Shown here: positions 1-64,000 of the stretch, one piece after another
Layout of the letters: each line of letters begins with the position of its first letter
Position numbering within the stretch: position 1 is the stretch's first letter
NCBI GenBank assembly: GCA_001189275.1
Contig: CP012158.1
Span: 1,789,704 to 1,853,703, forward strand
Origin: Pyrobaculum sp. WP30
Lineage (GTDB): Archaea > Thermoproteota > Thermoprotei > Thermoproteales > Thermoproteaceae
Direction of reading: 5' to 3'
Length of the DNA: 64,000 bases
The notes under the pieces: model-generated
What the model was told of the DNA's origin: nothing
What the model saw: only the letters and a program-made list of their open reading frames with translations
Databases searched by the model: none
Translations under genes and position numbers: made by a program

Positions 1-1
1 A

Positions 2-595
2 GCCGCCGCCTACGTAAAAGGACTGCTGAACATGATAGAGCACCCCGTGTATAGGTACGAAAAAATCGTCGTGCTGGTGGCAACTAGCGAAGGTGTGACG
101 CGGGATGAGTTAGGCCGTCATAGGTGGTCTTTAGCCATGCCTATGTGGAACATGCCGCAGAACGGATTCCGGCAACTCTATGAGAAAATGCCAAGCCCCA
201 AGCCGCCGTTTGAAGAAGTGTGGCGCTGGACCGGCGGAAACCCCGACATGCTCTCCAAGCTATACACGGCAAAATGGGATAGAAACGCCGTAGTCACATG
301 GCTAGCCAAGGAGAAGAAGCTAACCCCAGACTTCGTGACGAGATGGAGGAGCTGGCTTGAGAAGATTGTTGATGACCCCCAGGTCCTGTGGAGCCCAGAC
401 GCCCCCGAGGAGTTGATTAGGCAACTGGTGGAAAGGAACCTCATCCTATACAACATATACGAAAGACAACAGATATTCTGGGTCGACGAGCCGCCGCCGG
501 AGAGGGATCCCGAACTAGGCATTGGGAGAGACGTGGCGTGGCAGACGCCGATACACAGAGAAGCGGTAAGAAGGGCGTTGGGGGCGCCTTCTTGA
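2..595 (+). CDS. Archaeal STAND-type ATPase, C-terminal part (5' end outside window)
   Basis: The reading frame is open from base 2, before the first ATG at 32, so the window starts inside the gene. The visible part has no Walker motifs. It matches the region C-terminal to the P-loop in the archaeal ATPase family (Pfam ATPase_2 type): a segment with ATSEGVTRDELGRHRW, then a helical part rich in W, R and L that resembles the winged-helix end of these proteins. These ATPases are abundant and variable in Thermoproteales and their cellular roles are mostly unknown. A remnant resembling the N-terminal leader of the same family lies near 5.26 kb. Confidence 0.7.
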   Translation, partial: AAAYVKGLLNMIEHPVYRYEKIVVLVATSEGVTRDELGRHRWSLAMPMWNMPQNGFRQLYEKMPSPKPPFEEVWRWTGGNPDMLSKLYTAKWDRNAVVTWLAKEKKLTPDFVTRWRSWLEKIVDDPQVLWSPDAPEELIRQLVERNLILYNIYERQQIFWVDEPPPERDPELGIGRDVAWQTPIHREAVRRALGAPS

Positions 596-652
596 CATCA
601 GGACCTCGGGGGCGTCTGTGTAAAAGTTTTAAAGAGAGATGTAGCCTTATTC

Positions 653-1213
653 GTGGTTGTTGAGTTTGTGGAGCGTCCTCTGCCCAAGCCCTCCGACGAG
701 GGCTATGTAGAGGCTAGGCTTCTGGAGGCGCTGGGCGAGGCTCGGCTAGCGTTGGAGTATCTTGAGAGGGGTCTTACGAGAAACGCCGCTGGAAAGGCCT
801 TCCAGGCCTGGAAGGCCCTTCTCGCCGCATTGCTACGGCTCGAGCTGGGGAGACTGAAGACGTTCGTCAAGACTGAAGAGGGAAGGCGTTGGCTCGAATC
901 GACGGCTGTGTCTAGAGTTCCGACGGGGAGGATGAAGACTCTAGCCCGGCTTCTCGAAGAGGCGGGTCATGGGGGGATGTCGCTCTGGGTGGCAGTCGTC
1001 CTCGACCTCCACGACTACCAGTACCACGGGCTCGACCCAAGCGGCGAGCTCTCTAAATACGCGACCAGAGAGGACGCGGCCGCCGACATAACGTCGGCAT
1101 TAGAGGAACTGACGAGGCGCGCAGAGGTGCTTAAGGGACGCGTCAAGCGGAGCGGCGAGCTGGAGAAGGCCCTTGAGGAACTGAAGCAGGCACTGACGAG
1201 GCGAGCACAGTAG
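653..1213 (+). CDS. PaREP1 family protein
   Basis: This 186-residue protein has the hallmarks of the PaREP1 family: an N-terminal KPSDEGYVEARLLEAL stretch, a helical hairpin ending in YLERGLTRNAAGKAFQAWKA, and a charged C-terminal helix. The family is multicopy in Pyrobaculum. Its biochemical role is unknown, although the helical layout resembles HEPN-type domains. Translation starts at GTG 653, about 24 bp after a TATA-like AAGTTTTAAA (623-632), so the mRNA is probably leaderless. A broken second copy follows directly. Confidence 0.85.
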   Translation: MVVEFVERPLPKPSDEGYVEARLLEALGEARLALEYLERGLTRNAAGKAFQAWKALLAALLRLELGRLKTFVKTEEGRRWLESTAVSRVPTGRMKTLARLLEEAGHGGMSLWVAVVLDLHDYQYHGLDPSGELSKYATREDAAADITSALEELTRRAEVLKGRVKRSGELEKALEELKQALTRRAQ

Positions 1214-1357
1214 ATGCCGGCAACGGACTCCCCACGGTCGTCGAGGCTTAAAAAGCCGCTTTCCAAGCCCTCCGACGCGGCTTGTGTGGAGGCCCGGCTT
1301 GTAGCGGCTTTGAAGAGACCGGCGTTGGAGTTTTTGGAAAGGGGCCTCACCTGCAAA
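1214..1357 (+). pseudogene. Truncated PaREP1 copy
   Basis: Directly after the intact PaREP1 gene the frame again encodes KKPLSKPSDAACVEARL and then ALEFLERGLTCK, clearly matching the first copy's KPLPKPSDEGYVEARL and ALEYLERGLTRN. The helix between them is shortened and similarity stops at about 1357. The rest of the frame to 1666 is rich in W, G and C and resembles nothing in the family. This looks like a decayed tandem duplicate. Confidence 0.75.
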
Positions 1358-1662
1358 AGTATGTGTCTGTGGTGGGGATGGTCTCAGTGGGCGTGTGTCG
1401 CGTGGCTGGGCGCCGTCTTTGGCTTTTTTGTGCGCTGGACGCGTCGAGGAGCCGGTGGTGTGATGTGGTGGAGTGGTTTTGGAGGCGCCGGGACGTGGCT
1501 ATGGGGTCTCGGCGAAGGTCTGCGGGGGTCTGTTTTGCTTCTTGTCTTGAAGGGGGCTTTCAGCGCGTTGATGTTGCGGGGTCTAGGGAGGGATGGGGGG
1601 TCTTTGCGGTGTTTGGGTGCGTTGTGTCTGGGAAGTGCGCTGGTGGGGTTTTGGTTGTGGTG
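1358..1662 (+). other. Gene-free, strongly G/T-skewed stretch
   Basis: About 300 bases between the PaREP1 remnant and the convergent NfeD gene. The plus strand is dominated by G and T, so long open frames appear by chance in several frames. None has a convincing composition, promoter or family match. It is probably the eroded remainder of the PaREP1 copy and its surroundings. Confidence 0.5.
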
Positions 1663-2835
1663 TTAATTGGGCTGTTGGTGTTTTTTGACTTTTAGGGTGA
1701 GGCCCTCTATGGCGGTGATGGTTACTTTGGCGCCTTGGGGTATCTCTTCGTCGGCTTCGGCGGTCCATTCTTCGCCGGCGGCGTAGACTACGCCGGATTT
1801 GCCGGGGGCTATGGGGGTTTTGGCGACGCCTACTGCGCCTATTAGTTGGGTGGTGTAGTCCTGGGGGCGGCGTCGTAGCACATGTCTGACTTTGTGGCCG
1901 AGGTAGGCGAGGGCTACTGCGGCTGTGGCTAGTATCCCGGCGGCGGCGTATGCGGCGGCTTGTGCCTGGTGGTAGGGCTGGCCTGCGGCGGCCATGTAGA
2001 GCGCCGCGGCTAGTAGCGCGGTGCCGGTGAGGGCGAGGGCGCCGTGACCTGTGTGCATCTCTGCGGCGATGAGGGCGGCTCCTCCGAGGGCGAGGGCGGC
2101 CCAGAGCCACTCGGCGCCTAGCTGGCCGAGGAGGTAGAGGGCGAGGGCTATCAATACGCCGCCGAGGACGCCGGCGCCTTGGAACCCGGCGGTGAGGACC
2201 TCATAGGCTATGAGGATGGCGCCTAGGGCCATGAGGGCGATGAGTATTATGGGGTCGGAGAGGGCGTTTATGAGCTGGGCGAGGGGGTCGCGTCTGTGCT
2301 CGGCTTGGAAGGTCCACTGGGGCGGGGGTTCGGCGATTCCGAACTCTATGGCTTCTCTGCCGGTGAGGACTCTGTTTTGTGTGACGAAGGACGTGGCGAC
2401 GTCGACCCGGCTGTCGTTCCACTTGGCCTCGGCCAGGCTCCTCATGCGGGCGGCGGCGTAGTTGACGACTTTGGGGTCTGGGGGCCGGGGCTCGGCGGCG
2501 CCTATCTGGGCGGTGGGGGCCATGTATATCTTGCGGGCGGCCATGGCTACGAAGGCCCCTGCCGAGACCGCCTTGGCGCCGGGGGGCACGTAGGCGTAGA
2601 CTGGGGTTTTGGCGTTGATGAGCATCTCCACTATTTTGTCCATGGGGGCGAGGTAGCCGCCGTATGTGTTCAGGACCACCACGAGGGGGGCGCCCCGGGC
2701 CTCGGCATCTGCGAGGGCCTTCTGGACCAGCGAGGCGGCGGTGCCGTCTATGGTGCCGTCTAGGTACACCGCCACGGCCGCCTCCGCATAGGCCAGCGCC
2801 GCGACGGCCAGCAGGGCCAGGGCGAGGGGCTTCAC
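1663..2835 (-). CDS. nfeD: NfeD-family membrane serine protease
   Basis: This 390-residue protein has an N-terminal signal or anchor helix (residues 1-20), a ClpP/crotonase-fold protease domain to about 190, four or five membrane helices (about 190-310) and a C-terminal OB-fold (NfeD-C) domain. The probable nucleophile is Ser91 in KAVSAGAFVAM. In the Pyrococcus 1510-N protease the general-base lysine lies about 41 residues after the serine; here that region reads AAARMRSLAEAK, so the partner residue is uncertain. NfeD proteins usually pair with stomatin and cleave its hydrophobic C-terminus. No stomatin gene is adjacent. Confidence 0.85.
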   Translation of the reverse strand: MKPLALALLAVAALAYAEAAVAVYLDGTIDGTAASLVQKALADAEARGAPLVVVLNTYGGYLAPMDKIVEMLINAKTPVYAYVPPGAKAVSAGAFVAMAARKIYMAPTAQIGAAEPRPPDPKVVNYAAARMRSLAEAKWNDSRVDVATSFVTQNRVLTGREAIEFGIAEPPPQWTFQAEHRRDPLAQLINALSDPIILIALMALGAILIAYEVLTAGFQGAGVLGGVLIALALYLLGQLGAEWLWAALALGGAALIAAEMHTGHGALALTGTALLAAALYMAAAGQPYHQAQAAAYAAAGILATAAVALAYLGHKVRHVLRRRPQDYTTQLIGAVGVAKTPIAPGKSGVVYAAGEEWTAEADEEIPQGAKVTITAIEGLTLKVKKHQQPN

Positions 2836-2878
2836 ATGCGTCCCTCCTCCCCTGCTTATATGTGTTGGCGCCGTGGGG

Positions 2879-4735
2879 TCAGCTGAGCCGCGCCGCCGCG
2901 GCCTGCCTCAGGTCTGTGGTGTATTTCCAGATTTGGGCGCCGCCGGCGAGGACGCCGGCCCTGCCCACAAGGTATATGGCGTCTTGCCCGAAGAAGGCCC
3001 TGTCGGCGGTTGCGTTTATGACCGCCCTTAGGGTGAGTTTGTCGCCTACCTCCACGGCGAGGACGTAGCCGGCGCCGTACCAACCTGCGGCGGGCACCAT
3101 GGCGAGCCTCAGCTTGGGGCTGTAGGCGAAGGCGTGGTGGTCGTAGAACGCCGGCGAGTGGAGACCTGTGGCCGTTATGTTGGAGATTTCTCTGGGCTGG
3201 GTGGGGTTGGAGATGTCGAAGAGGGCTATTTTTAGGCCTTTCTCATAGGCGCCGACTCCCAGCAGTCTGTCTGGGTCTACGGGGTGTAGGTATTCGGAGA
3301 AGCCGGGGGTTTTGAGGAGGCCGAGGATCCTGGGGGCGGCGGGGTTGTTGAGGTCTATGGCGAAGAGTGGGTCAACCTGTCTGAATGTGACTAGGTAGAG
3401 GGTCTTATCGATCAGCCTGGCGGCGTAGATCCTCTCGCCGGGGGCTAGGCCCTCCAGCGCGCCGGCGATCCGCCCGTCGGGGGTGAGGACGTAGACGGAG
3501 TTGCTGGGCTCGCCCTCCGTCGCGTAGAGGGCTGGAGGCGGCGCGGGGGGCGGCGGGGGCCGTATCGTCGTCACCGGCTGGCCGTCTTGCGAGATTACCA
3601 CAGCCTCTCCCCGGGGCAGTGGCTGTATGTAGCGGGTGGTTTGGAACTTGACTGCGGCGACGGTGGTGGCGACGACCAGGTGTCCGTCTAGCTCCTCTAT
3701 GGCGAATTGGTCGAGGAGTCTGCCGGGGACCTCGGCGGCGGCCCTCAGCCTTATGTTTAGGCCGTCGAGGTCGAAGATGTATATGTTTGTGGCTGTGGTG
3801 ACGTTGGCGCTGTTTAGCGCCTCAACTATGTCGTCGGCGTAGCCTCTCTCCCTGAGGAGGTCTTGGAGCGACTTGTAGAGGGTGAGGGGATTGGTGAGGT
3901 TGAGCTTGGCCTTTACGTCCGGCGGAAGCCTGTCCCAGGCCTTGGCGGCGGCTTTGTACAACAGCTGGGGGGTGCCCTGGGTTGCCGCGATGTAGAGCCG
4001 GCCGTCTTTCATGTAGATGCGGAAGGTGTGGCCCGAGACGAAGGCCGAGGCGTTGAGCCGGCCTCTCTCCATGTCCACCGCGGCGACCACAAGGACGGCT
4101 GGCGGCGAATCGAAGGAGAGGAGGGGCGCCTCGTTGACCCTCGCGCCGTTTATAACCACGTCGGGGGGCGTGGCCGCGGCCACGATGTAGACGTAGCCTC
4201 CGGCCACCCTGGCGGCGATGGGGACGCCGGAGAAGTTGAACTCGGCGGCTTTGGCCATGTCTGGGAGGCGGTAGAGGTAGGCCTTCACGAGGCCGCTCTC
4301 CGCCATGCCGTACGTGAGGAGGCGGCCGCCCCAGACAAACACGACGCAGTCGTACGCGGGGCAGGAGCCGGAGGCCTTGACGGCGAGGTCGGGCCCCACC
4401 ACGTAGACCCTGCCGGCGGCCGCCACGTAGAGGTTCTCGCCGTCGAACTTCACGTAGTCCTCCTCGTCGACGCCGGCCACCTGCAGATTCGCCGCCACCG
4501 CGGCGGCCCTCGCCGTGTCCGCCGACGCGGAGAGGGGGACGGCCGCAGTAGGCGTCGCCAGAACCGCAGGTACCGCGTAGAGATACGTCGGGGACAGGCG
4601 CTCCAGCTCCGAAAGCTTGACCACGGGGAGGGCGGGGCTCTGCGGGGTGGCGTTTTGTGGGGGTTGAGGCGAGATGTTGAGCAGGAGGAGGAGCGCAAGG
4701 AAGGCCAGCACCGCTGTGGCTATTTCACGTTTCAC
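2879..4735 (-). CDS. Secreted or membrane-anchored beta-propeller protein
   Basis: The protein resembles the Beta_propel family of secreted archaeal proteins: repeated blades with aromatic and DG-rich turns, a conserved QVAGVDEEDYVKFDG segment near the N-terminus, and later blades with YLVTFRQVDPLFAIDL. I chose GTG 4735 because a TATA-like CTTTTTAAC lies about 26 bp upstream and the product then begins with VKRE and a long Leu/Ala-rich helix, an ideal signal peptide or anchor. The upstream frame to 4978 is basic and looks non-coding. Length is about 618 residues. A proline-rich linker (near residues 395-405) breaks the propeller. The role is unknown, probably outside the cell. Confidence 0.75.
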   Translation of the reverse strand: MKREIATAVLAFLALLLLLNISPQPPQNATPQSPALPVVKLSELERLSPTYLYAVPAVLATPTAAVPLSASADTARAAAVAANLQVAGVDEEDYVKFDGENLYVAAAGRVYVVGPDLAVKASGSCPAYDCVVFVWGGRLLTYGMAESGLVKAYLYRLPDMAKAAEFNFSGVPIAARVAGGYVYIVAAATPPDVVINGARVNEAPLLSFDSPPAVLVVAAVDMERGRLNASAFVSGHTFRIYMKDGRLYIAATQGTPQLLYKAAAKAWDRLPPDVKAKLNLTNPLTLYKSLQDLLRERGYADDIVEALNSANVTTATNIYIFDLDGLNIRLRAAAEVPGRLLDQFAIEELDGHLVVATTVAAVKFQTTRYIQPLPRGEAVVISQDGQPVTTIRPPPPPAPPPALYATEGEPSNSVYVLTPDGRIAGALEGLAPGERIYAARLIDKTLYLVTFRQVDPLFAIDLNNPAAPRILGLLKTPGFSEYLHPVDPDRLLGVGAYEKGLKIALFDISNPTQPREISNITATGLHSPAFYDHHAFAYSPKLRLAMVPAAGWYGAGYVLAVEVGDKLTLRAVINATADRAFFGQDAIYLVGRAGVLAGGAQIWKYTTDLRQAAAARLS

Positions 4736-4756
4736 AGACGTCGCTGTGGGCTGTGT

Positions 4757-4784
4757 TAAAAAGTTGATGTACCTGTAGTACATC
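4757..4784 (-). promoter_or_regulatory. Promoter with inverted repeat, beta-propeller gene
   Basis: On the minus strand a TATA-like CTTTTTAAC (4757-4765) lies about 26 bp before the chosen GTG start. Just upstream is the inverted repeat GATGTAC-N5-GTACATC (4766-4784), in the position where BRE and activator sites sit. It is a plausible regulator site. A related TGTA...TACA palindrome occurs at 5238-5264. Confidence 0.5.
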
Positions 4785-4846
4785 GCCTCTGCGCGAGGCG
4801 CGGCGCCGCCGCGTCTCGGCCTCGGGATTCGGCGAATTGCGGCGTA

Positions 4847-4867
4847 GCCGCCGTGTTTCACGGCGGC
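4847..4867. repeat. Perfect 9-bp hairpin
   Basis: GCCGCCGTG, a TTT loop and CACGGCGGC form a perfect stem. It lies upstream of the beta-propeller promoter in a gene-free stretch. It could form in RNA from either strand. Its function is unknown and it has no following T-run. Confidence 0.5.
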
Positions 4868-5230
4868 TTCTCTCTGGCCGTGTTTCCGCAGGTTTTCCGA
4901 CGAAGTTGTGGCAAATGCCGATCTTGTCCTCTTCTCACTTATTCGCTGTAGCCCCCCGGGCGAAGACGCCCTTTGCATATATCTCCAACATGAGGGACTC
5001 CGCGGGGAGGATCACTACATCTGCCGTCTCCTGCAGAGGGCCTCTTGGTCAGCCGACGCTACGCCCAGCGCCGGGCGGCTTGCCTCGCGGCTTCACGGTA
5101 GCGTCGCTGAGGGGGCGCAGGTCGCCGCGGTCTGCTTGACGCGGGTAGCCCGATCTCCAGCTGGTGCCGCTCGGCCGGCTCCGCATCGCGGCCACGGCGT
5201 CGACGGACAAGCCCGGCTTAACGGCGTTGA
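4868..5230. other. Gene-free stretch between beta-propeller and ATPase remnant
   Basis: Both strands have open frames here (for example plus-strand 4908-5249), but their composition is not protein-like. They lack promoters at the usual distance and match no family I recognise. The sequence is GC-rich and probably degraded. Confidence 0.4.
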
Positions 5231-5265
5231 TAACTTTATAGGTATGTAGTTACTACATACCTATG
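5231..5265 (+). promoter_or_regulatory. Promoter overlapped by a perfect 27-bp palindrome
   Basis: A TATA-like AACTTTATA (5232-5240) is followed by the perfect inverted repeat ATAGGTATGTAGT, one base, ACTACATACCTAT (5238-5264). The palindrome covers the stretch between TATA box and expected start site, the classic position for a repressor. An ATG at 5263 lies about 26 bp after the TATA centre. Confidence 0.6.
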
Positions 5266-5343
5266 TTGTTTTTAGATAGGCCGGCGGAGAAGCCGGACCC
5301 CGTCCTCAGGAGGTCTCTGCGGGACATACAGTGTTTAATATAG
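5263..5343 (+). pseudogene. Leader remnant of a STAND-type ATPase gene
   Basis: From the ATG at leaderless distance the frame encodes 26 residues beginning MLFLDRPAEKPDPVL and then stops. This resembles the N-terminal signature of the archaeal ATPase_2 family, in which LFD.RPK is followed by an acidic/basic segment before the P-loop domain. The rest of the gene is missing. The stretch also contains the TATA-like sequence for the next gene. It could instead be a short regulatory peptide; the family resemblance is short. Confidence 0.35.
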
Positions 5344-5357
5344 CCATTTGTTGATCC

Positions 5358-6095
5358 GTGGTTAAGGAGGTTAAGCAGGCCATAAGGGAGCGCATTTGGC
5401 GCACCCTGGAGGAGAGGGACCTAGCCGCCTTCCCGAGGCCTGTCTACGGCAGGATACCCAACTTCAAGGGGGCTGAGGAGGCTTGTCGGAACCTCGCGTC
5501 CACGGAGGAGTTTAGGAGGGCCCGCCTCGTGAAGATAAACCCAGACGCCCCCCAGAGGCCGTGCCGGGAGCTGGCGCTGTCGCTGGGCAAGGCGGTGGTG
5601 ATGCCGACGCCTAGGATAAGAGAGGGCTTCCTCCTGCTGGACCCCGACCTGATCCCCCACGGCGCCTACCGCGAGGCGTCCACCATCTCAGGCGCCTTCA
5701 AGTGGGGACAGCCGGTGAAGCCTTGGGATCTCCCACCGGTTGACATGGTGGTGGTGGGGTCCGTCGCCGTGAACCCCAAAACTGGGAGGAGACTGGGCAA
5801 GTCCCACGGCTACGCCGAGATCGAGTGGGGCATACTCTCCGGCCTCGGCAAGGTGGGGGAGGAGACCCCAGTCGCCACCACGGTGCACGACGTCCAGCTG
5901 GTGGAGGACGACATACCCAGGGAGCCCTTCGACCTGCCCGTGGACATAATAGCAACGCCCACAAGGCTGATAAGGACGGCGAGGAGGGACCCCAAGCCCA
6001 AGGGCATCTTCTGGGAGTACATCACCGACGAGATGCTGAGGGAGATCCCGCTACTTTCTGAGATGAAAAGGCTTTTATCTTCGTTAGAAAAATAA
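5358..6095 (+). CDS. 5-formyltetrahydrofolate cyclo-ligase family protein
   Basis: This 245-residue protein resembles the COG0212 (MTHFS) family. The N-terminus is helical ([15 protein letters not shown]), a segment similar to the substrate and ATP region reads [14 protein letters not shown] (near 145-160), and [14 protein letters not shown] follows near 175. Bacterial and eukaryotic members convert 5-formyl-THF to methenyl-THF. Crenarchaea use modified folates or pterins, so the true substrate may differ. GTG 5358 lies about 22-26 bp after TTTAATATA. ThiDN starts three bases after its stop, so the two are probably cotranscribed. Confidence 0.7.
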
Positions 6096-6098
6096 TTT

Positions 6099-7451
6099 AT
6101 GCCTTGGAGGGTTGCAATCACAATCGCGGGGCTGGACTCTGGGGGTGGGGCCGGCATCCACGCCGACGTGAAGACCTTCGCGGCGCTGGGAGTCCACGGC
6201 GCCACGGCGCTTACCTGCGTCACGGCGCAGAACACCTACGAGGTGAGGGAGGCGCAGTGTCTCCAGCCCTCGCTTGTGAGGTCGCAGATTATTGCTGTGT
6301 GGGACGACATGGGGATAGACGCGGGGAAGACCGGGATGCTGGGCACTAGGGAGATCATTGAAGAGGTGGCGTCCACGGTGTCGAAACTGGGGTTTCCCCT
6401 GGTGGTGGACCCCGTGATGATAGCCAAGTCGGGCGCCCCCCTCATCTCGGAGGACGCGGTTGAGGTTTTGAAGAGGAGGCTCATCCCCCTCGCCAAGGTG
6501 GTGACACCCAACCGCCACGAGGCCGAGAAGCTGACCGGCATGAAGATCTCGGGGCTGGAAGACGCCAGGAGGGCGGCCGCCACCATACACAAAGAGCTGG
6601 GGGCGGAGGTGGTCGTCGTCAAAGGCGGCCACCTGGAGACGCAGGAGGCGGTGGACGTGGTATACGTCGGAGGCGTCTTCCACGAGGTCTCCACGCCCCG
6701 CCTAGACTCGAGGGCGACCCACGGCACGGGTTGCTCCTACTCGGCGGCCATAGCGGCCGGGCTGGCCAAGGGGCTGGAGCCGCTTGAGGCCGTCAAGACG
6801 GCTAAGCGGCTGATATACATGGCGATTAAATACGGCGTGGCCAGGGGCAGGGGACACTGGGCCGTCAACCCCATGGCCTGGCTGGAGATTCCGGCGGAGA
6901 GGTGGCGCGCGGTGGAGGAGATGAACGAGGCGTTGAGGCTGATCGAGGAGAACGCGGAGAAGTTCGCCAGGGCCATACCGGAGGTGCAGAGCAACCTCGG
7001 CTACGTCATCGACCTCCGCTACGCCAAAGACCGCGGCGACGTGGCGGCCGTGCCGGGGCGCATAGTCAACTACATGGGCAGGGCCAAGCCCTCCGGCCCG
7101 CCTGCCTTCGGCGCCAGCGACCACGTGGCGAGGAAGATACTTGCGGCGGCGGCGCGGGACCCCAGCGTGAGGTCTGCCATGAACATCCGGCTGGACCCCG
7201 CCGTGTTGGAGCGGGCGAAGGAGCTGGGCATGTCTGTGGTGTACGTAGACAGGCGGAAGGAGCCGGAGGAGGTGAAGAAACGCGAAGGCGCCACCATGCA
7301 GTGGATAATGGAAGAGGCGTATAGACAGACCGGAGGGAAGACGCCCGACTTAATCGTAGACGTGGGCGACTGGGGCAAGGAGCCGATGATTACTGTGCTT
7401 GGGAGGAGCCCTAGGGAGGTGGTGGAGAAGGCCCTGAGGCTACTGAGCTAG
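6099..7451 (+). CDS. thiDN: Fused HMP-P kinase / thiamine-phosphate synthase (ThiD-ThiN)
   Basis: The N-terminal 265 residues are a ribokinase-fold Thi[12 protein letters not shown] at 10-20 and the anion-hole motif HGTGCS near 207. It phosphorylates hydroxymethylpyrimidine (phosphate) to the pyrophosphate. Residues from about 275 to 450 are a ThiN domain (APGR-like [10 protein letters not shown], then [12 protein letters not shown]), the archaeal replacement for ThiE, which couples the pyrimidine to thiazole phosphate. Its 450-residue length is normal for the fusion. It works with the Thi4 and TenA genes at 44.8-46.9 kb. Confidence 0.93.
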
Positions 7452-7691
7452 TCTGTCTCTGAACTCCTCCATTATTTTTTGTATCTCCTCGGCCAGCCGC
7501 AGGTCCTTCTCCGTGACCTTGTTTCCTGCGTCGTGGGTGGTGAGCCTTAGGGCTAGGTTTACGTAGCGAAGCTCCACATCGGGATGGTGGTTGAGCCTCT
7601 CGGCGGCCTCGGCCACCCGCCGGAGGAACTCCACCGCGTCGAGGTATTTCTTGAACTTGAGCCGAAACACGATGGCCTCCTCCCTCTGCAT
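7440..7691 (-). CDS. Pterin-4a-carbinolamine dehydratase family protein
   Basis: From ATG 7691 the gene encodes 83 residues of the DCoH/PCD fold. The catalytic signature is present as LNHHPDVELRYVNLALRLTTH, with the paired histidines, the aromatic residue and the later His in register. Known members dehydrate 4a-hydroxytetrahydropterin; in archaea without aromatic hydroxylases the substrate is unclear and a role in folate/pterin repair has been suggested. The 3' end overlaps the ThiDN end by 12 bases in convergent orientation. The start is set by a TATA-like element 23 bp away that is shared with the next gene. Confidence 0.9.
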   Translation of the reverse strand: MQREEAIVFRLKFKKYLDAVEFLRRVAEAAERLNHHPDVELRYVNLALRLTTHDAGNKVTEKDLRLAEEIQKIMEEFRDRLAQ

Positions 7692-7709
7692 GTACCTACC
7701 TCGACTACA

Positions 7710-7718
7710 CTTTTTAAG
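7710..7718. promoter_or_regulatory. TATA-like element apparently shared by divergent leaderless genes
   Basis: CTTTTTAAG is nearly symmetric, centred at 7714, exactly 23 bp from the ATG at 7691 (minus) and 23 bp from the ATG at 7737 (plus). No other TATA-like sequence lies between the two genes. It seems to be one element read in both directions. Confidence 0.6.
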
Positions 7719-7736
7719 TAGCATCGGGGAAGGCTC

Positions 7737-8147
7737 ATGGACCCCGTGGAGGTGCTGAAGAGATACAGAACTGTGGCGGTGGTGGGCGCGTCTAAGGACC
7801 CGAGCAAGTGGGCCCACATAGTCCCTAAGTACCTCAAGGAACACGGCTACCGCATAATTCCCATAAACCCCACCGCCTCCGAGATACTCGGCGAGAAGGC
7901 ATACAAGTCGCTGATGGAGGTGCCGGAGGAGGTGGAGGTGTTGGAGGTGTTCCGGCCCAGCGAGGAGGTGCCCAAGATAGCGGAGGATGTGATCCAGCGG
8001 AGGAAGACCCGCGGCGACGTGAAGGTGCTCTGGCTCCAGCTGGGCATCACCGCAGACGAAGACACAAAAAAGAGACTCAAAGAGGCCGGCATAGCGCTTG
8101 TGGAGAACGCATGCATGATGGAAACACATCAACGACACCTAAGGTAG
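7737..8147 (+). CDS. CoA-binding domain protein (YccU type)
   Basis: This 136-residue protein is a single CoA_binding_2 Rossmann domain. The nucleotide loop VVGASKDPSKWAH is at residues 15-27, followed by YRIIPINPTASEILG, then VEVLEVFRPSEEVPKI and a C-terminal conserved ENACMMETHQ. Small proteins of this kind bind CoA or acyl-CoA, but their cellular role is unclear. It has a leaderless start and is transcribed away from the pterin dehydratase gene. Confidence 0.85.
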   Translation: MDPVEVLKRYRTVAVVGASKDPSKWAHIVPKYLKEHGYRIIPINPTASEILGEKAYKSLMEVPEEVEVLEVFRPSEEVPKIAEDVIQRRKTRGDVKVLWLQLGITADEDTKKRLKEAGIALVENACMMETHQRHLR

Positions 8148-8245
8148 AAGGCGGCGCCGCGTCACCTGCCTAGAGACATCTACCCGCGACTTAGCGTTAG
8201 ATTTTATGTAAAAAGGTTGGGTGTTTTATAGGGTTGGAGAAGCCC

Positions 8246-8305
8246 TTACTTCTTCTTTTCCTCCTCCTTTTTCTTCTCCTCTACCTTTTTCGGAGGCGCA
8301 CACAT
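8246..8305 (-). CDS. Possible 19-residue Lys/Glu-rich peptide
   Basis: An ATG at 8305 lies 24 bp after GTTATATAC (8325-8333) on the minus strand. The frame encodes a short peptide that starts MCAPPKKVEEKKK and ends in a lysine run. The promoter spacing is ideal, but the peptide is tiny and repetitive. It could be a remnant, for example the flexible leader of a basic ribosomal protein. Confidence 0.3.
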   Translation of the reverse strand: MCAPPKKVEEKKKEEEKKK

Positions 8306-8380
8306 GGAACCCCTATCGACATGTGTATATAACTGTTCCTCACCCCTTTGGAGATATTTACCGGATTCAAGAGTTCTGTC

Positions 8381-8551
8381 ATGGAAGTTGACCCCGTATG
8401 TGGAATGGAGGTCAACCCCACCAAGGCTAAGTACAAAACGCTGTAGAGAGGCAAGGTCCACTACTTCTGTTCCCCCATGTGTAAGGAGTTCAAGAAGAAG
8501 CCTGAACACCACCTGCAACACGGGCCCCAGGACATGCCGCACCACCGCTGA
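8381..8551 (+). pseudogene. YHS-domain metal-binding protein with in-frame TAG
   Basis: The frame encodes a 56-codon YHS domain: DPVCGMEVNPTKAKYKTL, TAG at 8444-8446, then RGKVHYFCSPMCKEF and a His-rich tail. In intact homologues a tyrosine normally stands where the TAG is, so one TAC-to-TAG change explains it. YHS domains are associated with copper-transporting ATPases, and its final TGA overlaps the start of a P-type ATPase remnant. A promoter-like GATATTTAC lies 24 bp upstream of the ATG. It is most likely dead along with its neighbour; a sequencing error is possible. Confidence 0.75.
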
Positions 8552-8982
8552 TGGAGGTTAAGATAGGGGTTGGGGTAGGGGGGCGCGAGACCGTTTTGAA
8601 GAATTTGGGGATTCACTGCGCCACCTCTTCGTTGACTGTACAGACCTTCTTCGAAGCCTCAGCGGCCGTGATCACCTTCGTCCTAGCCGGTAGGTACGTG
8701 GAGGCCCGGATGAAGCTCAAGATGGGCGACGCCGTGAGGAAGCTGGCGCAGATGACCCCACCCAAGGCCCGGGCGAAGACAGGCGGCGGCTTCGCCGAGG
8801 TTGACTCGGCCCAGGTGGAGCCAGGCCAGCTGGTGGAGATGAGGAAGCTCTTCTACCCCGCCCTCTACCTCAAGCCGAAGCTCGCCGGGCTGGCCATGGC
8901 GCTAAACAGCATCACCGTCACGGCCAACGCCTTGAGACTTAGGAGGGCTTTGCCCTTGATCTTCCGCCCGCGGGTCTTTTAG
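8551..8982 (+). pseudogene. copA: Remnant of a copper-type P1B-ATPase
   Basis: Three parts of a heavy-metal P-type ATPase survive in one frame. An N-terminal heavy-metal domain piece (GIHCATSSLTVQ) has lost its second metal cysteine. A membrane and actuator piece follows (FFEASAAVITFVLAGRYVEA and GGFAEVDSAQVEPGQL). The last piece is a C-terminal helix (LAGLAMALNSITVTANALR). Everything between, including the DKTG phosphorylation site, the ATP-binding domain and the metal-site helices, is deleted. At 143 residues against the usual 700 or more, it cannot transport. Confidence 0.85.
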
Positions 8983-9033
8983 TATTGTTTTAAAATAAAC
9001 GAGGGATTTTTAAAGCCCGAGAAAAAGAGGGTC

Positions 9034-9204
9034 ATGTCCAAGCACAAGCTAAAGTTCTACGACATAAAAGCCAAGAAGTCGTTCGAGACAGACAAATACG
9101 AGGTGATGGAGAAGAAGACCGCCCGCGGCCCCATGATGTTCGCAGTCGCCACGTCGCCGTACACCGGCATAAAGGTCTACAGACTCCTAGGCAAGAAGAA
9201 ATAA
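9034..9204 (+). CDS. Small basic protein, candidate CC1-type chromatin protein
   Basis: A 56-residue Lys-rich protein beginning MSKHKLKFYDIKAKKSFETD, with a central TARGPMMFAV and a C-terminal SPYTGIKVYRLLGKKK. Size, charge and occurrence in Thermoproteales fit CC1, a small DNA-binding chromatin protein described in Thermoproteus and Pyrobaculum; I recall this resemblance and cannot confirm it by alignment. ATG 9034 lies about 24 bp after a strong ATTTTTAAAG, consistent with high expression. Confidence 0.6.
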   Translation: MSKHKLKFYDIKAKKSFETDKYEVMEKKTARGPMMFAVATSPYTGIKVYRLLGKKK

Positions 9205-9241
9205 GAACATAAATAAACAAACCCCCAACCCCCTTTTTCCC

Positions 9242-9547
9242 GTGATCGATCGGGTTCTCGGCTCATCCACAAAGATAAAGATGGTCATAGCCCTCTGGCG
9301 GCACGGCGAGATGAACCTCACAGAACTCGCCAGACGCTCCCAAGCGTCGCAACGCGTCGTCGAGGAGCAGATAAAACCCCTCATACAATACGGCATAATA
9401 GAGGTGAAGACCGTCGGCCGCATGAAGCTCTACCGCCTATCCCCCGACCCCGCCGTACGACAGCTCGCAGAGGCCCTCGCCCTCCTAGACCAAGCCCTCG
9501 CCTCCGCGGAGAAAAACAAGACAGATGGACGGGAGAGCAGTCCCTAG
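9242..9547 (+). CDS. Winged-helix transcriptional regulator
   Basis: A 101-residue protein with a single winged helix: helices around KIKMVIALWRHGEMNLTELAR, a recognition helix near QASQRVVEEQIKPL, and a wing in IIEVKTVGRMKLYRLSP. The C-terminal helix (residues 70-90) probably dimerizes. No ligand domain is present. Translation starts at GTG 9242, with an AT-rich ATAAATAAAC about 29 bp before it. Its targets are unknown. Confidence 0.7.
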   Translation: MIDRVLGSSTKIKMVIALWRHGEMNLTELARRSQASQRVVEEQIKPLIQYGIIEVKTVGRMKLYRLSPDPAVRQLAEALALLDQALASAEKNKTDGRESSP

Positions 9548-9631
9548 AGCACCGACACAAACATGCACAACTCCTCCGCATGTGAATAGGGCGAGACGTC
9601 GATAAGAGGGCAGGTCTCGGCCCTTGAACAC

Positions 9632-9970
9632 TCAGCAGACCTCCACCTCCGCGTCTATAAACCGCTTGTACCAGCCCAGGTACTGCTCAGGCCTCACAAT
9701 GTGAAGCTCCAGCAACGCCGCCGCCTCGCCGGCCGCCTCCCTGAGGGCCGCCGCCACCTTAGCCCTCTCCCAGGGGTCCTCAGGCGCGTTAGGCGAGATC
9801 ACAAGCACGTCTATGTCGCTGTCGGCAGACCAGTCCCCCCTCGCCACGCTACCAAACACCACCACCCTAACCTCCCCCAGCAACTCCCTAGCCCTCCGGC
9901 ACAGCCTCTCTACATACAGTCTCCACCTCTCCAGAACCTCCCTCCACCTAAGCCCCCGCTCTACGTACAT
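9632..9970 (-). CDS. MNT-type nucleotidyltransferase (HEPN/MNT antitoxin-like)
   Basis: A 112-residue minimal nucleotidyltransferase. The active-site signature is intact: VVFGSVARGDWSADSDIDVLVI (near residues 31-52), with GS, the two catalytic Asp residues and the hydrophobic strand. In HEPN/MNT modules this protein AMPylates and silences the HEPN RNase. The ATG at 9970 overlaps the TAG of the upstream HEPN gene (9961-9963), a typical coupled arrangement. Because the HEPN partner is frameshifted, this may be an orphan antitoxin. Confidence 0.85.
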   Translation of the reverse strand: MYVERGLRWREVLERWRLYVERLCRRARELLGEVRVVVFGSVARGDWSADSDIDVLVISPNAPEDPWERAKVAAALREAAGEAAALLELHIVRPEQYLGWYKRFIDAEVEVC

Positions 9971-10318
9971 AGCGCCACCAGCTCCTCCGCCACCTTGACC
10001 AGATGCTCCGTCACATCTCTGCTGTACCGCCGCGGCAGATACCGGGCCCCCAGGTAGGCATAACCTCAAAGGCGAACATGTACCTCTCGTAGAGACTCCA
10101 AAGCTCCGGCTTAACAGCCCTACCTCCTCAAAGAGCCGCCTCAGAGAATGCGTATGCGGGTAGTACCCCGCCCTAGACGCCAGCACGTATTTAAGCGCCA
10201 GCCGACACGCCTGCTCGGCGTGAAACGCCGCCTCCCTCCCAGCCCTCAAATCATCCCTAGCCGCCGCCAGAAACATCAACGCCCGTTCCCTCAGCATCTC
10301 CACCTCCTCCCTCCCCAC
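9961..10318 (-). pseudogene. HEPN-domain toxin gene, broken by two frameshifts
   Basis: The first part encodes a normal HEPN N-terminus (REEVEMLRERALMFL, EAAFHAEQACRLALKY, HTHSLRRLFEEVGLL). The similarity then continues in a second frame (KPELWSLYERYMFAFEV) and ends in a third (AYLGARYLPRRYSRDVTEHLVK). The RNase signature R-x4-H (RDVTEH) therefore survives in DNA but is out of frame. I chose GTG 10318 because TTTATATA lies 23 bp upstream; an ATG at 10336 sits almost on that box. Either the toxin is dead or there are two sequencing indels. Confidence 0.8.
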
Positions 10319-10372
10319 GACCCCACGCAAATCCATATATAAATGGACACCCCCGCAATCTGTTCGATACAC

Positions 10373-10654
10373 TCCGGAGTCTAAGAGGGGGCGTCGCGGA
10401 CTACCCCACGGCCGTTGCTATTTTCGTTAGCGGGAAAACCATCTTGTCTGAAAACGATGTGGCATCGGCATTTCTCTAAGTCGTCGCCTAGGCGCGCTAT
10501 GCTGTTGCATTAGTTGCTGGCTCCCCCTCCAGTCCAAAGCTAACGACGGATGTGTATAGTTGCGATAAGATGCAGTGACGTATGAGTCGTAACGCCATCT
10601 TTCCCATCTACGTTGCGCCGAGAGCTACTGGCTCTAACGGTTGAGGCGACTTGG
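10373..10654. other. Intergenic stretch, one short unassigned frame
   Basis: Composition is less GC-rich than the surroundings. A plus-strand frame ending at about 10480 reads VADYPTAVAIFVSGKTI and looks protein-like but has no start or promoter. It may be a remnant. I see no RNA gene or repeat. Confidence 0.35.
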
Positions 10655-11125
10655 TTATCCTAAAAATTGCCTTATCGCCGCCGCAATTCGTTGTATGCAG
10701 TTCTCAAACTTAGAGTTGGCGTCGTTGTCTCTCTTCAATTCAGAGTAAAGGTAGTTGCAAGCATCTTTATGTTTAAGCTTGTCGCCTGGGTTGAGGCCTA
10801 ACCATTCGGCGAATGTCTCTATATGCGGATCGAAGACCACCGCGACGACTCCGGCGAGTTTGTTCACTCCTTGCCCAACCCAAACCTTTCCGCAGATCTG
10901 CGTCAGCCGAAAGTTCTTTTCCACCAAGATCCTCGCGTCGCCGGTCTCGTAATCTATAACCACGACGAGGCGGCTACACCGCGGCTTGATCTCCTTGACG
11001 ACGTTCCGCAATATGCGTTCGAGGCCATAATAGGGATTGTGGCGAACCTTGCCTCCCACCGCGTTTCTAAGGTATTCGCCGACGCATTCGTTGCCGTAGC
11101 ACTCCGCTACAATGCACGTCTGCAT
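10655..11125 (-). CDS. Small TOPRIM-like (DUF4276-like) partner of the OLD-type ATPase
   Basis: A 156-residue protein. The N-terminal strand reads CIVAECYGNECVGEYL, comparable to the VEG.TE..F start of DUF4276/TOPRIM-fold proteins. LVVVIDYETGDARIL supplies a possible metal-binding Asp strand, and VAVVFDPHIETFAEWLGL resembles the conserved E.W motif later in that family. The assignment is from motif shape only. It overlaps the ATPase gene by 19 bases and so is cotranslated with it. ATPase plus small TOPRIM pairs are common in anti-phage systems. The region is AT-richer than the flanks, which suggests transfer. Confidence 0.5.
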   Translation of the reverse strand: MQTCIVAECYGNECVGEYLRNAVGGKVRHNPYYGLERILRNVVKEIKPRCSRLVVVIDYETGDARILVEKNFRLTQICGKVWVGQGVNKLAGVVAVVFDPHIETFAEWLGLNPGDKLKHKDACNYLYSELKRDNDANSKFENCIQRIAAAIRQFLG

Positions 11126-12207
11126 AGACGAAGCACTTCGCGGGGCTTCATGAAGAGGATGTCCTCGGACGTGACCAACTCCTCCGCCAGCTTATCCTTG
11201 TCAAGCTCCGCAACCTCCGTAAGCCCCCCATCCCCCCTGTATACGTAATACAGCGTCACGTCTAGCCTATCCCTCAGCAGAGAGACCAGGATCGGGTTGT
11301 GTGTTGTAATTACCACATACCCCACTTCACTGAACTTTGCGATGTACTTCACCAAGAGGTTGAAGAACTGGGGGAAGAGCTGCCCCTCCGGCTCCTCTAG
11401 CAGTACAACTGTTCTTCCCTCTAGGCCGTGAAGCTTCGTGAAGAAGATCGCCGAAGAGAGGCCTACAAGGATGTACAAGATGCGAAACACCGAGTCGGAA
11501 ATGGCTGAGGGCTTCATGGCAATGTGGTTGTCAAACACCACAACTCTTCCATCGTCTAGCAACTTGACCTCTACCCGACTCAGCTCGGCCAATTCTGCGC
11601 TTACATCTCTGATAACCTCCAGCTGTTTCTTTGCCACAAGGCCGAAGTTTTTCCCATCTTCCCGCAAAAGATTCTGCGGAGCTTCAACTTCGACACCATT
11701 AACAATGCTTTTTATGACGTCGTCTTTAAATCTGTCAAATCCATAAAGTCTCGTTATAACATTCTCTCCGAGGACTCCAAGTAATTTGTCAACCTTATCT
11801 GGAACAATCCCGTACTCACTTCCACTATATGAGAACAGGTAGAGAGAGCGGATAGGAACTTTGGCATACCTCGTAATTGGTACCTCGGTGTCGTTGAGTT
11901 TGAGGCGGAGACCTTGTTGGAAGTATATACGTAGCGACCGGCGCCACTTATCAGTGTTTATACTAATTTCGATGGTCTTTGTCAAGTCATAAAACGTAAA
12001 AAGGTTGCTCACATCGTCGGTTCTGACGAGCCTAGACAGAGGCTCTCTGTCGACGTAGAACGCGTATCGGTCGAAGTAGGTTGCAAGCGCTATGGCTTCT
12101 AGCACGTTGGATTTGCCGGCGGCGGGCGACCCCAGCAGGACAGTGACCTTCCCCAGCTTCATTTGCGCCTTTTCTATTGACTTGTAGTGGCTTATGGAGA
12201 CCTCCAC
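11107..12207 (-). CDS. OLD/AAA_15-type ATPase, defence-like
   Basis: A 366-residue ABC-class ATPase of the OLD/AAA_15 group. The P-loop is GSPAAGKSN near residue 26 after an SMC-like strand (ISHYKSIEKAQMKLGKV). Walker B is VVLLEEPEGQLFP near residue 270, and the H-loop is VVITTHNPIL near 302. The middle (about 100-230) is helical and not recognised. It has no fused TOPRIM domain, unlike true OLD; the small downstream gene may supply it, as in two-gene ATPase/TOPRIM systems such as PARIS. GTG 12207 lies about 23 bp after TTTATAAG. Confidence 0.75.
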   Translation of the reverse strand: MEVSISHYKSIEKAQMKLGKVTVLLGSPAAGKSNVLEAIALATYFDRYAFYVDREPLSRLVRTDDVSNLFTFYDLTKTIEISINTDKWRRSLRIYFQQGLRLKLNDTEVPITRYAKVPIRSLYLFSYSGSEYGIVPDKVDKLLGVLGENVITRLYGFDRFKDDVIKSIVNGVEVEAPQNLLREDGKNFGLVAKKQLEVIRDVSAELAELSRVEVKLLDDGRVVVFDNHIAMKPSAISDSVFRILYILVGLSSAIFFTKLHGLEGRTVVLLEEPEGQLFPQFFNLLVKYIAKFSEVGYVVITTHNPILVSLLRDRLDVTLYYVYRGDGGLTEVAELDKDKLAEELVTSEDILFMKPREVLRLCRRAL

Positions 12208-12236
12208 GGCAATACGTGGTCTCTCTTATAAAGGTG

Positions 12237-13730
12237 TTACTGGGCGAACCTCCGCAACACCTTTGGTATTCTTGGTATGAGGTCTGAGGCGGTGATGTGG
12301 TAGCCTAGCTCCGCGGCGGCGTCTTCGCCGGCGAGTCCGTTGACGAAGGCGGCGACGGCGGCGGCCTCCAGGGGGTCTTTGGTCTTGGTTAGAAAAGCCG
12401 CGACAAGCCCCGTCAAGACGTCCCCCGTGCCGCCGACAGTCATGGCGGGGGTGCCGGTCGTGTTTATCTTAACCCGCCTCCCGTCTGAAGCCACGTCGTA
12501 CCGCCCCTTGAGCAGAATGACGGAGTTCAGCCTAGCCGCCCACTCCCTCACCGCCGCCGCCCTCTCCTCCAGCCCTCTCGGCGGCTCCACGCCGGTGAGG
12601 GCCTTGAACTCGCCGGCGTGCGGCGTGAAGACCACAACGCCCCGCGGCGCCACGCCTCTAAGCGCCTTGATGGCGTCGGCGTCCATCACCAGCGGCTTAA
12701 CGCCGGCGAGTCTCTGGAAAAGCTCGCGGACGGCGTCGGGGGTTTCGCCCTCTACGCCGAGACCGGGCCCCATGGCCACCACGTCGAACTTCTCCGCGAG
12801 GACCGCGAGCTTATCCACGTGTCTCAGCGATAGTCGGGGCCCCTCCAGCGGCATGGCGATTACGTCGGGGCTCTGGGCCTTGGCCGCCACAGCGGCGGGC
12901 TCCGGCGCCGCTATGACCGCCAGGTCGACGCCGGCGCGGAGGGCGGCGAGGGCCACGTAGACAGGCGCGCCGGAGTACTCCAGCGAGCCGCCGATGACCA
13001 ACACCCTGCCGTGGTCCCCCTTCTTGCTGTCGGGCCGCCGGGAGAAGTCAAGGTAGGCGAAGTCGCCGGGCCCCACCAACAGCTCTGCCTCAGGCGGTAT
13101 GCCGATGGGCTCCACCACCAGCTCCCCCACGTACCTCCTCGCCGACTCCGTGAGAAGCCCCCTCTTCGGCTTGTGGAAGGTGACTGTGAGGGCGGCCTTC
13201 ACGGCCTTGTCCCTCACCTCCCCCGTGTCTGGGTCTAGGCCGCTGGGGACGTCCACTGCGGCTTTAGGCGCCGGGGCTATGTTCATGAGCTCAATGGCGG
13301 TGGCGTGGGGCTCCCTCAGAGCACCCCGTATGCCGGTGCCCAACACCGCGTCGACGATCACGTGGGCCCACATGAACCAGTCCTGAAGCGCCAGAAGCTC
13401 CAGGGGGGACTGCGCCACGGTCAGCTCCACGCCCCAGAGGCGCCTCACCGCCTCGTAGTTCCGCCGGGCCAGCTCCTCCCTCGGCTCCCCCAACGCCACG
13501 ACCCTCACCCTACGCCCAGCCGCGTGGAGGTGCCGCGCCGCCGCGTAGCCGTCTCCGCCGTTGTCCCCCGTGCCGCAGACCACAAGCACGTTGACGGCGT
13601 CGGGGAACCGCCTAACCACGTTCCGCGCCACGGCGGCCCCGGCGTTTTCCATAAGCACCAGCCGGGGCACCCCCAGCCACTCCGCGTTTCTGTCGGCGAC
13701 GTACATCTCGACAGACGTAATCCCCTCCAC
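12237..13730 (-). CDS. nnr: Bifunctional NAD(P)HX epimerase / ADP-dependent dehydratase
   Basis: The N-terminal half (to about 205) is the YjeF_N epimerase with VVCGTGDNGGDGYAAARHL. The C-terminal half is the ribokinase-like dehydratase with GDHGRVLVIGGS, VVFTPHAGEF and the nucleotide motif VGGTGDVLTGL near residue 440. Together they repair hydrated NADH and NADPH. The fused 497-residue form is usual in archaea and many bacteria. I chose GTG 13730 because ATTTATAAC lies 23 bp upstream; it gives VEGITSVEMYVADRN, the usual N-terminus. Confidence 0.93.
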   Translation of the reverse strand: MEGITSVEMYVADRNAEWLGVPRLVLMENAGAAVARNVVRRFPDAVNVLVVCGTGDNGGDGYAAARHLHAAGRRVRVVALGEPREELARRNYEAVRRLWGVELTVAQSPLELLALQDWFMWAHVIVDAVLGTGIRGALREPHATAIELMNIAPAPKAAVDVPSGLDPDTGEVRDKAVKAALTVTFHKPKRGLLTESARRYVGELVVEPIGIPPEAELLVGPGDFAYLDFSRRPDSKKGDHGRVLVIGGSLEYSGAPVYVALAALRAGVDLAVIAAPEPAAVAAKAQSPDVIAMPLEGPRLSLRHVDKLAVLAEKFDVVAMGPGLGVEGETPDAVRELFQRLAGVKPLVMDADAIKALRGVAPRGVVVFTPHAGEFKALTGVEPPRGLEERAAAVREWAARLNSVILLKGRYDVASDGRRVKINTTGTPAMTVGGTGDVLTGLVAAFLTKTKDPLEAAAVAAFVNGLAGEDAAAELGYHITASDLIPRIPKVLRRFAQ

Positions 13731-13786
13731 GACACAAGAAACCACGCCATTTATAACAATAAACACGCAACTGCGGACACCCGGGC

Positions 13787-14311
13787 CTAATCCCCATCGC
13801 CGCTGTATTCCCGGCGCCTCGCGCGGGGCGTGAGGTATATGCGGCCAAAGGCGGCAACGCGCCACCTATTGATCCGCCTCTGCATCCTCTCCCGGAGGGC
13901 GTAGCGCTCCTCAGGAGTGAGCTCCCGCTCCTCCGCCTCGGGCGCCTCGGCTTCGCGGAGCCCAATACGGTAAAACATAAACGGGAGGCCGACCACAGAG
14001 GCCGCAACCGCCGCGTTTAGCAACATTAGGAAGATGTTGAGGGGGTCCCCCAGCCATATGTCAAGGACCTCCGCCAGAAAACCTGCTGAGAAGGCCGGAA
14101 GTATGACGACGACTGGGTTGACTGCTTTCTCTAGTTTTTTGTCTGTGAGGCCCCGTCTGGCGGCGTCGCGGAGGATGGCGGCGACGGGGGCGGCGGCGAT
14201 GGCGAAGGCCAGCGCCGCGGATGCCGGCGAGGCCCTGCCCTCAGCCACCGGCACCGCTACAAACAGCGTTGTGAATGCGAAAAACACGGCCGCCACCTTT
14301 TTCAGCTTCAC
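13787..14311 (-). CDS. Four-helix membrane protein of unknown function
   Basis: A 174-residue protein with four predicted membrane helices (about 5-27, 32-52, 70-95, 105-130) and a strongly charged C-terminal tail (EAPEAEERELTPEERYALRER and an Arg-rich end) probably in the cytoplasm. GTG 14311 overlaps the upstream gene's TGA in GTGA, so translation is coupled. I do not recognise the family. Its tie to the upstream unknown gene suggests a joint role. Confidence 0.6.
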   Translation of the reverse strand: MKLKKVAAVFFAFTTLFVAVPVAEGRASPASAALAFAIAAAPVAAILRDAARRGLTDKKLEKAVNPVVVILPAFSAGFLAEVLDIWLGDPLNIFLMLLNAAVAASVVGLPFMFYRIGLREAEAPEAEERELTPEERYALRERMQRRINRWRVAAFGRIYLTPRARRREYSGDGD

Positions 14312-15189
14312 GGAGGCCCTTGGGCGTTGCTTTTTCTGAGGGCGCCTCGTTTGAGGAGTTCGGCTGTTGCCCACCGGGATAGGTAGAGCTTGCCGTCTTG
14401 CTGGGGGATTTCGGCTTCGGCGTCTAGGTAGTCGAGCAAAGTGGCGGCGTCTACCCCCTTGACCACGGCGACTTTCCAGTACTCGCCGAGGGCGTACAGC
14501 TCCACCTCCGCCTCAGCATCCCCCAGCTGCGCCACGTATGTGCCTAGGCGGCGCATCTCCAGCTCCTCCATGAAGTCAGGCGGCATGACGTCCCAGCCGG
14601 CCAACACGCCGTTGCCTATCACCAGCTGTAGCCAGCCGCCGGGGACCTCCACCTGCGTCCCCGCCGTACGGGGGATGTACAGCTCTGCAAACCTCCTGTA
14701 GAGACGGAGCGGCACGTAGACCGCCCTCCTCCGCGGGTCGTAGATCTGCGACACGAAAGTCTTCACCACCTGGGAGATCCCCCTCTTCATCTGTCTGAAG
14801 TTGAGGGACACGTCGAGAAGCCGCGTGAGGAACTTCCCCTCCGACCTGACCACGCGGCCTCTGACCTCCGCCGGGGCGATGACGGATATGTGCGAGGCGG
14901 CCTCCCTAGCCTCCCCCGGCGTGGGCATCTTAAGTACGGCGTATTTCCCGAGGTTCTCCACGACGAGCTCCCCGACAAGGTACACCAGCTCCAGGGGCTC
15001 TCCCTCCAGCTCATCCACAATCGCGGCGTAGCCCGCGGCGAAGGCCACCGCCTGCCGCCCAACCAGCACAATACGGACTCTGTCCCCCGACTCAACAACG
15101 CTGTACCTAAACCCAAACCTATCCAGCAGAGACCTGGCATAAGCCGCATCCTTCCTGGCCAAGTTTATCTCCACCAAGACGTTCTCCAT
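14308..15189 (-). CDS. Conserved protein of unknown function
   Basis: A 293-residue soluble protein starting MENVLVEINLARKDAAYARS. The pattern is mixed alpha/beta, with a central basic region (RRRAVYVPLRLYRRF). The C-terminal 60 residues (VDAATLLDYLDAEAEI to SRWATAELLKRGAL) look like a small winged-helix or helical domain. There is no membrane helix or catalytic motif I recognise. ATG 15189 lies about 22 bp after ATTTAAATAT, giving a leaderless start. It is cotranscribed with the four-helix membrane protein through a GTGA overlap. Confidence 0.6.
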   Translation of the reverse strand: MENVLVEINLARKDAAYARSLLDRFGFRYSVVESGDRVRIVLVGRQAVAFAAGYAAIVDELEGEPLELVYLVGELVVENLGKYAVLKMPTPGEAREAASHISVIAPAEVRGRVVRSEGKFLTRLLDVSLNFRQMKRGISQVVKTFVSQIYDPRRRAVYVPLRLYRRFAELYIPRTAGTQVEVPGGWLQLVIGNGVLAGWDVMPPDFMEELEMRRLGTYVAQLGDAEAEVELYALGEYWKVAVVKGVDAATLLDYLDAEAEIPQQDGKLYLSRWATAELLKRGALRKSNAQGPP

Positions 15190-15631
15190 ACATCTAAAGA
15201 CCAAAATATTTAAATCGATACGGCGAGTACTCCACCCACCGTGGAGACCTTAAAGCTAGACAACGAAGTCGCCGTGCAGTGGGCCGCCGACCATGTTCCG
15301 CGCCGGAAAGCGGCGAGCCCCCTGTCGCCCCACCTCTCCCAACGCGGCGAGGCTACCTGCTCCTCAGATACGGCGTAGCCGATGAGGAAGAGACGAAGCC
15401 GCAGACGCGTCCTTACTCCAGCCGCCGTATCCCCTCCCCCAGATTGCCGCGTCTATCAAAACGACGCGCCGGCCGCTACAGCGGCGAGTCCACGCGTCTA
15501 GATCTTGACACATGAGGGATTAAAAGGCCTGCGCCCACGGCGCGGGTACACGAAGACACAGGCATGTCGATCATAGCCGCGCCCGCGGCACCTTGAAAAA
15601 ATCCGCAACTGAAGCCGGAGAGTCGGGTAGC
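15190..15631. other. Gene-poor stretch with a possible broken frame
   Basis: A plus-strand frame from GTG 15241 (after the AT-rich ATATTTAAAT near 15212) begins VETLKLDNEVAVQWAADHV and stops at 15376-15378 after losing protein-like composition, suggesting a decayed gene start. The rest to 15631 is GC-rich with no gene, RNA or repeat that I can support. Confidence 0.35.
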
Positions 15632-16306
15632 TTACCTCTTGAAGTAGGACTTCAGGTCCTCCTCGACGTCTCTTAAATGCTCTTGGTGAACAAACTCTCT
15701 GTATGGGCGGAGTTGTTTCTCGACGTACTCAACCGCACTTCCACTTGTTATCAGCTGATTGGTCCTCCATGCTCTAAACGTAACTACGACAATCAGCGTC
15801 TTGTTATCCACGACCAAAGCTGTGTGCTCCATCATGAGGTAGCGCAATAAGCGTGGCATCCCGCAAACTGAATCGCCCCCACCTGCCTCCTGCATACCAT
15901 TGTCCACTAGGTATATCGAGGCGTTTACACGGAGCCTCTTGACCAATTCGCGGTACTCCGGCTCCTTCTCAAGCGGAGTCATAAATCTTGGCCACTCGGC
16001 CCCCTTCTTGTATGTCCCCCCTTCTCTGTCGTAGAGGGTGAAGTTCAGCGCCAACTCGTCGCCAACTGCCCGGAACTCAACCACGGTCAAGTTGCCCGAG
16101 ACGCACGCCCCCGCCAGCATCAGCCCACCATTTACAAACTGCAGTGGACATATAGCTACGAAGCTCGAATTCTGCGGCAACTTCACGTTGACTCTCTCGC
16201 TGGTTAATAGGGCAAAAATTGCTAGTCCAACACAAATCAACATCACAGTCACCACTGCAGTGGCGAATAATATCAGCAAAGTCCGCTTTATATTAACGGA
16301 CCTCAT
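15632..16306 (-). CDS. Membrane-anchored extracytoplasmic protein, unknown
   Basis: A 224-residue protein with one N-terminal membrane helix (about residues 8-34) and an exterior domain carrying several N-glycosylation sequons (NSS, NLT, NFT, NAS) and four Cys. No family is recognised. The gene overlaps the upstream secreted-protein gene by 14 bases. Base use is AT-richer than the surrounding chromosome, consistent with an acquired island. Confidence 0.6.
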   Translation of the reverse strand: MRSVNIKRTLLILFATAVVTVMLICVGLAIFALLTSERVNVKLPQNSSFVAICPLQFVNGGLMLAGACVSGNLTVVEFRAVGDELALNFTLYDREGGTYKKGAEWPRFMTPLEKEPEYRELVKRLRVNASIYLVDNGMQEAGGGDSVCGMPRLLRYLMMEHTALVVDNKTLIVVVTFRAWRTNQLITSGSAVEYVEKQLRPYREFVHQEHLRDVEEDLKSYFKR

Positions 16307-17069
16307 ATCTTAACCAGTAGTAAACATAATCCCAGTCATAGCCGCATATGAAGAACCAACAATAAACAGGTGACCAGAAATACGAATAGCCTTCTGCTAT
16401 GCCGCCAGGTTTTGCGTACTGCAAGTCGGCTGGTCTGACCAACCCCATGAAGCCATACCCCCATGTCCACGTAGACCTGGCGTCCTCGTTCCAACCTGGA
16501 TTATTCACCGCGCCTATCCAACTTATCTTGCATGTATCTGCATCTAATAGGCGGAATTTCGTAGACTTAACAGTCTCTGTCCACGTAACCCCTACTCTGT
16601 AGCCACTTGTAACAATGCCCACACTCAGACTTATCTGCGTAGGTGAGCCGTATCGGTAATCAAAATTAGTTGGTTTCACCTGCGGTCCGCCTACGTTTCC
16701 AAAACTTTGTGCACTGCACCACCAATTTACACGTTGGGTGGGACCAACCCTATCATTAACGCCGCCTGTGGTTACGCCCCAATTTCTATAACTGTCTGGA
16801 TGACTAGTCACTACTATGACTTGAGGCCATACGTAAGCAGGTTGCTCATTGAAGTAGATAATTTTAGTACTTGCACACACAGTTACCTCTACCTTTGCCC
16901 AGTTATCATACTTAGCGCCGTATCTAATACCATAAAATTTATCGGAGTAATATTTAATTTCATTATCGCATCCCGTTGCTATTAAGCTCTGTGACTTCAA
17001 CAAAGCGACTGAAACTAGTAGAAGTATTAGGAACCCTTTTAATTTTACACTTCTATAAGGCTTAGGCAT
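16293..17069 (-). CDS. Secreted Trp/Tyr-rich protein, unknown
   Basis: A 258-residue protein with a clear signal peptide (KLKGFLILLLVSVALLKS, residues 9-26). The mature part is rich in Trp, Tyr, Gly and Thr, with repeated W-containing strands (VNWWCSAQSFGNVGG, STWTWGYGFMGL, FWSPVYCWFFICGYDWDY), consistent with an all-beta surface or adhesin-like fold. Six Cys may form disulfides. ATG 17069 lies about 25 bp after an A/T-rich box. It is unusually AT-rich for the window and is transcribed with the next gene. Confidence 0.6.
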   Translation of the reverse strand: MPKPYRSVKLKGFLILLLVSVALLKSQSLIATGCDNEIKYYSDKFYGIRYGAKYDNWAKVEVTVCASTKIIYFNEQPAYVWPQVIVVTSHPDSYRNWGVTTGGVNDRVGPTQRVNWWCSAQSFGNVGGPQVKPTNFDYRYGSPTQISLSVGIVTSGYRVGVTWTETVKSTKFRLLDADTCKISWIGAVNNPGWNEDARSTWTWGYGFMGLVRPADLQYAKPGGIAEGYSYFWSPVYCWFFICGYDWDYVYYWLRYEVR

Positions 17070-17222
17070 AAGAAAGCGTTCTCAACTTTTTTTATTTTTA
17101 CTTCGCTTATTGACGTAATGTTTTTTAGCCAAATATCGATAAAGTAAATTTTAATTTTTCTAGGGTCCGGTTTGTCATATAATAGGTTTGGGGTCATAAG
17201 AATTAATATGCCGTGACTAATC
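17070..17222. other. AT-rich intergenic stretch
   Basis: This is the most AT-rich non-coding stretch of the window, with poly-T runs on both sides of the promoter of the secreted-protein gene. No gene is supported. Confidence 0.4.
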
Positions 17223-17700
17223 CATGTATCTAGCGCTGAGAAGGCTTGGCGTGTTTGCCAAAATCTTGCTAAGTGGAGGTTCTCGCCGCTAGGTGTCGCA
17301 TTGTGTACGGAGCCCTCGCCAAGCTTCCCGCCTGGGAAAGACTCATGAAGGATGAGGATAAGATCAAAGCAGAGAAGGAGTAGAGAGGTTGAGAGCGAGC
17401 GGTCAGAGAGTAGGTTGAAGGCTTCAGCGGTTATGGAGGATTAGAGTGGTTAAGTGAGGAGACTCGACGCGCTTGAGGCTAGGTGGGGGTTGTGAGGGGA
17501 ATTGCTCAGATGGGCTTGTTATGCGGTAGAGGGCTTTTGATGGGGAGGAATATTAGAGTGTGGTGGAGCTGGACGTGGTGTTGGGGGTGGAGATGGAACG
17601 GCGGTGGAGATCGCCTCGGCTCTTAGGCGGCTTATAGTGGTGAAGAGGACTATGAAGTATGAAGAGGTGACTAGGCGTGGGGCGGGTTTTGGCGGGTTAC
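17223..17700 (+). pseudogene. Decayed PD-(D/E)XK nuclease gene (DUF3782-like)
   Basis: Pieces of one protein appear in changing frames. They are MYLALRRLGVFAKILL, VYGALAKLPAWERLMKDEDK, the coiled-coil/turn signature RRLDALEARWGL, the catalytic strand VELDVVLG, and then EIASALRRLIVVKRTMKYEEV, where the nuclease core E-x-K/S strand and following helix belong. Several stops and frameshifts separate them. The intact relative of similar design is at 42.8 kb. Such coiled-coil plus PD-(D/E)XK proteins are multicopy in Thermoproteales; their function is unknown. Confidence 0.6.
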
Positions 17701-17794
17701 TATATCCATGTCGAGGCTCTGGGGGTGTGGGGCGATGGGGCTGGCGGTGTGGCTTCCTAGGGGCGTCTTTTTATAGGGCTTCTTGAGTTGGGGC

Positions 17795-18961
17795 ATGCGG
17801 AGCGTGGAGAGGCTGGGGAACGGTGTTGTGTTGGTTTTGGATGGGTTCGAGTCGCCGACTGCCGCCGTGGTGGTGGCGGTGGGGGTGGGGTCGCTGTATG
17901 AGGAGAGGCGGCAGAGGGGCATTACCCACCTCCTGGAGCACATGTTGTTCCGGGTGCCGGGCTTCGACGTTGACGAGGCGGTGGAGGCGCTGGGCGGCTC
18001 CAACAACGCCTATACCCAGAGGGACCTCCTCGCGGTGGTTCTGGAGGGGGTGTCTGAGTCCGCCCCGGGCCTTGTGGAACTGGCGTATAGGCTGTACGCC
18101 AACGAGCGGTATAGGGAGGAGGATCTCCAGCGGGAGAAAGACGTCGTTCTCTCCGAGCTTCGGCAGGCGAGGGAGGACCCCTCCACCCGCGTGGGCGAGC
18201 TGGCGCTGAGGGCCCTCTTCGGCGACTCCGACTGGGGCGACCCCGTAGGCGGGACGCCCGAAACCGTGTCGGTCATCTCTCTCCAGGACTTGTTGGAGTT
18301 TAAGAGGCGGTGGTTCACGCCGGACAACACCGTGGTGGTCCTCTCAGGCGGCTTCGGCGAAGAGGCGGCTAGACGTGCCGCCGAGCTGTTCGGCAAGCTG
18401 GAGGGCCGGTCGCCGCCGAGGCGGAGGCCCGCGGCCGCCGCGGGGCCTAGGCGAATTGTAGAGGAGCGGGAGGTCGACGGCGTGTACTACGCCAAGGCCT
18501 TGAGACTCTCCGTAGAGGACCCCGCCGAGATGTATGCTCTGCTTTACGGAGCCGCCTTCCACCTGGGGACTGGCACCAAGTCCATCCTCTTCCACCTCCT
18601 GCGGACCGAAGGCGTGGCTTACTCTTACTACGTGGACTACGACGTGGTGGGGGACACTGCGTATCTTGAGGTGGTGGTGGAGTCTGCCCGCTCCATCGAG
18701 GAGGCGCGGCGGGCCGTGGAGGAGGCGTTGAAGCCGCGGGAGCCGCCGCCGTATAGGCTTAGGTTCTGCGACTACGTCTGGCGCGTGGAGTGGCGAAACG
18801 CCGCAAGCAGAGCCTTGACGGTGGCAGGCTACGTGGCCAAGGGCGGCCGGCCCGAGGCTATCGAGGAGGCGTTTAGACGCGCCGCGGAGAGAGGCACTGC
18901 GTGGATTCGGCCTCACATGGTGGACGAGGCGGAGGCTGTGTTGATAAAAAACTATAAATAG
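17795..18961 (+). CDS. M16-family zinc metallopeptidase
   Basis: A 388-residue M16B (mitochondrial-processing-peptidase-like) protein. The inverted zinc motif HLLEH is at residues 45-49 and the third ligand region EEDLQREKDVVLSEL is near 105-120. The second half is the inactive-type partner domain. It has no signal peptide. I chose ATG 17795 because CTTTTTATAG lies 24 bp upstream; a TTG at 17783 would extend it. The next gene begins with its own TATA box overlapping this gene's end. Confidence 0.88.
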   Translation: MRSVERLGNGVVLVLDGFESPTAAVVVAVGVGSLYEERRQRGITHLLEHMLFRVPGFDVDEAVEALGGSNNAYTQRDLLAVVLEGVSESAPGLVELAYRLYANERYREEDLQREKDVVLSELRQAREDPSTRVGELALRALFGDSDWGDPVGGTPETVSVISLQDLLEFKRRWFTPDNTVVVLSGGFGEEAARRAAELFGKLEGRSPPRRRPAAAAGPRRIVEEREVDGVYYAKALRLSVEDPAEMYALLYGAAFHLGTGTKSILFHLLRTEGVAYSYYVDYDVVGDTAYLEVVVESARSIEEARRAVEEALKPREPPPYRLRFCDYVWRVEWRNAASRALTVAGYVAKGGRPEAIEEAFRRAAERGTAWIRPHMVDEAEAVLIKNYK

Positions 18962-18979
18962 TGGAGATTTTTCCAGCAT

Positions 18980-20410
18980 ATGAACAACAAGCTTTCAACC
19001 GCGCTATCGGTGGTTGCTGTAATTCTCGCCGCAGTCGCCGCCGCGTTGGCCTACCAGGCATATACGACAACGCAGACAGAAGTCAAGGCGCTTGTGGAGC
19101 GGCTGGGCAAAGTGCAGCAGAGCCTAGACGCGTTGAGCAACAGCTTGGCGAAGCTGGCCGAGGAGGCCAGGTCTCTAAAGGCTGAGGTAGGCGCCGTCAA
19201 CAAGACCGGCCTCCTGGCGGAGCAACTGCAACGGAGGCTCGAGGCGGTGGCCCGCGACGTTTCGAAGCTGGCGGAGGAGGCGGCGGCTCTTAGGGCAGAG
19301 GTGAGGGCTGTGAACAACACCGCGGCGGCCGCCTACGCCCAAGCCAAGCTGGTGTCGGAGGCCGTCTCGCGGCCCGCCGGCGCGGTCCCCGTAAAATACG
19401 CCAAGCTGTTTACCATCTCATACGAAGGGGACGTCTACGTCTTGACGGACGCCATGGGGAGGAAGATATTGGCCGTGCCCAGGGGGTTGCCGCAAGACCT
19501 TTTGGCGTACTACAGGGCGAAATATAGACCGGACGTGGTGGTGGAGTACCCGGTGAAGAGGGTGGTGGTCATGGCTTCTACGCATGTGGCTATGATCTAC
19601 CGGCTGTATAAAGAGGTTAGGCGGCCCGACATCCTCAGATCTGTGGTGGGCATAATGTGGGGCCGGGAGTACAGCTGGCACATGCCGGAGGTCGCCGCGA
19701 TGCTGGAGAACGGCACGATCGCAGACGTGGGGCCGGCGTCTTCGCCTAACTACGAGCGGCTGACTGCGCTTAAGCCCGACGTAGTTTTTGTCTACTTCTA
19801 CCCAGGTCCCTACGGCACCGAGGCCGTTGTCAACAGACTGGCGCAGCTGGGCGTGCCCTACGTCGTGGTGAACGAGTTCCAAGAGCCGTCGCCGCTGGGG
19901 CGGGCCGAGTGGATTAAGTTCTTCGCCGTCTTCTTCAACGCCACGAGAGACGCAGTTAGGATCTTCGACGCGGTGGAGGCCAGGTGGAACAGCTTGGCAG
20001 TCCTCGCCGCGGACCTAGACCGGCCCAGAGTGGCGTGGTTCACAATATTCGGCGGAGTCCTTTACCCCGCCGGGCCCCAGGTCAGAGAGCTAATACGCCT
20101 CGCCGGGGGCAGATACGCCTACGCCAACTACAGCCGCGTGGACCTAGAGGTCGTGCTGAAACACAGAAACGACGTAGACGTCCTCATCTGGTCCAGCTAC
20201 GGCGTCTCCACAATCCAAGACATAGTCAAGGTGGAGCCCCGCCTGGCGGAGCTCAGGCCGGTGATCCTTGGGCGGGTGTACGCCTACAGCCCCGCCTTCT
20301 ACCAGCTGGGCAACGCCTACCCGGAGAAGTTGCTGGAGGAGCTCGTGTGGATACTGCACCCAGAAGCGTTGCCGCCGGGCAACTTCACGCTGTTTGTGCA
20401 TCTGCGGTGA
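18980..20410 (+). CDS. Substrate-binding protein of metal-chelate/cobalamin ABC importer
   Basis: This 476-residue protein has an N-terminal membrane anchor (residues 6-26), a long coiled-coil stalk (about 30-130, heptads of VKALVERLGKVQQSL type) and a BtuF/FhuD-like class III binding domain (VKRVVVMASTHVAMIYRLY, then LKPDVVFVYFYPG and the Fe-S/B12-type second lobe from about 330). The family binds iron-siderophores, haem or cobalamin; the substrate here cannot be fixed. ATG 18980 lies about 24 bp after ACTATAAAT. It forms an operon with the permease (GTGA overlap) and ATPase. Confidence 0.85.
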   Translation: MNNKLSTALSVVAVILAAVAAALAYQAYTTTQTEVKALVERLGKVQQSLDALSNSLAKLAEEARSLKAEVGAVNKTGLLAEQLQRRLEAVARDVSKLAEEAAALRAEVRAVNNTAAAAYAQAKLVSEAVSRPAGAVPVKYAKLFTISYEGDVYVLTDAMGRKILAVPRGLPQDLLAYYRAKYRPDVVVEYPVKRVVVMASTHVAMIYRLYKEVRRPDILRSVVGIMWGREYSWHMPEVAAMLENGTIADVGPASSPNYERLTALKPDVVFVYFYPGPYGTEAVVNRLAQLGVPYVVVNEFQEPSPLGRAEWIKFFAVFFNATRDAVRIFDAVEARWNSLAVLAADLDRPRVAWFTIFGGVLYPAGPQVRELIRLAGGRYAYANYSRVDLEVVLKHRNDVDVLIWSSYGVSTIQDIVKVEPRLAELRPVILGRVYAYSPAFYQLGNAYPEKLLEELVWILHPEALPPGNFTLFVHLR

Positions 20411-21330
20411 GGCGGCTTCTGCTTCTCATAATTCCACTACTTTTTTCCGCCGCAGTTCTGCTGGGGCCAGCCGGCGTAGACCCTCACATCATCGAGACGG
20501 TTAGGCTTCCCCGTGCCCTCGGCGCCGTGGTGGGCGGCGTTTTGCTCGGCGTGTCGGGCCTCCTCCTCCAGACCACGCTGAGGAACCCCCTGGCGGACCC
20601 CTACGTGCTGGGGGTCAGCGGCGTCGCCGTCCTCGCGGCTCTGGGGTCGTACCTCCTGTGGAGGCTGTGGGGCCTTCCGTACCTCGGCTTCCTCCTCGGC
20701 GCATTGCTGGGCGCCGCCGCCGCGACAGCCGCCTTGCTACTCCTCGCGAGGAGGGCGGGGATGCTCGTCGTGCTAATGGCGGGCATCCTCCTCTCCTACG
20801 CCGCGTCCTCCGCGCTTCAGCTGACGTTGCTGGCCCTCCCGCCGGAGGAGCTGGGCTACATATACGTGGGTCTCCAGGGAAGCTTCGCCGCCTACCCAGC
20901 CGGCGTGTGGGGGTACGTAATAGCCGCGGCGGCGCTCGTCCTGGTCTTGTTTGTCTATTTCAACTCGCGCCACGTGGCGGCGCTTCTACACGGCGAGGAG
21001 GCGGCGGCGGGGCTGGGGGTGGACGTGAAGAAAGCCGTTATCTACGTCGTCGGCGCGGCCTCGGCGGGCGTCGGAGTCGCCGTGGCCTCCGTGGGGCCTG
21101 TGGGGTTCGTCGGCCTGCTGGCCCCCCACATGGCGCGTTGGGTAGCCGGACGCCAGAGGGCAGACATGGTGCTTCTGGAGACGGCGGGGCTCGGCGCCGC
21201 CCTTGCCCTCGCGGCCGACCTAGCGACTAGGCTCCTTCTGCCCCGCGAGCTACCGGTCAACGTGGTGTTGTCTCTCGTGGGGGCCCCCGCGGCGGGCTGG
21301 CTTCTGTGGAGGTATGTACGTAAGATTTGA
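20407..21330 (+). CDS. FecCD-type ABC permease
   Basis: A 307-residue permease of the BtuC/FecCD family with about nine membrane helices. Family motifs are RLPRALGAVVGGVLLGVSGLL near residue 30, NPLADPYVLGVSGVA near 62 and PVGFVGLLAPHMAR near 235, the last forming the ATPase coupling helix. GTG 20407 overlaps the TGA of the binding-protein gene. It forms the translocation pore of the importer. Confidence 0.93.
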   Translation: MRRLLLLIIPLLFSAAVLLGPAGVDPHIIETVRLPRALGAVVGGVLLGVSGLLLQTTLRNPLADPYVLGVSGVAVLAALGSYLLWRLWGLPYLGFLLGALLGAAAATAALLLLARRAGMLVVLMAGILLSYAASSALQLTLLALPPEELGYIYVGLQGSFAAYPAGVWGYVIAAAALVLVLFVYFNSRHVAALLHGEEAAAGLGVDVKKAVIYVVGAASAGVGVAVASVGPVGFVGLLAPHMARWVAGRQRADMVLLETAGLGAALALAADLATRLLLPRELPVNVVLSLVGAPAAGWLLWRYVRKI

Positions 21331-21958
21331 CGTTGTCAAGAAGCTGGGCGACTTCGCCCTTGAGGCGGCCGGCGAGCTGGGGGAGGGGCTGACCTGCATG
21401 GTTGGGCCCAACGGGTCGGGCAAAACCACCCTACTCAAGATCTTGGCGGGCCTCTTGAGGCCCGACCGCGGCTGGGTGGAGCACGTCGGCGTCAAGGCGA
21501 AGGTATACGTGGGGGAGCTCCATGTGCCGCCTGACGCGGCGGCGGTGGAGGTAGCGCTGGCGGGGAGATCCCGCTTCTCCCCAACGCCGGTGAGGAGAGA
21601 GGACGTGGAGGCGGCGAGGCGCTACATGCGCCTCCTGGAGGTTGAGGACCTCGCGGAGAGGAGGTGGCGGACCCTCAGCGGGGGTCAGAGACAGAGGGTG
21701 GTCATCGCGGCGGCGCTTGCGGCAGAGGCGGACCTCCTCCTCCTCGACGAGCCTCTCGCCAACCTACACGGCGACTGGCGGGGCCGCGTCATGAAAACGC
21801 TCGCCGACTACGCAACCGGGAGGATAGTCGTCGTCACCACACACCACGGCGACGTCTTGAAGTGTTGCCGCGCCTTGATTGCGCTTAGGGAGGGTAGGGT
21901 GGCGTGGCGCGGGGACCCCCAGCAATACGCCGAACCGCTAGACGCAACTTGCGGCTAG
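21314..21958 (+). CDS. ABC ATPase of the metal-chelate importer
   Basis: A 214-residue ABC subunit with Walker A GPNGSGKTT (residues 34-42), signature LSGGQRQRV, Walker B LLLLDEPLANLHG and H-loop VVTTHHGDVL. It is short for the BtuD/FepC group (usually about 250). It overlaps the permease gene by 17 bases, so the three genes are one operon. It energizes import. Confidence 0.92.
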   Translation: MYVRFDVVKKLGDFALEAAGELGEGLTCMVGPNGSGKTTLLKILAGLLRPDRGWVEHVGVKAKVYVGELHVPPDAAAVEVALAGRSRFSPTPVRREDVEAARRYMRLLEVEDLAERRWRTLSGGQRQRVVIAAALAAEADLLLLDEPLANLHGDWRGRVMKTLADYATGRIVVVTTHHGDVLKCCRALIALREGRVAWRGDPQQYAEPLDATCG

Positions 21959-22066
21959 GCTACCTCCGGCGGGCGCTGTGCCGCACCGAGCCGTTGCGTA
22001 TTTTCGCTTGTACGTGGATTGGGATGCGGCGGAGAAAAATTAATATACATATACTCATCGTCGGGC

Positions 22067-24289
22067 ATGTCTTCAGCGGTTAGGGTAGTGGAGAAGCAAC
22101 TGGACGAAATCTTGGCGATTGCGAAGAACCCCGCGCAGATCCGAAACGCCGGCACGCTGGCGCATGTGGACCATGGGAAGACCACCACCAGCGACTCGCT
22201 TCTGATGGGCGCTGGGCTTCTGTCGCCTAAGGTGGCCGGGAAGGCGCTTGCGATGGACTACGTCCCCATTGAACAGCTGAGACAGATGACGGTTAAGGCG
22301 GCTAACATATCGCTGTATTTCGAATACGGGGGCAAGCCGTATTTGATCAACTTCGTCGACACGCCGGGCCACGTAGACTTCACCGGCCACGTGACGCGCT
22401 CCCTAAGGGTCATGGACGGCGGCCTCGTGGTGGTGGACTCAGTGGAGGGCGTCATGACGCAGACAGAAACCGTGGTGAGGCAGGCTCTTGAGGAGTATGT
22501 GAGGCCTGTGCTCTTCATCAACAAGATCGACCGCCTCATTAAGGAGCTAAGGCTTTCGCCGCAGGAGATCCAGCAGAGGATTCTCACCATTGTGAAGGAC
22601 TTCAACGCCCTTATTGATATGTTCGGCCCGCCGGAGTTTAGAGATAAGTGGAAGGTAGACCCGGCGAAGGGCCAGGTGGCTCTCGGCTCGGCGCTTCACA
22701 AGTGGGGCATCACGATCCCGATGGCGCAGAAGGCGGGGCTCAAGTTTAGCAATATTGTAGATGCCTACGAGAAGGGGTATGTGGATAAGTTGGCGGAGGA
22801 GTTTCCGTTGTATAAGACCTTGCTGACCATGATCATTGAACACGTGCCGCCGCCAAACGTGGCCCAGAGGTACAGAATCCCGCGGCTGTGGCGCGGCGAT
22901 TTAAACAGCGAGATCGGCAAGGCGCTTCTTGAGGCTGACCCCAACGGACCCACCATCGTGGCCGTGAGTAAGGTTAACAAAGATCCGCACGCCGGCTTAA
23001 TCGCCACGGGCCGCGTCTTTTCTGGGACGATTAGGGAAGGCGACGAGATATACATCATCGGGCGGAAGATGAAGAAGAAGGTTCTGCAGACATACATCTA
23101 CATGGGCCCCACGAGGATAATAGTGCCCTACATGCCAGCCGGCAACATAGTGGCGTTGATGGGCGTCGACGAGGCTCGGGCTGGCGACACCCTTGTGGAT
23201 CCGAAATTCGGCGACGTCCCGCCGTTTGAGAGGATGAGGTACATATCCGAGCCGGTGGTGACAGTCGCCATCGAGCCAAAGAACCCGGCTGAGCTCGCCA
23301 GGCTTGTGGAGGCGCTTAAAGACCTCGTCATCGAGGACCCGACGCTAGACCTCAAGATCGACCAGGAGACCGGCCAGATCCTCCTCTCAGGCGTGGGGAC
23401 TCTGCACCTCGAGATCGCCACGTGGCTACTTAAGGAGCGCACCAAGACGGAGTTCACCGTGTCGCCGCCGTTGATCCGCTTCAGGGAGACTGTGCGGGAA
23501 AGGTCGCAGGTGTGGGAGGGCAAGTCGCCGAATAAGCACAACCGCCTCTACTTCTACGTGGAGCCTCTCGACGAGACCACCATCGAGCTCATCGCCTTGA
23601 AGGAGGTCACCGAGGACCAGGACCCGAGGGAGAGGGCGAAGATCCTTAGGGAGAAGGCCGGCTGGGACGCCGACGAGGCGAGGGGCATCTGGGCCATTGA
23701 CGACAGGTACTTCAACATAATTGTAGACAGGACGTCCGGCATCCAGTACCTCCGCGAGATAAGAGACTACATCGTGCAGGGCTTTAGGTGGGCCGCAGAG
23801 GCTGGCCCCTTGGCCATGGAGCCCATGAGGGGCGTCAAGGTGGTGCTGACCGACGCCGTTGTGCACGAGGACCCGGCGCACCGCGGGCCAGCGCAGATAA
23901 TGCCCGCCACTAAAAACGCCATATTCGCCGCCATGCTCTCCGCGAGGCCGACGGTGCTGGAGCCCTTGATGAAGCTGGACATCAAGGTGGCGCCTGATTA
24001 CATCGGCGCGGTGACCTCCGTGTTGAACAAACACAGGGGGAAGGTTCTGGACATGACACAGCAGGAGTACATGGCCTTCTTGAGGGCTGAGCTCCCGGTG
24101 CTTGAGTCGTTTAACATAAGCGACGAGCTCCGCGCGGCCGCCGCCGGCAAGATCTTCTGGTCCATGCAGTTCTCCCGCTGGGCGCCTGTCCCCGAGTCTA
24201 TGCTGGGAGACCTCGTGAAGCAGCTGAGGAAGAAGAAGGGGCTGAAAGAGGACATCCCGAAGCCGACTGACTTCGTGGAGACGTTCTAA
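22067..24289 (+). CDS. fusA: Translation elongation factor aEF-2
   Basis: This is the 740-residue archaeal EF-2, the GTPase that moves tRNAs and mRNA through the ribosome. G1 is AHVDHGKTT (near residue 28), G3 is DTPGH and G4 is NKID. Domain IV carries the diphthamide loop, VVHEDPAHRGPAQIMP, whose AHRG histidine is the modification site. I chose ATG 22067 (MSSAVRVVEKQL) because TTAATATA lies about 25 bp upstream. A C/D-box sRNA candidate lies just downstream on the other strand. Confidence 0.97.
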   Translation: MSSAVRVVEKQLDEILAIAKNPAQIRNAGTLAHVDHGKTTTSDSLLMGAGLLSPKVAGKALAMDYVPIEQLRQMTVKAANISLYFEYGGKPYLINFVDTPGHVDFTGHVTRSLRVMDGGLVVVDSVEGVMTQTETVVRQALEEYVRPVLFINKIDRLIKELRLSPQEIQQRILTIVKDFNALIDMFGPPEFRDKWKVDPAKGQVALGSALHKWGITIPMAQKAGLKFSNIVDAYEKGYVDKLAEEFPLYKTLLTMIIEHVPPPNVAQRYRIPRLWRGDLNSEIGKALLEADPNGPTIVAVSKVNKDPHAGLIATGRVFSGTIREGDEIYIIGRKMKKKVLQTYIYMGPTRIIVPYMPAGNIVALMGVDEARAGDTLVDPKFGDVPPFERMRYISEPVVTVAIEPKNPAELARLVEALKDLVIEDPTLDLKIDQETGQILLSGVGTLHLEIATWLLKERTKTEFTVSPPLIRFRETVRERSQVWEGKSPNKHNRLYFYVEPLDETTIELIALKEVTEDQDPRERAKILREKAGWDADEARGIWAIDDRYFNIIVDRTSGIQYLREIRDYIVQGFRWAAEAGPLAMEPMRGVKVVLTDAVVHEDPAHRGPAQIMPATKNAIFAAMLSARPTVLEPLMKLDIKVAPDYIGAVTSVLNKHRGKVLDMTQQEYMAFLRAELPVLESFNISDELRAAAAGKIFWSMQFSRWAPVPESMLGDLVKQLRKKKGLKEDIPKPTDFVETF

Positions 24290-24293
24290 TTTT

Positions 24294-24342
24294 TCAGCAT
24301 AGAAACACATCTTCATGAGTCGAGTCACGGCCGTGTCATCAC
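24294..24342 (-). ncRNA. C/D-box sRNA candidate, opposite strand after EF-2
   Basis: Read on the minus strand, the 49 bases hold C box GTGATGA, an 11-nt guide CACGGCCGTGA, a weak D' box CTCG, C' box ATGAAGA, a 12-nt guide TGTGTTTCTATG and D box CTGA. This is the order and spacing of archaeal C/D sRNAs, which guide 2'-O-methylation of rRNA or tRNA. A minus-strand TATA-like GTTAAATACG is centred about 25 bp before the C box. The targets were not determined. Confidence 0.6.
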
Positions 24343-24397
24343 ATTTCTCTCCACCTGGGCGTATTTAACATTTAAAAAGAGATAACATGTTGCTCAT

Positions 24398-25414
24398 ATG
24401 TCTATTAGGACCTTATTGGCGGTGGTTTTCGCAGTGGCCGCGGTGCTTGTTGCCGTCTTGGCGTTGCAGGCCTACCAGCAGACCACGGAGAAGAGGCTCG
24501 TAATAGTCGGGCCCCATGGCATAAGCGACTTGGGCAAGGCGCTTGCGCAGGAGTTCAGCAAGAAATACGGCGTAAACGCCACCTTCGTGCCGCTGGGAGG
24601 CGCCGTGGAGATGGTAAACGAGCTGGTCCGCAACAGGGACAACCCGCCCTGGGACGTGGCCATAGGGATTCCGGAGTTCTACTACACCGTGTTGATCGAT
24701 AGAGACGTCCTCTACTGCCCCGGAATAAAGGTAGACGGCGTGCCTGCGGACGAGTATTGGGATCCACGTGGGTGCGTCTACCCGCTGGATAAGTCGTACA
24801 TAGGGATGGTGTATAACGAGACCGCGTTGGCGAGACTCGGCTTGAAGCCGCCCCAGACGTTGGACGACTTGCTCAAGCCGGAGTACAAGGGGCTCGTCGC
24901 GTATCCAAACCCCGTCACCTCGGGGACGGGTCTCGCGGTGATTTCATGGGTCATGTCTGTGAAGGGGGAGGAAGAGGGGTGGCGCTACCTCAAGCAACTG
25001 GCGGGGCAGATCGCCAAGGTTGGTTACCTCAGCGGATTCACGGCTACGAGGAACGCGCTTAAGCGCGGCGACGTGGTTGTGGCCTTGTCGTGGTTCAGCC
25101 ACGCCATAGACCCCGGCACGCCGCATATGCGCGCCGCGACCTCAAGCGCGTTTCTCTACAGAGAGGGGGTGGCGGTGCTTAGGAACTCGAAGAACCGCGA
25201 CCTCGCCGTGGAGTTTGTAAAGTTCGCCTTGAGCAAGGAGGGTCAGGACCTCGTGGATCCCTACAACTACATGTTACCGGTTAGGCCCGACGCGAAGGTA
25301 GAAAACAACATGGGCCTCCCGCAGCCGCGTAGCGTCGTGGTGTACAACCCGGCGCTGGGGTCCAAGGCCGACGAGTGGAGGCTTAGGTGGCAGAGGGAAG
25401 TAGCCGGCGGGTGA
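24398..25414 (+). CDS. ABC substrate-binding protein (thiamine/ferric-iron type)
   Basis: This 338-residue protein has an N-terminal membrane anchor (residues 4-24) and a class I/II binding fold. The segments YKGLVAYPNPVTSGTGLAVISW and VVVALSWFSHAI resemble the TbpA thiamine-binding subgroup; the related FbpA iron binders are the alternative. ATG 24398 lies about 25 bp after ATTTAAAAAG. The permease gene starts in a GTGA overlap. The adjacent feoB gene argues for iron and the thiamine genes elsewhere argue for thiamine, so the substrate is open. Confidence 0.8.
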   Translation: MSIRTLLAVVFAVAAVLVAVLALQAYQQTTEKRLVIVGPHGISDLGKALAQEFSKKYGVNATFVPLGGAVEMVNELVRNRDNPPWDVAIGIPEFYYTVLIDRDVLYCPGIKVDGVPADEYWDPRGCVYPLDKSYIGMVYNETALARLGLKPPQTLDDLLKPEYKGLVAYPNPVTSGTGLAVISWVMSVKGEEEGWRYLKQLAGQIAKVGYLSGFTATRNALKRGDVVVALSWFSHAIDPGTPHMRAATSSAFLYREGVAVLRNSKNRDLAVEFVKFALSKEGQDLVDPYNYMLPVRPDAKVENNMGLPQPRSVVVYNPALGSKADEWRLRWQREVAGG

Positions 25415-26826
25415 GGCGGTACTTAATCCCTCCGCTTTTTTTCCTCTCAGTATTTGCAGCCCCTTACATCATTCTCCTGGCTAAATACGGCGTCTCCCTG
25501 CAGGTGGACAGCTACGTGCTTTGGGTTTTCGCGTTTACTTGGGTCCAGGCGGCGGCCTCGGCGGCTTTGTCTCTGGCGGTGGGGCTTGTCCTGGTGCCGG
25601 CGTATGTCCGGTTTCCTTGGGTTAAGCCCGTGGCTCTTGTGCCGTTTTTCGCCCCCGCCCTCTCCACTGTGGATGCGTTGATTAGGCTCCACGGGGACTT
25701 CATGTACGGGCCGTGGGGCATCGTGGTGGCGCACGCCGTGTATTACGGGCCCTACGTGGCGCTGGTTGTGGAGTCTAACCTCAGGTCTATCCCGGCCGAC
25801 TTGCTGGAGGCGGCCGATCTATACGTGAGGAGGGCCGCCACAAGGCTGAGGATTGTCTTCGCCGAGTTGCGTCCCGCGGTTTTGTACTCCTTTTTTACCG
25901 TGTTTATCTTCAGCTTTCTCAGCTTCACAACCCCGCTTCTCTTAGGCGGCAGATACCCCACCCTTGAGCTACTCGTCTATATCTACGCCACCTCCTTCGC
26001 CTCTACGGACCTCGTTGCCAGCCTCGTGTTGCTGGGCCTACTCTCCTCGGCTGTGCTCGCTCTTCCCCTCCTCAGGATCCCGGCGCCCCCGCCTGCGGAG
26101 CCCGCCCCGAGGACCCCCGCCGTGGGGCCCGTCCCCACGGCGTTTTCCCTCGGAGTAGCGCTTTATTTCTTCGCTGTGGCCTTCTACATCTTCTCGCCTC
26201 TGCTGGAGCCCCGCGGCGTTGACGCCGTGGTTCGGCCTCTGTTTAACAGCTTCGCCGTGGCGCTGACGGCGTCTGCGGCGGTGCTTCTCGTGGTGTTGGC
26301 CTTCCTGGTTTCGGACTCCGTCGGCTCGCGGCTGCCCGCGTTGACATATGTGGTTACGGTCTCTCTCTCGAAAAGCCTCTTTGCCCTCGGCTTCTTCCAC
26401 ATGGCCCAGCCGCTGTACGGCACCTTGCTTATTCTAGCGGCGGCCCACTCAGTGGTTATCGCCCCGCTTGCTTACTCCCTCGTCAAGCCCTCCTGGGAAA
26501 AGATAAGAATAGATACCAGGGAGGCTTGCGTCTTGTACCTGGGTCCTTTGAAATGCGTCACGCGGATAATAAGCGAAGCCCTCGGCCCAACCCTCGTGCA
26601 GACTTGGCTGTTTGCCCTTGCCTCTTCTCTGTCTGAGACGACGCTGGCGTTGATGCTCACCACGGGCGGCGCCGCGACGCTCTCCGCAGAGGCCGTCCGA
26701 CTCCTCACCTCAAGAGCGCCAGACTTGATCGAGATGGGGCATTTCTACTCGGCGGTGCTCGCCCTATTGGTGCTGGTGCTACTCGCTGCGTCGCGGCTCA
26801 TAAAGCCGAGACCCTACTCCATCTGA
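25411..26826 (+). CDS. Two-domain ABC permease (ThiP/FbpB-like)
   Basis: A 471-residue permease with about twelve membrane helices arranged as two homologous halves, as in ThiP and FbpB. Coupling-loop regions are at DLLEAADLYVRRAATRLRIV (first half) and CVLYLGPLKCVTRIISEALG (second half). GTG 25411 overlaps the binding protein's TGA. Its 3' end overlaps the convergent ATPase gene by 13 bases, so the importer's genes are split over two transcripts. Confidence 0.85.
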   Translation: MRRYLIPPLFFLSVFAAPYIILLAKYGVSLQVDSYVLWVFAFTWVQAAASAALSLAVGLVLVPAYVRFPWVKPVALVPFFAPALSTVDALIRLHGDFMYGPWGIVVAHAVYYGPYVALVVESNLRSIPADLLEAADLYVRRAATRLRIVFAELRPAVLYSFFTVFIFSFLSFTTPLLLGGRYPTLELLVYIYATSFASTDLVASLVLLGLLSSAVLALPLLRIPAPPPAEPAPRTPAVGPVPTAFSLGVALYFFAVAFYIFSPLLEPRGVDAVVRPLFNSFAVALTASAAVLLVVLAFLVSDSVGSRLPALTYVVTVSLSKSLFALGFFHMAQPLYGTLLILAAAHSVVIAPLAYSLVKPSWEKIRIDTREACVLYLGPLKCVTRIISEALGPTLVQTWLFALASSLSETTLALMLTTGGAATLSAEAVRLLTSRAPDLIEMGHFYSAVLALLVLVLLAASRLIKPRPYSI

Positions 26827-27740
26827 GGAAAGCACTTCCCCTTGACCACGTCGAAGGAGAATGAACCTGACCGCGGCGGCTTAGGTGTGACGATTCTTAC
26901 GTGTTGCCCCTCCACCTCCGCCAAAACCTCGTATCTCCCGGCCTTGTACCACACGGCGACGACTCGGCCGACGTAGGTGGTGCCAGGCGCCGCGTCCCAC
27001 GGCCTGAAGTAGAAAAAGCCGCAGTCTGCCCTCAGCCGGTTTGTGTAGCCGAGGAACTGGGCAACCTTGGGCGTCGGCGGGTTTTCAAAAAGCTCCACGG
27101 CGTCCCCCTGGGCCGCCACCCGGCCGTCCATGAGGACCACCACGCGGCTTGCGACGAAGGTCGCCTCCTCGAAGTCGTGCGTGACGTACAAAACGGTACG
27201 GCCCCTAGACGCCTCGTAGATATAGGGCAGGACCTCCCCCCTCAGCGGGGTGTCCAGCGCCGTGAGAGGCTCGTCGAGAAGCAAAACGGGAGGCTCCAAC
27301 ACTAGCGCCCTGGCGAGGGACACCCTCTGTTGTTGCCCTCTGCTGAGCTGGGCGGGGTACCTCCCGGCTAGGTGCCCAAGCCCCAGGACTTCCAAAACCT
27401 CGCGCGCCCTCCGCACAGCCACCTGCCTAGATGCGCCGCGGGAAATGAGCGGCTCCGCCACGTTTTCCAACACGGTGAGGGAGGGGAAGAGGGCGGGGCT
27501 TTGGAAGACGAGCCCCACTCCGCGGCGCCAGGGCTCGAGCGTCGTCACGTCGCGTCCGTCTATATATACACGGCCTTCGTCCGGCTTGACAAGCCCCGCC
27601 ACGATGCGGAGCAACGTGGATTTGCCGGATCCTGAGGGCCCCACGACGGCCACCCTCTCCCCCCTCCCCACCTCTAGGTCTATAGGTCCGAGTATGAAGT
27701 CGCCGAAGTTCCTCTTGACGGCTCTGAGGGATAGCGCCAT
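26814..27740 (-). CDS. ABC ATPase with C-terminal TOBE-like region
   Basis: A 308-residue ABC ATPase with Walker A GPSGSGKST (near residue 36), signature LSRGQQQRV, Walker B LLLDEPLTALDTP and H-loop VTHDFEEA. About 75 residues after the ATPase core look like a TOBE-type regulatory region, as in FbpC/PotA-type subunits. It is convergent with the permease it most likely serves. ATG 27740 overlaps the TAA of the upstream regulator by one base, so regulator and ATPase are made together. Confidence 0.88.
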   Translation of the reverse strand: MALSLRAVKRNFGDFILGPIDLEVGRGERVAVVGPSGSGKSTLLRIVAGLVKPDEGRVYIDGRDVTTLEPWRRGVGLVFQSPALFPSLTVLENVAEPLISRGASRQVAVRRAREVLEVLGLGHLAGRYPAQLSRGQQQRVSLARALVLEPPVLLLDEPLTALDTPLRGEVLPYIYEASRGRTVLYVTHDFEEATFVASRVVVLMDGRVAAQGDAVELFENPPTPKVAQFLGYTNRLRADCGFFYFRPWDAAPGTTYVGRVVAVWYKAGRYEVLAEVEGQHVRIVTPKPPRSGSFSFDVVKGKCFPQME

Positions 27741-28318
27741 TACTTTTTGACAGCCTTGACGCGGAGTATGCCGGGCGCCGTGATGATCTCCTCCACCTCG
27801 TAGTTGAGCTCCTCTAGGAGGCACTGGACGGCTTTGGCGGTGATCTGGACGCTTTCTAGGCTGTAGCCGACCCCTATCGTGTCCATGGTGAACTCTCCGT
27901 CTTTCGCCTTGACCTCAAAGCGCCTAGCAGGCACCACCCTCGCCACGTAGGGCGCCAGCTCAACCGCCTTTTCCAGGTCTCCAAACACAGCCTTGATGTA
28001 GGCGGCCAGCATCTTGCCGGCGTCGCACCAAGCCCGTGTCACGGCGTCGGGGTTTTCCTTATACATCTCCACTATCATCCTGTCGAGGACTCTGCCCGGC
28101 ACAGGTACGCTTTCTAGCTCCGTCATTACCTTATAGAATTGGGCTATCTCCTTTATCTGTGCTACGCTGTAGCCCTGGCGGATGAGGTCCAGCCCCACGG
28201 CAAGTATCTGGTTGGCGAGTGCATACTGCGTCATGCCCAGCTCCTCGGCTGTGTTAGCAAGCACCTCAGTAACCTCCTTGGCCACTGCGATGTTCACCCT
28301 GTCTTTCTTCATGTTCAT
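27740..28318 (-). CDS. Ribbon-helix-helix-like putative regulator
   Basis: A 192-residue protein whose first 45 residues (KKDRVNIAVAKEVTEVLAN, then EELGMTQYALANQILAVGL) resemble a ribbon-helix-helix DNA-binding unit. The rest (helical middle, then beta-rich end with FTMDTIGVGYSLESVQITAK) may be a sensor domain, and it has two Cys. ATG 28318 lies about 25 bp after TTTAAAAC. It is cotranscribed with the ABC ATPase and divergent from feoB, with repeated AAATAGAT sites between, so it may regulate both. The function is inferred from context. Confidence 0.55.
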   Translation of the reverse strand: MNMKKDRVNIAVAKEVTEVLANTAEELGMTQYALANQILAVGLDLIRQGYSVAQIKEIAQFYKVMTELESVPVPGRVLDRMIVEMYKENPDAVTRAWCDAGKMLAAYIKAVFGDLEKAVELAPYVARVVPARRFEVKAKDGEFTMDTIGVGYSLESVQITAKAVQCLLEELNYEVEEIITAPGILRVKAVKK

Positions 28319-28366
28319 AAACCATAAAAATCTGCACCGTTTTAAATGTTGTGTACATTATGCGAT

Positions 28367-28419
28367 AAATAGATGAGGTTGCATCCATATATCTATCAGA
28401 AATAGATTTCGAAATAGAT
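28367..28419. promoter_or_regulatory. Repeated AAATAGAT sites between regulator and feoB
   Basis: Three direct copies of AAATAGAT lie at 28367-28374, 28400-28407 and 28412-28419, the last two inside an 11-base direct repeat GAAATAGATTT. A near-inverse ATATCTAT precedes the second copy. The stretch is very AT-rich and sits upstream of both divergent promoters. This is an operator candidate. Confidence 0.5.
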
Positions 28420-28476
28420 TTTACAAAAATTAAAAGAACACTTGGAAAATTTTTAAATACACAATGTTAATAGCGT

Positions 28477-30180
28477 GTGAGGCGCTACGCCATTGCGGGC
28501 CCGGTAAACGTGGGCAAGTCCTCTCTGTTTTACGCCCTCACAGGTTTTTATGTAAAGACCGCGAACTACCCCGGCACCACTGTGGAGATACACAAGGCGT
28601 ATCTGAGGCGGGACGGCGAAAAAATCGAAATCGTAGACCTGCCGGGGGTTCTAAACCCCGAAAACCCCCGCGACGAAGACGAGAAGATCGCCATGAAGGA
28701 GATAGCGGAGGGTTCCTACGACGGCGTGGTGGTGGTCGTTGCGCCCCACGCGGTTGGAAACGCCTTAAAAATTGCAGAGGTGGCCGGCAGGTACAAGCCT
28801 GTAGCCGTGGTTTTCAACATGGCCGACCTCTGGACCCCGCCTTATTCGGAGGAGGAGCTTTCCAAGGCCCTTGGCGTGCCTGTGGTCTACGTGTCAGCCA
28901 CCAAGAGGAGTGGCGTGGAAAAGCTGGTGAAGCTGTTGGTAGAGGGGCTTCCCAGGGGGACGCTGCGCCCAATCAAGTTGGAGCCTCCCGCCACCGCGGC
29001 GTTTAAGTCCTCCGTCTTGGCTCGCCCCGTCTTGGCGCTTCTGACGTTGGTGGCGCTGGGCTTCGCCGCGGCGCTTTTCCTCATGGCTGTCGTCGAGGGA
29101 ATCACGCCGTGGGGCGCTCAACTGCCCGTGTCGATAGTACAACTCTTGGACGCAGTCGACGGCGCCGTGTCCAGCTGGATTCTGGAGAACCTAGGCGGGC
29201 TTGCCGGCCGCTTCGTGGCGGAGGCCTTGTGGGGCACCTTATTAACTCTGTTAACAATATCAGTATACGTCTTTGTGGCTCTTTCGCTCATCACGTTGTA
29301 TGAAGACAGCGGCGTGATTGCCCTCCTCTCCAGAAGCCTCGAGAGGCAACTAACACGCCTGGGCATACCTCCCCGTGGCGTCGTCTGCCTCTTTGTGGCG
29401 GCCTCCTGCAACGTGCCCGCTGTGGCCACGGCTAGGGTGCTGTGGGGGAGGTCAAACCGCGTCCTTACCGCTCTGCTGTTGCCATATGTGCCCTGCGTCG
29501 CGAGGCTCGCCATATTCGCCGCTGTGGCGACCGCCGCCTTTGCCCACATGCCGTATCTCATACCGCTCGCCGTGTTCCTCCCCTACGTAGTCGCCTTTCT
29601 TGTGGTGCTCCTCGCTTCGTTTATATATAGACGCTTGCTGGGCCTGGGCGCGGCCGCCGGAGGCGAGGTGCCGCCCTCCCTGATACTCCTCCCAAACCTC
29701 CGCATATACGCCTTGAAAGTGGCGGCTGAGTTCCGCGAGTTTTTCCACAAGGTGGCGCCGCCTCTTGTCGCCGTCATGCTCGCACTGTGGCCGCTTCAAG
29801 CCTTCGGGCCCCACGGCGTTGCCAAGGACGTCTCCCATTCCTATCTCGCCTTGGCCGGCCAAGCCATGCAACCTCTCTTCGGGCCGCTTGGCATGCCTTG
29901 GGAGCTGGTGATGCCGCTTATAGGTGGCTGGATCTTTAAGGAGGTGGTGCTGGGTCTCCTCGAAGCCACCGGCGGCTTGCAGTTGCTTCCCTCCCTGCCG
30001 CTACCGGCTGTGTTTGCCTACTTGGTGTTTACGGCCATGTACTCCGCATGTATCGCAACCCTCTCCTCCATCTACAAGACGGTGGGGCTTAGGCTTACTC
30101 TGCTCAGCGTCGCGGCGAACCTACTCCTGGCTTACGTCGCCGCCTACCTCACCTACTTCACGCTTTCTCTAGTCTTCTAG
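28477..30180 (+). CDS. feoB: FeoB-type ferrous iron transporter
   Basis: A 567-residue protein. The N-terminal GTPase (to about 165) has G1 GPVNVGKSS, G2 region TANYPGTT, G3 DLPG and an altered G4, NMAD. The membrane part has the two FeoB gate motifs: SCNVPA and, after LLLPYV, PCVARL, followed by the second gate domain. It is shorter than bacterial FeoB (700 or more) because the spacer and C-terminal domains are reduced. GTG 28477 lies about 22 bp after TTTTAAATAC. No feoA is adjacent. Confidence 0.9.
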   Translation: MRRYAIAGPVNVGKSSLFYALTGFYVKTANYPGTTVEIHKAYLRRDGEKIEIVDLPGVLNPENPRDEDEKIAMKEIAEGSYDGVVVVVAPHAVGNALKIAEVAGRYKPVAVVFNMADLWTPPYSEEELSKALGVPVVYVSATKRSGVEKLVKLLVEGLPRGTLRPIKLEPPATAAFKSSVLARPVLALLTLVALGFAAALFLMAVVEGITPWGAQLPVSIVQLLDAVDGAVSSWILENLGGLAGRFVAEALWGTLLTLLTISVYVFVALSLITLYEDSGVIALLSRSLERQLTRLGIPPRGVVCLFVAASCNVPAVATARVLWGRSNRVLTALLLPYVPCVARLAIFAAVATAAFAHMPYLIPLAVFLPYVVAFLVVLLASFIYRRLLGLGAAAGGEVPPSLILLPNLRIYALKVAAEFREFFHKVAPPLVAVMLALWPLQAFGPHGVAKDVSHSYLALAGQAMQPLFGPLGMPWELVMPLIGGWIFKEVVLGLLEATGGLQLLPSLPLPAVFAYLVFTAMYSACIATLSSIYKTVGLRLTLLSVAANLLLAYVAAYLTYFTLSLVF

Positions 30181-30739
30181 ATTTCACCGCGAGATAAGCC
30201 ACAGGAGTCACGACGTGGCTCATCAAGGTGTAGGGCACGGCCGCCGCCGTGGCCGTTGCGCAAAACACGTGGACAACAAGAAGAACGCTCGCCGCATCAA
30301 GAGTCTGCGGAAGAGATAGGGCGATCTCCACCACGTACTCCCTCGGCGCCGCGAGACTCATCGCCGTACCTGTGGCGGCGGTTAAGAGAAGCAACGTTGA
30401 TATGAGGAGATACTCGCGGTCTTTTTCGGAGAGCCTCCCGGCAACCAGCAGAGCCAGGGCGGCTGTAGCCGTGAGGCCCGTGGCGGTTCCCAGCTTTGGA
30501 AGGACGGGGGGCAACTCCTTTACAAACATAAAGAAGTGGCCAAAGAGCGAGGTGATTATGGCGACGTGAAAAAGGAGCGACAGCGCCCTGAGCCGCTTGT
30601 TGACGATCCCTCCGAAAGTCAAGAAGCGCATGAGCTCTTGAGGCGCCACAGCTGTGGAAGACTGTGACAGCGCCTGGTAGGCTCTGTAGATAGCCAGCGC
30701 AGTGGCCGCGGTGAATACAGGGAGGAATATCAGGAGCAT
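30158..30739 (-). CDS. Cytochrome b-type membrane subunit (DsrM/NarI/HdrE-like)
   Basis: A 193-residue protein with five predicted membrane helices. His residues within or near helices (FHVAIITSLFGHFF, VLLVVHVFCATA, MSHVVTP) could ligate haem b, as in the NarI/DsrM/HdrE family. ATG 30739 lies about 25 bp after GTTTAAATC and diverges from the iron-sulfur subunit. The 3' end overlaps feoB by 23 bases. It probably passes quinol electrons to or from the DsrK-like partner. Confidence 0.7.
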   Translation of the reverse strand: MLLIFLPVFTAATALAIYRAYQALSQSSTAVAPQELMRFLTFGGIVNKRLRALSLLFHVAIITSLFGHFFMFVKELPPVLPKLGTATGLTATAALALLVAGRLSEKDREYLLISTLLLLTAATGTAMSLAAPREYVVEIALSLPQTLDAASVLLVVHVFCATATAAAVPYTLMSHVVTPVAYLAVKSRRLEKA

Positions 30740-30818
30740 GGTAGAGCTAACCTTTTGTGATTTAAACTGTTGCTATGTAGGTTTTACACTTTTCAAACTG
30801 CTAAAATCCCCCTGGTAT

Positions 30819-32009
30819 ATGTCTGACGTGGATAAAGCCCCTTATGCCCTGTTTGTAGCGTATGCTTGCACCCGCTGTAGGAACTGTATAGAGATGTGCC
30901 CATCATATATCGCCACTGGCGAATTCGCCAACACGCCCATGGGGAGGCTTCAGCTTGTAAGGAGGAGGGCAACACCCGATGAGCTTTACAGAAGCTTCTC
31001 GCTGTGCGCCATGTGTAAGAGATGCGCCTACTTCTGCCCCCTGGGTCTCGACGTCGCCGAGGCGACGCGGCAGATAAGAGGCGTGCTGACCGCCGCCGGC
31101 AGGCCCGTGTCGTATGTGGCGAAGGTGGTCGACAACTTCCTGAGGCATGGAAATAACGTGGGGATGCCTCCCAAGGTGGTGGCCATGGCGGCTAGGGCGT
31201 TGGCTAAGAAGATCATACAAGAAAAGGGGGCGGAGCCGCGGCTCTACCTCTTTGACGGAGAGCGCTACGTGGAGGCGCTAAGCGGAGCTGAGGAGAGGCC
31301 GAGGGGGATAGTCGCGCTTCTTTTCCCCTCGTCTTCAGACTTGTTTGAGTTTGAGGAGGCGTTCCGCGGTTACGTGTACCTCCTTAATCTGCTGGGTTAC
31401 GACGTTGTTTTAAGCCTCCGGGTGACCGATACTGCGAATTACGGCTACTACCTCGGCGCGGAACACATGCGTAAGATCGCGGGTATGTACCTAGAGGAGA
31501 TACGGCGGGTGGGGCCGCACATCGTAGTGTTTGGGGAATGCGGCCACGGGTGGCACGTCTTTACGCGGCTTGTCGCGCCTGAGTCGCCTCGACCCGCCGT
31601 ACATATACATCAGTTGTTGTTCCGGGCGTACAGCCGCGGCGAGCTGAAGATAAGGCGTGTAGAGGCGCGGCGGCCTGTGGTCTACATGGACCCCTGCAAT
31701 TACTCGCGTGGTGCTTCTCCGATAGTAACAGAGCCTAGGGCCCTCCTAAAAGCCGCCGTGGGGGAGTACGTGGAGCTGTGGAAAAATCCGAGGGAATCCC
31801 TCTGTTGCCTGGGAGGGGGCGGACTCATAGCTCCTGAAGCAATGGAGCTGGCCGTGAAGTATTGGGAAAAGATGTATAGAGGGGTGGAGTTCGGCACCGC
31901 TGTGAGGCCCTGCGCCACCTGCAAAGCCCAGCTGAGGAGGGTCTTCCACGCGTTGGGAGTCCAGGCCGATGTGGCGGGCGTCGTGGATCTTCTCTACCGG
32001 GCTACGTAG
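30819..32009 (+). CDS. DsrK/HdrD-like iron-sulfur protein with CCG domain
   Basis: From ATG 30819 the protein has 396 residues. Two [4Fe-4S] motifs come first (CTRCRNCIEMCP at 17-28 and CAMCKRCAYFCP near 65). The C-terminal half has cysteine-rich CCG-type sequences: GECGHGWH, DPCNYSRG, ESLCCLGGGGL and CATCKAQL. This is the catalytic layout of heterodisulfide reductase HdrD and of DsrK, which handle disulfides at a special cluster. The first motif reads GECGH rather than CCG, so that half of the site is divergent. With the adjacent membrane subunit and DsrC it forms a thiol-disulfide/quinone module. A 5' extension to 30702 is unlikely. Confidence 0.82.
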   Translation: MSDVDKAPYALFVAYACTRCRNCIEMCPSYIATGEFANTPMGRLQLVRRRATPDELYRSFSLCAMCKRCAYFCPLGLDVAEATRQIRGVLTAAGRPVSYVAKVVDNFLRHGNNVGMPPKVVAMAARALAKKIIQEKGAEPRLYLFDGERYVEALSGAEERPRGIVALLFPSSSDLFEFEEAFRGYVYLLNLLGYDVVLSLRVTDTANYGYYLGAEHMRKIAGMYLEEIRRVGPHIVVFGECGHGWHVFTRLVAPESPRPAVHIHQLLFRAYSRGELKIRRVEARRPVVYMDPCNYSRGASPIVTEPRALLKAAVGEYVELWKNPRESLCCLGGGGLIAPEAMELAVKYWEKMYRGVEFGTAVRPCATCKAQLRRVFHALGVQADVAGVVDLLYRAT

Positions 32010-32340
32010 AGGAGAGGACTTGAGAAAGGCAACCGGTAGGGGGCTCCACGCCAGCTAAGGCGCAGATGGCGCCATAGCTCCCGCCGAAGGCCTCAAGCAG
32101 AGTTTTCTTGTCGACGCCCAGGTCTGACTCTATGACCGAGGCCGGGGGACACACCTCGTATTGTTGCCAGAAGTTCCTGACGTACTCCACCACCCTCCTT
32201 ACTGTGTCTGTGAATTTTATACCATTTATCTCTGCGAGGAGCTTTGCAAGCTCTAGGCTCCACTCCTCCTTGTTCTTCGGGACGCAATTTTGAAGCTCTA
32301 TCCGCCTCCCCGCCAGAACCACCGCGTTTGGACACCTCAC
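32002..32340 (-). CDS. dsrC: DsrC-family sulfur-carrier protein with C-terminal extension
   Basis: From GTG 32340 (24 bp after CTTTAAACC) the protein has 112 residues. The fold signature runs through VEYVRNFWQQYEVCPPAS and the C-terminal arm YGAICALAGVEPPTGC. Both redox cysteines are present, C93 and C104, the 11-residue spacing of true DsrC, which carries sulfur as a trisulfide and exchanges with DsrMK. Normally the last Cys is followed by one residue; here eight more (LSQVLSST) follow. The 3' end overlaps the DsrK-like gene by 8 bases. An ATG at 32349 is too close to the TATA box. Confidence 0.85.
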   Translation of the reverse strand: MRCPNAVVLAGRRIELQNCVPKNKEEWSLELAKLLAEINGIKFTDTVRRVVEYVRNFWQQYEVCPPASVIESDLGVDKKTLLEAFGGSYGAICALAGVEPPTGCLSQVLSST

Positions 32341-32448
32341 ATCTGTCATAAGCCGTCAGGTTTAAAGCGCTGAGGTTGGTGCAAAATAAACACGTCAAGA
32401 AACATGAAGTGACTCAACTGTTATAAAAATCCGCTTAATTTATTTTTT

Positions 32449-33594
32449 ATGTATCCGCAACTGGATGAGGTACACAACCTTGTGAGGAAAACAGCAAGGG
32501 ACTTCGTGGAGAGAAAGGTGGAGCCCAACGCCAGGAGGATTGACCAGGGGTGGTACCCCAGGGAGCTGTTGCGTGAAATGGGGGAGCTGGGCCTCCTCGC
32601 GCCGCACGCCCCGCCGGAGTACGGAGGCCCCGGGCTGGACTTCCGGAGCTTGGTGCTTGTGGTGGAGGAGGTGGCTAGGTCAAGCCCGGCTCTGGCCACC
32701 GTCGCGGAGGTTCAGGGCTCCATGGTTGTGCATAACCTCATGCACTACGCTGGGCGGGAGCTCCGGGAGAGGTGGCTACAGCCTGCCGTGAGGGGGGAGA
32801 AGATCATCGCCTTCGCTCTTTCCGAGCCTTGTTGCGGCTCAGACGCCTTTTCGCTTGAGACGAAGGCGGAGCGCGTGGGCGGCTCGTGGGTTATCAATGG
32901 GACTAAGCTGTGGATAACCTCAGGCATGTACGCCGATGCCTTCTTAGTGGCGGCGAGGACTGGGTCGCCCAAGGAAAAGCACAAGACCGTGACGCTGTTC
33001 CTCGTAGAGCGGGGGAAGTGCGTGGAGACGAACCCCGTCACCGTGATGGGCGTCAGGGGGACCGGCACTGCGGAGGTCAAGCTCCATGGTTGTGAGGTAG
33101 GCGACGAGGCGATAGTAGGCGGTTTAAACGGCGGCTTCAAGGTGGTGCTCGACGATCTAAACAACGGCCGCACCTGCGTGGGCGCCATAGGCCTCGGCAT
33201 TGCGCAGGGCGCCATAAAGGAGGCCGAGGCGTATGCCAGGAGGAGGACGGCGTTTGGCACTGCCATAATAAACTTCCAAGTTCTTCAACACTACGTGGCA
33301 TCAATCAAGGCACAGATAGAGGCTGTGAGAGGCGTTGTCTACACCGCGGCCTACTACAGAGATAAAAACGTCGAGTTTTTCCCGCTCTACGCCCAGATAG
33401 CCAAGTACCTGGGGTCGCGGCTCGCCGTAGATGCAACGCGCATAGCTATGCAGATAATGGGGGGCTTCGGCTACTCCACAGACTCCAAGGTGGAGATGCT
33501 GTATAGAGACGCCAAGGCCACCGAGATCTACGAAGGCGCCAACGAGGTGGTTCTCAACGCCTTGTTTAAACTCGCCGAAAAGTACGAAGCCTAA
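32449..33594 (+). CDS. Acyl-CoA dehydrogenase
   Basis: A 381-residue flavoprotein of the acyl-CoA dehydrogenase family. Signature 1 is ALSEPCCGSDAFSLETKA, with KLWITSG following. Signature 2 is QIMGGFGYSTDSKVEMLYRDAK, and the catalytic-base region is IYEGANEVVL near residue 366. It oxidizes acyl-CoA to enoyl-CoA, passing electrons to ETF. ATG 32449 lies about 24 bp after TTATAAAAA. It stands alone and is convergent with pyrC, sharing a 4-base overlap. Confidence 0.93.
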   Translation: MYPQLDEVHNLVRKTARDFVERKVEPNARRIDQGWYPRELLREMGELGLLAPHAPPEYGGPGLDFRSLVLVVEEVARSSPALATVAEVQGSMVVHNLMHYAGRELRERWLQPAVRGEKIIAFALSEPCCGSDAFSLETKAERVGGSWVINGTKLWITSGMYADAFLVAARTGSPKEKHKTVTLFLVERGKCVETNPVTVMGVRGTGTAEVKLHGCEVGDEAIVGGLNGGFKVVLDDLNNGRTCVGAIGLGIAQGAIKEAEAYARRRTAFGTAIINFQVLQHYVASIKAQIEAVRGVVYTAAYYRDKNVEFFPLYAQIAKYLGSRLAVDATRIAMQIMGGFGYSTDSKVEMLYRDAKATEIYEGANEVVLNALFKLAEKYEA

Positions 33595-34736
33595 AGGCTG
33601 TAGACCTCCCCGCCTCTGAAGTAAATCCTCCCCCTGGCCGCGGTCGCCGCCACTCTGCCGAAGGCGGTGAAGTCCTCAAAAGGCGTGTGTCTACATTTCC
33701 CTGCGAAGTCCTCCCCACGCACCTTAAACTCCTCGAGCTTAACCACGACGAATGTCTCCCCCGCCTCCACGCCGAGGAGGCGGGCCGGCCTGTGCGAATA
33801 CAGCCTAACCACGTCGCCCAGCGAGATTACGCCCCTCTTCCAGAGGGCGAGGAGGAGGCTCAGCGACACGTCTATGCTACATATGCCGGGGGGCGGCGAC
33901 TGCGACCGTTTCTCCTCCAAGGTATGTGGGGCGTGGTCGGTGGCGTACATATCCACGAGACCCGCGGCGAAGGTTGCCAAGAGCGCCTTCCGGATCTCCG
34001 GCGTCCTCAGCCGCGGGTTCACGAGACAGAGACCTGGGTCTCTGCAGTTCTCCGTGTCCAAGAGCAGGTGGTGCGGCGTGACGTCGACAGACGCCCAGCC
34101 CCGGGACGCCTCCGCCGTCTGGGGCAGGGTGATGTGGGTCAGGTGGACCTTTGCCCCCGTCAGCGATGCAAGGAGGCGGACCCTCTCGACGCAACGCAAC
34201 TCCGCCTCCGGCGGGCGCTCCGCCCCCTTGAAGTAGGCGGGGTCCTCGCAGTGAAACACCACCACGCAACCAAGCGAGGCACACCTCCTCATCAACGCCT
34301 CCACGTGGCCCCAGCCGTATGTCTCCACGTCCTCCGGATAGACCTTGACAGAGCCTGGCCTGGCGGCGTCGAGCTCGGCGAGGTCCCCGGGGACGCCCAT
34401 GTGTAGCCTGTAGATGATGGGGAGGGATGCCCCCTCCTCCAGCCTCTTGCGGTAGAGCTCCGCCGTCCTTATGTGGGGCCTCGTGTTGGGCATGTCGCCG
34501 ACTGCCACCACGCCGCCCGCCAGCGCCGCGGCGGCGCCACCGGCTAAGGTCTCCTTGTGTGAAAGCCCCCAGTCTCGGAAGTGGACGTGGATGTCCACCA
34601 TGCCGGGCAGGATGATGTAGTCGTTGGAAAACTGCAGGGTCCTGCACCCCTCCCGCCCTAGTCTCACCCGGGCGAATCTGCCCGCCACGTAGGCCCTGCC
34701 CTCTATCCTGACGCAGTCCACGGCGTTAGCAGACAA
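33591..34736 (-). CDS. pyrC: Dihydroorotase
   Basis: A 381-residue amidohydrolase of pyrimidine synthesis. The zinc motif is DIHVHFRDWG near residue 48. GDMPNTRP follows, then the carboxylated-Lys region GSVKVYPEDV, later His ligands in VVFHCEDP and VHLTHITLP, and the Asp in YATDHAPH. The length is normal for type I enzymes. The start overlaps the KaiC-like gene's end by 11 bases. Confidence 0.93.
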   Translation of the reverse strand: MSANAVDCVRIEGRAYVAGRFARVRLGREGCRTLQFSNDYIILPGMVDIHVHFRDWGLSHKETLAGGAAAALAGGVVAVGDMPNTRPHIRTAELYRKRLEEGASLPIIYRLHMGVPGDLAELDAARPGSVKVYPEDVETYGWGHVEALMRRCASLGCVVVFHCEDPAYFKGAERPPEAELRCVERVRLLASLTGAKVHLTHITLPQTAEASRGWASVDVTPHHLLLDTENCRDPGLCLVNPRLRTPEIRKALLATFAAGLVDMYATDHAPHTLEEKRSQSPPPGICSIDVSLSLLLALWKRGVISLGDVVRLYSHRPARLLGVEAGETFVVVKLEEFKVRGEDFAGKCRHTPFEDFTAFGRVAATAARGRIYFRGGEVYSL

Positions 34737-35868
34737 GGCGGGGGGCCGGGTCGGTTTCGTAGCGGCACAGAGCTCTGCCTTGGGAGGAGTAGACGACAGC
34801 CCTCTCTCCCCTCACTTTTATAACGACGTCTGCGAAGGGCCTAAGCCCGAAGTCTTTGTCCACGTTTATAAAAACGGCGACGCCAAGCCTTCTGAGCTCC
34901 TCAATCTCCCTCCTGTTTATGTCGAGAGCCTTCCTGCCGTATACCAAGAACTCCACGTCTACGCCTTCTGAGATCAACACGTCTGCATCTGTCTCGGCCA
35001 AGGTCTCGTAAAGCCCCTTGATGTGCGTGAAGTGTGACTGGGGCCGGGGCTCCACTTGCTGCACCAAGGCTCTGCCCCCGAACTTCTCCACAAGTGTAGA
35101 GGCGGCGGAGGCGTCGCGGAAGAAGACGCGGTAAAGCACCTTAAGCCCCTCGCGGGAGAGCTCCGCCGCGGCCCGGGCAAGGAGAGGCGTTAAGCCGCGG
35201 CCAGCGAAGAGGTAAACACCCCCGCCTTTCACGGGCCCCACCGCGCTGGAGAGGGGATCTACCCGCCTCTCCCAGCGCCCCTTAGCCGCAGGCCGGGGCA
35301 GGTCGTCGAGGAACACAACGCCTCGGCCCTCCAAAATGTCGAACTCGACGTAGTAGCCTGCCCGTCTCCCCCTGGCCTTCACCACATACATCCTCCTCTC
35401 GGCGATCCCGTTTTCAAGCCTCAGCTCCATGCGGAGCAAGTTGTCGGCTATGTAGTCCAGAGGCGTCGCCGACTCCTCCTCGGCTATGCCGATGAAGTCT
35501 ATGTTAGAGGGCTTGAAGACTCTATACACCGCGTTTATGAGGTACTCCCTGCTCTGGAGATCCTCCACCAAGGCCGATATGGAGTCAGCCACGACGAGGC
35601 CGTAGTTCCCCTGAGAAGTAGCCGAGATCACCTGGTTGAGTATGATGTCGGGCCTGACGAAGACCATATCCCAGAACTCCGCCTTAGAGAGATCGTAGCC
35701 CAGCGCCGCGGCGTTTCTGAAAAAAGTCTCCTTGTCCTCGTAGAGCGAGACCCACAGCACGTTCTGCCCCTCGGCGATCCGCTCGTGGGCGATGCGCATC
35801 GCGAGGCTGGTCTTGCCGGTCCCCGGCCGGCCGTAGATGGCCGTGACGCCTCTGAAATCAAGCTTCAT
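34726..35868 (-). CDS. KaiC/RadA-like RecA-superfamily ATPase
   Basis: A 380-residue protein. The N-terminal domain has Walker A GRPGTGKTS (residues 14-22), a Walker B-like strand YGLVVADSISALVED and KaiC-like architecture. The second half (from about 210, GGGVYLFAGRGLTPLLARAA) looks like a degenerate second RecA domain without a good P-loop. Such proteins are common and poorly understood in archaea. ATG 35868 lies about 21 bp after ATATAAATAG. It is followed in overlap by pyrC, probably by convenience rather than function. Confidence 0.75.
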   Translation of the reverse strand: MKLDFRGVTAIYGRPGTGKTSLAMRIAHERIAEGQNVLWVSLYEDKETFFRNAAALGYDLSKAEFWDMVFVRPDIILNQVISATSQGNYGLVVADSISALVEDLQSREYLINAVYRVFKPSNIDFIGIAEEESATPLDYIADNLLRMELRLENGIAERRMYVVKARGRRAGYYVEFDILEGRGVVFLDDLPRPAAKGRWERRVDPLSSAVGPVKGGGVYLFAGRGLTPLLARAAAELSREGLKVLYRVFFRDASAASTLVEKFGGRALVQQVEPRPQSHFTHIKGLYETLAETDADVLISEGVDVEFLVYGRKALDINRREIEELRRLGVAVFINVDKDFGLRPFADVVIKVRGERAVVYSSQGRALCRYETDPAPRLVC

Positions 35869-35882
35869 GAGTATATCCGGGT

Positions 35883-37475
35883 CTATTTATATGGCAGTTC
35901 AAGGCTTTGGTAGGTATTACTAAACACCGCCCGCTTGTTCTCTATAGCTATCCGGGTGCCTGCCACGTGTATCACAAGTGAGGAGTCTTTTGCCTCGGCC
36001 CAGGCGGGGCCTGTGTTTAGCCGCAGGTCCTTCCTCGTCTTGTACAGCCGCGTCAGGAGCTGTCTAACCGGCGAGTCGGGACACGGCGTGTAGGGCCTTC
36101 TGTTTGTGTGGTCCGCCGCCTTCCCCTCCTCGGCGCATTCACCGCCGGCGTACACCGAGGGCACGCCTGGAAGCGAGTAAATAAGGGCGTAGCCCATCTC
36201 CAGAGCCCCGCCGAAGGCTGTTTTCGCCCTGTCTAGGTCGTGGTTCTCCAAAAAGGTGTTCATGTGGGGCAGAGAGGTGGGCGGGGTCAGGGCTATGTAT
36301 CTGTTCACCGCCTCCGCGAGCTTCCCCGCGTCTCCTCCAAGCTGGGTCAACGCGCCGTAGAGCATATACGCCGTGAAGCCCCTCACCGCGCTGTAGAAAG
36401 GTGCGGGGTTCCCCATGTGCTCGCCGAATACGTACCGGCCCGACGCCGGCCTCAACACCTCTGTCCAGACCCCCGGCGGCACGCCGTGGGCCACGTCCAG
36501 CCTAAACCCATCTACGTGGGGGGCCCAAAACTCCACCACGCGCCGGGCGTACTCCACAGCCTCAGGCCTGGAGTAGTCAAGCCGCGGCATGGCCCACACC
36601 TTTAGAAAAGTCTCGTAGGGCGGCTCGCCCCTCGCCAACTCCCTAAAGAGATCCCGCGGCAGTCTGAGAGCCGCCTCTTTGACTAGACGCGCCGGCTCTG
36701 GACTCTTTAAGATGAAGGGGCCCTCCGGAAACAACGGGTTCCGAAGCCCCACGTGGTACAACACCACGTCCAACACAAGCCTCATGCCGGCTCTCCTCAA
36801 CGCATCTCGCAACGCGACGAAGGCCGTCCAGCCCCCCAGCCTCTCGTCTACGTCCATATGGTTCACCACGTCGTATCGATGGTAACTCATGGCGGGATAT
36901 ATGGGGTGCAGGTAGAGGCCGTCTGAAAAGTCGAGAGCGGCCGCGGCGAGCGCCGCCACGTCTTTTAACGTGCCGCCGCAGAAGTCCCGCCGCAGGTCGC
37001 GGCAACGGAGGCGATCCGCGGCGCGGTCCGGCAAGACCTCATACATGGCCGTCACCGGCGGCGACGCGGCGGCCGGCGGAGACCGGAAACGTCTAGTCTT
37101 GCCGCAACACCTCACCTCGTACCGCCTCCTACGCGTCGTCCCGAGGTACACAGCGAACGGCCCCACCTCCGCCAGCTTCGTCACCTCTCCCCCCGACACC
37201 TCTGGGGTCTCCGGCGCATATATCCGGAGCTCCACCACGTCTCCCCAGTCGGCGGCCGTATACGGCGCGGGGAAATGCCACGGGTATTCCGGCGGCTCCA
37301 CCACGCATTCTCCCTCCTCAAATCTGTAGACACCAGGCGGTAGCTCCACGTGGTCTTTAAAAGCGCCGTGGATCCACCCCGTGAAGTCTCCCACTACGTA
37401 TCCGCCGCCTGCCCTCACTATGGCGACTGCGCCGTAGTAGGGATCCCGTCTCCACCGCTCCACCACGCAGGTCAC
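35883..37475 (-). CDS. GH13 alpha-amylase-family glycosidase
   Basis: A 530-residue GH13 enzyme. The first 170 residues form an N-terminal beta domain. The barrel carries LVLDVVLYHVG, the nucleophile region DGFRLDVAHG (Asp near 326), the acid/base region VFGEHMGN (Glu near 350) and the third acid in FLENHDLDR (near 412). It has no signal peptide and is probably cytoplasmic, acting on glycogen, maltodextrin or trehalose-type sugars. GTG 37475 lies about 21 bp from a TATA-like element shared with the divergent QueF-like gene. Confidence 0.88.
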   Translation of the reverse strand: MTCVVERWRRDPYYGAVAIVRAGGGYVVGDFTGWIHGAFKDHVELPPGVYRFEEGECVVEPPEYPWHFPAPYTAADWGDVVELRIYAPETPEVSGGEVTKLAEVGPFAVYLGTTRRRRYEVRCCGKTRRFRSPPAAASPPVTAMYEVLPDRAADRLRCRDLRRDFCGGTLKDVAALAAAALDFSDGLYLHPIYPAMSYHRYDVVNHMDVDERLGGWTAFVALRDALRRAGMRLVLDVVLYHVGLRNPLFPEGPFILKSPEPARLVKEAALRLPRDLFRELARGEPPYETFLKVWAMPRLDYSRPEAVEYARRVVEFWAPHVDGFRLDVAHGVPPGVWTEVLRPASGRYVFGEHMGNPAPFYSAVRGFTAYMLYGALTQLGGDAGKLAEAVNRYIALTPPTSLPHMNTFLENHDLDRAKTAFGGALEMGYALIYSLPGVPSVYAGGECAEEGKAADHTNRRPYTPCPDSPVRQLLTRLYKTRKDLRLNTGPAWAEAKDSSLVIHVAGTRIAIENKRAVFSNTYQSLELPYK

Positions 37476-37490
37476 GGCTGGGCGGCAACC

Positions 37491-37500
37491 CTTTAATAAA
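37491..37500. promoter_or_regulatory. TATA-like element apparently shared by GH13 and QueF-like genes
   Basis: CTTTAATAAA is centred at 37496, 21 bp from GTG 37475 (minus) and 22 bp from ATG 37518 (plus). No other TATA-like sequence lies in the 42-bp gap. Confidence 0.5.
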
Positions 37501-37517
37501 TGTGTAAAACACCTCCC

Positions 37518-37847
37518 ATGCTTAAACTGGCGAAAAACCCCTCCCTAATAAGGCTGAAGACCCGGGGGGAGTCCGTCTGCCCCATAAGCAAGACCGTGGA
37601 CTCCTTCGAGGTAACCCTTGAGTACATCCCGCGTGGAGCCGCCCTGGCCATAGAGGAGTTTAAACAGATGGTAGACAGCTACAGGGGGAGGGAGATGCTG
37701 CACGAGGAGGTAGCGGTGGACCTCATGGAGCGGGTAAAGGCCGCGGTGAACCCGCCCTATGTGAAGGTGGTCCTCAAGTCGTACTACATAGGCGTCGAAA
37801 TCGAGATAATTGCGGAATCAGGCGGCACACAGCCCCTCTACATTTAA
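37518..37847 (+). CDS. QueF-like amidinotransferase of archaeosine synthesis
   Basis: This 109-residue unimodular T-fold protein matches the crenarchaeal QueF-like family, which converts preQ0 already in tRNA to archaeosine. The nucleophilic Cys is in RGESVCPISKTVDSFEV (C21), the conserved EEFKQMVDSYRG and EEVAVDLMERV helices follow, and KSYYIGVEIEI ends the fold. I preferred ATG 37518 to the ATG at 37500, which overlaps the TATA box. Confidence 0.92.
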   Translation: MLKLAKNPSLIRLKTRGESVCPISKTVDSFEVTLEYIPRGAALAIEEFKQMVDSYRGREMLHEEVAVDLMERVKAAVNPPYVKVVLKSYYIGVEIEIIAESGGTQPLYI

Positions 37848-37879
37848 ACATAAACCAAGCCTCAAAAACAGTTTTGGGG

Positions 37880-38605
37880 TTAGGGCTGCCTCCACCTCGC
37901 CAGCTTGAATAAGAAGTAGAGGCCGATGGCGCTTTGGAGGGCTAGGGCGACGGCGGCGGCTGACGTGAGGTATGGGCCGTAGTGAATTAGGCCCGTGGAG
38001 TCGTGTATCATCACCGCGGCGGCGCCTGTGGGGAGGACTATGCCTAGGTAGGGGCTTGGCAGGCGCGTCGCTGGATAGTAGACGGGGGCCCCCACTGTGA
38101 ACACCGCAGAGAGGATCTGCGGAAGGGCCCAGGCGTACCTCATGTGTTTAATTAAGCCGGCCAGCGTGAATCCTATCCCCGCCGAGGCCAGCCAAAGCGC
38201 TGTAAGGGCGTAGAGAGACGCAGGCGTCAACATCCACAGCCCGAGCCACCACATGACGACGAGGTAAACCACCAACGTGGGGAGGGCGAAGACGAAGGCG
38301 CTAAGCGCCAGGCCCAGGGCGTAGCCCGCCGGCGAGACGGGGGCGGCGGCTAACATGCTCTGGTACTTTATGCCGAGGCGGTAGTAGGTGGCGTCTCCGA
38401 TTAGCCCAATGCCGTTTGACGCAATCGTCCAGATGAAGCCCCCCACTAGGCCCCACTTCAGCCCCTCGGCTCCGCCGTATATCGCCAAAACGACGAGGAA
38501 CGATACGGGGCTGACGGAGCCGCCGATTACCCAAATCCAGCCGCGCGTCGCCGCTATCCAGCCGTTTATCCAAGCTATCACCAAGGCGTCTCTAATCGTC
38601 TTCAT
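37880..38605 (-). CDS. ABC-2 type permease
   Basis: A 241-residue membrane protein with six predicted helices, the size and layout of ABC-2 exporter permeases. Its start (ATG 38605) lies inside the 3' end of the ATPase gene and is preceded by a GAGGAGGGG Shine-Dalgarno-like stretch, as expected for an internal operon gene. A GTG/ATG a few codons upstream is possible. The substrate is unknown. Confidence 0.75.
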   Translation of the reverse strand: MKTIRDALVIAWINGWIAATRGWIWVIGGSVSPVSFLVVLAIYGGAEGLKWGLVGGFIWTIASNGIGLIGDATYYRLGIKYQSMLAAAPVSPAGYALGLALSAFVFALPTLVVYLVVMWWLGLWMLTPASLYALTALWLASAGIGFTLAGLIKHMRYAWALPQILSAVFTVGAPVYYPATRLPSPYLGIVLPTGAAAVMIHDSTGLIHYGPYLTSAAAVALALQSAIGLYFLFKLARWRQP

Positions 38606-39485
38606 ACCCCTCCTCACTCTCCTCTATCGCCCCCACCGTAAGCAACACGTAGTCCTCCAGCGACTTAGGCCTAACCACCACCTTGGCGCCGTCTAGCGAA
38701 AGAGCCTCGGGGGGCTTCTCCACGTAGTAGAGCCTCCTGCCTCCGATCTCCAGAACCCTCTCGCCCTCCGCCACGCGGCCGTCGGCGCCGTAAACCTCAA
38801 CCACGTATCTCCCAGGCACCTTCTCCACCAGCTTATCCGGCGGCGCGAAGTCCACCACTCGTCCCTTGTTGAGGACTAGGACTACGTCGCTTAGGGCCGC
38901 CGCCTCCTCCACGTAGTGGGTGGTCAAGACCACAGTCGCCCCGCGCTTCTTGAGCTCAGACACGGCGTTCCACACAAGCCTCCTGGAGTAGACGTCTAGC
39001 CCCGTGGTGGGCTCGTCGAGAAACACCACCTCGGCGTCCGCGGCAAACACAGCGGCGACGAGAACCCTTCTCTTCATGCCGCCCGAGAGGGCGTCCACCT
39101 CCCTGTTTCGGACCTCCCAAAGCCCGAACACCTGCAGAACCTCCCTTGTCCGCCGCCTGGCCTCCCCCAGCGAGAGGCCGCGCAGGAGCAGATAGCTGAA
39201 GACGAATTCATACGGCGTCAGGAAGTCTATAGGCCGGCTCTCTTGGGGCACCGCCGCTATTACCTTCCTCACCTTCTCCGGCTCCTTCACCACGTCGAAC
39301 CCAGCCACGAGGGCCCTGCCCTCGCTGGGCATAAGCTCCGTCGTCAATATCCTCACCAGCGTCGTCTTGCCGGCGCCGTTGGGCCCCAGGACTCCCAGCA
39401 CGACGCCTCTCCCCGCCTCAAACGTAACGCCCCGCAACGCCCAGAAATCGCCATATCTCCTACCAACGTCTTGACACACAATCAC
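38592..39485 (-). CDS. ABC exporter ATPase
   Basis: A 297-residue ABC-2-type ATPase with Walker A GPNGAGKTT (near 34), Q-loop AAVPQESRPIDF, signature ALSGGMKRRV, Walker B VVFLDEPTTGLDVYSRR and H-loop LTTHYVEEA. The C-terminal 80 residues form the DrrA-type tail. The start lies about 25 bp after GGTTTATTAAG. It forms a two-gene exporter with the permease. The related pair at 60.8-62.5 kb is a separate system. Confidence 0.9.
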   Translation of the reverse strand: MIVCQDVGRRYGDFWALRGVTFEAGRGVVLGVLGPNGAGKTTLVRILTTELMPSEGRALVAGFDVVKEPEKVRKVIAAVPQESRPIDFLTPYEFVFSYLLLRGLSLGEARRRTREVLQVFGLWEVRNREVDALSGGMKRRVLVAAVFAADAEVVFLDEPTTGLDVYSRRLVWNAVSELKKRGATVVLTTHYVEEAAALSDVVLVLNKGRVVDFAPPDKLVEKVPGRYVVEVYGADGRVAEGERVLEIGGRRLYYVEKPPEALSLDGAKVVVRPKSLEDYVLLTVGAIEESEEGYEDD

Positions 39486-39551
39486 TTGTGTACTTCCGGT
39501 TCCTCCTTAATAAACCTTGAAACTTTTAAATAGCGGAGAGAAAAGCCGCCT

Positions 39552-39746
39552 ATGAGAGCTGTCGCCTACGTGCTGAGCGTGGTTGCTTTGATACTCGGCG
39601 TGGTGTATATGATAAGCACCTTATCGACGCCGTCGCTCGACCCGCTGATCTACGCCCGCGACCTCGCCATATCCATCGCCGCCATCGCCGTCGGCGTAGC
39701 GGCGCCCATCCTACTCAGGAAGTTCTCCGCCGCAGAGAACGCCTAG
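39552..39746 (+). CDS. Small two-helix membrane protein
   Basis: A 64-residue protein with two membrane helices (about 4-24 and 36-56) joined by a short polar loop. ATG 39552 lies about 25 bp after CTTTTAAATAG, a strong leaderless promoter, which supports a real gene. No family is recognised. It overlaps the nadK end by 4 bases in convergent orientation. Confidence 0.65.
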   Translation: MRAVAYVLSVVALILGVVYMISTLSTPSLDPLIYARDLAISIAAIAVGVAAPILLRKFSAAENA

Positions 39747-40624
39747 GCCATATAGACCCTCCGCCGGGGGTCCGTGGGGTCCACCACAGACCGGACGAGC
39801 CCAGCCGACCTCAGCCTCTCCAAGGCGTGCCGCACCGTGCGCGGCGAGAGGCCCGTCAGCGACACGATCTCCGAAGCCGTCAAGGGCCCTCTTTCCTCCA
39901 GGATCTTCCGCAACAGAAGAGCGCTTGGGGGCAACCGCGGCGTCGGGCCCTCCCTCTGAACCCGTATAAGCAACTTGGCGGTCCCCGCGTGCCTCACAAC
40001 CGCCGAGTCGCGGTACTTGACCCTCTCGGCGCCGTCTCCAATTAGCAATATGTCGGACCTGCTCCTGGCCCCCCGCAACTCCACCTCGGCGTCGGCCGGG
40101 AAGACGTGCGGCGGCCTCCTCAACATGGAGTTCACAGGCACCACCTCCACCACCCCAGCTCCCGGAGCTATGACCGCGCCCCCGGCAGAGAGGGCGTAGG
40201 CCGTGGAGCCCACCGGCGTCGACACCAGACAGCCGTCTCCCATGTCGTTGAAGACGAAGACCCCGTCTACATAAAGCGAGTACCTCACCAGCGCCGCCGG
40301 CTCCGCGGCGAGCAGAGCCACCTCGTTTATCGCCACGACCCGCTGCCCCCCGCTCTCAGCCACCAGCCTCATGGCGTCTACCGCCTTCAACTCCAGCTCC
40401 GGCAGAAGCGGCAACTCCCTCAGCTCAAGCGCCGCCAGCTTGGCGTCCACCCCTGGCGGCGAGACGCCCAAGACGGGCCTATCCTCCGCCCTCAGCACCC
40501 TCAAGATATCGCGGTCGCGTCCATACACAGCCACCACGGCGGCGCCCCACCGCACCTCCACCCCCACGCGCCTCAACGCCTCGGCCAACACCGAGCTGTC
40601 CGTCTCCACCTCCGCGACTTTCAC
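39743..40624 (-). CDS. nadK: NAD kinase fused to a winged-helix domain
   Basis: A 293-residue protein. Residues 1-220 are an NAD kinase fold with AINEVALL (the NE motif) and FNDMGDGCLVSTPVGSTAY with the SAGG loop. The first catalytic motif, normally GGDGT, reads YGRDRDILRV: the Asp is kept but the glycines are lost. Residues 230-293 form a winged helix (GPLTASEIVSLTGLSPRTVRHAL and a wing). GTG 40624 is preceded by GGAGG and lies about 26 bp after CTTAAAAATT. The fusion suggests an autoregulated or NAD(P)-sensing kinase. Confidence 0.85.
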   Translation of the reverse strand: MKVAEVETDSSVLAEALRRVGVEVRWGAAVVAVYGRDRDILRVLRAEDRPVLGVSPPGVDAKLAALELRELPLLPELELKAVDAMRLVAESGGQRVVAINEVALLAAEPAALVRYSLYVDGVFVFNDMGDGCLVSTPVGSTAYALSAGGAVIAPGAGVVEVVPVNSMLRRPPHVFPADAEVELRGARSRSDILLIGDGAERVKYRDSAVVRHAGTAKLLIRVQREGPTPRLPPSALLLRKILEERGPLTASEIVSLTGLSPRTVRHALERLRSAGLVRSVVDPTDPRRRVYMA

Positions 40625-40633
40625 ACCTCCTTT

Positions 40634-40712
40634 ACCTATATACACTTAAAAATTTGCCGGGTCTCCCAGCCCCGCGCCGTTTATAGATACAAGTTTTGAC
40701 CTATATACACTT
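40634..40712. promoter_or_regulatory. Pair of 14-bp direct repeats at the nadK/MFS divergent promoters
   Basis: ACCTATATACACTT occurs at 40634-40647 and again at 40699-40712. The first copy touches the nadK TATA box and covers its start region. The second touches the MFS TATA box (TTTTAAAAAG). An exact 14-base repeat placed the same way relative to two promoters suggests a shared regulator site. Confidence 0.6.
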
Positions 40713-40736
40713 TTAAAAAGGGCCGAGCCCCCTCTC

Positions 40737-41918
40737 ATGGTCTCCGAGAGGAGGCTCATAATCCTCTCCGGCGTCGGGTGGCTTTTCGACGCCATGGACG
40801 TCCTCCTCCTCTCCTACCTGCTGTTAGCCGCCGCGCCCGAGCTCAAGATGGGCGTGTCCGAGCGTGCGGCGGTGATTCTGGCCAACAACCTCGGCATGTT
40901 GGTAGGCGCCTCGCTCTTCGGAAGGCTTTCAGACGTGGCGGGGCGGAGGGCTGTGTTTATGTCTACTCTGCTCCTCTACAGCCTCGCCACCGGCGCCACG
41001 GCCTTTGCGCGGAGCCACCTAGAGCTAGCCGCCGTGCGCTTCGTCGCCGGGCTTGGCCTTGGGGGAGAGCTGCCAGTGGTGGCGTCTTACGTCTCGGAGC
41101 TGTCGCCGCCGGAGAGGAGGGGGAGGAACGTGGTCCTTCTAGAGAGCTTCTGGTCTCTGGGCGCCTTGGCGGCGGCCGCCGTCGCCTACTTCCTCTTTCC
41201 GGCCCTCGGCTGGAGAAACGCCATGTTGCTGCTTGCCGCCACAGCCCTCTACGCCGCGGTGATCAGGGGCACCCTGCCGGAGCACAAGCCGCAGAGGAGG
41301 GCGGCGCTGAGCATATACGCCTACTTCAGGCGGCTCGCCCCGACGTGGTACATATGGTTCGCCCTGGCCTTCGGCTACTACGGCATCTTCCTATGGCTAC
41401 CAACCATCTTGGTGCGGGAGCGGGGGCTCACGGTGCTCCAGTCCTACGAGTTCATGCTGGTCACCACGCTGGCCCAGTTACCTGGCTACTTCGCCGCGGC
41501 TCTTCTCGTGGAGCGCGTCGGCAGAAGGCCCGTCGCCGCCGTCTTCTTCGCCGCGTCTGCACTCTCGGCCCTCGCCTTCGCCCACAGCCAAGGGCCGGCT
41601 CAGCTGTACCTCGCCGCCTTGGCGCTGAACTTCTTCAACCTCGGCGCCTGGGGCGTCGTCTACGCCTACACCCCAGAGCTCTTCCCAGACCACGTGAGGG
41701 GGGCCGCCACGGGCTCCGCCGGATCGGTGGCGAGGCTAGGCATGATACTAGGCCCAATGCTCTACCCAGCCATGGGCCTCTCGTCGCTACTGGTCGTCAC
41801 GGCGCTGTGGCTCTCCGTCCCAGTTGCCGTGTATGCACTGCCGGAGACCAAACACCGCGGCGCCGCGGAGGACACGACCTCCAGAAGCGCCCACTCGCCG
41901 TCGGGAAGCCCCTCGTAG
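40737..41918 (+). CDS. MFS transporter
   Basis: A 393-residue major facilitator with twelve predicted helices. Family motifs are FGRLSDVAGRRAVFM after helix 2 and LVERVGRRPVAAVFF in the second half; VSELSPPERRGRNVVLLESF resembles the sugar/aromatic-acid porter subgroup. ATG 40737 lies about 25 bp after TTTTAAAAAG. The last 20 residues (after LPETKHRG) are low in complexity and lie opposite a possible minus-strand gene, so the normal end may have been lost. The substrate is unknown. Confidence 0.85.
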   Translation: MVSERRLIILSGVGWLFDAMDVLLLSYLLLAAAPELKMGVSERAAVILANNLGMLVGASLFGRLSDVAGRRAVFMSTLLLYSLATGATAFARSHLELAAVRFVAGLGLGGELPVVASYVSELSPPERRGRNVVLLESFWSLGALAAAAVAYFLFPALGWRNAMLLLAATALYAAVIRGTLPEHKPQRRAALSIYAYFRRLAPTWYIWFALAFGYYGIFLWLPTILVRERGLTVLQSYEFMLVTTLAQLPGYFAAALLVERVGRRPVAAVFFAASALSALAFAHSQGPAQLYLAALALNFFNLGAWGVVYAYTPELFPDHVRGAATGSAGSVARLGMILGPMLYPAMGLSSLLVVTALWLSVPVAVYALPETKHRGAAEDTTSRSAHSPSGSPS

Positions 41919-42057
41919 ACAAGCCGCCCACAGAGCCTAGGCGGCTCGCCCCCCGGCACCTCCACCACAGCCCTCACCCCCACCTCCCACAGAAACTCCC
42001 AAACCTCCCTCACCCCTTCAACAAAGTATCTAGATGGTAGCCAGACCCCTCAATCAC
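41865..42057 (-). pseudogene. Possible small frameshifted gene antisense to MFS end
   Basis: On the minus strand two frames join at a G-run: VIEGSGYHLDTLLKG ends in TGA overlapping GTG 42013, which starts VREVWEFLWEVGV, then VVEVPGGEPPRLCG and GEWALLEVV. The composition is protein-like here and becomes antisense-like once it enters the MFS gene at about 41865. One missing G would explain the break. No clear promoter is at the right distance. Confidence 0.3.
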
Positions 42058-42177
42058 CAAGACCAGAAATACGTCCCCTAAGACCCCATATTTAACAGCC
42101 TTAAGCCGCCCTCTGCACGCGCGATGCGCCGTGGACAACCGCGTCGAATATTTATAAGCAAGGCCGGAGTGTTATAT

Positions 42178-42783
42178 GTGCTGAGGCAGGTAGTTTTTAG
42201 CCTTCTCCTCTTCATGCTGGCACTCTTAGTGGTTGCCGGGTGGCTTGAGGTGTGGGACATCGCACTAAGGCTGGGGGACGCCTACGCCGTGTCTGTCATC
42301 TGGGACGTCTTCGGCCCAGACGCATACCGCGAACTCGGCAGACTGCTGGAGAGCCGCGGCTACAGCCACCAGCCGGTGGGCGGCGTCCCAGGCGGCGTAG
42401 TTGTATACGGCGACGTACGCCCCATAGCCGAGGAGGTCGTGCAGTACGGAGGACCCATCACCGTCTACACCAGAGACTTCTACATCCCTCTCTGGGGGCC
42501 CTCAAGTGTGGGCGTGGCGAGCCTCGCCGCGGCCCAGCTCTTCTTGGCTCTGGTCTCCGCCGTCCTGCTTGTTGTTGCTTGGTACGTCTTCTCCAGGAAA
42601 CTGCTGAGGTTCCCCGCGGCGCTTTTAATCACGGCGCTCCCCACGGCGCCTGTCCTCTTAGAGACTCAACGCCTAGCCTCCGCTGGTCAGTTCGACAAGT
42701 TCGTTGTCTTCCTCGGAGCCGCGGCGCTTCCGCCCACGCTCCTCGTCTGCGGGCTCCTCCTGTCGCGCCTCAGGCGGCGGTAA
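42178..42783 (+). CDS. Membrane protein with a soluble central domain, unknown
   Basis: A 201-residue protein with a first helix (residues 4-26), a 90-residue exterior or interior domain (VFGPDAYRELGRLLESRGY, then VQYGGPITVYTRDFYIPLWG) and three further helices near the C-terminus ending LLSRLRRR. GTG 42178 lies 25 bp after ATATTTATAAG; an upstream ATG at 42124 precedes the TATA box and is unlikely. The next gene's promoter follows directly. No family is recognised. Confidence 0.6.
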   Translation: MLRQVVFSLLLFMLALLVVAGWLEVWDIALRLGDAYAVSVIWDVFGPDAYRELGRLLESRGYSHQPVGGVPGGVVVYGDVRPIAEEVVQYGGPITVYTRDFYIPLWGPSSVGVASLAAAQLFLALVSAVLLVVAWYVFSRKLLRFPAALLITALPTAPVLLETQRLASAGQFDKFVVFLGAAALPPTLLVCGLLLSRLRRR

Positions 42784-42817
42784 CGAAAAGCATATAAGTA
42801 GCCCGCGCTGTGGAGTC

Positions 42818-43480
42818 GTGAGCATGGAGCTAGATTGGCAGAGGCTTGAGGAGGTGGTGACCAGAGCCGTACTGAGGGCGAGGTCTGAGGAGATGAAAGA
42901 GGTGGCCGAGGCCCTGAAGCTCCTCGCCAGCTACATGAAGGAGGGCTTCGAAAAGACGTTCAAAATACTTCAGGAGCACACCAACATATTGCAACAGCAT
43001 TCTAAACTGTTAGAAGAACACTCCAAACTGCTGGAGAGACATGAGAAGAGGCTAGAGGAGCTGGCTAGGGCTGTGGGCGAGCTCAAGGTGGCTGTGGGCT
43101 CCCTGGGGAGGAGGTGGGGCAGGGATCTTGAGAGGACTGTTCTGGAGCTTTACCGCCACGCGCTGGAGGAGAGGGGGGTGGAGCCCGGGAGGGTGGAGAA
43201 GTTTGTTTACACAGACGTAGACGGGAGGTTCTACAGGAGGGGCGCCAAGATTGAGGTGGACGTGTACATACACGACGGGGGGATGTACCTGGTTGAGGTT
43301 AAGTCCCACGCCGAGCTCGACGACGTGGAGTGGTTCTACGAGGAGGCTGGCATAGTGGAAAAGATACTGGGGAGGAAAGCCGCCAAGCTCATCATCGTCG
43401 CCGTTAATATAGACAAGGAAGCACTACAACGAGCCCAGGAACTCGGCATAGAGGCAGTATACGGAGCAGTCATAGAGTGA
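42818..43480 (+). CDS. Coiled-coil PD-(D/E)XK nuclease-like protein (DUF3782 type)
   Basis: A 220-residue protein with a long coiled coil (residues 5-90, including the repeats ILQEHTNILQQH, SKLLEEHSKLLERH). A turn LGRRWGRDLERTVLELYRHA comes before a PD-(D/E)XK core: KIEVDVYIHDGGMYLVEVKSHAEL supplies the Asp and E-x-K, then VEWFYEEAGIVEKI. GTG 42818 (or ATG 42824) lies 24-30 bp after CATATAAG. Related proteins are multicopy in Crenarchaeota with unknown roles; DNA cleavage is inferred from the fold. A decayed relative is at 17.2-17.7 kb. Confidence 0.8.
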   Translation: MSMELDWQRLEEVVTRAVLRARSEEMKEVAEALKLLASYMKEGFEKTFKILQEHTNILQQHSKLLEEHSKLLERHEKRLEELARAVGELKVAVGSLGRRWGRDLERTVLELYRHALEERGVEPGRVEKFVYTDVDGRFYRRGAKIEVDVYIHDGGMYLVEVKSHAELDDVEWFYEEAGIVEKILGRKAAKLIIVAVNIDKEALQRAQELGIEAVYGAVIE

Positions 43481-43513
43481 CCTCCTCTCCGCCCTAAGGG
43501 GCTAGATTTGTAA

Positions 43514-44770
43514 CTACACCAGCTCCTCTAGCCGCCTCCCCGCGCTTTCTACGCCTTTGACGTACCATATGGCGGCCACGGCCGCTCCGAGGGCCCACAG
43601 GGCTGTGAGTAGCGCGAAGAAGGGCCCGGCCCCGAGAACCCCCTCTGTGAAGACCGCCGCCGCGTTTATGAGCCAGGCAGACGCCGTGACTATGCCCACC
43701 GCCGTTGAGCGCACCGCCGTGGGGAAGAGCTCAGCCTCCAGCACGCTGACGGCGGCCCAGGCCCACTCGGAGAACACCAAGTTTAGAAACAGCACCGCGA
43801 GGTACAGCTGAGCAGCTACTCCGTGCACTGCGGCCAGGGCGATCGCCGTGGCTAGGCCGCCCACGAAGGCGGAGAGGAAGGCTAGACGCCTAGACCGGTC
43901 TATGATGGGTAGCAACAAAAAGGCGCCCGCTACAGCGCCTGCGTTGGCGGCGGCGACGTTGAGGGGGGCCAGATCGGCGCCGTAGGCGAAGCCCCGGGCG
44001 TAGGGGAGGTAGTAGGCGGCTATGTTGTAGGTGAGGAGCTGGGCGGTGAAGGCGGCGGCGAATACGGCGACGCGGCCCCAGTAGCCGCTCAGCGACTTCC
44101 TCTCTTCCTCCCTCGGCGGAGGCTCCACGCCGTATTTCTCCACCAGCGCCTTGGCCTCGGCCTCTCTGCCTCGGGCCGCCAGCCACCTGGGGGACTCGGG
44201 GATGTGGAGCCTGGCGACGAGGACCAAGGCGGCTAGGGCCACCGCGGTGAGGAAGGTGTAGAACACGGCGGTGTGGGGGTCGGCGGCCAGCTCGGCGTAT
44301 TGAAGGGCGAGGGCGGCTATGGCTGCGGCGCCTATGTTCCAGAAGTTTGCGGCGAGCATGAGGGCGGCGCCTCTGCGGCGCGGCGGCGCGAACTCCGCCA
44401 ATGCGGCGTAGGCAGGACCCACCTCGCCCCCGACGCCGAAGTTGATAAGCGAGGTTGAGAGGACAGCTACGGCTAGGTCTAGGGTGCCGGCCCAATATGC
44501 AAGGGCGAACCAGAGGGCACCTGCCGTGTATATGGCTAGGGAGGTTATTAGGCCCAGCCTCCTCCCCACGACGTCCCCCAGCCGGCCCAGCGCCGCCGCG
44601 CCAAGCATAAACGCTATTGAGTTCACGGCGAAGATGACAGTTGCGTTTTGGGCCAAGTCTGGGAGGAGGAATATCGTTGTTGGGACCAGGCTGAAGAGCA
44701 CGCCGTCGAGGAAAAAGCTGGCAGACACCACGGCGAAGAGAACCCAGTGAACCCTCCTCCAACCGTCCAT
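43514..44770 (-). CDS. MFS transporter next to thiamine salvage genes
   Basis: A 418-residue twelve-helix major facilitator. Motif A appears as LGRLGDVVGRRLGLI. LAEFAPPRRRGAALML and LHIPESPRWLAARGREAEA are sugar-porter-like signatures. ATG 44770 lies about 25 bp after TATTTATATG. It is divergent from tenA with separate TATA boxes. The position suggests uptake of a thiamine precursor, but many substrates are possible for this subfamily. Confidence 0.85.
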   Translation of the reverse strand: MDGWRRVHWVLFAVVSASFFLDGVLFSLVPTTIFLLPDLAQNATVIFAVNSIAFMLGAAALGRLGDVVGRRLGLITSLAIYTAGALWFALAYWAGTLDLAVAVLSTSLINFGVGGEVGPAYAALAEFAPPRRRGAALMLAANFWNIGAAAIAALALQYAELAADPHTAVFYTFLTAVALAALVLVARLHIPESPRWLAARGREAEAKALVEKYGVEPPPREEERKSLSGYWGRVAVFAAAFTAQLLTYNIAAYYLPYARGFAYGADLAPLNVAAANAGAVAGAFLLLPIIDRSRRLAFLSAFVGGLATAIALAAVHGVAAQLYLAVLFLNLVFSEWAWAAVSVLEAELFPTAVRSTAVGIVTASAWLINAAAVFTEGVLGAGPFFALLTALWALGAAVAAIWYVKGVESAGRRLEELV

Positions 44771-44839
44771 AAAGCCTTAATCTAATCCATATAAATATAT
44801 TTTCCAAAAAATCTTTTATACCACCTTCATTAGCTGTTT

Positions 44840-45478
44840 ATGGCATCGGAGACGTTGAGGAGGTGGGCCGACCCCATATGGGAGCAGATCTTTAGGCATC
44901 CCTTCGTCGAGGAGGTGTACAGGGGGGATCTGCCCATCGAGAAGTTTAGGTATTACCTACTGCAGGACTACAACTACCTTGTCAACTTCGCCAAGGCCCT
45001 CTCCCTGGCGGCGGCCAAGGCGCCTACAGTCCAGCTGATGAAGGAGGCGCTTGCGTTGGCGTATGGCACTGTGACTGGCGAGATGGCTAACTACGAGGCC
45101 CTCCTTAAAGAGGTCGGGCTAACTCTTGAGGACGCTGAGAGGGCGGAGCCCAACTTCGTAAATGTCAGCTACATGTCCTACCTCCTCTCCGTCTGTTCGC
45201 TAGAGGGCTTTTATCAATGCATGGCGGCGACTCTGCCGTGTTTCTGGAGCTACGCGGAGATTGCAGAACGCCGCAGAGACGCCCTGCAGCACAACCCGGT
45301 CCCGGCGTATAGGAAGTGGGCCTCTGTATACCTCTCCGACGACTACCTCGGCCTCGTGAGGCGGCTCAGAGAGGTGCTGGACTCCTCAGGCCTCTCGGCG
45401 GAGGCGCTGTGGCCCTACTTCAGACAAGCCTCAGTTTACGAGCTACAGTTCTGGCAGGCGGCGTATGAAGGTCATTGA
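44840..45478 (+). CDS. tenA: TenA-family aminopyrimidine aminohydrolase
   Basis: A 212-residue all-helical TenA protein. Active-site elements are intact: LLQDYNYLVNFA (Asp near residue 44), TGEMANYEALL, the nucleophile in ATLPCFWSYAEI (Cys near 135) and the final ELQFWQAAYE Glu. TenA hydrolyses amino- or formylaminopyrimidines to HMP for salvage. ATG 44840 lies about 25 bp after CTTTTATACC. It overlaps the second TenA-like gene by 14 bases. Confidence 0.93.
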   Translation: MASETLRRWADPIWEQIFRHPFVEEVYRGDLPIEKFRYYLLQDYNYLVNFAKALSLAAAKAPTVQLMKEALALAYGTVTGEMANYEALLKEVGLTLEDAERAEPNFVNVSYMSYLLSVCSLEGFYQCMAATLPCFWSYAEIAERRRDALQHNPVPAYRKWASVYLSDDYLGLVRRLREVLDSSGLSAEALWPYFRQASVYELQFWQAAYEGH

Positions 45479-46082
45479 GACGCTTAGAAGAGAGCTAGAG
45501 CCTCTGAATAGGGAAATCGCCGAGGCGCTGAGACCTTCGCGGGAGGCTCTTCTGTCTTTTGTGGCCAACCAGCTCTACATAGTGCCCCACGACTTAAAGG
45601 CCCTCTCGGCGGCGATGGCCAAGGCGGGGGAACGCGACGAATACAGATTCGTTAAGACGTTGATAGACGGCGACTTCGCCGCCCTGGAGGCGTTGAGGGA
45701 GCTGGCGGAGGAGCTGGGGGTGGAGTTCCGTTGGGAGTCCGTGGATCCCGCCGCCGTGGCTTACACCCACTTCCTCTCTTGGCTGGCGATTCACGGCACC
45801 GTGGGCGACCTCGCCGTGGCCATGACGGTGAACCTCCCGGTGTGGGGCCGCAACTGCGCCGCGCTGGCTGAGTGGGCTCGGCGAAACGGCGTGAAAAACA
45901 CGAAGTTTATGGAAATATTCGCCGGACCGTACGACGAGCTTGAGGCGCTGGCGGAGCCTATAGCGGAGCGGTACCTAGACTGGGGCAGGTACCGCTACGT
46001 GGCGAAGGCTATACAGCGCTACGAGTTGGAGTTTTGGAGGGCGGTTTCCGGACGTCCTGGGGAAGGGCCGCCGGGCGCCTAG
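45465..46082 (+). CDS. Divergent TenA paralogue without catalytic Cys
   Basis: A 205-residue TenA-fold protein that aligns with its neighbour over its length: NQLYIVPHDLKALSAA, the loop TVNLPVWGRNCAALAEW and the end YELEFWRAVS. The nucleophile position reads LPV, not LPC, and the substrate Asp region reads IVPHDL. It has lost the usual catalytic residues, like the TenA_E/noncanonical group, but keeps the last Glu. Overlap with tenA suggests a hetero-oligomer or a changed substrate. Confidence 0.75.
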   Translation: MKVIETLRRELEPLNREIAEALRPSREALLSFVANQLYIVPHDLKALSAAMAKAGERDEYRFVKTLIDGDFAALEALRELAEELGVEFRWESVDPAAVAYTHFLSWLAIHGTVGDLAVAMTVNLPVWGRNCAALAEWARRNGVKNTKFMEIFAGPYDELEALAEPIAERYLDWGRYRYVAKAIQRYELEFWRAVSGRPGEGPPGA

Positions 46083-46158
46083 CTTCGTCATGCCGCGTCT
46101 TGAGACCGCCGTCGTCGCCTTCGAGATAATATATTTATAGTCATATCATTTAGTACTT

Positions 46159-46944
46159 ATGGAGCTGAAGATCGGGAGGGCGATCATAAGACATGGGATG
46201 GAGGATCTATACGAATACAGCGACGTCGATGTTGTCATCGTCGGCGCAGGTCCTGCTGGGCTAACCGCCGCGCGTTACCTTGCCGAGAGGGGGCATAAGG
46301 TGGTTGTTTATGAGAGGAGGCTCTCCTTCGGCGGTGGCATCGGGCCGGGGGGCAACATGATCCCAAAGATCGTGGTGCAGGAGGAGGCCTTGCCTGTCCT
46401 CAGGGACTTCAGGGTTAGGTACAAGCCGGCTGGGGACGGGCTCTACACGGTGGAGCCGGCGGAGCTCATCGCCAAGCTGGCGGCTGGCGCCATAGACGCT
46501 GGTGCGAAGGTCATACTGGGGGTGCACGTAGACGACGTCATCTTTAGGGGCGACCCCCCGCGTGTGGCTGGCGTCTTGTGGATCTGGACCCCCATCCAGA
46601 TGTCTGGCATGCACGTGGATCCGCTGTATACGCAGGCCAAGGCGGTGATAGACGCCACGGGCCACGACGCGGAGGTGGTGTCTATAGCGGCTAGGAAGGT
46701 GCCTGAGCTGGGCATCGAGCTGAGGGGGGAGAAGTCGGCGTGGTCCGAGGTGTCTGAGAAGCTGGTGGTAGAACACACCGGGAGGGTGGCGCCGGGGCTT
46801 TACGTGGCCGGCATAGCCGTGTGCGCCGTCTTCGGACTGCCCAGGATGGGTCCCATCTTCGGCGGCATGTTGCTGTCTGGGCGCAGAATCGCCGAGATCG
46901 TCCACAAGGACTTGACGGCGGAGGCCAATGCCATTCGAGCTTAA
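46159..46944 (+). CDS. thi4: Archaeal thiazole synthase Thi4
   Basis: A 261-residue FAD/NAD-fold protein. The dinucleotide motif is VVIVGAGPAGLTAARYLAERG (about 25-45), followed by GGIGPGGNMIPK. The active-site segment is MSGMHVDPLYTQAKAVIDATGHDAEV. It has His where the yeast suicide enzyme has the sulfur-donating Cys, so it should act catalytically with free sulfide and iron, as shown for methanogen Thi4. The C-terminus has GLPRMGPIFGGML. ATG 46159 lies about 25 bp after TATTTATAG. It makes the thiazole for ThiDN. Confidence 0.93.
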   Translation: MELKIGRAIIRHGMEDLYEYSDVDVVIVGAGPAGLTAARYLAERGHKVVVYERRLSFGGGIGPGGNMIPKIVVQEEALPVLRDFRVRYKPAGDGLYTVEPAELIAKLAAGAIDAGAKVILGVHVDDVIFRGDPPRVAGVLWIWTPIQMSGMHVDPLYTQAKAVIDATGHDAEVVSIAARKVPELGIELRGEKSAWSEVSEKLVVEHTGRVAPGLYVAGIAVCAVFGLPRMGPIFGGMLLSGRRIAEIVHKDLTAEANAIRA

Positions 46945-47143
46945 AGTCCAGCGGCCCACAGAGCTGAGGTGCACCAACTGCGGAAGGCTCATCAGGTAGG
47001 GTGACATAGTGGTGAAGACTTGTTGCGTCAATAAGCCCTGGGTCTTCTGCTCCCGGGAGTGCTACAAACAGTTCGTCTCCAAGTGGACCCGGAACCAAGA
47101 CGCGGCGGCAAGCGGCGGCCGGCTCAGAAAAGGCGTGGTATAA
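46928..47143 (+). pseudogene. TRASH-like zinc-finger protein with in-frame TAG
   Basis: Overlapping the thi4 end by 17 bases, a 71-codon frame encodes MPFELKVQRPTELRCTNCGRLIR, then TAG (46997-46999), then GDIVVKTCCVNKPWVFCSRECYKQFVSKW and a basic tail. The two halves together make a CxxC...CxxxC zinc site of TRASH/MYM type, so the stop cuts through the domain. All else looks intact. It may be a recent nonsense mutation, a sequencing error, or readthrough. It is the second small metal-site gene in the window with an in-frame TAG. Confidence 0.7.
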
Positions 47144-47280
47144 CCCGCATACACCGCCGCGACGCAGCCGTAATCCTCGTTTTTCCTCACTTATATATAA
47201 TTATTAATTTAGCCTAATAAGAAAATATATTGATGCATTTGGCTTAGGAAAAAGATTTTTGTTATGTGATAAATATGGAT

Positions 47281-47568
47281 ATGCGGTTTGTAGTGATTTC
47301 CCGGCTTACCGACGAGGGGGCTGAGACGCTTGAGAAGAGGCCGGAGAGGGTTAAGGAGGTTAATAAGGAGCTTGAGGCGTATGGGGTTAAGGTATTAGAG
47401 CAGTATGTGGTGTTTGGCGACTTCGACTTCATATCTATCGTGGAGGTGGAAGACGTGGGGAGGTTCCTAAAGGCGATGATAAATCTCAACAGCCGGGGGA
47501 CCATCCGCACCACCACCTACCTCATAATGCCGGTTGACGAGGCCCTCAACGCCCTTAAAAGCAGTTAA
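47281..47568 (+). CDS. GYD-domain protein
   Basis: A 95-residue ferredoxin-like alpha/beta protein of the GYD family: FVVISRLTDEGAETLEKRPER, then GVKVLEQYVVFGDFDFISIVE and TTTYLIMPVDEAL. The motif that names the family reads FGDFDF here. Function is unknown across the family. I chose ATG 47281, about 25 bp after AGATTTTTG; ATG 47275 is also possible. It stands alone. Confidence 0.75.
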   Translation: MRFVVISRLTDEGAETLEKRPERVKEVNKELEAYGVKVLEQYVVFGDFDFISIVEVEDVGRFLKAMINLNSRGTIRTTTYLIMPVDEALNALKSS

Positions 47569-47622
47569 CCGACGCTTTTTCCCGTTTGACACAGTTTTTT
47601 ATACGTATATGTTCACGGCCAC

Positions 47623-48387
47623 ATGTCGTCTCTGCTTACATACGACGAGAGGGTTGTGTTGACCAGCATATTAACCGAGGGGCGTGTAAACTTGTCGAAG
47701 CTGGCGCGGATGCTGGGGAGGACTCGGCAGGTGGTGTTTTACTGGGTTAGGAGGATGCTTGAGATGGGGATTCTAGGCCCGCCCCAGGTCTACGTGAGGC
47801 CAGACGTGGTTGGGCTCTACTACGCGTATTTCCGCGGGCGCAACCCCGGGGATGACTACGTGCTGACCTTCCGCACGTTGGAGGGCGACTACATATTCGC
47901 CGTGCCGTTTAAAACCCCCACCGAGCTTCAGGACTTGTCCATGCGGTACGGCACCCCCATGTTTGTCCCTAATCTAAAGCCGCTGAGGTTAACCCCCTTA
48001 AAGCTACGGGCGTTGAGGATGTACGTCTCCAATCCCCAGATATCCTCCAGCGACCTTGTGGAGGAGCTGGGGGTGGGCCAGACGGCGGCGCGGCGGCTCC
48101 TCAAGTGGGCGAAGGACGTGTCTATCGTCACGTATTCGGTGGATCTGCCCCGCTCCGGGCTTTTCGCGGCGGCGCTGATGGCTAAGGCACATATCCCCGG
48201 CGTCGCGAGACACACCTTCTTCAGATGCTACGCCAAGGCGGTGGGGTTCTACGGCGTCGTCTTCCCAGACGTGGAAAAGGCCTCTCAATACATCGAGGAG
48301 GTGAAAAAGACGGACCCAAGCGTCTCGGCAACTCCGCTTGTGTCGTATCAGCTGAGGCCACCGCCCATCGAGGAGAGGCCGTACTAG
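47623..48387 (+). CDS. Two-HTH transcriptional regulator (Lrp/AsnC-related)
   Basis: A 254-residue protein with an N-terminal winged helix (YDERVVLTSILTEGRVNLSK and the recognition helix TRQVVFYWVRRML) and a second HTH near residues 135-160 (NPQISSSDLVEELGVGQTAA). The remaining segments may form a RAM-like ligand domain. It has a TATTTTATAC-like TTTTTTATACG box about 25 bp upstream. Its 3' end overlaps the convergent protease gene by 4 bases. Targets are unknown. Confidence 0.7.
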   Translation: MSSLLTYDERVVLTSILTEGRVNLSKLARMLGRTRQVVFYWVRRMLEMGILGPPQVYVRPDVVGLYYAYFRGRNPGDDYVLTFRTLEGDYIFAVPFKTPTELQDLSMRYGTPMFVPNLKPLRLTPLKLRALRMYVSNPQISSSDLVEELGVGQTAARRLLKWAKDVSIVTYSVDLPRSGLFAAALMAKAHIPGVARHTFFRCYAKAVGFYGVVFPDVEKASQYIEEVKKTDPSVSATPLVSYQLRPPPIEERPY

Positions 48388-48740
48388 AGGAGGAGCAACT
48401 CTGCCTCCTTCAGTGTACCCCTGACCACGTCTACCTCAAGCCCAAAGATCTCAAGCGCCGTCACGCCCACAACCACCGGGTCCCCATCTTCGCCGAAGAT
48501 CACCGGAACGACACGCCTCCTTCCCATCAGCACCATCCCCACCTCGCCGATATCCCGCTCAACATAGCCGCCGAATGCCCTAAACCTTCGCCTCTCAACC
48601 GGCTTCACGCTTAATTGTTCCAGTATGTCCCTCCTTACGACGCTGTATATTGCGCCGGTGTCTACAATGGCCTCCACCTCAATTACCTTCTCCGGCTTTT
48701 CGGGGTTGTAGAGACCAGCCCGCAACTTGAGGAGACCCAT
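48384..48740 (-). CDS. Retropepsin-like aspartic protease domain protein
   Basis: A 118-residue single-domain protein with the aspartic protease strand VEAIVDTGAIYSVVRRDIL (DTGA near residues 28-31), a flap-like region RFRAFGGYVERDIGEV and the hydrophobic second signature VVVGVTALEIFGLEVD. Such clan AA proteins act as dimers. No membrane helix is present. I chose ATG 48740 because GATTTATAATC lies 25 bp upstream, at the 3' end of the amidohydrolase gene. The substrate is unknown. Confidence 0.8.
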   Translation of the reverse strand: MGLLKLRAGLYNPEKPEKVIEVEAIVDTGAIYSVVRRDILEQLSVKPVERRRFRAFGGYVERDIGEVGMVLMGRRRVVPVIFGEDGDPVVVGVTALEIFGLEVDVVRGTLKEAELLLL

Positions 48741-48760
48741 ATGTGTCTTTGCCCACGAGA

Positions 48761-49819
48761 TTATAAATCTGCCGCAGGCTGGATGCTGGTGCCCTCCAGG
48801 AACGCCACTATGTCTGCGTGCGTTGCGCGCTTGACTAGATACTTCAGCAGGTTGCCGCCTATGTAGGGGGCCGCAACCGCAAGGGCGCGGAGCCTGTGGC
48901 CGGGGGCTATGGGCGGGACGCAACGCACCTTTTCCCAGTTCCACACGGTGGCCATGGCGAGGATGTCTCTCTCCGTGAGGGCCCAGCCGGAGGCGGCGGC
49001 GTAGGCGTGTAGGAACTTCATCTCGGCCCAGAGGTCCGGCTCGTTCATGAAGACGTTGTCTGTGCCTAGGAGCGGCTTTAGGTGGAGCAACAGAGGCACG
49101 GGCGCCACTCGGCCTACGAAGTAGGCGTTGGCGCGTGGGTTTACCACGACGGTTTTAGCTGGGGGTATCTGGGCGATTTCCTCCGGCGTCAGGTGGACCA
49201 GGTGGACTAGGACGTCTGCGTCCAGCGCCTTCAAGGCGAGCTCCAGGTCGCCTGCCTCGTGGCAGTCCGGGGTCTCCGACACGTGCGTGGAGACCAGCTT
49301 GTAGCGGGCGCGGAGTTGCCGGAGGTACTCCGGGGGGTGGTCCACCGGCGACGCCACCTGGACGTTTGGGTAGTCGGGGAAGCCGCCGTGGGCCTCCTGG
49401 AACACGACGGCCTCTACGCCGTGTTTCCTGAAGACCTCCTCCACGTCGCGGGCGGCGTACTCCGCGTATATCAAGGCGCAGCCGGTCCCGTAGCTCCTCA
49501 TCCTCCTGGCCACCTTCTCAAGCAGGGAGATGTGCTTCTTCTTCGCGACTAGGTTCTTCACCGCGTGGTACTTGACGCCGTGGGGCCACCCCACCAGGTC
49601 GTCGATGTAGAGGTCGTCCCGGTCGGCGATTACTGCGTCTAGGACGTGGACGTGCCCGTTCACCAGCTGGGGCATCAACACCACGTTGCCGAGATCCGCC
49701 GCAACCCCGCCCGTGTACCTCCCGACCCCCACCACGACCCCGGCGTCGTCAACCTCAACTACTCCGTCTTCCACCACCTCCAGCTCCCCGGCCAAGACGT
49801 ATTTAGCGCGGAGGCGCAC
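48761..49819 (-). CDS. Amidohydrolase-superfamily protein
   Basis: A 352-residue metal-dependent hydrolase. The first metal motif is VNGHVHVLDAV near residue 54. Later motifs are VSTHVSETPDCHEAGD (about 180) and LVHLVHLTPEEIAQI (about 205), and GTDNVFMNEPDLW holds the final Asp (near 250). This layout fits the deaminase/chlorohydrolase (SsnA/GuaD-like) group. The substrate is unclear. The start lies about 24 bp after ATTTTTAAAG. Confidence 0.8.
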   Translation of the reverse strand: MRLRAKYVLAGELEVVEDGVVEVDDAGVVVGVGRYTGGVAADLGNVVLMPQLVNGHVHVLDAVIADRDDLYIDDLVGWPHGVKYHAVKNLVAKKKHISLLEKVARRMRSYGTGCALIYAEYAARDVEEVFRKHGVEAVVFQEAHGGFPDYPNVQVASPVDHPPEYLRQLRARYKLVSTHVSETPDCHEAGDLELALKALDADVLVHLVHLTPEEIAQIPPAKTVVVNPRANAYFVGRVAPVPLLLHLKPLLGTDNVFMNEPDLWAEMKFLHAYAAASGWALTERDILAMATVWNWEKVRCVPPIAPGHRLRALAVAAPYIGGNLLKYLVKRATHADIVAFLEGTSIQPAADL

Positions 49820-49946
49820 GCGTCTTTTGAAGCCCCTCTTTAAAAATGTCGTGTAAAGCCGAATTTACAGAGGCCCGCCGAGGGCTCCCGCCGTCTGTTG
49901 CGGGGGCTTGACAAATCTGTTTATTTCTCTGAGCGTTCTTCTTCCC

Positions 49947-51125
49947 ATGGGTGACAGAATCTTCGAGGCCTTGGCGCATCCCTTGAGGCGCAGGGTGCTC
50001 AGGCACCTGGGGGAGAGGCCTAGGATGTACAGCGAGTTGATGGAGGAGCTCGGCGTGGACAGCCCCACCTTGGCCTTCCACTTGAAGAAGCTGGCGGGGC
50101 TTGTGGAGAAGGGGGACAACGGGTTCTACCGCCTGACGGACCTCGGGAGGAAGGCTCTTGAGGTTATGGCTGTGCTGGAGGGCGCGGGGCAGCCGCAACC
50201 TAGGGCCGAGGCGGAGGAGCTGACCTTCAGCGATAGGGCGATCCTCAGGTTAGATAAGGCGTTGCTGGAGCTGGCGAAGAGAGAGGGGAGGAAGATAAGG
50301 GTGTTCGACACTGCGATACTGGAGATAGATAAGGACGTGCCGCCGGAGCTTCTCTACGAAGTCGTAGAGGAGATCAGAGACGTGGCTGTGGTGAAGGTGC
50401 CTAAGCACCTAAGAGCCTACGTGGAGCCTAAGGCGAGGGACGTGGTTCTCGTCACCGAAAGAGGCCTCCTAACGTCTACGCTGAAGCTCGCCGTCCAGCT
50501 TCTGGGCTACTTGGGACCACTCAAGGCCTTCAGAAGAGAGAGGAGGAGCCTCGTGGAGGTTTACAACGGCGACTTCACACACAGCGGCCGCGTGGCTGTG
50601 GAGATGGATGGCGGCAGGCTGAAGATCGTGGAGGGGCCTAACCGCGTCGTAGCTAGGTGCGAAGACCCGGACGACTTCGACCTCTCGGCCGGCGCCATCT
50701 CCATGGAGGGATGCGAGGTTGAGATAGCGCTAAGCGGCGTAGACGCCCTAGACCTCGACGTGGCTGGGGGCTACGCCGCGGCGTCGCTGAAGCTCAACAA
50801 CCTCAAAATCGACGCGGCAGGCGGCGTGGTAGACCTCGACCTAGCCATGGGCCGCGGGTCCGTGTCTATCGAGGCCAACGGAGGCGCCGTCTCGGGGAGA
50901 CTCAGCTACGCGCCCTTCGAAGGCCCCTCCCAGCTGGACGTCACGGTAGCGGGAGGCGTGGTCAACCTCCTGCTGGAGCTCCCGCCCGACGTGGGCATAT
51001 CGGTGCAGAGCTCCGCCGCAGGCGGCGTGGTCAAGACCCCGGAGCCGCGCCCCGGCGCCAAAGGCGTCCTCAACATCTCCGTAGACGTGGCCGGAGGCGC
51101 CGCCAAGATACTCACCAAACATTAG
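49947..51125 (+). CDS. ArsR-type HTH fused to a DUF4097-like beta-repeat domain
   Basis: A 392-residue protein. Residues 1-75 are an ArsR winged helix (RIFEALAHPLRRRVLRHLG, then SPTLAFHLKKLAGLV). A helical linker with DRAILRLDKALLELAKRE and a small alpha/beta segment follow. From about 215 to the end are repeated short strands with A-G-G turns (DVAGGYAAASLKL, DAAGGVVDLDL, TVAGGVVNLLLEL, DVAGGAAKILTK), like DUF4097 putative adhesin domains. ATG 49947 lies about 25 bp after TGTTTATTT. It is probably a cytoplasmic sensor-regulator. Confidence 0.7.
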   Translation: MGDRIFEALAHPLRRRVLRHLGERPRMYSELMEELGVDSPTLAFHLKKLAGLVEKGDNGFYRLTDLGRKALEVMAVLEGAGQPQPRAEAEELTFSDRAILRLDKALLELAKREGRKIRVFDTAILEIDKDVPPELLYEVVEEIRDVAVVKVPKHLRAYVEPKARDVVLVTERGLLTSTLKLAVQLLGYLGPLKAFRRERRSLVEVYNGDFTHSGRVAVEMDGGRLKIVEGPNRVVARCEDPDDFDLSAGAISMEGCEVEIALSGVDALDLDVAGGYAAASLKLNNLKIDAAGGVVDLDLAMGRGSVSIEANGGAVSGRLSYAPFEGPSQLDVTVAGGVVNLLLELPPDVGISVQSSAAGGVVKTPEPRPGAKGVLNISVDVAGGAAKILTKH

Positions 51126-51148
51126 TTTTTTGGAATATCCGCAGAGGA

Positions 51149-52321
51149 CTACGGGATGATCTTAGCGCCTAGGTGGAGCAGGTACTCCTTTGCTTCGTCG
51201 TAGACGTCGTCTAGGACGTAGGCTAGGTGGTTGCCCAGTCCGGCGGAGAGCACGTCAGATGCAGTGCTGTTTATCAGCTTGAAGCCGGCCTGGGCGTTGC
51301 AGGCCTCCACCTCCTCGGGCTCCACCGTGACGGCCCTCAGGAGGAGGGCCCTCCGCAGGTCGCCGGATACGCGGAGGAGGGTGGCTGGGCTCCCCGGCGG
51401 GATCCGCGTCTTTATGGCGGCAGGCGCGCCTGTGAGCATCCTCCTCGCCACCGAGTACCTCGGGGCCACGGCCAGCGGGGCCCCGTCGTGTGTGAGCACC
51501 AGCAGGTCGCCCCTCGCCACGTTGACGTTGCTGAGCCACGCCGGCTTGCTGGACAGCCTAGAAAGCACGTACATGGAGAAGAGCGCCCGGAGGTCGCCCT
51601 CGCACGCCGCCGGCAGGCCCCGCTGGTTGAGAAGCGTTAACGAGATGCAGGGCGTCCACCTCATCTTCCTCACGGTCTCTAGGTCGAAGCACCAGCAACC
51701 CAGGGTGAGCCCCGCCCAGCCCCGGCTCTTGGCAAGCTCCTCCAGCCTGCGGGCGTAGGCGGCGATGGGCGCCAGGTCGGCCGCGGAGAAGTCGGTCCTC
51801 TCGGCCCCCTCCACGATGCGCCTCGCCTCCTCCATGCCGTCCCCCGGGTTCAAGCCCTCCAGGGTCTCCTCCAGCGGCATCTCCTCCGTCGCGGCGCCCG
51901 CCAGCCCGCTGGCCACCAGCCACCTGTTGGGCCTCCCCACAACGCCGAACTTAGGCATCCCCGTCTTCATGAGTGATATGAGGCGTAGAGCCTTTAGGAG
52001 CGGCTCGCCGGGGCTCGCCAGCGGGGCGGGGAGCTCCAGCACCTTGGCGTACCGGCCGCCCTCCCTCAGCGCCGCGGCGGCCTCCAGCGCAGACGGCAAG
52101 GAGTTGTAATGCGGCCACGCGAGCAGGATGTTATAGCTGGCGGCCTGCGACAGCACCTCCTCCTCGGCGCCTCCTGTCAACACCACCACGACCGCCACGT
52201 CTGAGGACTCGGCGAGGGAAACCCCGAGCTCTCTGAGCATCTCCCCATACACCTCGCCGTAGTGCCTCCTCACGTCCTCACCCACATGCGGCGACGAGGC
52301 AACGCCTAGCTTAACCTCCAT
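51149..52321 (-). CDS. L-fucose/arabinose isomerase-like protein
   Basis: A 390-residue protein of the COG2407 type. The N-terminal Rossmann-like half is followed by the family signature WTPCISLTLLNQRGLPAACEGDLRALFSM (near 230-260), where CEGD supplies a metal-site Glu and Asp in true isomerases, then AWLSNVNVA. Such archaeal homologues are mostly uncharacterized, so isomerase activity is inferred. Its promoter (TTTTATAG) lies within the end of the upstream panD gene. Confidence 0.65.
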   Translation of the reverse strand: MEVKLGVASSPHVGEDVRRHYGEVYGEMLRELGVSLAESSDVAVVVVLTGGAEEEVLSQAASYNILLAWPHYNSLPSALEAAAALREGGRYAKVLELPAPLASPGEPLLKALRLISLMKTGMPKFGVVGRPNRWLVASGLAGAATEEMPLEETLEGLNPGDGMEEARRIVEGAERTDFSAADLAPIAAYARRLEELAKSRGWAGLTLGCWCFDLETVRKMRWTPCISLTLLNQRGLPAACEGDLRALFSMYVLSRLSSKPAWLSNVNVARGDLLVLTHDGAPLAVAPRYSVARRMLTGAPAAIKTRIPPGSPATLLRVSGDLRRALLLRAVTVEPEEVEACNAQAGFKLINSTASDVLSAGLGNHLAYVLDDVYDEAKEYLLHLGAKIIP

Positions 52322-52339
52322 AGAGACGCGGCGCCACTG

Positions 52340-52693
52340 CTATAAAAGCTTGACCTCCCTCACCTCCTTCACCTTGTTGTTCTGAAACACGGCCACCCGC
52401 GCCACGTGGCTTCCGGGATCCGCTACGCAGTCGTAGGCGGCGACTATTATGACGTCGCCCACCTCCCCCAGCCTAGCCGCGGCGCCGTTTAGCACAACCT
52501 CGCCGTCTCGCCCCGGTATGACGTACGTGGTGAAGCGGGCCCCGTTGGACACGTTATAAACCTCCACGTGCTCCAGAGGGTAGAACCCAGCCGCCTCCAT
52601 GACGTCCCGCCCCAGCGTCAGCGACCCCTCGTAGTGCAGGTTCTTCCCAGTGACCACAAGGCCGTGGGCCTTGGCCCTCAGCAAGACAGGCAT
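52340..52693 (-). CDS. panD: Aspartate 1-decarboxylase (pyruvoyl, PanD type)
   Basis: A 117-residue protein with the bacterial PanD pattern: LLRAKAHGLVVTGKNLHYEGSLT has the self-cleavage pair Gly23-Ser24 and the catalytic Lys8. ALMOST all later motifs are kept, including VEVYNVSNGARFTTYVI, VLNGAAARLGEVGDVIIVAAY. It makes beta-alanine for pantothenate/CoA. Most archaea are thought to use a PLP-dependent MfnA-type enzyme instead, so its presence here is notable. A TATA-like AAATAAAAAG lies about 25 bp upstream. Confidence 0.85.
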   Translation of the reverse strand: MPVLLRAKAHGLVVTGKNLHYEGSLTLGRDVMEAAGFYPLEHVEVYNVSNGARFTTYVIPGRDGEVVLNGAAARLGEVGDVIIVAAYDCVADPGSHVARVAVFQNNKVKEVREVKLL

Positions 52694-52715
52694 GGCGGAG
52701 ACGCGGCAGGTCTTT

Positions 52716-53204
52716 TTATTTCTTAAGAGCCCGCCCAGCCTCTAGAGTGACCTCCTTCCACCTCTCCTTCAACCTGGCGACGATGGTCGGCTCCAGGTCC
52801 AGCGCCATGCAGGCGTTGAGCAGGCGCTCGTAGCGCCTCGCCAAATCTCTATACCAGCCCGTCAAGTCGCGAGACGTCTTGCCAGAACGCATCCGCTGGA
52901 GGAGCCTCTCCATCTCCTCCAACATAGCCGACCCCATCTTCTCCACAAGAGCCCGGGCCAGAGGCCGCAGAGCTTTGTACTGCCTCTCGTCGAGTTCTAT
53001 CACTGCCACCTCCAGCGTCGGCCCCTCGCCGGACTTCTCCCACCTCTCTACCACGGCGCGCTTAACCGCCTCCACGGCCCTCTCCACCTTCTCCCTCGGC
53101 GACCAGCTGAGGTAGACTCCCGGCAGAAGCTCCAACGCCTCTATCCCCCTGGCGGCTCTCCTCGCCACCTCCTCGTCGTCCGACTTCACCAATATCAACA
53201 ACAC
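52716..53204 (-). CDS. Conserved helical protein, unknown
   Basis: From GTG 53204 (24 bp after TTTATTAAC) the protein has 162 residues: a strand LLILVKSDDEEVARRAARG, a short alpha/beta N-terminal domain (PGVYLSWSPREKVERAVEA, LEVAVIELDERQY) and a helical C-terminal half rich in Arg, Lys and Glu (LARALVEKMGSAMLEEMERL). No motif is recognised. The longer start at 53219 would place the TATA box too close. It lies upstream of panD with a separate promoter between. Confidence 0.55.
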   Translation of the reverse strand: MLLILVKSDDEEVARRAARGIEALELLPGVYLSWSPREKVERAVEAVKRAVVERWEKSGEGPTLEVAVIELDERQYKALRPLARALVEKMGSAMLEEMERLLQRMRSGKTSRDLTGWYRDLARRYERLLNACMALDLEPTIVARLKERWKEVTLEAGRALKK

Positions 53205-53461
53205 GACGCGGTTGCGCACAAGTTAATAAAGCCATCTATCTAGGCCACCGCCGAAGCCCCGACCAGCTTCCGCCGGATCGCTAGATACACCTTCTGGGCT
53301 TACTACCTCGGACCTCCGCCAGCTTGTGACGACGGCGAGGAGGAGGCTGGGGCCGGGCTCCACGGCGTAGGGGCGGGCCGTGACCTGAGCCCCCGCGGCA
53401 GATGGGCCGTGGGGATGGCGGCGGGTCCTTGAGGTTTTTATTTTCGTGTTTTTGGCTTAGT
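53205..53461. other. Intergenic stretch before the sRNA candidate
   Basis: GC-rich, without a supported gene. Its right end holds the T-rich box TTTTTATTTT (53437-53446) that appears to be the promoter of the C/D-box RNA. Confidence 0.4.
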
Positions 53462-53511
53462 GTGATGAGTTCGGCAGGAGTCGACAGGTGAGAGCACTTA
53501 GCCCTACCTGA
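53462..53511 (+). ncRNA. C/D-box sRNA candidate
   Basis: The 50 bases hold C box GTGATGA, a 13-nt guide GTTCGGCAGGAGT, D'-like CGAC, C'-like GTGAGAG, a 13-nt guide CACTTAGCCCTAC and D box CTGA, the standard archaeal dual-guide layout. A T/A-rich box is centred about 20-25 bp upstream of the C box. No protein frame covers it. The predicted role is 2'-O-methylation of rRNA or tRNA; targets were not searched. Confidence 0.6.
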
Positions 53512-53596
53512 TATTTAGGTATTACTTCAGGTGGGTTGGTTGAAAGTTTCAGTGAAGTCCAGGGACCTGTTATATAAGTCCAATGGATAAAATAAG

Positions 53597-54520
53597 GTGC
53601 GTGTAGTGCTCGGAAGTCCCGTCAACGCGGTGCCCAAGCCATGGCTTTATTTCGAAGTGCCGGCGGTCATGGTCAACGCGCTTGACGTGAAGAAGGACCC
53701 GAGGGCGGCGTTGGGGTACGAGGGGGAGCTTTGGGTGGACTCGGGGGGCTACCAGATACTGAAGAGGGGGCTCTCAGTCGACGTGGACAAGATAGCGGAG
53801 GTGTTTAAGAGGGTGGATGCCCAGCTGTACTTCTCCCTCGATGTGCCTCCCTCGCCCGGCGACCCGCCTGAGGAGGCGGAGAAGAAGCTCCGGAAGTCTT
53901 ACCAGAACTGGCTGAGGCTTAGGAGGGCGGTCGGCGATGCGGTGGTTCCTGTCTTACACGTCTACCGCGACTCCGCCCTCTTCGAGAGGTACCTGGCGCT
54001 GTACCGCGAGGCGCCTGTCCTGGCCATAGGCGCCGCTGTGCCCTACGTATTAATCACGCGGGGCGTCCCCCGGGGCTCTCGAGAGCTGGCGCTACGCCTA
54101 ATACAGAGGGCTAGGGAGGAGTTTAGAGGCCCCATCCACGTGATGGGGATGGGGAGCCCCGCCGTGACGCCCATCCTCGCGGCGGTGGGCGTAGACAGCA
54201 CAGACAGCGCCACGTGGCGCCTCAAGGCGGCGTACGGCAAGGTGCTCCTGCCCGGCGGGGGCGAGCGCCACGTCACAGACCGCAGGGTCAACTTTGGAAA
54301 GGCGAAGCCCAAAGACGGCGAGCTGGAGGAGCTGTACAATTTCTTAAACGCCCGCGGCTTCCCCCACCTGGAGGACTTCTTCGAGAGGATAAGAACCAGC
54401 TTCGAGTACCGGGCCCTAGTCAACGCCTTCGTCGTCATACACTCCGCACAACACGCGCCGCGGCCCCCCACCTTCAGAAAGCTCCACGCCCTCGTCGCGC
54501 AGGCTGCGTCAAAAATTTAA
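53597..54520 (+). CDS. Short TGT-like tRNA/DNA-guanine transglycosylase homologue
   Basis: A 307-residue TIM-barrel protein of the tRNA-guanine transglycosylase superfamily. WVDSGGYQILKRG (near residue 48) and YFSLDVPPSPGDPP (near 80) carry the two active-site Asp positions, and LAIGAAVPYV, HVMGMGSPAVTPILAAVGVDSTDSATWR follow. It lacks the long C-terminal and PUA domains of archaeal TGT and the usual zinc-site cysteines are absent. It may be a tRNA enzyme paralogue or relate to DpdA-type DNA modification. GTG 53597 lies about 23 bp after TTATATAAG. Confidence 0.75.
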   Translation: MRVVLGSPVNAVPKPWLYFEVPAVMVNALDVKKDPRAALGYEGELWVDSGGYQILKRGLSVDVDKIAEVFKRVDAQLYFSLDVPPSPGDPPEEAEKKLRKSYQNWLRLRRAVGDAVVPVLHVYRDSALFERYLALYREAPVLAIGAAVPYVLITRGVPRGSRELALRLIQRAREEFRGPIHVMGMGSPAVTPILAAVGVDSTDSATWRLKAAYGKVLLPGGGERHVTDRRVNFGKAKPKDGELEELYNFLNARGFPHLEDFFERIRTSFEYRALVNAFVVIHSAQHAPRPPTFRKLHALVAQAASKI

Positions 54521-54540
54521 GCAAGGACCCCCAGTAGGAG

Positions 54541-55395
54541 GTGGCCCTCTTGCGACCAACGGCGCTACACGCGCTGGCCATCTTCCTAGCCTTCCTCCTG
54601 CTGTCGCTCGTGGCGCGGGAGCTCCTCTACCTATGGCCCGGCGTCGCCGCGCCCTACCTCCTCGCGGCGTTGAAGAGAGACCGCTACTCGCTGGCGGCGT
54701 CGGTCTTGGCCCTCCTCTACCTGGCGCTACACGGCGGGTACAGCGACTTCAGGAGCCCCCTGGAGCTGGCCGCCATAGGCATGGCGGCGCTGGAAGTCCG
54801 CAAGCCCCTCGGCGCCGTGGCCTACGCATATGCCGTCGCCATCACCCTCCTGCCACACACCTTCTACGGCTCCTTTTTCATAATGCTGACCGCGGCGGTG
54901 GCCTCCGCGGTGCCTACCCGATGGCACCCCGGCCTCGCCTTCGCCGCCGTGGACTCCGTGGTTATCCTCGCCGACACTTACAACTTCAGGCTCATAGAGG
55001 CCGCGTTGATTTTAACCGGCGCCGCCGGGCTAATCGCCGTGCGTAGCTGGCTTGCAAAGCTGGCGTTTCTGCCGCTCCTGGCACTGGGCGCCGCCGCGGA
55101 TCAGTTCATAGTGGGCGGATTGGTGGCGCTGAGCTACCCACCCATATACCATCTAGACTACGCCATACCACTCGCCGTACCCATCGCCGCGAAGGCCCTG
55201 GCCACCGCCGCGCTCCTCTGGGACGGCAGAAAGAGGATAAACGAGCTGGCGGGGGCCGCCGTGGTGTCGCTATATCTCTGGCTAGTCCCCAACCCAAGCG
55301 GCTACGTCGTCTACTCCCTACACGACTGGCCGCTGATACCCCTAACCCCAACCGCAGCCGCCGCCTACGCCCTCCGCAGAGCACGCGGCTCGTAG
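54541..55395 (+). CDS. Polytopic membrane protein, unknown
   Basis: A 284-residue protein with about eight membrane helices and very little soluble sequence. No transporter signature is recognised. GTG 54541 lies about 25 bp after AAAATTTAAG, which overlaps the end of the TGT-like gene, so it has its own promoter. Confidence 0.6.
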   Translation: MALLRPTALHALAIFLAFLLLSLVARELLYLWPGVAAPYLLAALKRDRYSLAASVLALLYLALHGGYSDFRSPLELAAIGMAALEVRKPLGAVAYAYAVAITLLPHTFYGSFFIMLTAAVASAVPTRWHPGLAFAAVDSVVILADTYNFRLIEAALILTGAAGLIAVRSWLAKLAFLPLLALGAAADQFIVGGLVALSYPPIYHLDYAIPLAVPIAAKALATAALLWDGRKRINELAGAAVVSLYLWLVPNPSGYVVYSLHDWPLIPLTPTAAAAYALRRARGS

Positions 55396-55441
55396 AGTCT
55401 CGACGCGGCCCAAATTTATTAATTCGGGAAATTGACGACTT

Positions 55442-55867
55442 ATGAAATACAGGCTGATGGACGTCTTGGCCTGTCCCTACGACAAGACGTTCCCCCTCCG
55501 CCTTCTGGTGATTAAACGCACCGAGCACCCAGAGAGGCAGTACACCTGGCCCCGGAAGCCCTTCTGCGAGGAGTACTGCTCCTACCGCGACCTCAAGATC
55601 AAGGAACACCCCAAGCCCGACGCCCTCCCCTGCGAGGAGTGCCACAAGTGGGAGATCGAGACTGGGATAATCTACTGCCCCACCTGCGGCCGGTGGTACC
55701 CCATCATCGAAGAGATACCCCGCATGCTCCCCGACGAGCTGAGAAACGAAAAAGAAGAACTGGCCTTCCTAGAGTCCGTGGCCCAGGACCTCAAGAAAGT
55801 CGCCCCAGACCTCGCCGACAAGATACTCACCCAAGGCAAACCCTTCAACCTAGCCAACAAGAAGTAG
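55442..55867 (+). CDS. Trm112-family zinc protein
   Basis: A 141-residue Trm112-like protein: KYRLMDVLACPYDKTFPLRL at the N-terminus and IIYCPTCGRWYPIIEEIPRML in the zinc-ribbon core. An insert with two further Cys pairs (FCEEYC and PCEECHKWEI) lies between. Trm112 activates several methyltransferases acting on tRNA, rRNA and release factor. The extra Cys-rich insert makes it longer than minimal bacterial forms (about 60). ATG 55442 lies after an AATTTATTAATT box. Confidence 0.85.
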   Translation: MKYRLMDVLACPYDKTFPLRLLVIKRTEHPERQYTWPRKPFCEEYCSYRDLKIKEHPKPDALPCEECHKWEIETGIIYCPTCGRWYPIIEEIPRMLPDELRNEKEELAFLESVAQDLKKVAPDLADKILTQGKPFNLANKK

Positions 55868-56344
55868 TTTTCAACGCCGGTGGCTTGAGGCTTTGCGCGC
55901 TAGGACTCGACCGAGGAAGCTCCTCTTCCGAATCCTCAAGCTCGCCTAACGCCTGTAGACCCCCCGGGCGCAAGACCTCGCAGTCCAGCCTCAGCCTTAA
56001 AGCTCCGGCGAGGCCTACGCTATTTCGACATAGGACAGAGAAAGCCATCAAGAGCGAGTTAACAGTCCTCGCCCACTTCACATCGCCGATCTCGGCGAAC
56101 TTGCCCTTCTCCCTCCAGAAAGCCATGGAGAGGTCTCTCCTCATTAGCCCTACATCCCGGCTAGTGCAAGTCGATTAGCACTGCGGCGTCGTCCACCCCA
56201 GCGTTCTTCGTAGAAGCTGGCAACTACTACCAGAGCGACGATATTCAAGGGCGGGTTAGGCATTTGCCGAAACGACCGCGTTAGAAGACCGCCGCGTTTT
56301 GCCATCTGTCGAACGAAAAAAATACCGGAAAGTTTCTTATAGGT
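55868..56344. other. Gene-poor stretch with an uncertain minus-strand frame
   Basis: A minus-strand frame (56144-55845, starting MRRDLSMAFWREKGKFAEIGD) is partly protein-like in its first 55 residues and then becomes poor. It has no promoter at the right distance. The first part may be a remnant. The rest to 56344 has no supported gene, RNA or repeat; its right end holds the A-rich promoter of the next gene. Confidence 0.35.
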
Positions 56345-57862
56345 ATGGAGGTGGTTAAACCTGTGGGGTTCCCGGCTAGATATGTGGCTGTCGGCGCTGT
56401 GTCTATGATGGCGGTTGCGTTGGCTTGGCTAATCTACAACTGGCCTGTGACGGTGCAGTACTTCCCCACGTACGCCGTGACGTACAGCAAAGGCCTGGGG
56501 CAGAGCTTCGAGCTGGAGGTAGTCAACGAGACCGGCCACCCGGTCCACTTCTGCGCCTCTATGTACGGCTGGCTCCCCAACGGCTCCTTCGCCGAAATCG
56601 GCAAGGGATGCGGCGTCGGCAGAAAAAACTTCGACCCCAAGCCCCTCCGGCAATACGCAGAGACGTGGAGGGGGTATAAAGGCGTGGAGCCCGGCGTAAT
56701 CATCCTCCTCACCTATCTAAACGGCACAAAGCCAGACGGCAAACCCGCGCTAGCAAGAACAGCGAAGAGCTTCACCATACAGCCGGAGAGAGTAGCAGGT
56801 GGCGAAAACGTAAAGGCAACGATAAAAGTCAAAGCCAAGCCGCCGAAAGAAGACAACAAACCATCCGAACAAGCAAACACGAAATTCGGCCCCTCGTTGC
56901 AGTCGTGGCCGCCCGAATCTATACCCGAATACTGCTACCAGAATTCCCAAGCCAATGAGGTTTACTGCTACGAGTGGGGGCTTGACACGGTGTACTACAG
57001 CGTGCTAGACACGAAGGTGCCGACGGTAGCCGCCAGAATAGAATGGACATCAGACGCGAGTTATATAGATAAGATTGACCTTTTCTTCTTGATAGATGCC
57101 ACTTCGTCGACTGCTATGTATTTCAGCGCAGGAGCCGCCATATCATATGGATCTACAGCTAGCGGATCTGCGTCCTACTCTGCCGATATCTACACAATAG
57201 TGCTTAGCAATACCAGACTCAAAAACGACACTGATTCAGCTGGAATAAAATCTTTTGAACCTCGGGGACAACCTGGCGTATATGTGGTGGGGTTCTATGG
57301 CGACGTGGCTCTGGTTAGGTATAAAGAGTATGTAGTGATCTATCCCTACTTATTCTCCAAACCCACTGGCTATGTTGCTGATGTGTATCTCGTGAGGCCT
57401 AGCGCGGCTAGGATGCAGAGAAACGTCATAGCGCTGTTTCAAGACGTGGACCCCGACCCCACGGACAACTACGGCTACAGCCAAATCTTCAACATACTTT
57501 CAAGTTACTGGTCGGCCAATTATAAGTGGGACGACAAGGAAATTGCCGTGAACTCTTATACAGTTATTAACGAGGTTCAAGGTGCACCAGAACTTTCTAT
57601 TGGTATACCCCTAGCACAGTACCCAAGTGGTGTCAGCCCCTTGCTTACAGCGGCAATAGGATTCAGCGCTTCCACCCAGAGCAGTGCAAGTATAGTTGCA
57701 TTAGTTAGGTTATTGGCTTACTTAAGAGAATCTTACCGTGACGTCTTAGACATAATCGGGTGGTATTATTATCCAGACACCAAGTTTAAATTTAATAATA
57801 AGGATTATAGGATCCCGTCTATCTTCATGGACTTATACGCGTGGCCCCAGAACGCTCGGTAG
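56345..57862 (+). CDS. Large membrane-anchored surface protein, unknown
   Basis: A 505-residue protein with one N-terminal membrane helix (about 10-30) and a large exterior part. Residues 40-165 form a beta-rich domain (SFELEVVNETGHPVHF, VIILLTYLNG), then a Lys/Pro linker (KAKPPKEDNKPSEQ), then a 300-residue domain rich in Ser, Tyr and Ala. Base composition changes near 57.0 kb to AT-richer in the second domain, which suggests a fusion or acquired module. No family is recognised. An AAAAAAATACC box lies about 25 bp upstream. Confidence 0.6.
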   Translation: MEVVKPVGFPARYVAVGAVSMMAVALAWLIYNWPVTVQYFPTYAVTYSKGLGQSFELEVVNETGHPVHFCASMYGWLPNGSFAEIGKGCGVGRKNFDPKPLRQYAETWRGYKGVEPGVIILLTYLNGTKPDGKPALARTAKSFTIQPERVAGGENVKATIKVKAKPPKEDNKPSEQANTKFGPSLQSWPPESIPEYCYQNSQANEVYCYEWGLDTVYYSVLDTKVPTVAARIEWTSDASYIDKIDLFFLIDATSSTAMYFSAGAAISYGSTASGSASYSADIYTIVLSNTRLKNDTDSAGIKSFEPRGQPGVYVVGFYGDVALVRYKEYVVIYPYLFSKPTGYVADVYLVRPSAARMQRNVIALFQDVDPDPTDNYGYSQIFNILSSYWSANYKWDDKEIAVNSYTVINEVQGAPELSIGIPLAQYPSGVSPLLTAAIGFSASTQSSASIVALVRLLAYLRESYRDVLDIIGWYYYPDTKFKFNNKDYRIPSIFMDLYAWPQNAR

Positions 57863-58013
57863 TAGAAACTAAATTGTAGGTTTTTTCTGTTGGCCCGCAG
57901 TGACCTCGGAACGTGTACATAAATCGCTAGGATCGTTGTGCAAGCTTGCTTATCCCCGCGCGCATCGGGGGTCTCTTGTTCTTACTGGCAACTCAAGACT
58001 TTATAACAAATAT

Positions 58014-58295
58014 GTGGAGGGGGACTCGGCGCGTCCAGAGGTTGCGAAACAGGTGGCCGAAATCGACAGGAGAGACGGCTCGGTGGTCTACGGCGGTGGG
58101 AGGGCGGAACGCGCCGCATCTGGCAGGAGTTACAGGTTGACAGCATATGGAGACGGGGTCGCCTATGTAGAGGTGGCCGCTTTTGTGGCCATCGCCGTGA
58201 CTTCCCTGACCCTCATCTCGCATATAGAGGAAGGGCTACGGAGATGCGAGGCGGGACATGCGGCGCGTCTCGACCCGCCCCGACCCACCATCTGA
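58014..58295 (+). CDS. Possible small single-helix membrane protein
   Basis: A 93-residue frame with one hydrophobic helix (VAYVEVAAFVAIAVTSLTLIS) preceded by RPEVAKQVAEIDRRDGSVVY. A TATA-like ACTTTATAAC is centred at 58003, but only 11 bp before the GTG, too close for a leaderless start. The frame is open upstream to 57900. It may be the remnant of a larger gene. Confidence 0.3.
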   Translation: MEGDSARPEVAKQVAEIDRRDGSVVYGGGRAERAASGRSYRLTAYGDGVAYVEVAAFVAIAVTSLTLISHIEEGLRRCEAGHAARLDPPRPTI

Positions 58296-58341
58296 CTGGC
58301 CGCGGGGCTTTTGCAGTGCGTTGCGCCGCACGCAATCGGCA

Positions 58342-59151
58342 TTACGCGGCTTGAAGCGGGGCTTCGGCGGTGGCGTCGCGCTTCCAAGGTCTGTCTATGA
58401 CGAGCCTTGCCTTGTAGTCTCCGCGGCCCAGCCCCCATATCTGGCCCGGCTCTATGCCTAAGGTGCCAGCCTCGAAGGGGTCAACGGCGCCTTTGATTAC
58501 GTAGATGCCCGGCCTTCCTGCCACTATGACAGCCCCCGTGGATGTGCCGCCGCGGCTTTCCGCCAACTTAAGCTTCATCTGGCGCGGGCCTAGGTCGGCC
58601 ACCAGCTCCACGCGGGCTGACCTCGCCTTGACGGGCCAGAACTCGAGGACGGCCTCGGCAATGCCGGCCTTGACCTGCACCGTGGCTCTGGCGTAGTCCC
58701 CTTCCTCGGTTGTGAGGTCCAGCGTCGCCGGCCCCCTCTCCGCTGTTAGGCTCGGCTTCACCGCGGCGACGTAGTACCCCCTACAGCAGTCGTCTAGTAT
58801 CTCGTAGGCGGGCAACCAGAGGAGGAGCCAGTTGTCCCCCGCCGCGGCTAAATAACAGGAGGCGTGTCCCCAGTCCAGCGCCTCAAGCCGCTCCGCGGAG
58901 CCGTCCGGCTCGAAGTAATGCTCAGCTCTGCTATTTTTCCCGGCTGAGTAGTAGGAGTATACGTAGCCCGGCACGACGAGAAGCGGCCTCTTGAGCCTTC
59001 CGTCGCACTCCACGAGGTTGAGAAGCTCCTCAAGCTGTCTCTTGTTTCTGCGGCAGAGTGGGATATCGACGGTAAACCCAAATACCGTCAACGACAGCCG
59101 AACGCACGGCCGAGCGTTGGAGGGGTTGGTTAGCAGCTTGACACAGGTCAC
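58342..59151 (-). CDS. Unknown protein, second gene of an overlapping pair
   Basis: A 269-residue protein. The first half contains LKRPLLVVPGYVYSYYSAG, EALDWGHASCYLAAAGDNWLLLWLPAYEIL and several Cys. The second half is all-beta (ARATVQVKAGIAEAVLEFWPV and the GDYKARLVIDRPW end), like a double-psi or jelly-roll domain. No signal peptide and no family are recognised. GTG 59151 overlaps the upstream TGA in GTGA, so it is translated with its partner. Confidence 0.55.
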   Translation of the reverse strand: MTCVKLLTNPSNARPCVRLSLTVFGFTVDIPLCRRNKRQLEELLNLVECDGRLKRPLLVVPGYVYSYYSAGKNSRAEHYFEPDGSAERLEALDWGHASCYLAAAGDNWLLLWLPAYEILDDCCRGYYVAAVKPSLTAERGPATLDLTTEEGDYARATVQVKAGIAEAVLEFWPVKARSARVELVADLGPRQMKLKLAESRGGTSTGAVIVAGRPGIYVIKGAVDPFEAGTLGIEPGQIWGLGRGDYKARLVIDRPWKRDATAEAPLQAA

Positions 59152-59570
59152 GTCTCGGCGGCGTGGTAAGACCTACAGCGGGCCTCTACGTGTAGTACCT
59201 CGCGGAGGGTTTTGCAGAGGGCGGCGGCGCCCACCTTCGCCGCATAGCTCCAGAGGAGGCCCCGCTCCAGGGGGGTCAAGGCGGCGTCTGGCTCGGTGTG
59301 GCGGGAGACGCGGTCCACCAACACGTATATGGTCTTACCTATGGACACTACGCGGGTCTTCACGTCGAAGTGCGGCCAGAACTCGTCGCATTTATACACT
59401 GCGACCAGCGCCTTGGCGTAGATGCGGGGCCAGCTGAACATTAGGCTGTCCAGCCTCACGTTGGCCGCGACCCGACAGGGTCTGCCGAAGGAGACTGTGT
59501 ACTCCGCGGGGCCCGAGGCGGAGAAGGAGGGGTTTTCCAAGTCGAGTTCTCCCAGCTCCGGGAGCTCCAC
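59148..59570 (-). CDS. Unknown protein, first gene of an overlapping pair
   Basis: A 140-residue protein. The N-terminal part (GELDLENPSFSASGPAEYTV) is followed by strands and a helical C-terminus (ERGLLWSYAAKVGAAALCKTL) with Cys and His residues near the end (ARCRSYHAAE). No family is recognised. A TATA-like AATTTTAAACC lies about 25 bp upstream of ATG 59570. It is the promoter-proximal gene of a two-gene operon. Confidence 0.55.
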   Translation of the reverse strand: MELPELGELDLENPSFSASGPAEYTVSFGRPCRVAANVRLDSLMFSWPRIYAKALVAVYKCDEFWPHFDVKTRVVSIGKTIYVLVDRVSRHTEPDAALTPLERGLLWSYAAKVGAAALCKTLREVLHVEARCRSYHAAET

Positions 59571-59604
59571 AGAGAAATCTAGAGAGAGGTTTAAAATTGT
59601 TGAA

Positions 59605-60243
59605 CTATATCTTAAGCGCGATGTGGCCGTTTAGGGCTTTTTCAAGCCGCTTCTCTACGTCGTCCCAGTTAACCACGTTCCACCAGTTATCTACGTAACT
59701 TCCGCGGTCGTTTTTGTACTGGAGGTAGTAGGCGTGTTCCCACACGTCCAGCGCCAGGAGGACTTGGGCGTCTGCGGCGTGCATGAGGTTGTGCTTCTCG
59801 ATCTGGAGGATGAGCAGCTGCTCTTCCAACGGCTCGTATATGAGGATGGCCCAGCCGACGCCTTCTACGTTTTTGGCGGCTTGGGAGAACTCCTCCTTGA
59901 ACTTGTCGAAGCTTCCGAAGAACTTGTTGATTAGGTCTGCCGTCTTTCCGCCGGGCTTGCCGCCGCCCTTGCCGTGGGGCGCCATGTTGGGCCAGAAGAT
60001 GGAGTGCAACACATGGCCGTTGAGGTGGAAGGAGAGGTCCCTCAGCACGGCCCTTATGTCTATCTGCTGGAGCTCGCCTTTTCTGAACTTCTCCAGCTTC
60101 TCAAGCGCGGCGTTGGCGCCGTTGACGTAGCCTTGGTGGTGCTTCTGGTGGTGGAGCTTCATTATCTCCTCGGCGATGTAGGGCTCCAAGGCGTTGTAGG
60201 CATATGGGAGCTGTGGTAGGGTATACCTTTTTGTTGTTACCAT
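59605..60243 (-). CDS. sod: Iron/manganese superoxide dismutase
   Basis: A 212-residue Fe/Mn SOD with the four metal ligands: the His in KLHHQKHHQGYV, the His in LSFHLNGHVLHS, and Asp and His in LALDVWEHAYYLQY. The insert HGKGGGKPGGKTA is typical of Pyrobaculum-type tetrameric enzymes. It removes superoxide. I chose ATG 60243 because ATATTTAAATGG lies 26 bp upstream; longer frames cross the promoter. Confidence 0.95.
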   Translation of the reverse strand: MVTTKRYTLPQLPYAYNALEPYIAEEIMKLHHQKHHQGYVNGANAALEKLEKFRKGELQQIDIRAVLRDLSFHLNGHVLHSIFWPNMAPHGKGGGKPGGKTADLINKFFGSFDKFKEEFSQAAKNVEGVGWAILIYEPLEEQLLILQIEKHNLMHAADAQVLLALDVWEHAYYLQYKNDRGSYVDNWWNVVNWDDVEKRLEKALNGHIALKI

Positions 60244-60481
60244 GGCACCTCTCCGTTTTCTCCATTTAAATATTAAAGACAGACGCCGCAGTTGCGATGC
60301 GAAACGACGTAATAGATTCGGAAACTCGCCGCAAGCCCCGTTGGCCCAGTACGGCTGAAGACCCTTGCCAGATGGGCTTGCCGCCGTGGTTGACCTCTGC
60401 ATAGAGGCGGGATGGACAGCTCAACACCGCCGCCCTCGGAAAGGCCTGTGTAGTGGCTGAGTTTTATGTGAGAGAAGTGGG

Positions 60482-60784
60482 CTAGGTGGGGCAGTCCTCT
60501 ACCATGAGTTCGTCGCCTTCTATCCTGTATTTCGCCGGGGTGAGGGGTTCCGTGGTGAGCTCCGGCACTAGGGATGTGCCGGTTTTGAGGTCGAACTTGG
60601 CCCAGTGGCAGGTGCAGACCAAGACGTCGCCCTCCAGCTGACCCGCCGTGGTGAATTGGCAGAAGGCGTGGGGGCACTGGTCCCGGTAGACGTATATCTT
60701 GCTCCCCGTCTTGACGGCGAAGCAGTCTGTGCCGGGTATGGGGGTTATGAACCCCTCCTTTATCTCTGAGATTTTTATCCGCAT
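60482..60784 (-). CDS. Rieske-type [2Fe-2S] protein
   Basis: A 100-residue soluble Rieske ferredoxin. The cluster ligands are in DQCPHAFCQF (Cys-x-His) and VCTCHWAKFDLKTG (Cys-x-x-His). It has no membrane helix, so it resembles the ferredoxin-like Rieske proteins of oxygenases or nitrite reductase (NirD-like) rather than bc1 subunits. A TATA-like ACTTAAATCC lies about 25 bp upstream. No partner oxidoreductase is adjacent; superoxide dismutase lies downstream in the same direction. Confidence 0.88.
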   Translation of the reverse strand: MRIKISEIKEGFITPIPGTDCFAVKTGSKIYVYRDQCPHAFCQFTTAGQLEGDVLVCTCHWAKFDLKTGTSLVPELTTEPLTPAKYRIEGDELMVEDCPT

Positions 60785-60811
60785 GGTGCTGAGGTGATCT
60801 GTGGATTTAAG

Positions 60812-61582
60812 TTAGTCGGCGGTGAGGAGGCGCTCGACGATCACGAGGGCGGCGGCCGTCGCGGCGGCGGAGAAGGCGGCGAGGTAGATAAACGCCGTTG
60901 CGTCGGGTGGCGTGCCGTAGGTCACGGCGTCTCTGCCGAGCTCCGTCAAGTATGTCAGCGGGTTGACGGCGCTTATGGCCCTGAGCCACTCTGGGAAGAA
61001 CTGTCGGGGGAATAGGGCGGTGGAGGTGAACATCAGCGGCATCGTTATGAAGTTGTTGACGACGCCGGGGGCGTGGAAGTCGCTTGTGTTTACCGTAAGC
61101 GCCGTGAAGAGTCCGGCGAAGCCCACGCCCGCGGCGACTAAGGCGGCGACCCAGAGAAGGAGGCTTGCGGGGTTTATCGAGTAGTGCACGCCCAGGAGGG
61201 CGCCTACTGCCAGTATCACGGGCACCGTGAGGAGGCCTCTGGTGGCGGCGCCGAGGGCCTTGGCGAGGAACACGGCGGCCTTGGGCGTCGGCGTGGCGAG
61301 GACCCTCTTTAGGTACCCCATCCTTCTGTCGAAGACTAGGCTCATGGAGCTGAACATCCCCGTGGTCATCACAGTTATCGAGACCATGCCGGGCAACATG
61401 TATGAGAGGTAGCTCCCCACGCCGAGGAACTGGGTGAGGAAGGCGCTGGGCAGGCCGGCCAGGCTGTTGCCGAAGAAAATTATCCACATGACCGGCTGCG
61501 CAATGATCATCAGCCACATGTATCTACTGCGGAACAGCTTCAACACCTCTCTCTTGTACAAGGCGTACAGCTGGGCGATCAT
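60812..61582 (-). CDS. ABC-2 type exporter permease
   Basis: A 256-residue permease with six predicted helices. The family segment MGYLKRVLATPTPKAAVFLAK follows helix 2, and MPLMFTSTALFPRQFFPEWL near residue 200 is the conserved exterior motif of DrrB-type exporters. ATG 61582 overlaps the ATPase gene's TGA in ATGA. The substrate is unknown; drug or lipid export is typical. Confidence 0.9.
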   Translation of the reverse strand: MIAQLYALYKREVLKLFRSRYMWLMIIAQPVMWIIFFGNSLAGLPSAFLTQFLGVGSYLSYMLPGMVSITVMTTGMFSSMSLVFDRRMGYLKRVLATPTPKAAVFLAKALGAATRGLLTVPVILAVGALLGVHYSINPASLLLWVAALVAAGVGFAGLFTALTVNTSDFHAPGVVNNFITMPLMFTSTALFPRQFFPEWLRAISAVNPLTYLTELGRDAVTYGTPPDATAFIYLAAFSAAATAAALVIVERLLTAD

Positions 61583-62532
61583 CGCCTAGCCCGCCGGACC
61601 CGCATATATATCTTCCTCAAGTCTGTCTGTTCGCCTTCTATAGACGCGCCGGTTAGGTTTATGAACACCGTGTCGAGACTGCTCTTCTTAATCTTGACGC
61701 TTTTGACCCCATCCACGGCCTTCACCACGTCGGCCAGCACCTCCTCGGCCCTCCGCGTCTTGACGAGCACCTTCCCGTCTTGAGCCGCCACCTCGCCGAA
61801 GGGGGTCAGCCTAGAGACGTCCACCGGCTTCTCCACCTCCAGCTCAATCACGTCTACTCCGTACTTCGCCTTAAGCTCGTCCGGCGTCCCCACGGCCGCG
61901 ATCTTCCCCTTGTTTATCACGGCGACCCGGCGGCACAGCTCCTCAGCCTCCTCCATGTAGTGTGTGGTGAGGAGGACAGCGACGCCGAACTCTCTGTTTA
62001 TCTGCCTCACCACCTCCCAAAACCCAAGCCTAGCCCCCACGTCTAGACCAACGGTGGGCTCGTCCATGAAAAGTATCTCGGGCCCGTGTAGGAGGGCCAT
62101 GGCCACCTCGAGGCGTTTCCGCATACCCGTGGAGAACTTCCCCACGGGCCTATTCGCCGCATCGGCGAGGCCGAAGTACCTCAGGAGCTGGAGAGCCCTC
62201 TCCCGCCAGTTAGACACGCCGTGCAACCTGGCCTGGATCTCCAGGTTCTCCAAGGCTGTGAGCTCGTCGTCTACTATGATCTCGGATGAGATCCACCCGA
62301 TCCTCCGCTTCACCTCCCGCGTCTCCTTAACCACGTCGAAGCCCGCCACCAAGGCCCTGCCAGACGTCGGCCGCGTTAGGCCGGTCAAGATCTTGATGGT
62401 GGTGGTCTTCCCCGCCCCGTTGGGGCCCAGCAAGCCGAAAATCTCGCCGCCGGCCACCGAGAAGGAGATCCCGTCCAGCGCCACGACGTCGCCGTAACGC
62501 TTCACAAGGTTCTCAACCAGCACCGCGTCCAT
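61579..62532 (-). CDS. ABC exporter ATPase (DrrA-like)
   Basis: A 317-residue ATPase with Walker A GPNGAGKTT (near 38), signature FSTGMRKRLEVAMALLHGP, Walker B ILFMDEPTVGLDVGARL and H-loop LLTTHYMEEAEEL. The C-terminal tail (DVIELEVEKPVDVSRL, VKIKKSSLDTVFINLTG) is of the DrrA type. ATG 62532 lies about 23 bp after CTTATATAC. It is coupled to the permease gene. Confidence 0.92.
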   Translation of the reverse strand: MDAVLVENLVKRYGDVVALDGISFSVAGGEIFGLLGPNGAGKTTTIKILTGLTRPTSGRALVAGFDVVKETREVKRRIGWISSEIIVDDELTALENLEIQARLHGVSNWRERALQLLRYFGLADAANRPVGKFSTGMRKRLEVAMALLHGPEILFMDEPTVGLDVGARLGFWEVVRQINREFGVAVLLTTHYMEEAEELCRRVAVINKGKIAAVGTPDELKAKYGVDVIELEVEKPVDVSRLTPFGEVAAQDGKVLVKTRRAEEVLADVVKAVDGVKSVKIKKSSLDTVFINLTGASIEGEQTDLRKIYMRVRRARR

Positions 62533-62559
62533 GACAGCGACCGATCGGATGTATATAAG

Positions 62560-62697
62560 CTAGTTGCCGGCGAGCATCCGGTTAAGCAACTCCTCACGGG
62601 CCTTCCGCACTGCGGCGAAAAACAACACTAAGCCGATCAACCCTATGACGAGCGATAAGGCTTCGATGAAGCTGAACAGAGCCGAGAGGACTTCTGC
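62560..62697 (-). pseudogene. Small membrane-helix frame without a usable start codon
   Basis: The frame VAEVLSALFSFIEALSLVIG, then LIGLVLFFAAVRKAREELL, ends at TAG 62562-62560 and looks like a real single-helix protein. A TATA-like ACTTTATAAG (62730-62721) lies at the right place, but the ATG at leaderless distance is in another frame. One missing or extra base near the start would explain it. Confidence 0.4.
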
Positions 62698-62765
62698 AAC
62701 ATATACTAAAGAAGTTACGACTTATAAAGTAAAAAGGTAATTCCTACGCCTAACCACGCCAATGT

Positions 62766-63176
62766 TCAGAACTGCGAAACCCGCCAGAACCGTCCCCCTC
62801 TGAATATCAACACTGTGCACCTCCCGGCGGCCTTGACGGCGTCGTAGTCTCTCGTCACCACGGCGCATCTGGCGCCGCACTCAGCGTCGCAGAGCTCCAC
62901 TGCGTATATCTCCGCCGGCTTCTGCTCAGAGAGGCGGCAGTCCAAGCCGTACCTCCGGCAAAGCTCAAGATAGCGCCTCGCCAGCGGCAGATGGTTTTCA
63001 TGCCAGGCGTCTACCACAAAGACGGCGTCGAGACCGGCCTCAGCCGCCGACCAAAACAACTCCTCCGGCTCGCTGAGCGAGGTCGCTATGGAAAAGACGT
63101 CTACGTAGATCCTGCGGTAGTTTACAATGGAGTCGGGGCGTAGGTCGAAGCGGCCCTTTCTATTCTTCACCTTCAT
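62766..63176 (-). CDS. PIN/NYN-like domain protein
   Basis: A 136-residue protein whose strands carry acidic residues in the order expected of NYN/PIN-like nucleases: RIYVDVFSIATSL, AVFVVDAWHENHLPLARRYL and CAVVTRDYDAVKAA, ending VLIFRGGRFWRV. The acidic positions could bind metal. The assignment is by pattern, not alignment. ATG 63176 overlaps the upstream SWIM gene by 17 bases, so the two are translated together. Confidence 0.5.
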   Translation of the reverse strand: MKVKNRKGRFDLRPDSIVNYRRIYVDVFSIATSLSEPEELFWSAAEAGLDAVFVVDAWHENHLPLARRYLELCRRYGLDCRLSEQKPAEIYAVELCDAECGARCAVVTRDYDAVKAAGRCTVLIFRGGRFWRVSQF

Positions 63177-63768
63177 ACAGCTTCTCCACGAGGAACCTGG
63201 CCACGGCCAGCGGCACCTCTTCCCCCTCTGCCTCAAGCACCACGTGGCCTGAACATTTCACGGTAATGTATCTGTGGGCTGAGATGACGACTATGCGGTA
63301 TTTCGGGTTGGCGAAAGACGTCAGCCTAGCTGTCTCGCCGCTCCTCTCCACGAGAGACTTTATGTAAAGCTCGCCGTTGGCCTCAAGCCTGCCGGGGCAC
63401 TCCACCTCAGCCTCCACGACGTATACCCGCTTGTTCTCCAGTTTCTCCAGCGCCTTTCTGTACCGCCGGTACAGCATCACCGCCGCTATGTGGGTGCATA
63501 TCTCTCTGCGGCGCCTAAAGCCGAAAGCCGAGGTAAAACATGTACAGTGCCAACGGCCCTCCCTCTTGGAATACCAGACTTGATAGAGAGGCTTCCAGTC
63601 GCCTAACTCGCGGCGGCCGTAGACGACGTAGAGGTCGTCTCCGGCTTCACGGACGTCGCCGAGCCTCATGAGGGTCCTCTTTATCCAGCGGCGGGATTTC
63701 CCGGGGAAGGTTCTCGATAGGGACTCCACAGCCCACTTGAGGGGGTCCGCCGGGCGGCGGAGCGACAC
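63160..63768 (-). CDS. SWIM zinc-finger protein
   Basis: A 202-residue protein with a SWIM motif (C-x-C...C-x-H): EGRWHCTCFTSAFGFRR, then REICTHIAAVMLYRR, near residues 72-100. The N-terminus (WAVESLSRTFPGKSRRWIKRTL) is basic and helical. The C-terminal half is beta-rich (VYVVEAEVECPGRLEANGEL). SWIM domains bind DNA or protein. GTG 63768 lies 23 bp after TTATATATAC. The overlapping PIN/NYN-like gene suggests a nucleic-acid-processing pair. Confidence 0.75.
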   Translation of the reverse strand: MSLRRPADPLKWAVESLSRTFPGKSRRWIKRTLMRLGDVREAGDDLYVVYGRRELGDWKPLYQVWYSKREGRWHCTCFTSAFGFRRRREICTHIAAVMLYRRYRKALEKLENKRVYVVEAEVECPGRLEANGELYIKSLVERSGETARLTSFANPKYRIVVISAHRYITVKCSGHVVLEAEGEEVPLAVARFLVEKLYEGEE

Positions 63769-63799
63769 TTATAGACTCTCTATGTATATATAACAATCC

Positions 63800-64000
63800 G
63801 CCGCGGCCCCGACCCTTTTAGGACTGAGGGGTCGAGACGTTGCGGAGACTCTGCCCAAGTCTCGGCGGCGTGGGTCTGCGAGACTTAGGGGCGTTGTGAG
63901 AGGCGGATATCGCGGAGAGGTTTTAGAGGAGGACTTGTGAGAGACGCGGCAGACCGGCGGCGGTCAACCCACGTCATCTGCACGGCTACGTCGTCGACTG
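63800..64000. other. Window end, no supported gene
   Basis: GC-rich sequence with short open frames on both strands and no promoter or family resemblance. A gene could begin beyond the window. Confidence 0.35.

Follow-up and report, generated by a model that had tools for sequence, protein, structure and literature searches.

A two-gene locus on the minus strand of a 64-kb window of archaeal DNA from the Thermoproteota (the window being the whole stretch analysed here) encodes an ATPase of the OLD (AAA_15) class and, directly downstream of it, a small protein with TOPRIM-like features. On balance, we consider it likely that this locus is a minimal split OLD system, in which the ATPase would control a TOPRIM effector used in defence against viruses. 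The two-gene unit, its recurrence in other genomes, the class of the ATPase and the conservation of the motifs are established by sequence and profile comparisons. Here, we describe the locus and the two proteins, and then weigh the distribution and decay of the pair against other readings of its function and against the systems that it resembles.

The locus and its ATPase

Both reading frames were confirmed by an ORF check of the window (Table 1), and an earlier note on this DNA proves right in its coordinates, in the 156-residue size of the small protein and in the 19-base overlap of the two genes. It was also right that the module is richer in AT than its surroundings: its GC content is 50.4%, against 60.4% for the whole window, and 3% of the 1,553-bp windows within these 64 kb are equally AT-rich. 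The overlap suggests that translation of the ATPase and the small gene is coupled, and the TATA-like box ahead of the ATPase start, which is not obviously conserved in genome G069, is a putative leaderless bicistronic promoter. The host genome is a single 1.99-Mb contig in which no second copy of the pair was found, and neither a CRISPR array nor an Rfam RNA was found in the 64-kb window.

Upstream, the pair adjoins the housekeeping gene nnr (Carb_kinase and YjeF_N domains), present in 10 of 11 congeners, and downstream it is followed by a HEPN/MNT pair that had been described as broken. This description holds: in the window, the C-terminal half of HEPN continues in other frames and its N-terminus is fused to the MNT frame, whereas HEPN and MNT are two separate ORFs at the corresponding place in G069. 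The nnr flank may be a variable site in the genus. In G063, an apparent HEPN-type protein and a TnpB-like ORF were read from the sequence between nnr and thiD/thiN (L164:1579-3445). In the window itself, a short ORF (8551-8982) with a weak match to P-type ATPases (E 0.03) is possibly the remnant of a metal-transport ATPase.

Table 1. Features of the ATPase/small-protein locus and its immediate context, with positions in the 64-kb window
Feature	Position	Strand	Basis
OLD-type (AAA_15) ABC-class ATPase, 366 aa, GTG start, without TOPRIM domain	11107..12207	-	Pfam, model, fold match
Small TOPRIM-like protein, 156 aa, ATG start, proposed nuclease effector	10655..11125	-	Profile chain, AlphaFold2
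Overlap of the ATPase and small-protein frames, 19 bp	11107..11125	-	ORF coordinates
TATA-like box CCTTTATAAG, ~20-25 bp upstream of the ATPase start, between that start and the upstream stop codon	12225..12234	-	Sequence read
ATPase Walker A, GSPAAGKSN, residues 26-34	12106..12132	-	G26, G31, K32, N34 invariant in 19 homologues
ATPase Walker B, VVLLEEPE, residues 267-274	11386..11409	-	E271, E272, P273 invariant in 19 homologues
ATPase H-switch, TTHNP, residues 301-305	11293..11307	-	H303 invariant in 19 homologues
Small protein motif 1, VAECYGN, residues 6-12, end of strand 1; E8 is the proposed TOPRIM catalytic Glu	11090..11110	-	Alignment, model
Small protein motif 2, IDYETGDAR, residues 57-65, end of strand 3; D58xE60 replaces TOPRIM DxD	10931..10957	-	Alignment, model
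Small protein motif 3, FDPHIE, residues 98-103	10817..10834	-	E103 aligns with a Glu conserved in distant partners (PxxExW)
Broken HEPN/MNT pair downstream of the module (context only)	9632..10372	-	HEPN E 1.6e-12, NTP_transf_2 E 1.8e-11

The earlier assignment of the larger protein as an AAA_15/OLD-type ATPase without a TOPRIM domain of its own is borne out by a Pfam scan, in which it matches AAA_15 (E 7.3e-12, 46 bits, cut-off 32.1) and AAA_21 (E 1.4e-8, 35.6 bits, cut-off 27) and no TOPRIM domain is found. With scores above the Pfam gathering thresholds and with a Walker A motif, a Walker B motif and an H-switch, it belongs to the OLD/AAA_15 superfamily. The predicted structure (pLDDT 88) has the Thermus OLD protein 6p74 as its top fold match in the PDB (E 1.8e-13), other near folds being SMC heads, PtuA of retrons and Rad50, and the nearest PADLOC models are HEC-01A (E 4e-19), PDC-M07A, Old and AriA.

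The small protein and its probable TOPRIM fold

The small protein has no match in Pfam, DUF4276 included, and finds only single matches at chance level in PADLOC and NCBIfam; 'homing endonuclease' (PADLOC, E 0.0056) and MinC (NCBIfam, E 0.0045) were rejected as weak, isolated matches. A sequence search of the PDB with the small-protein profile likewise returned chance matches only. We consider it very probable all the same that the protein is homologous to TOPRIM, and the evidence for this fold is indirect, running through intermediate families. Profile comparison links the small-protein family of the window to ~160-aa distant partners, the small proteins found with related ATPases of Euryarchaeota, Chloroflexota, Bacteroidota and Methylococcales, with a probability of 91%, which reaches 95% with two extra Thermoproteota partners included. 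The distant partners in turn match the TOPRIM domains excised from archaeal OLD proteins of the fused type with a probability of 62% and with the motifs lined up, and some of them weakly match Pfam DUF3226 (E 3.6e-5) and OLD-like_TOPRIM (E 0.0015). Unrelated control profiles stay below 0.5%, and the direct comparison of the window family with OLD TOPRIM, at 0.5%, is not significant.

TOPRIM domains have an alpha/beta Rossmann-like fold with a glutamate at the end of strand 1 and a DxD motif at the end of strand 3. The AlphaFold2 model of the small protein, made from a 17-sequence alignment (pLDDT 95, pTM 0.90), consists in its first part of a strand (residues 3-7), a helix, a strand (26-29), a helix and a strand (52-58), so ordered that E8 follows strand 1 and D58xE60 follows strand 3; the residues thus stand at the TOPRIM positions, with DxE instead of DxD. 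Close homologues share the motifs AECYAN, HxxxxGRD, IDYExGxxRxY and VFDPxIEE, and in 11 of them I57, D58, E60 and R65 are invariant; the position aligned with E8 is occupied by K in two decayed copies, those of G067 and G218. In Foldseek searches of the model against the PDB and viral models, no match had an E-value below 0.001. The TOPRIM of an OLD protein (6nk8) ranks third in the PDB search at a non-significant E of 0.09, and among the 50 viral fold matches listed the top TMq (0.49, also not significant) belongs to an RloB-like protein of a virus. The top Foldseek matches, to SAHH and amidase folds, were rejected, their TM-scores lying below 0.4.

The profile chain through intermediates and the confident model, in which E8 and D58xE60 are placed as in TOPRIM domains, thus make a minimal TOPRIM nuclease the probable identity of the small protein. 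The motifs had been called TOPRIM/DUF4276-like in the earlier note: the first half of this label is supported by the intermediates and the model, which also speak against a fold unrelated to TOPRIM, and the second half falls, since DUF4276 gives no Pfam match and a profile comparison with DUF4276-type partners reaches only 0.1% (four such partners were compared).

Recurrence and decay of the pair, and exchange of its ATPase

A close relative of the ATPase is found at 14 loci in Thermoproteota, with the small gene or a remnant of it directly downstream in 12. The two genes adjoin in the same order in G069, G064, G005, G045 and G067, which were recovered from 81 genomes of the class in a search that began with the small protein and was repeated with the ATPase. 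An ATPase profile search of 398 Thermoproteota added G262, G195, G216, G359 and G135, again with the small gene directly downstream, and a Pyrolobus MAG (L075) has a shattered small gene behind the ATPase. Since the same two-gene order recurs across Thermoproteota, the pairing is not due to chance. Read from the other side, the small-protein profile matches 12 of the 398 genomes and 11 of these matches adjoin the ATPase, the exception being a frameshifted remnant without ATPase in G218; no intact homologue of the small protein without the ATPase was found in this search. That homologues might mostly occur without the ATPase, which would have spoken against a paired function, is therefore not the case. 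A direct pattern scan of the genome contigs with the small protein gave no relatives, and alignment A4 was too diverse for pattern scans. In G153 (L060:4707-5015), one deletion joins the two genes, so that the N-terminal end of the ATPase runs into the C-terminal end of the small protein.

Both genes are intact in G000, G064, G045, G195, G216 and G359. At eight loci (G069, G005, G067, G066, G077, G135, G262 and L075) the ATPase is intact and the small gene is broken or missing; the reverse state, an intact small gene without ATPase, was seen at no locus. When G066 and G077, which carry the ATPase only, and G067, where the partner has decayed, are counted as one event, the comparison is ~six against none (sign-test p roughly 0.03). 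G262 has a premature stop in the small gene, and its ATPase ORF would reach full length only from a start other than ATG, GTG or TTG. Faulty assembly may account for some of the small-gene breaks in MAGs. Sequencing error by itself explains neither the loss in G066, G067 and G077, whose genomes are single contigs, nor why breaks cluster in the shorter of the two genes. Programmed frameshifting was rejected because the break sites differ in G069, G005, G135 and L075 and six other loci read straight through. That the small gene is the part that breaks would follow if it encoded an effector that is costly when uncontrolled.

The same asymmetry would fit a toxin-antitoxin pair without a virus trigger, in which the TOPRIM protein is the toxin and the ATPase its neutraliser, and which persists as a selfish or element-stabilising unit: the intact small gene is never seen without the ATPase, the ATPase alone is common, and TOPRIM_OLD toxins are neutralised by AAA proteins in bacterial pairs arranged in this way (PMC10440598). 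The layout itself, however, does not imply toxin-antitoxin function, since in PARIS the removal of either gene is non-toxic (PMC9122126), and the ATPase-only copies still look selected. We therefore regard this explanation as unlikely, noting that toxin-antitoxin function and abortive defence are not mutually exclusive.

Selection on the ATPase bears on a further explanation, in which function resides mainly in the ATPase, acting alone, and the small TOPRIM protein is an accessory that is freely lost. In G066, G067 and G077, the ATPase has a dN/dS of 0.16-0.38, although part of this divergence may predate the loss of the partner; with values below 1 in copies that have no working partner, the ATPase may have a role of its own. 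A precedent is YbjD of E. coli, whose anti-phage phenotype requires the ATPase but not the Toprim domain (PMC13261556). We nevertheless think it quite improbable that the small protein is dispensable in this way, as six diverged lineages have kept its gene intact and its motif residues invariant, which would not happen to a gene without function. Moreover, the copies of G066, G067 and G077, where the partner is lost or decayed, form a single clade, and two of these genomes, G066 and G077, carry a second pair of ATPase and small protein nearby. G066 also has a further relative of the ATPase (L028:6091-7197) that lacks a recognisable Walker A motif and keeps the C-terminal half.

The pair is patchy within the genus, with the ATPase present in 5 of 11 genomes and absent from 6, and the ATPases of the window and G064 are about 40% identical, compared with about 85% for nnr of the same genomes. 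In the ATPase tree, G077, which belongs to another genus, groups with G066 and G067 at full support; monophyly of the ATPases of the genus is rejected (p about 2e-38), and a clade of the genus plus G077 is not (p 0.11). An exchange of the ATPase between genera is thus supported by these trees, because G077 nests among the ATPases of the genus and the genus as one clade is rejected. Patchiness, decay and such low identity between congeners are not the behaviour of an essential gene, and a housekeeping role in DNA processing, as in chromosome processing or the cell cycle, is for this reason very unlikely, even though the fold of the ATPase also resembles SMC and Rad50, and Cran1, the one OLD protein that has been studied in archaea, is a nickase that is essential and apparently plays no antiviral part (PMC12796447).

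Genomic context and relation to known systems

The case for a defence function of the pair is circumstantial, and draws in part on the neighbours of its relatives, for which the earlier note had proposed a survey: CRISPR arrays, HEPN/MNT genes, PIN-type genes and second ATPase pairs stand beside some of the copies. The CRISPR arrays lie about 1-4 kb from the ATPase in G066 (35 copies), G077 (8) and G067 (15), and these three CRISPR-side copies are the clade in which the small gene is broken or lost. In G066 and G077, the ATPase also adjoins a pair of another AAA_15 ATPase (~460 aa) and a 177-aa protein (L024:11480-13583 and L025:9418-11357), which may be a further split OLD pair; the 177-aa protein has no Pfam or PADLOC match. 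In G069, a second divergent ATPase (best PADLOC match AbiLi, E 8e-26) with a 197-aa DUF3226-like partner (L021:2441-4131) sits between the module and HEPN/MNT. PIN-type genes adjoin the copies of G005 and G135. Toxin-antitoxin neighbours are weak evidence for defence, because such genes are common in these archaea, and we give more weight to the CRISPR arrays and second ATPases.

The design with separate adjacent genes for ATPase and TOPRIM is, as had been noted, that of PARIS (AriA and AriB, class 4 OLD), in which the AriA ATPase and the AriB Toprim nuclease are both needed and AriB cuts tRNA (PMC9122126, PMC12409363). The window ATPase passes the thresholds used to detect PARIS (AAA_15 of at least 32 bits or AAA_21 of at least 27 bits; PMC9122126). 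For the partner, PARIS calls for DUF4435 of at least 27 bits, and eight family members show no DUF4435 match at E <= 0.5, which agrees with the earlier remark that the small protein is not an obvious AriB; AriB is also larger, with a residue R236 cited (PMC12409363), than the 156-aa protein. HEC-01, a PADLOC candidate composed of an AAA_15 protein (HEC-01A) and a DUF4276 protein (HEC-01B), has the same order of an OLD-type ATPase and a TOPRIM-like protein of ~180-200 aa, and among PADLOC models the window ATPase matches HEC-01A best; in contrast, neither the small protein nor the scanned members of its family match HEC-01B or DUF4276, although the HEC-01B models do recognise the partner in L128 (E 1e-45). 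In AbiL/RloAB and the TOPRIM_OLD:AAA pairs (PMC10440598), a small TOPRIM-type protein is likewise controlled by a separate AAA ATPase, but no RloB or AbiLii profile matches the small protein or the scanned family members. Fused OLD proteins (class 1-3, including GajA of Gabija) and Cran1 (class 5) share the ATPase fold, the TOPRIM superfamily and the motif order E, G(K/R), DxD/DxE, E, whereas the window system consists of two separate proteins with a minimal TOPRIM. Gabija (class 2 OLD) combines its fused protein with a UvrD-like helicase, and the neighbours of the unfused window pair are Nnr and HEPN/MNT, with no GajB helicase or retron adjoining; Cran1, with its fused TOPRIM, is conserved in its order and essential, unlike a pair that 6 of 11 congeners lack.

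As the small protein matches the partner of neither PARIS nor AbiL nor HEC-01, we regard the locus as a split OLD system whose minimal TOPRIM makes up a family of its own. The word 'unrecognised' in the earlier note thus fits the small-protein family, which has no Pfam or PADLOC model, and not for the split ATPase and TOPRIM design, already known from PARIS, AbiL/RloB and HEC-01. The family is unnamed in the sense that it lacks such a model, so that these loci are missed by current annotation, and a 2020 classification of ABC ATPases may already list such pairs.

In the mechanism that we favour for this split system, the OLD/AAA_15 ATPase would serve as a sensor-regulator that binds the small protein and holds its TOPRIM inactive. 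The small protein would be a stripped-down, metal-dependent TOPRIM nuclease built on E8, D58xE60 and probably E103. On sensing a virus or another invading element, the ATPase would activate or release the TOPRIM, which would then cut nucleic acid and stop the growth of the virus or of the host cell. Restraint by the ATPase, trigger, nucleic-acid target and defence are modelled here on PARIS, AbiL and Gabija. More tentatively, and we hold this to be rather doubtful, the locus might represent a defence family, so far unnamed, that occurs in hyperthermophilic archaea and has relatives in bacteria and Euryarchaeota. It would be one of the smallest split OLD systems, its TOPRIM nuclease of ~150 aa being autonomous and having a DxE rather than DxD metal site, and its ATPase being able to persist and act alone after loss of the nuclease. 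Were the ATPase to do so, sensing and killing would be separable.

Apart from CRISPR and restriction, the immunity of archaea has been charted poorly, and Cran1, the sole OLD protein studied in them, does not appear to act against viruses; a compact two-gene OLD/TOPRIM family that moves horizontally in Thermoproteota would offer a direct test of OLD-type defence in archaea. A thermostable 156-aa TOPRIM protein and its ATPase would also be a convenient pair for solving how a nuclease is restrained by an ATPase. Beyond Thermoproteota, ATPases with partners of ~135-195 aa form a large family in Euryarchaeota and bacteria; its scanned members have no significant Pfam or PADLOC model, and the loci assigned to it (L082, L086, L077, L089, L091, L137, L078-L081, L083 and L105) are marked by the motifs ECxxD, DEDP and LExW.
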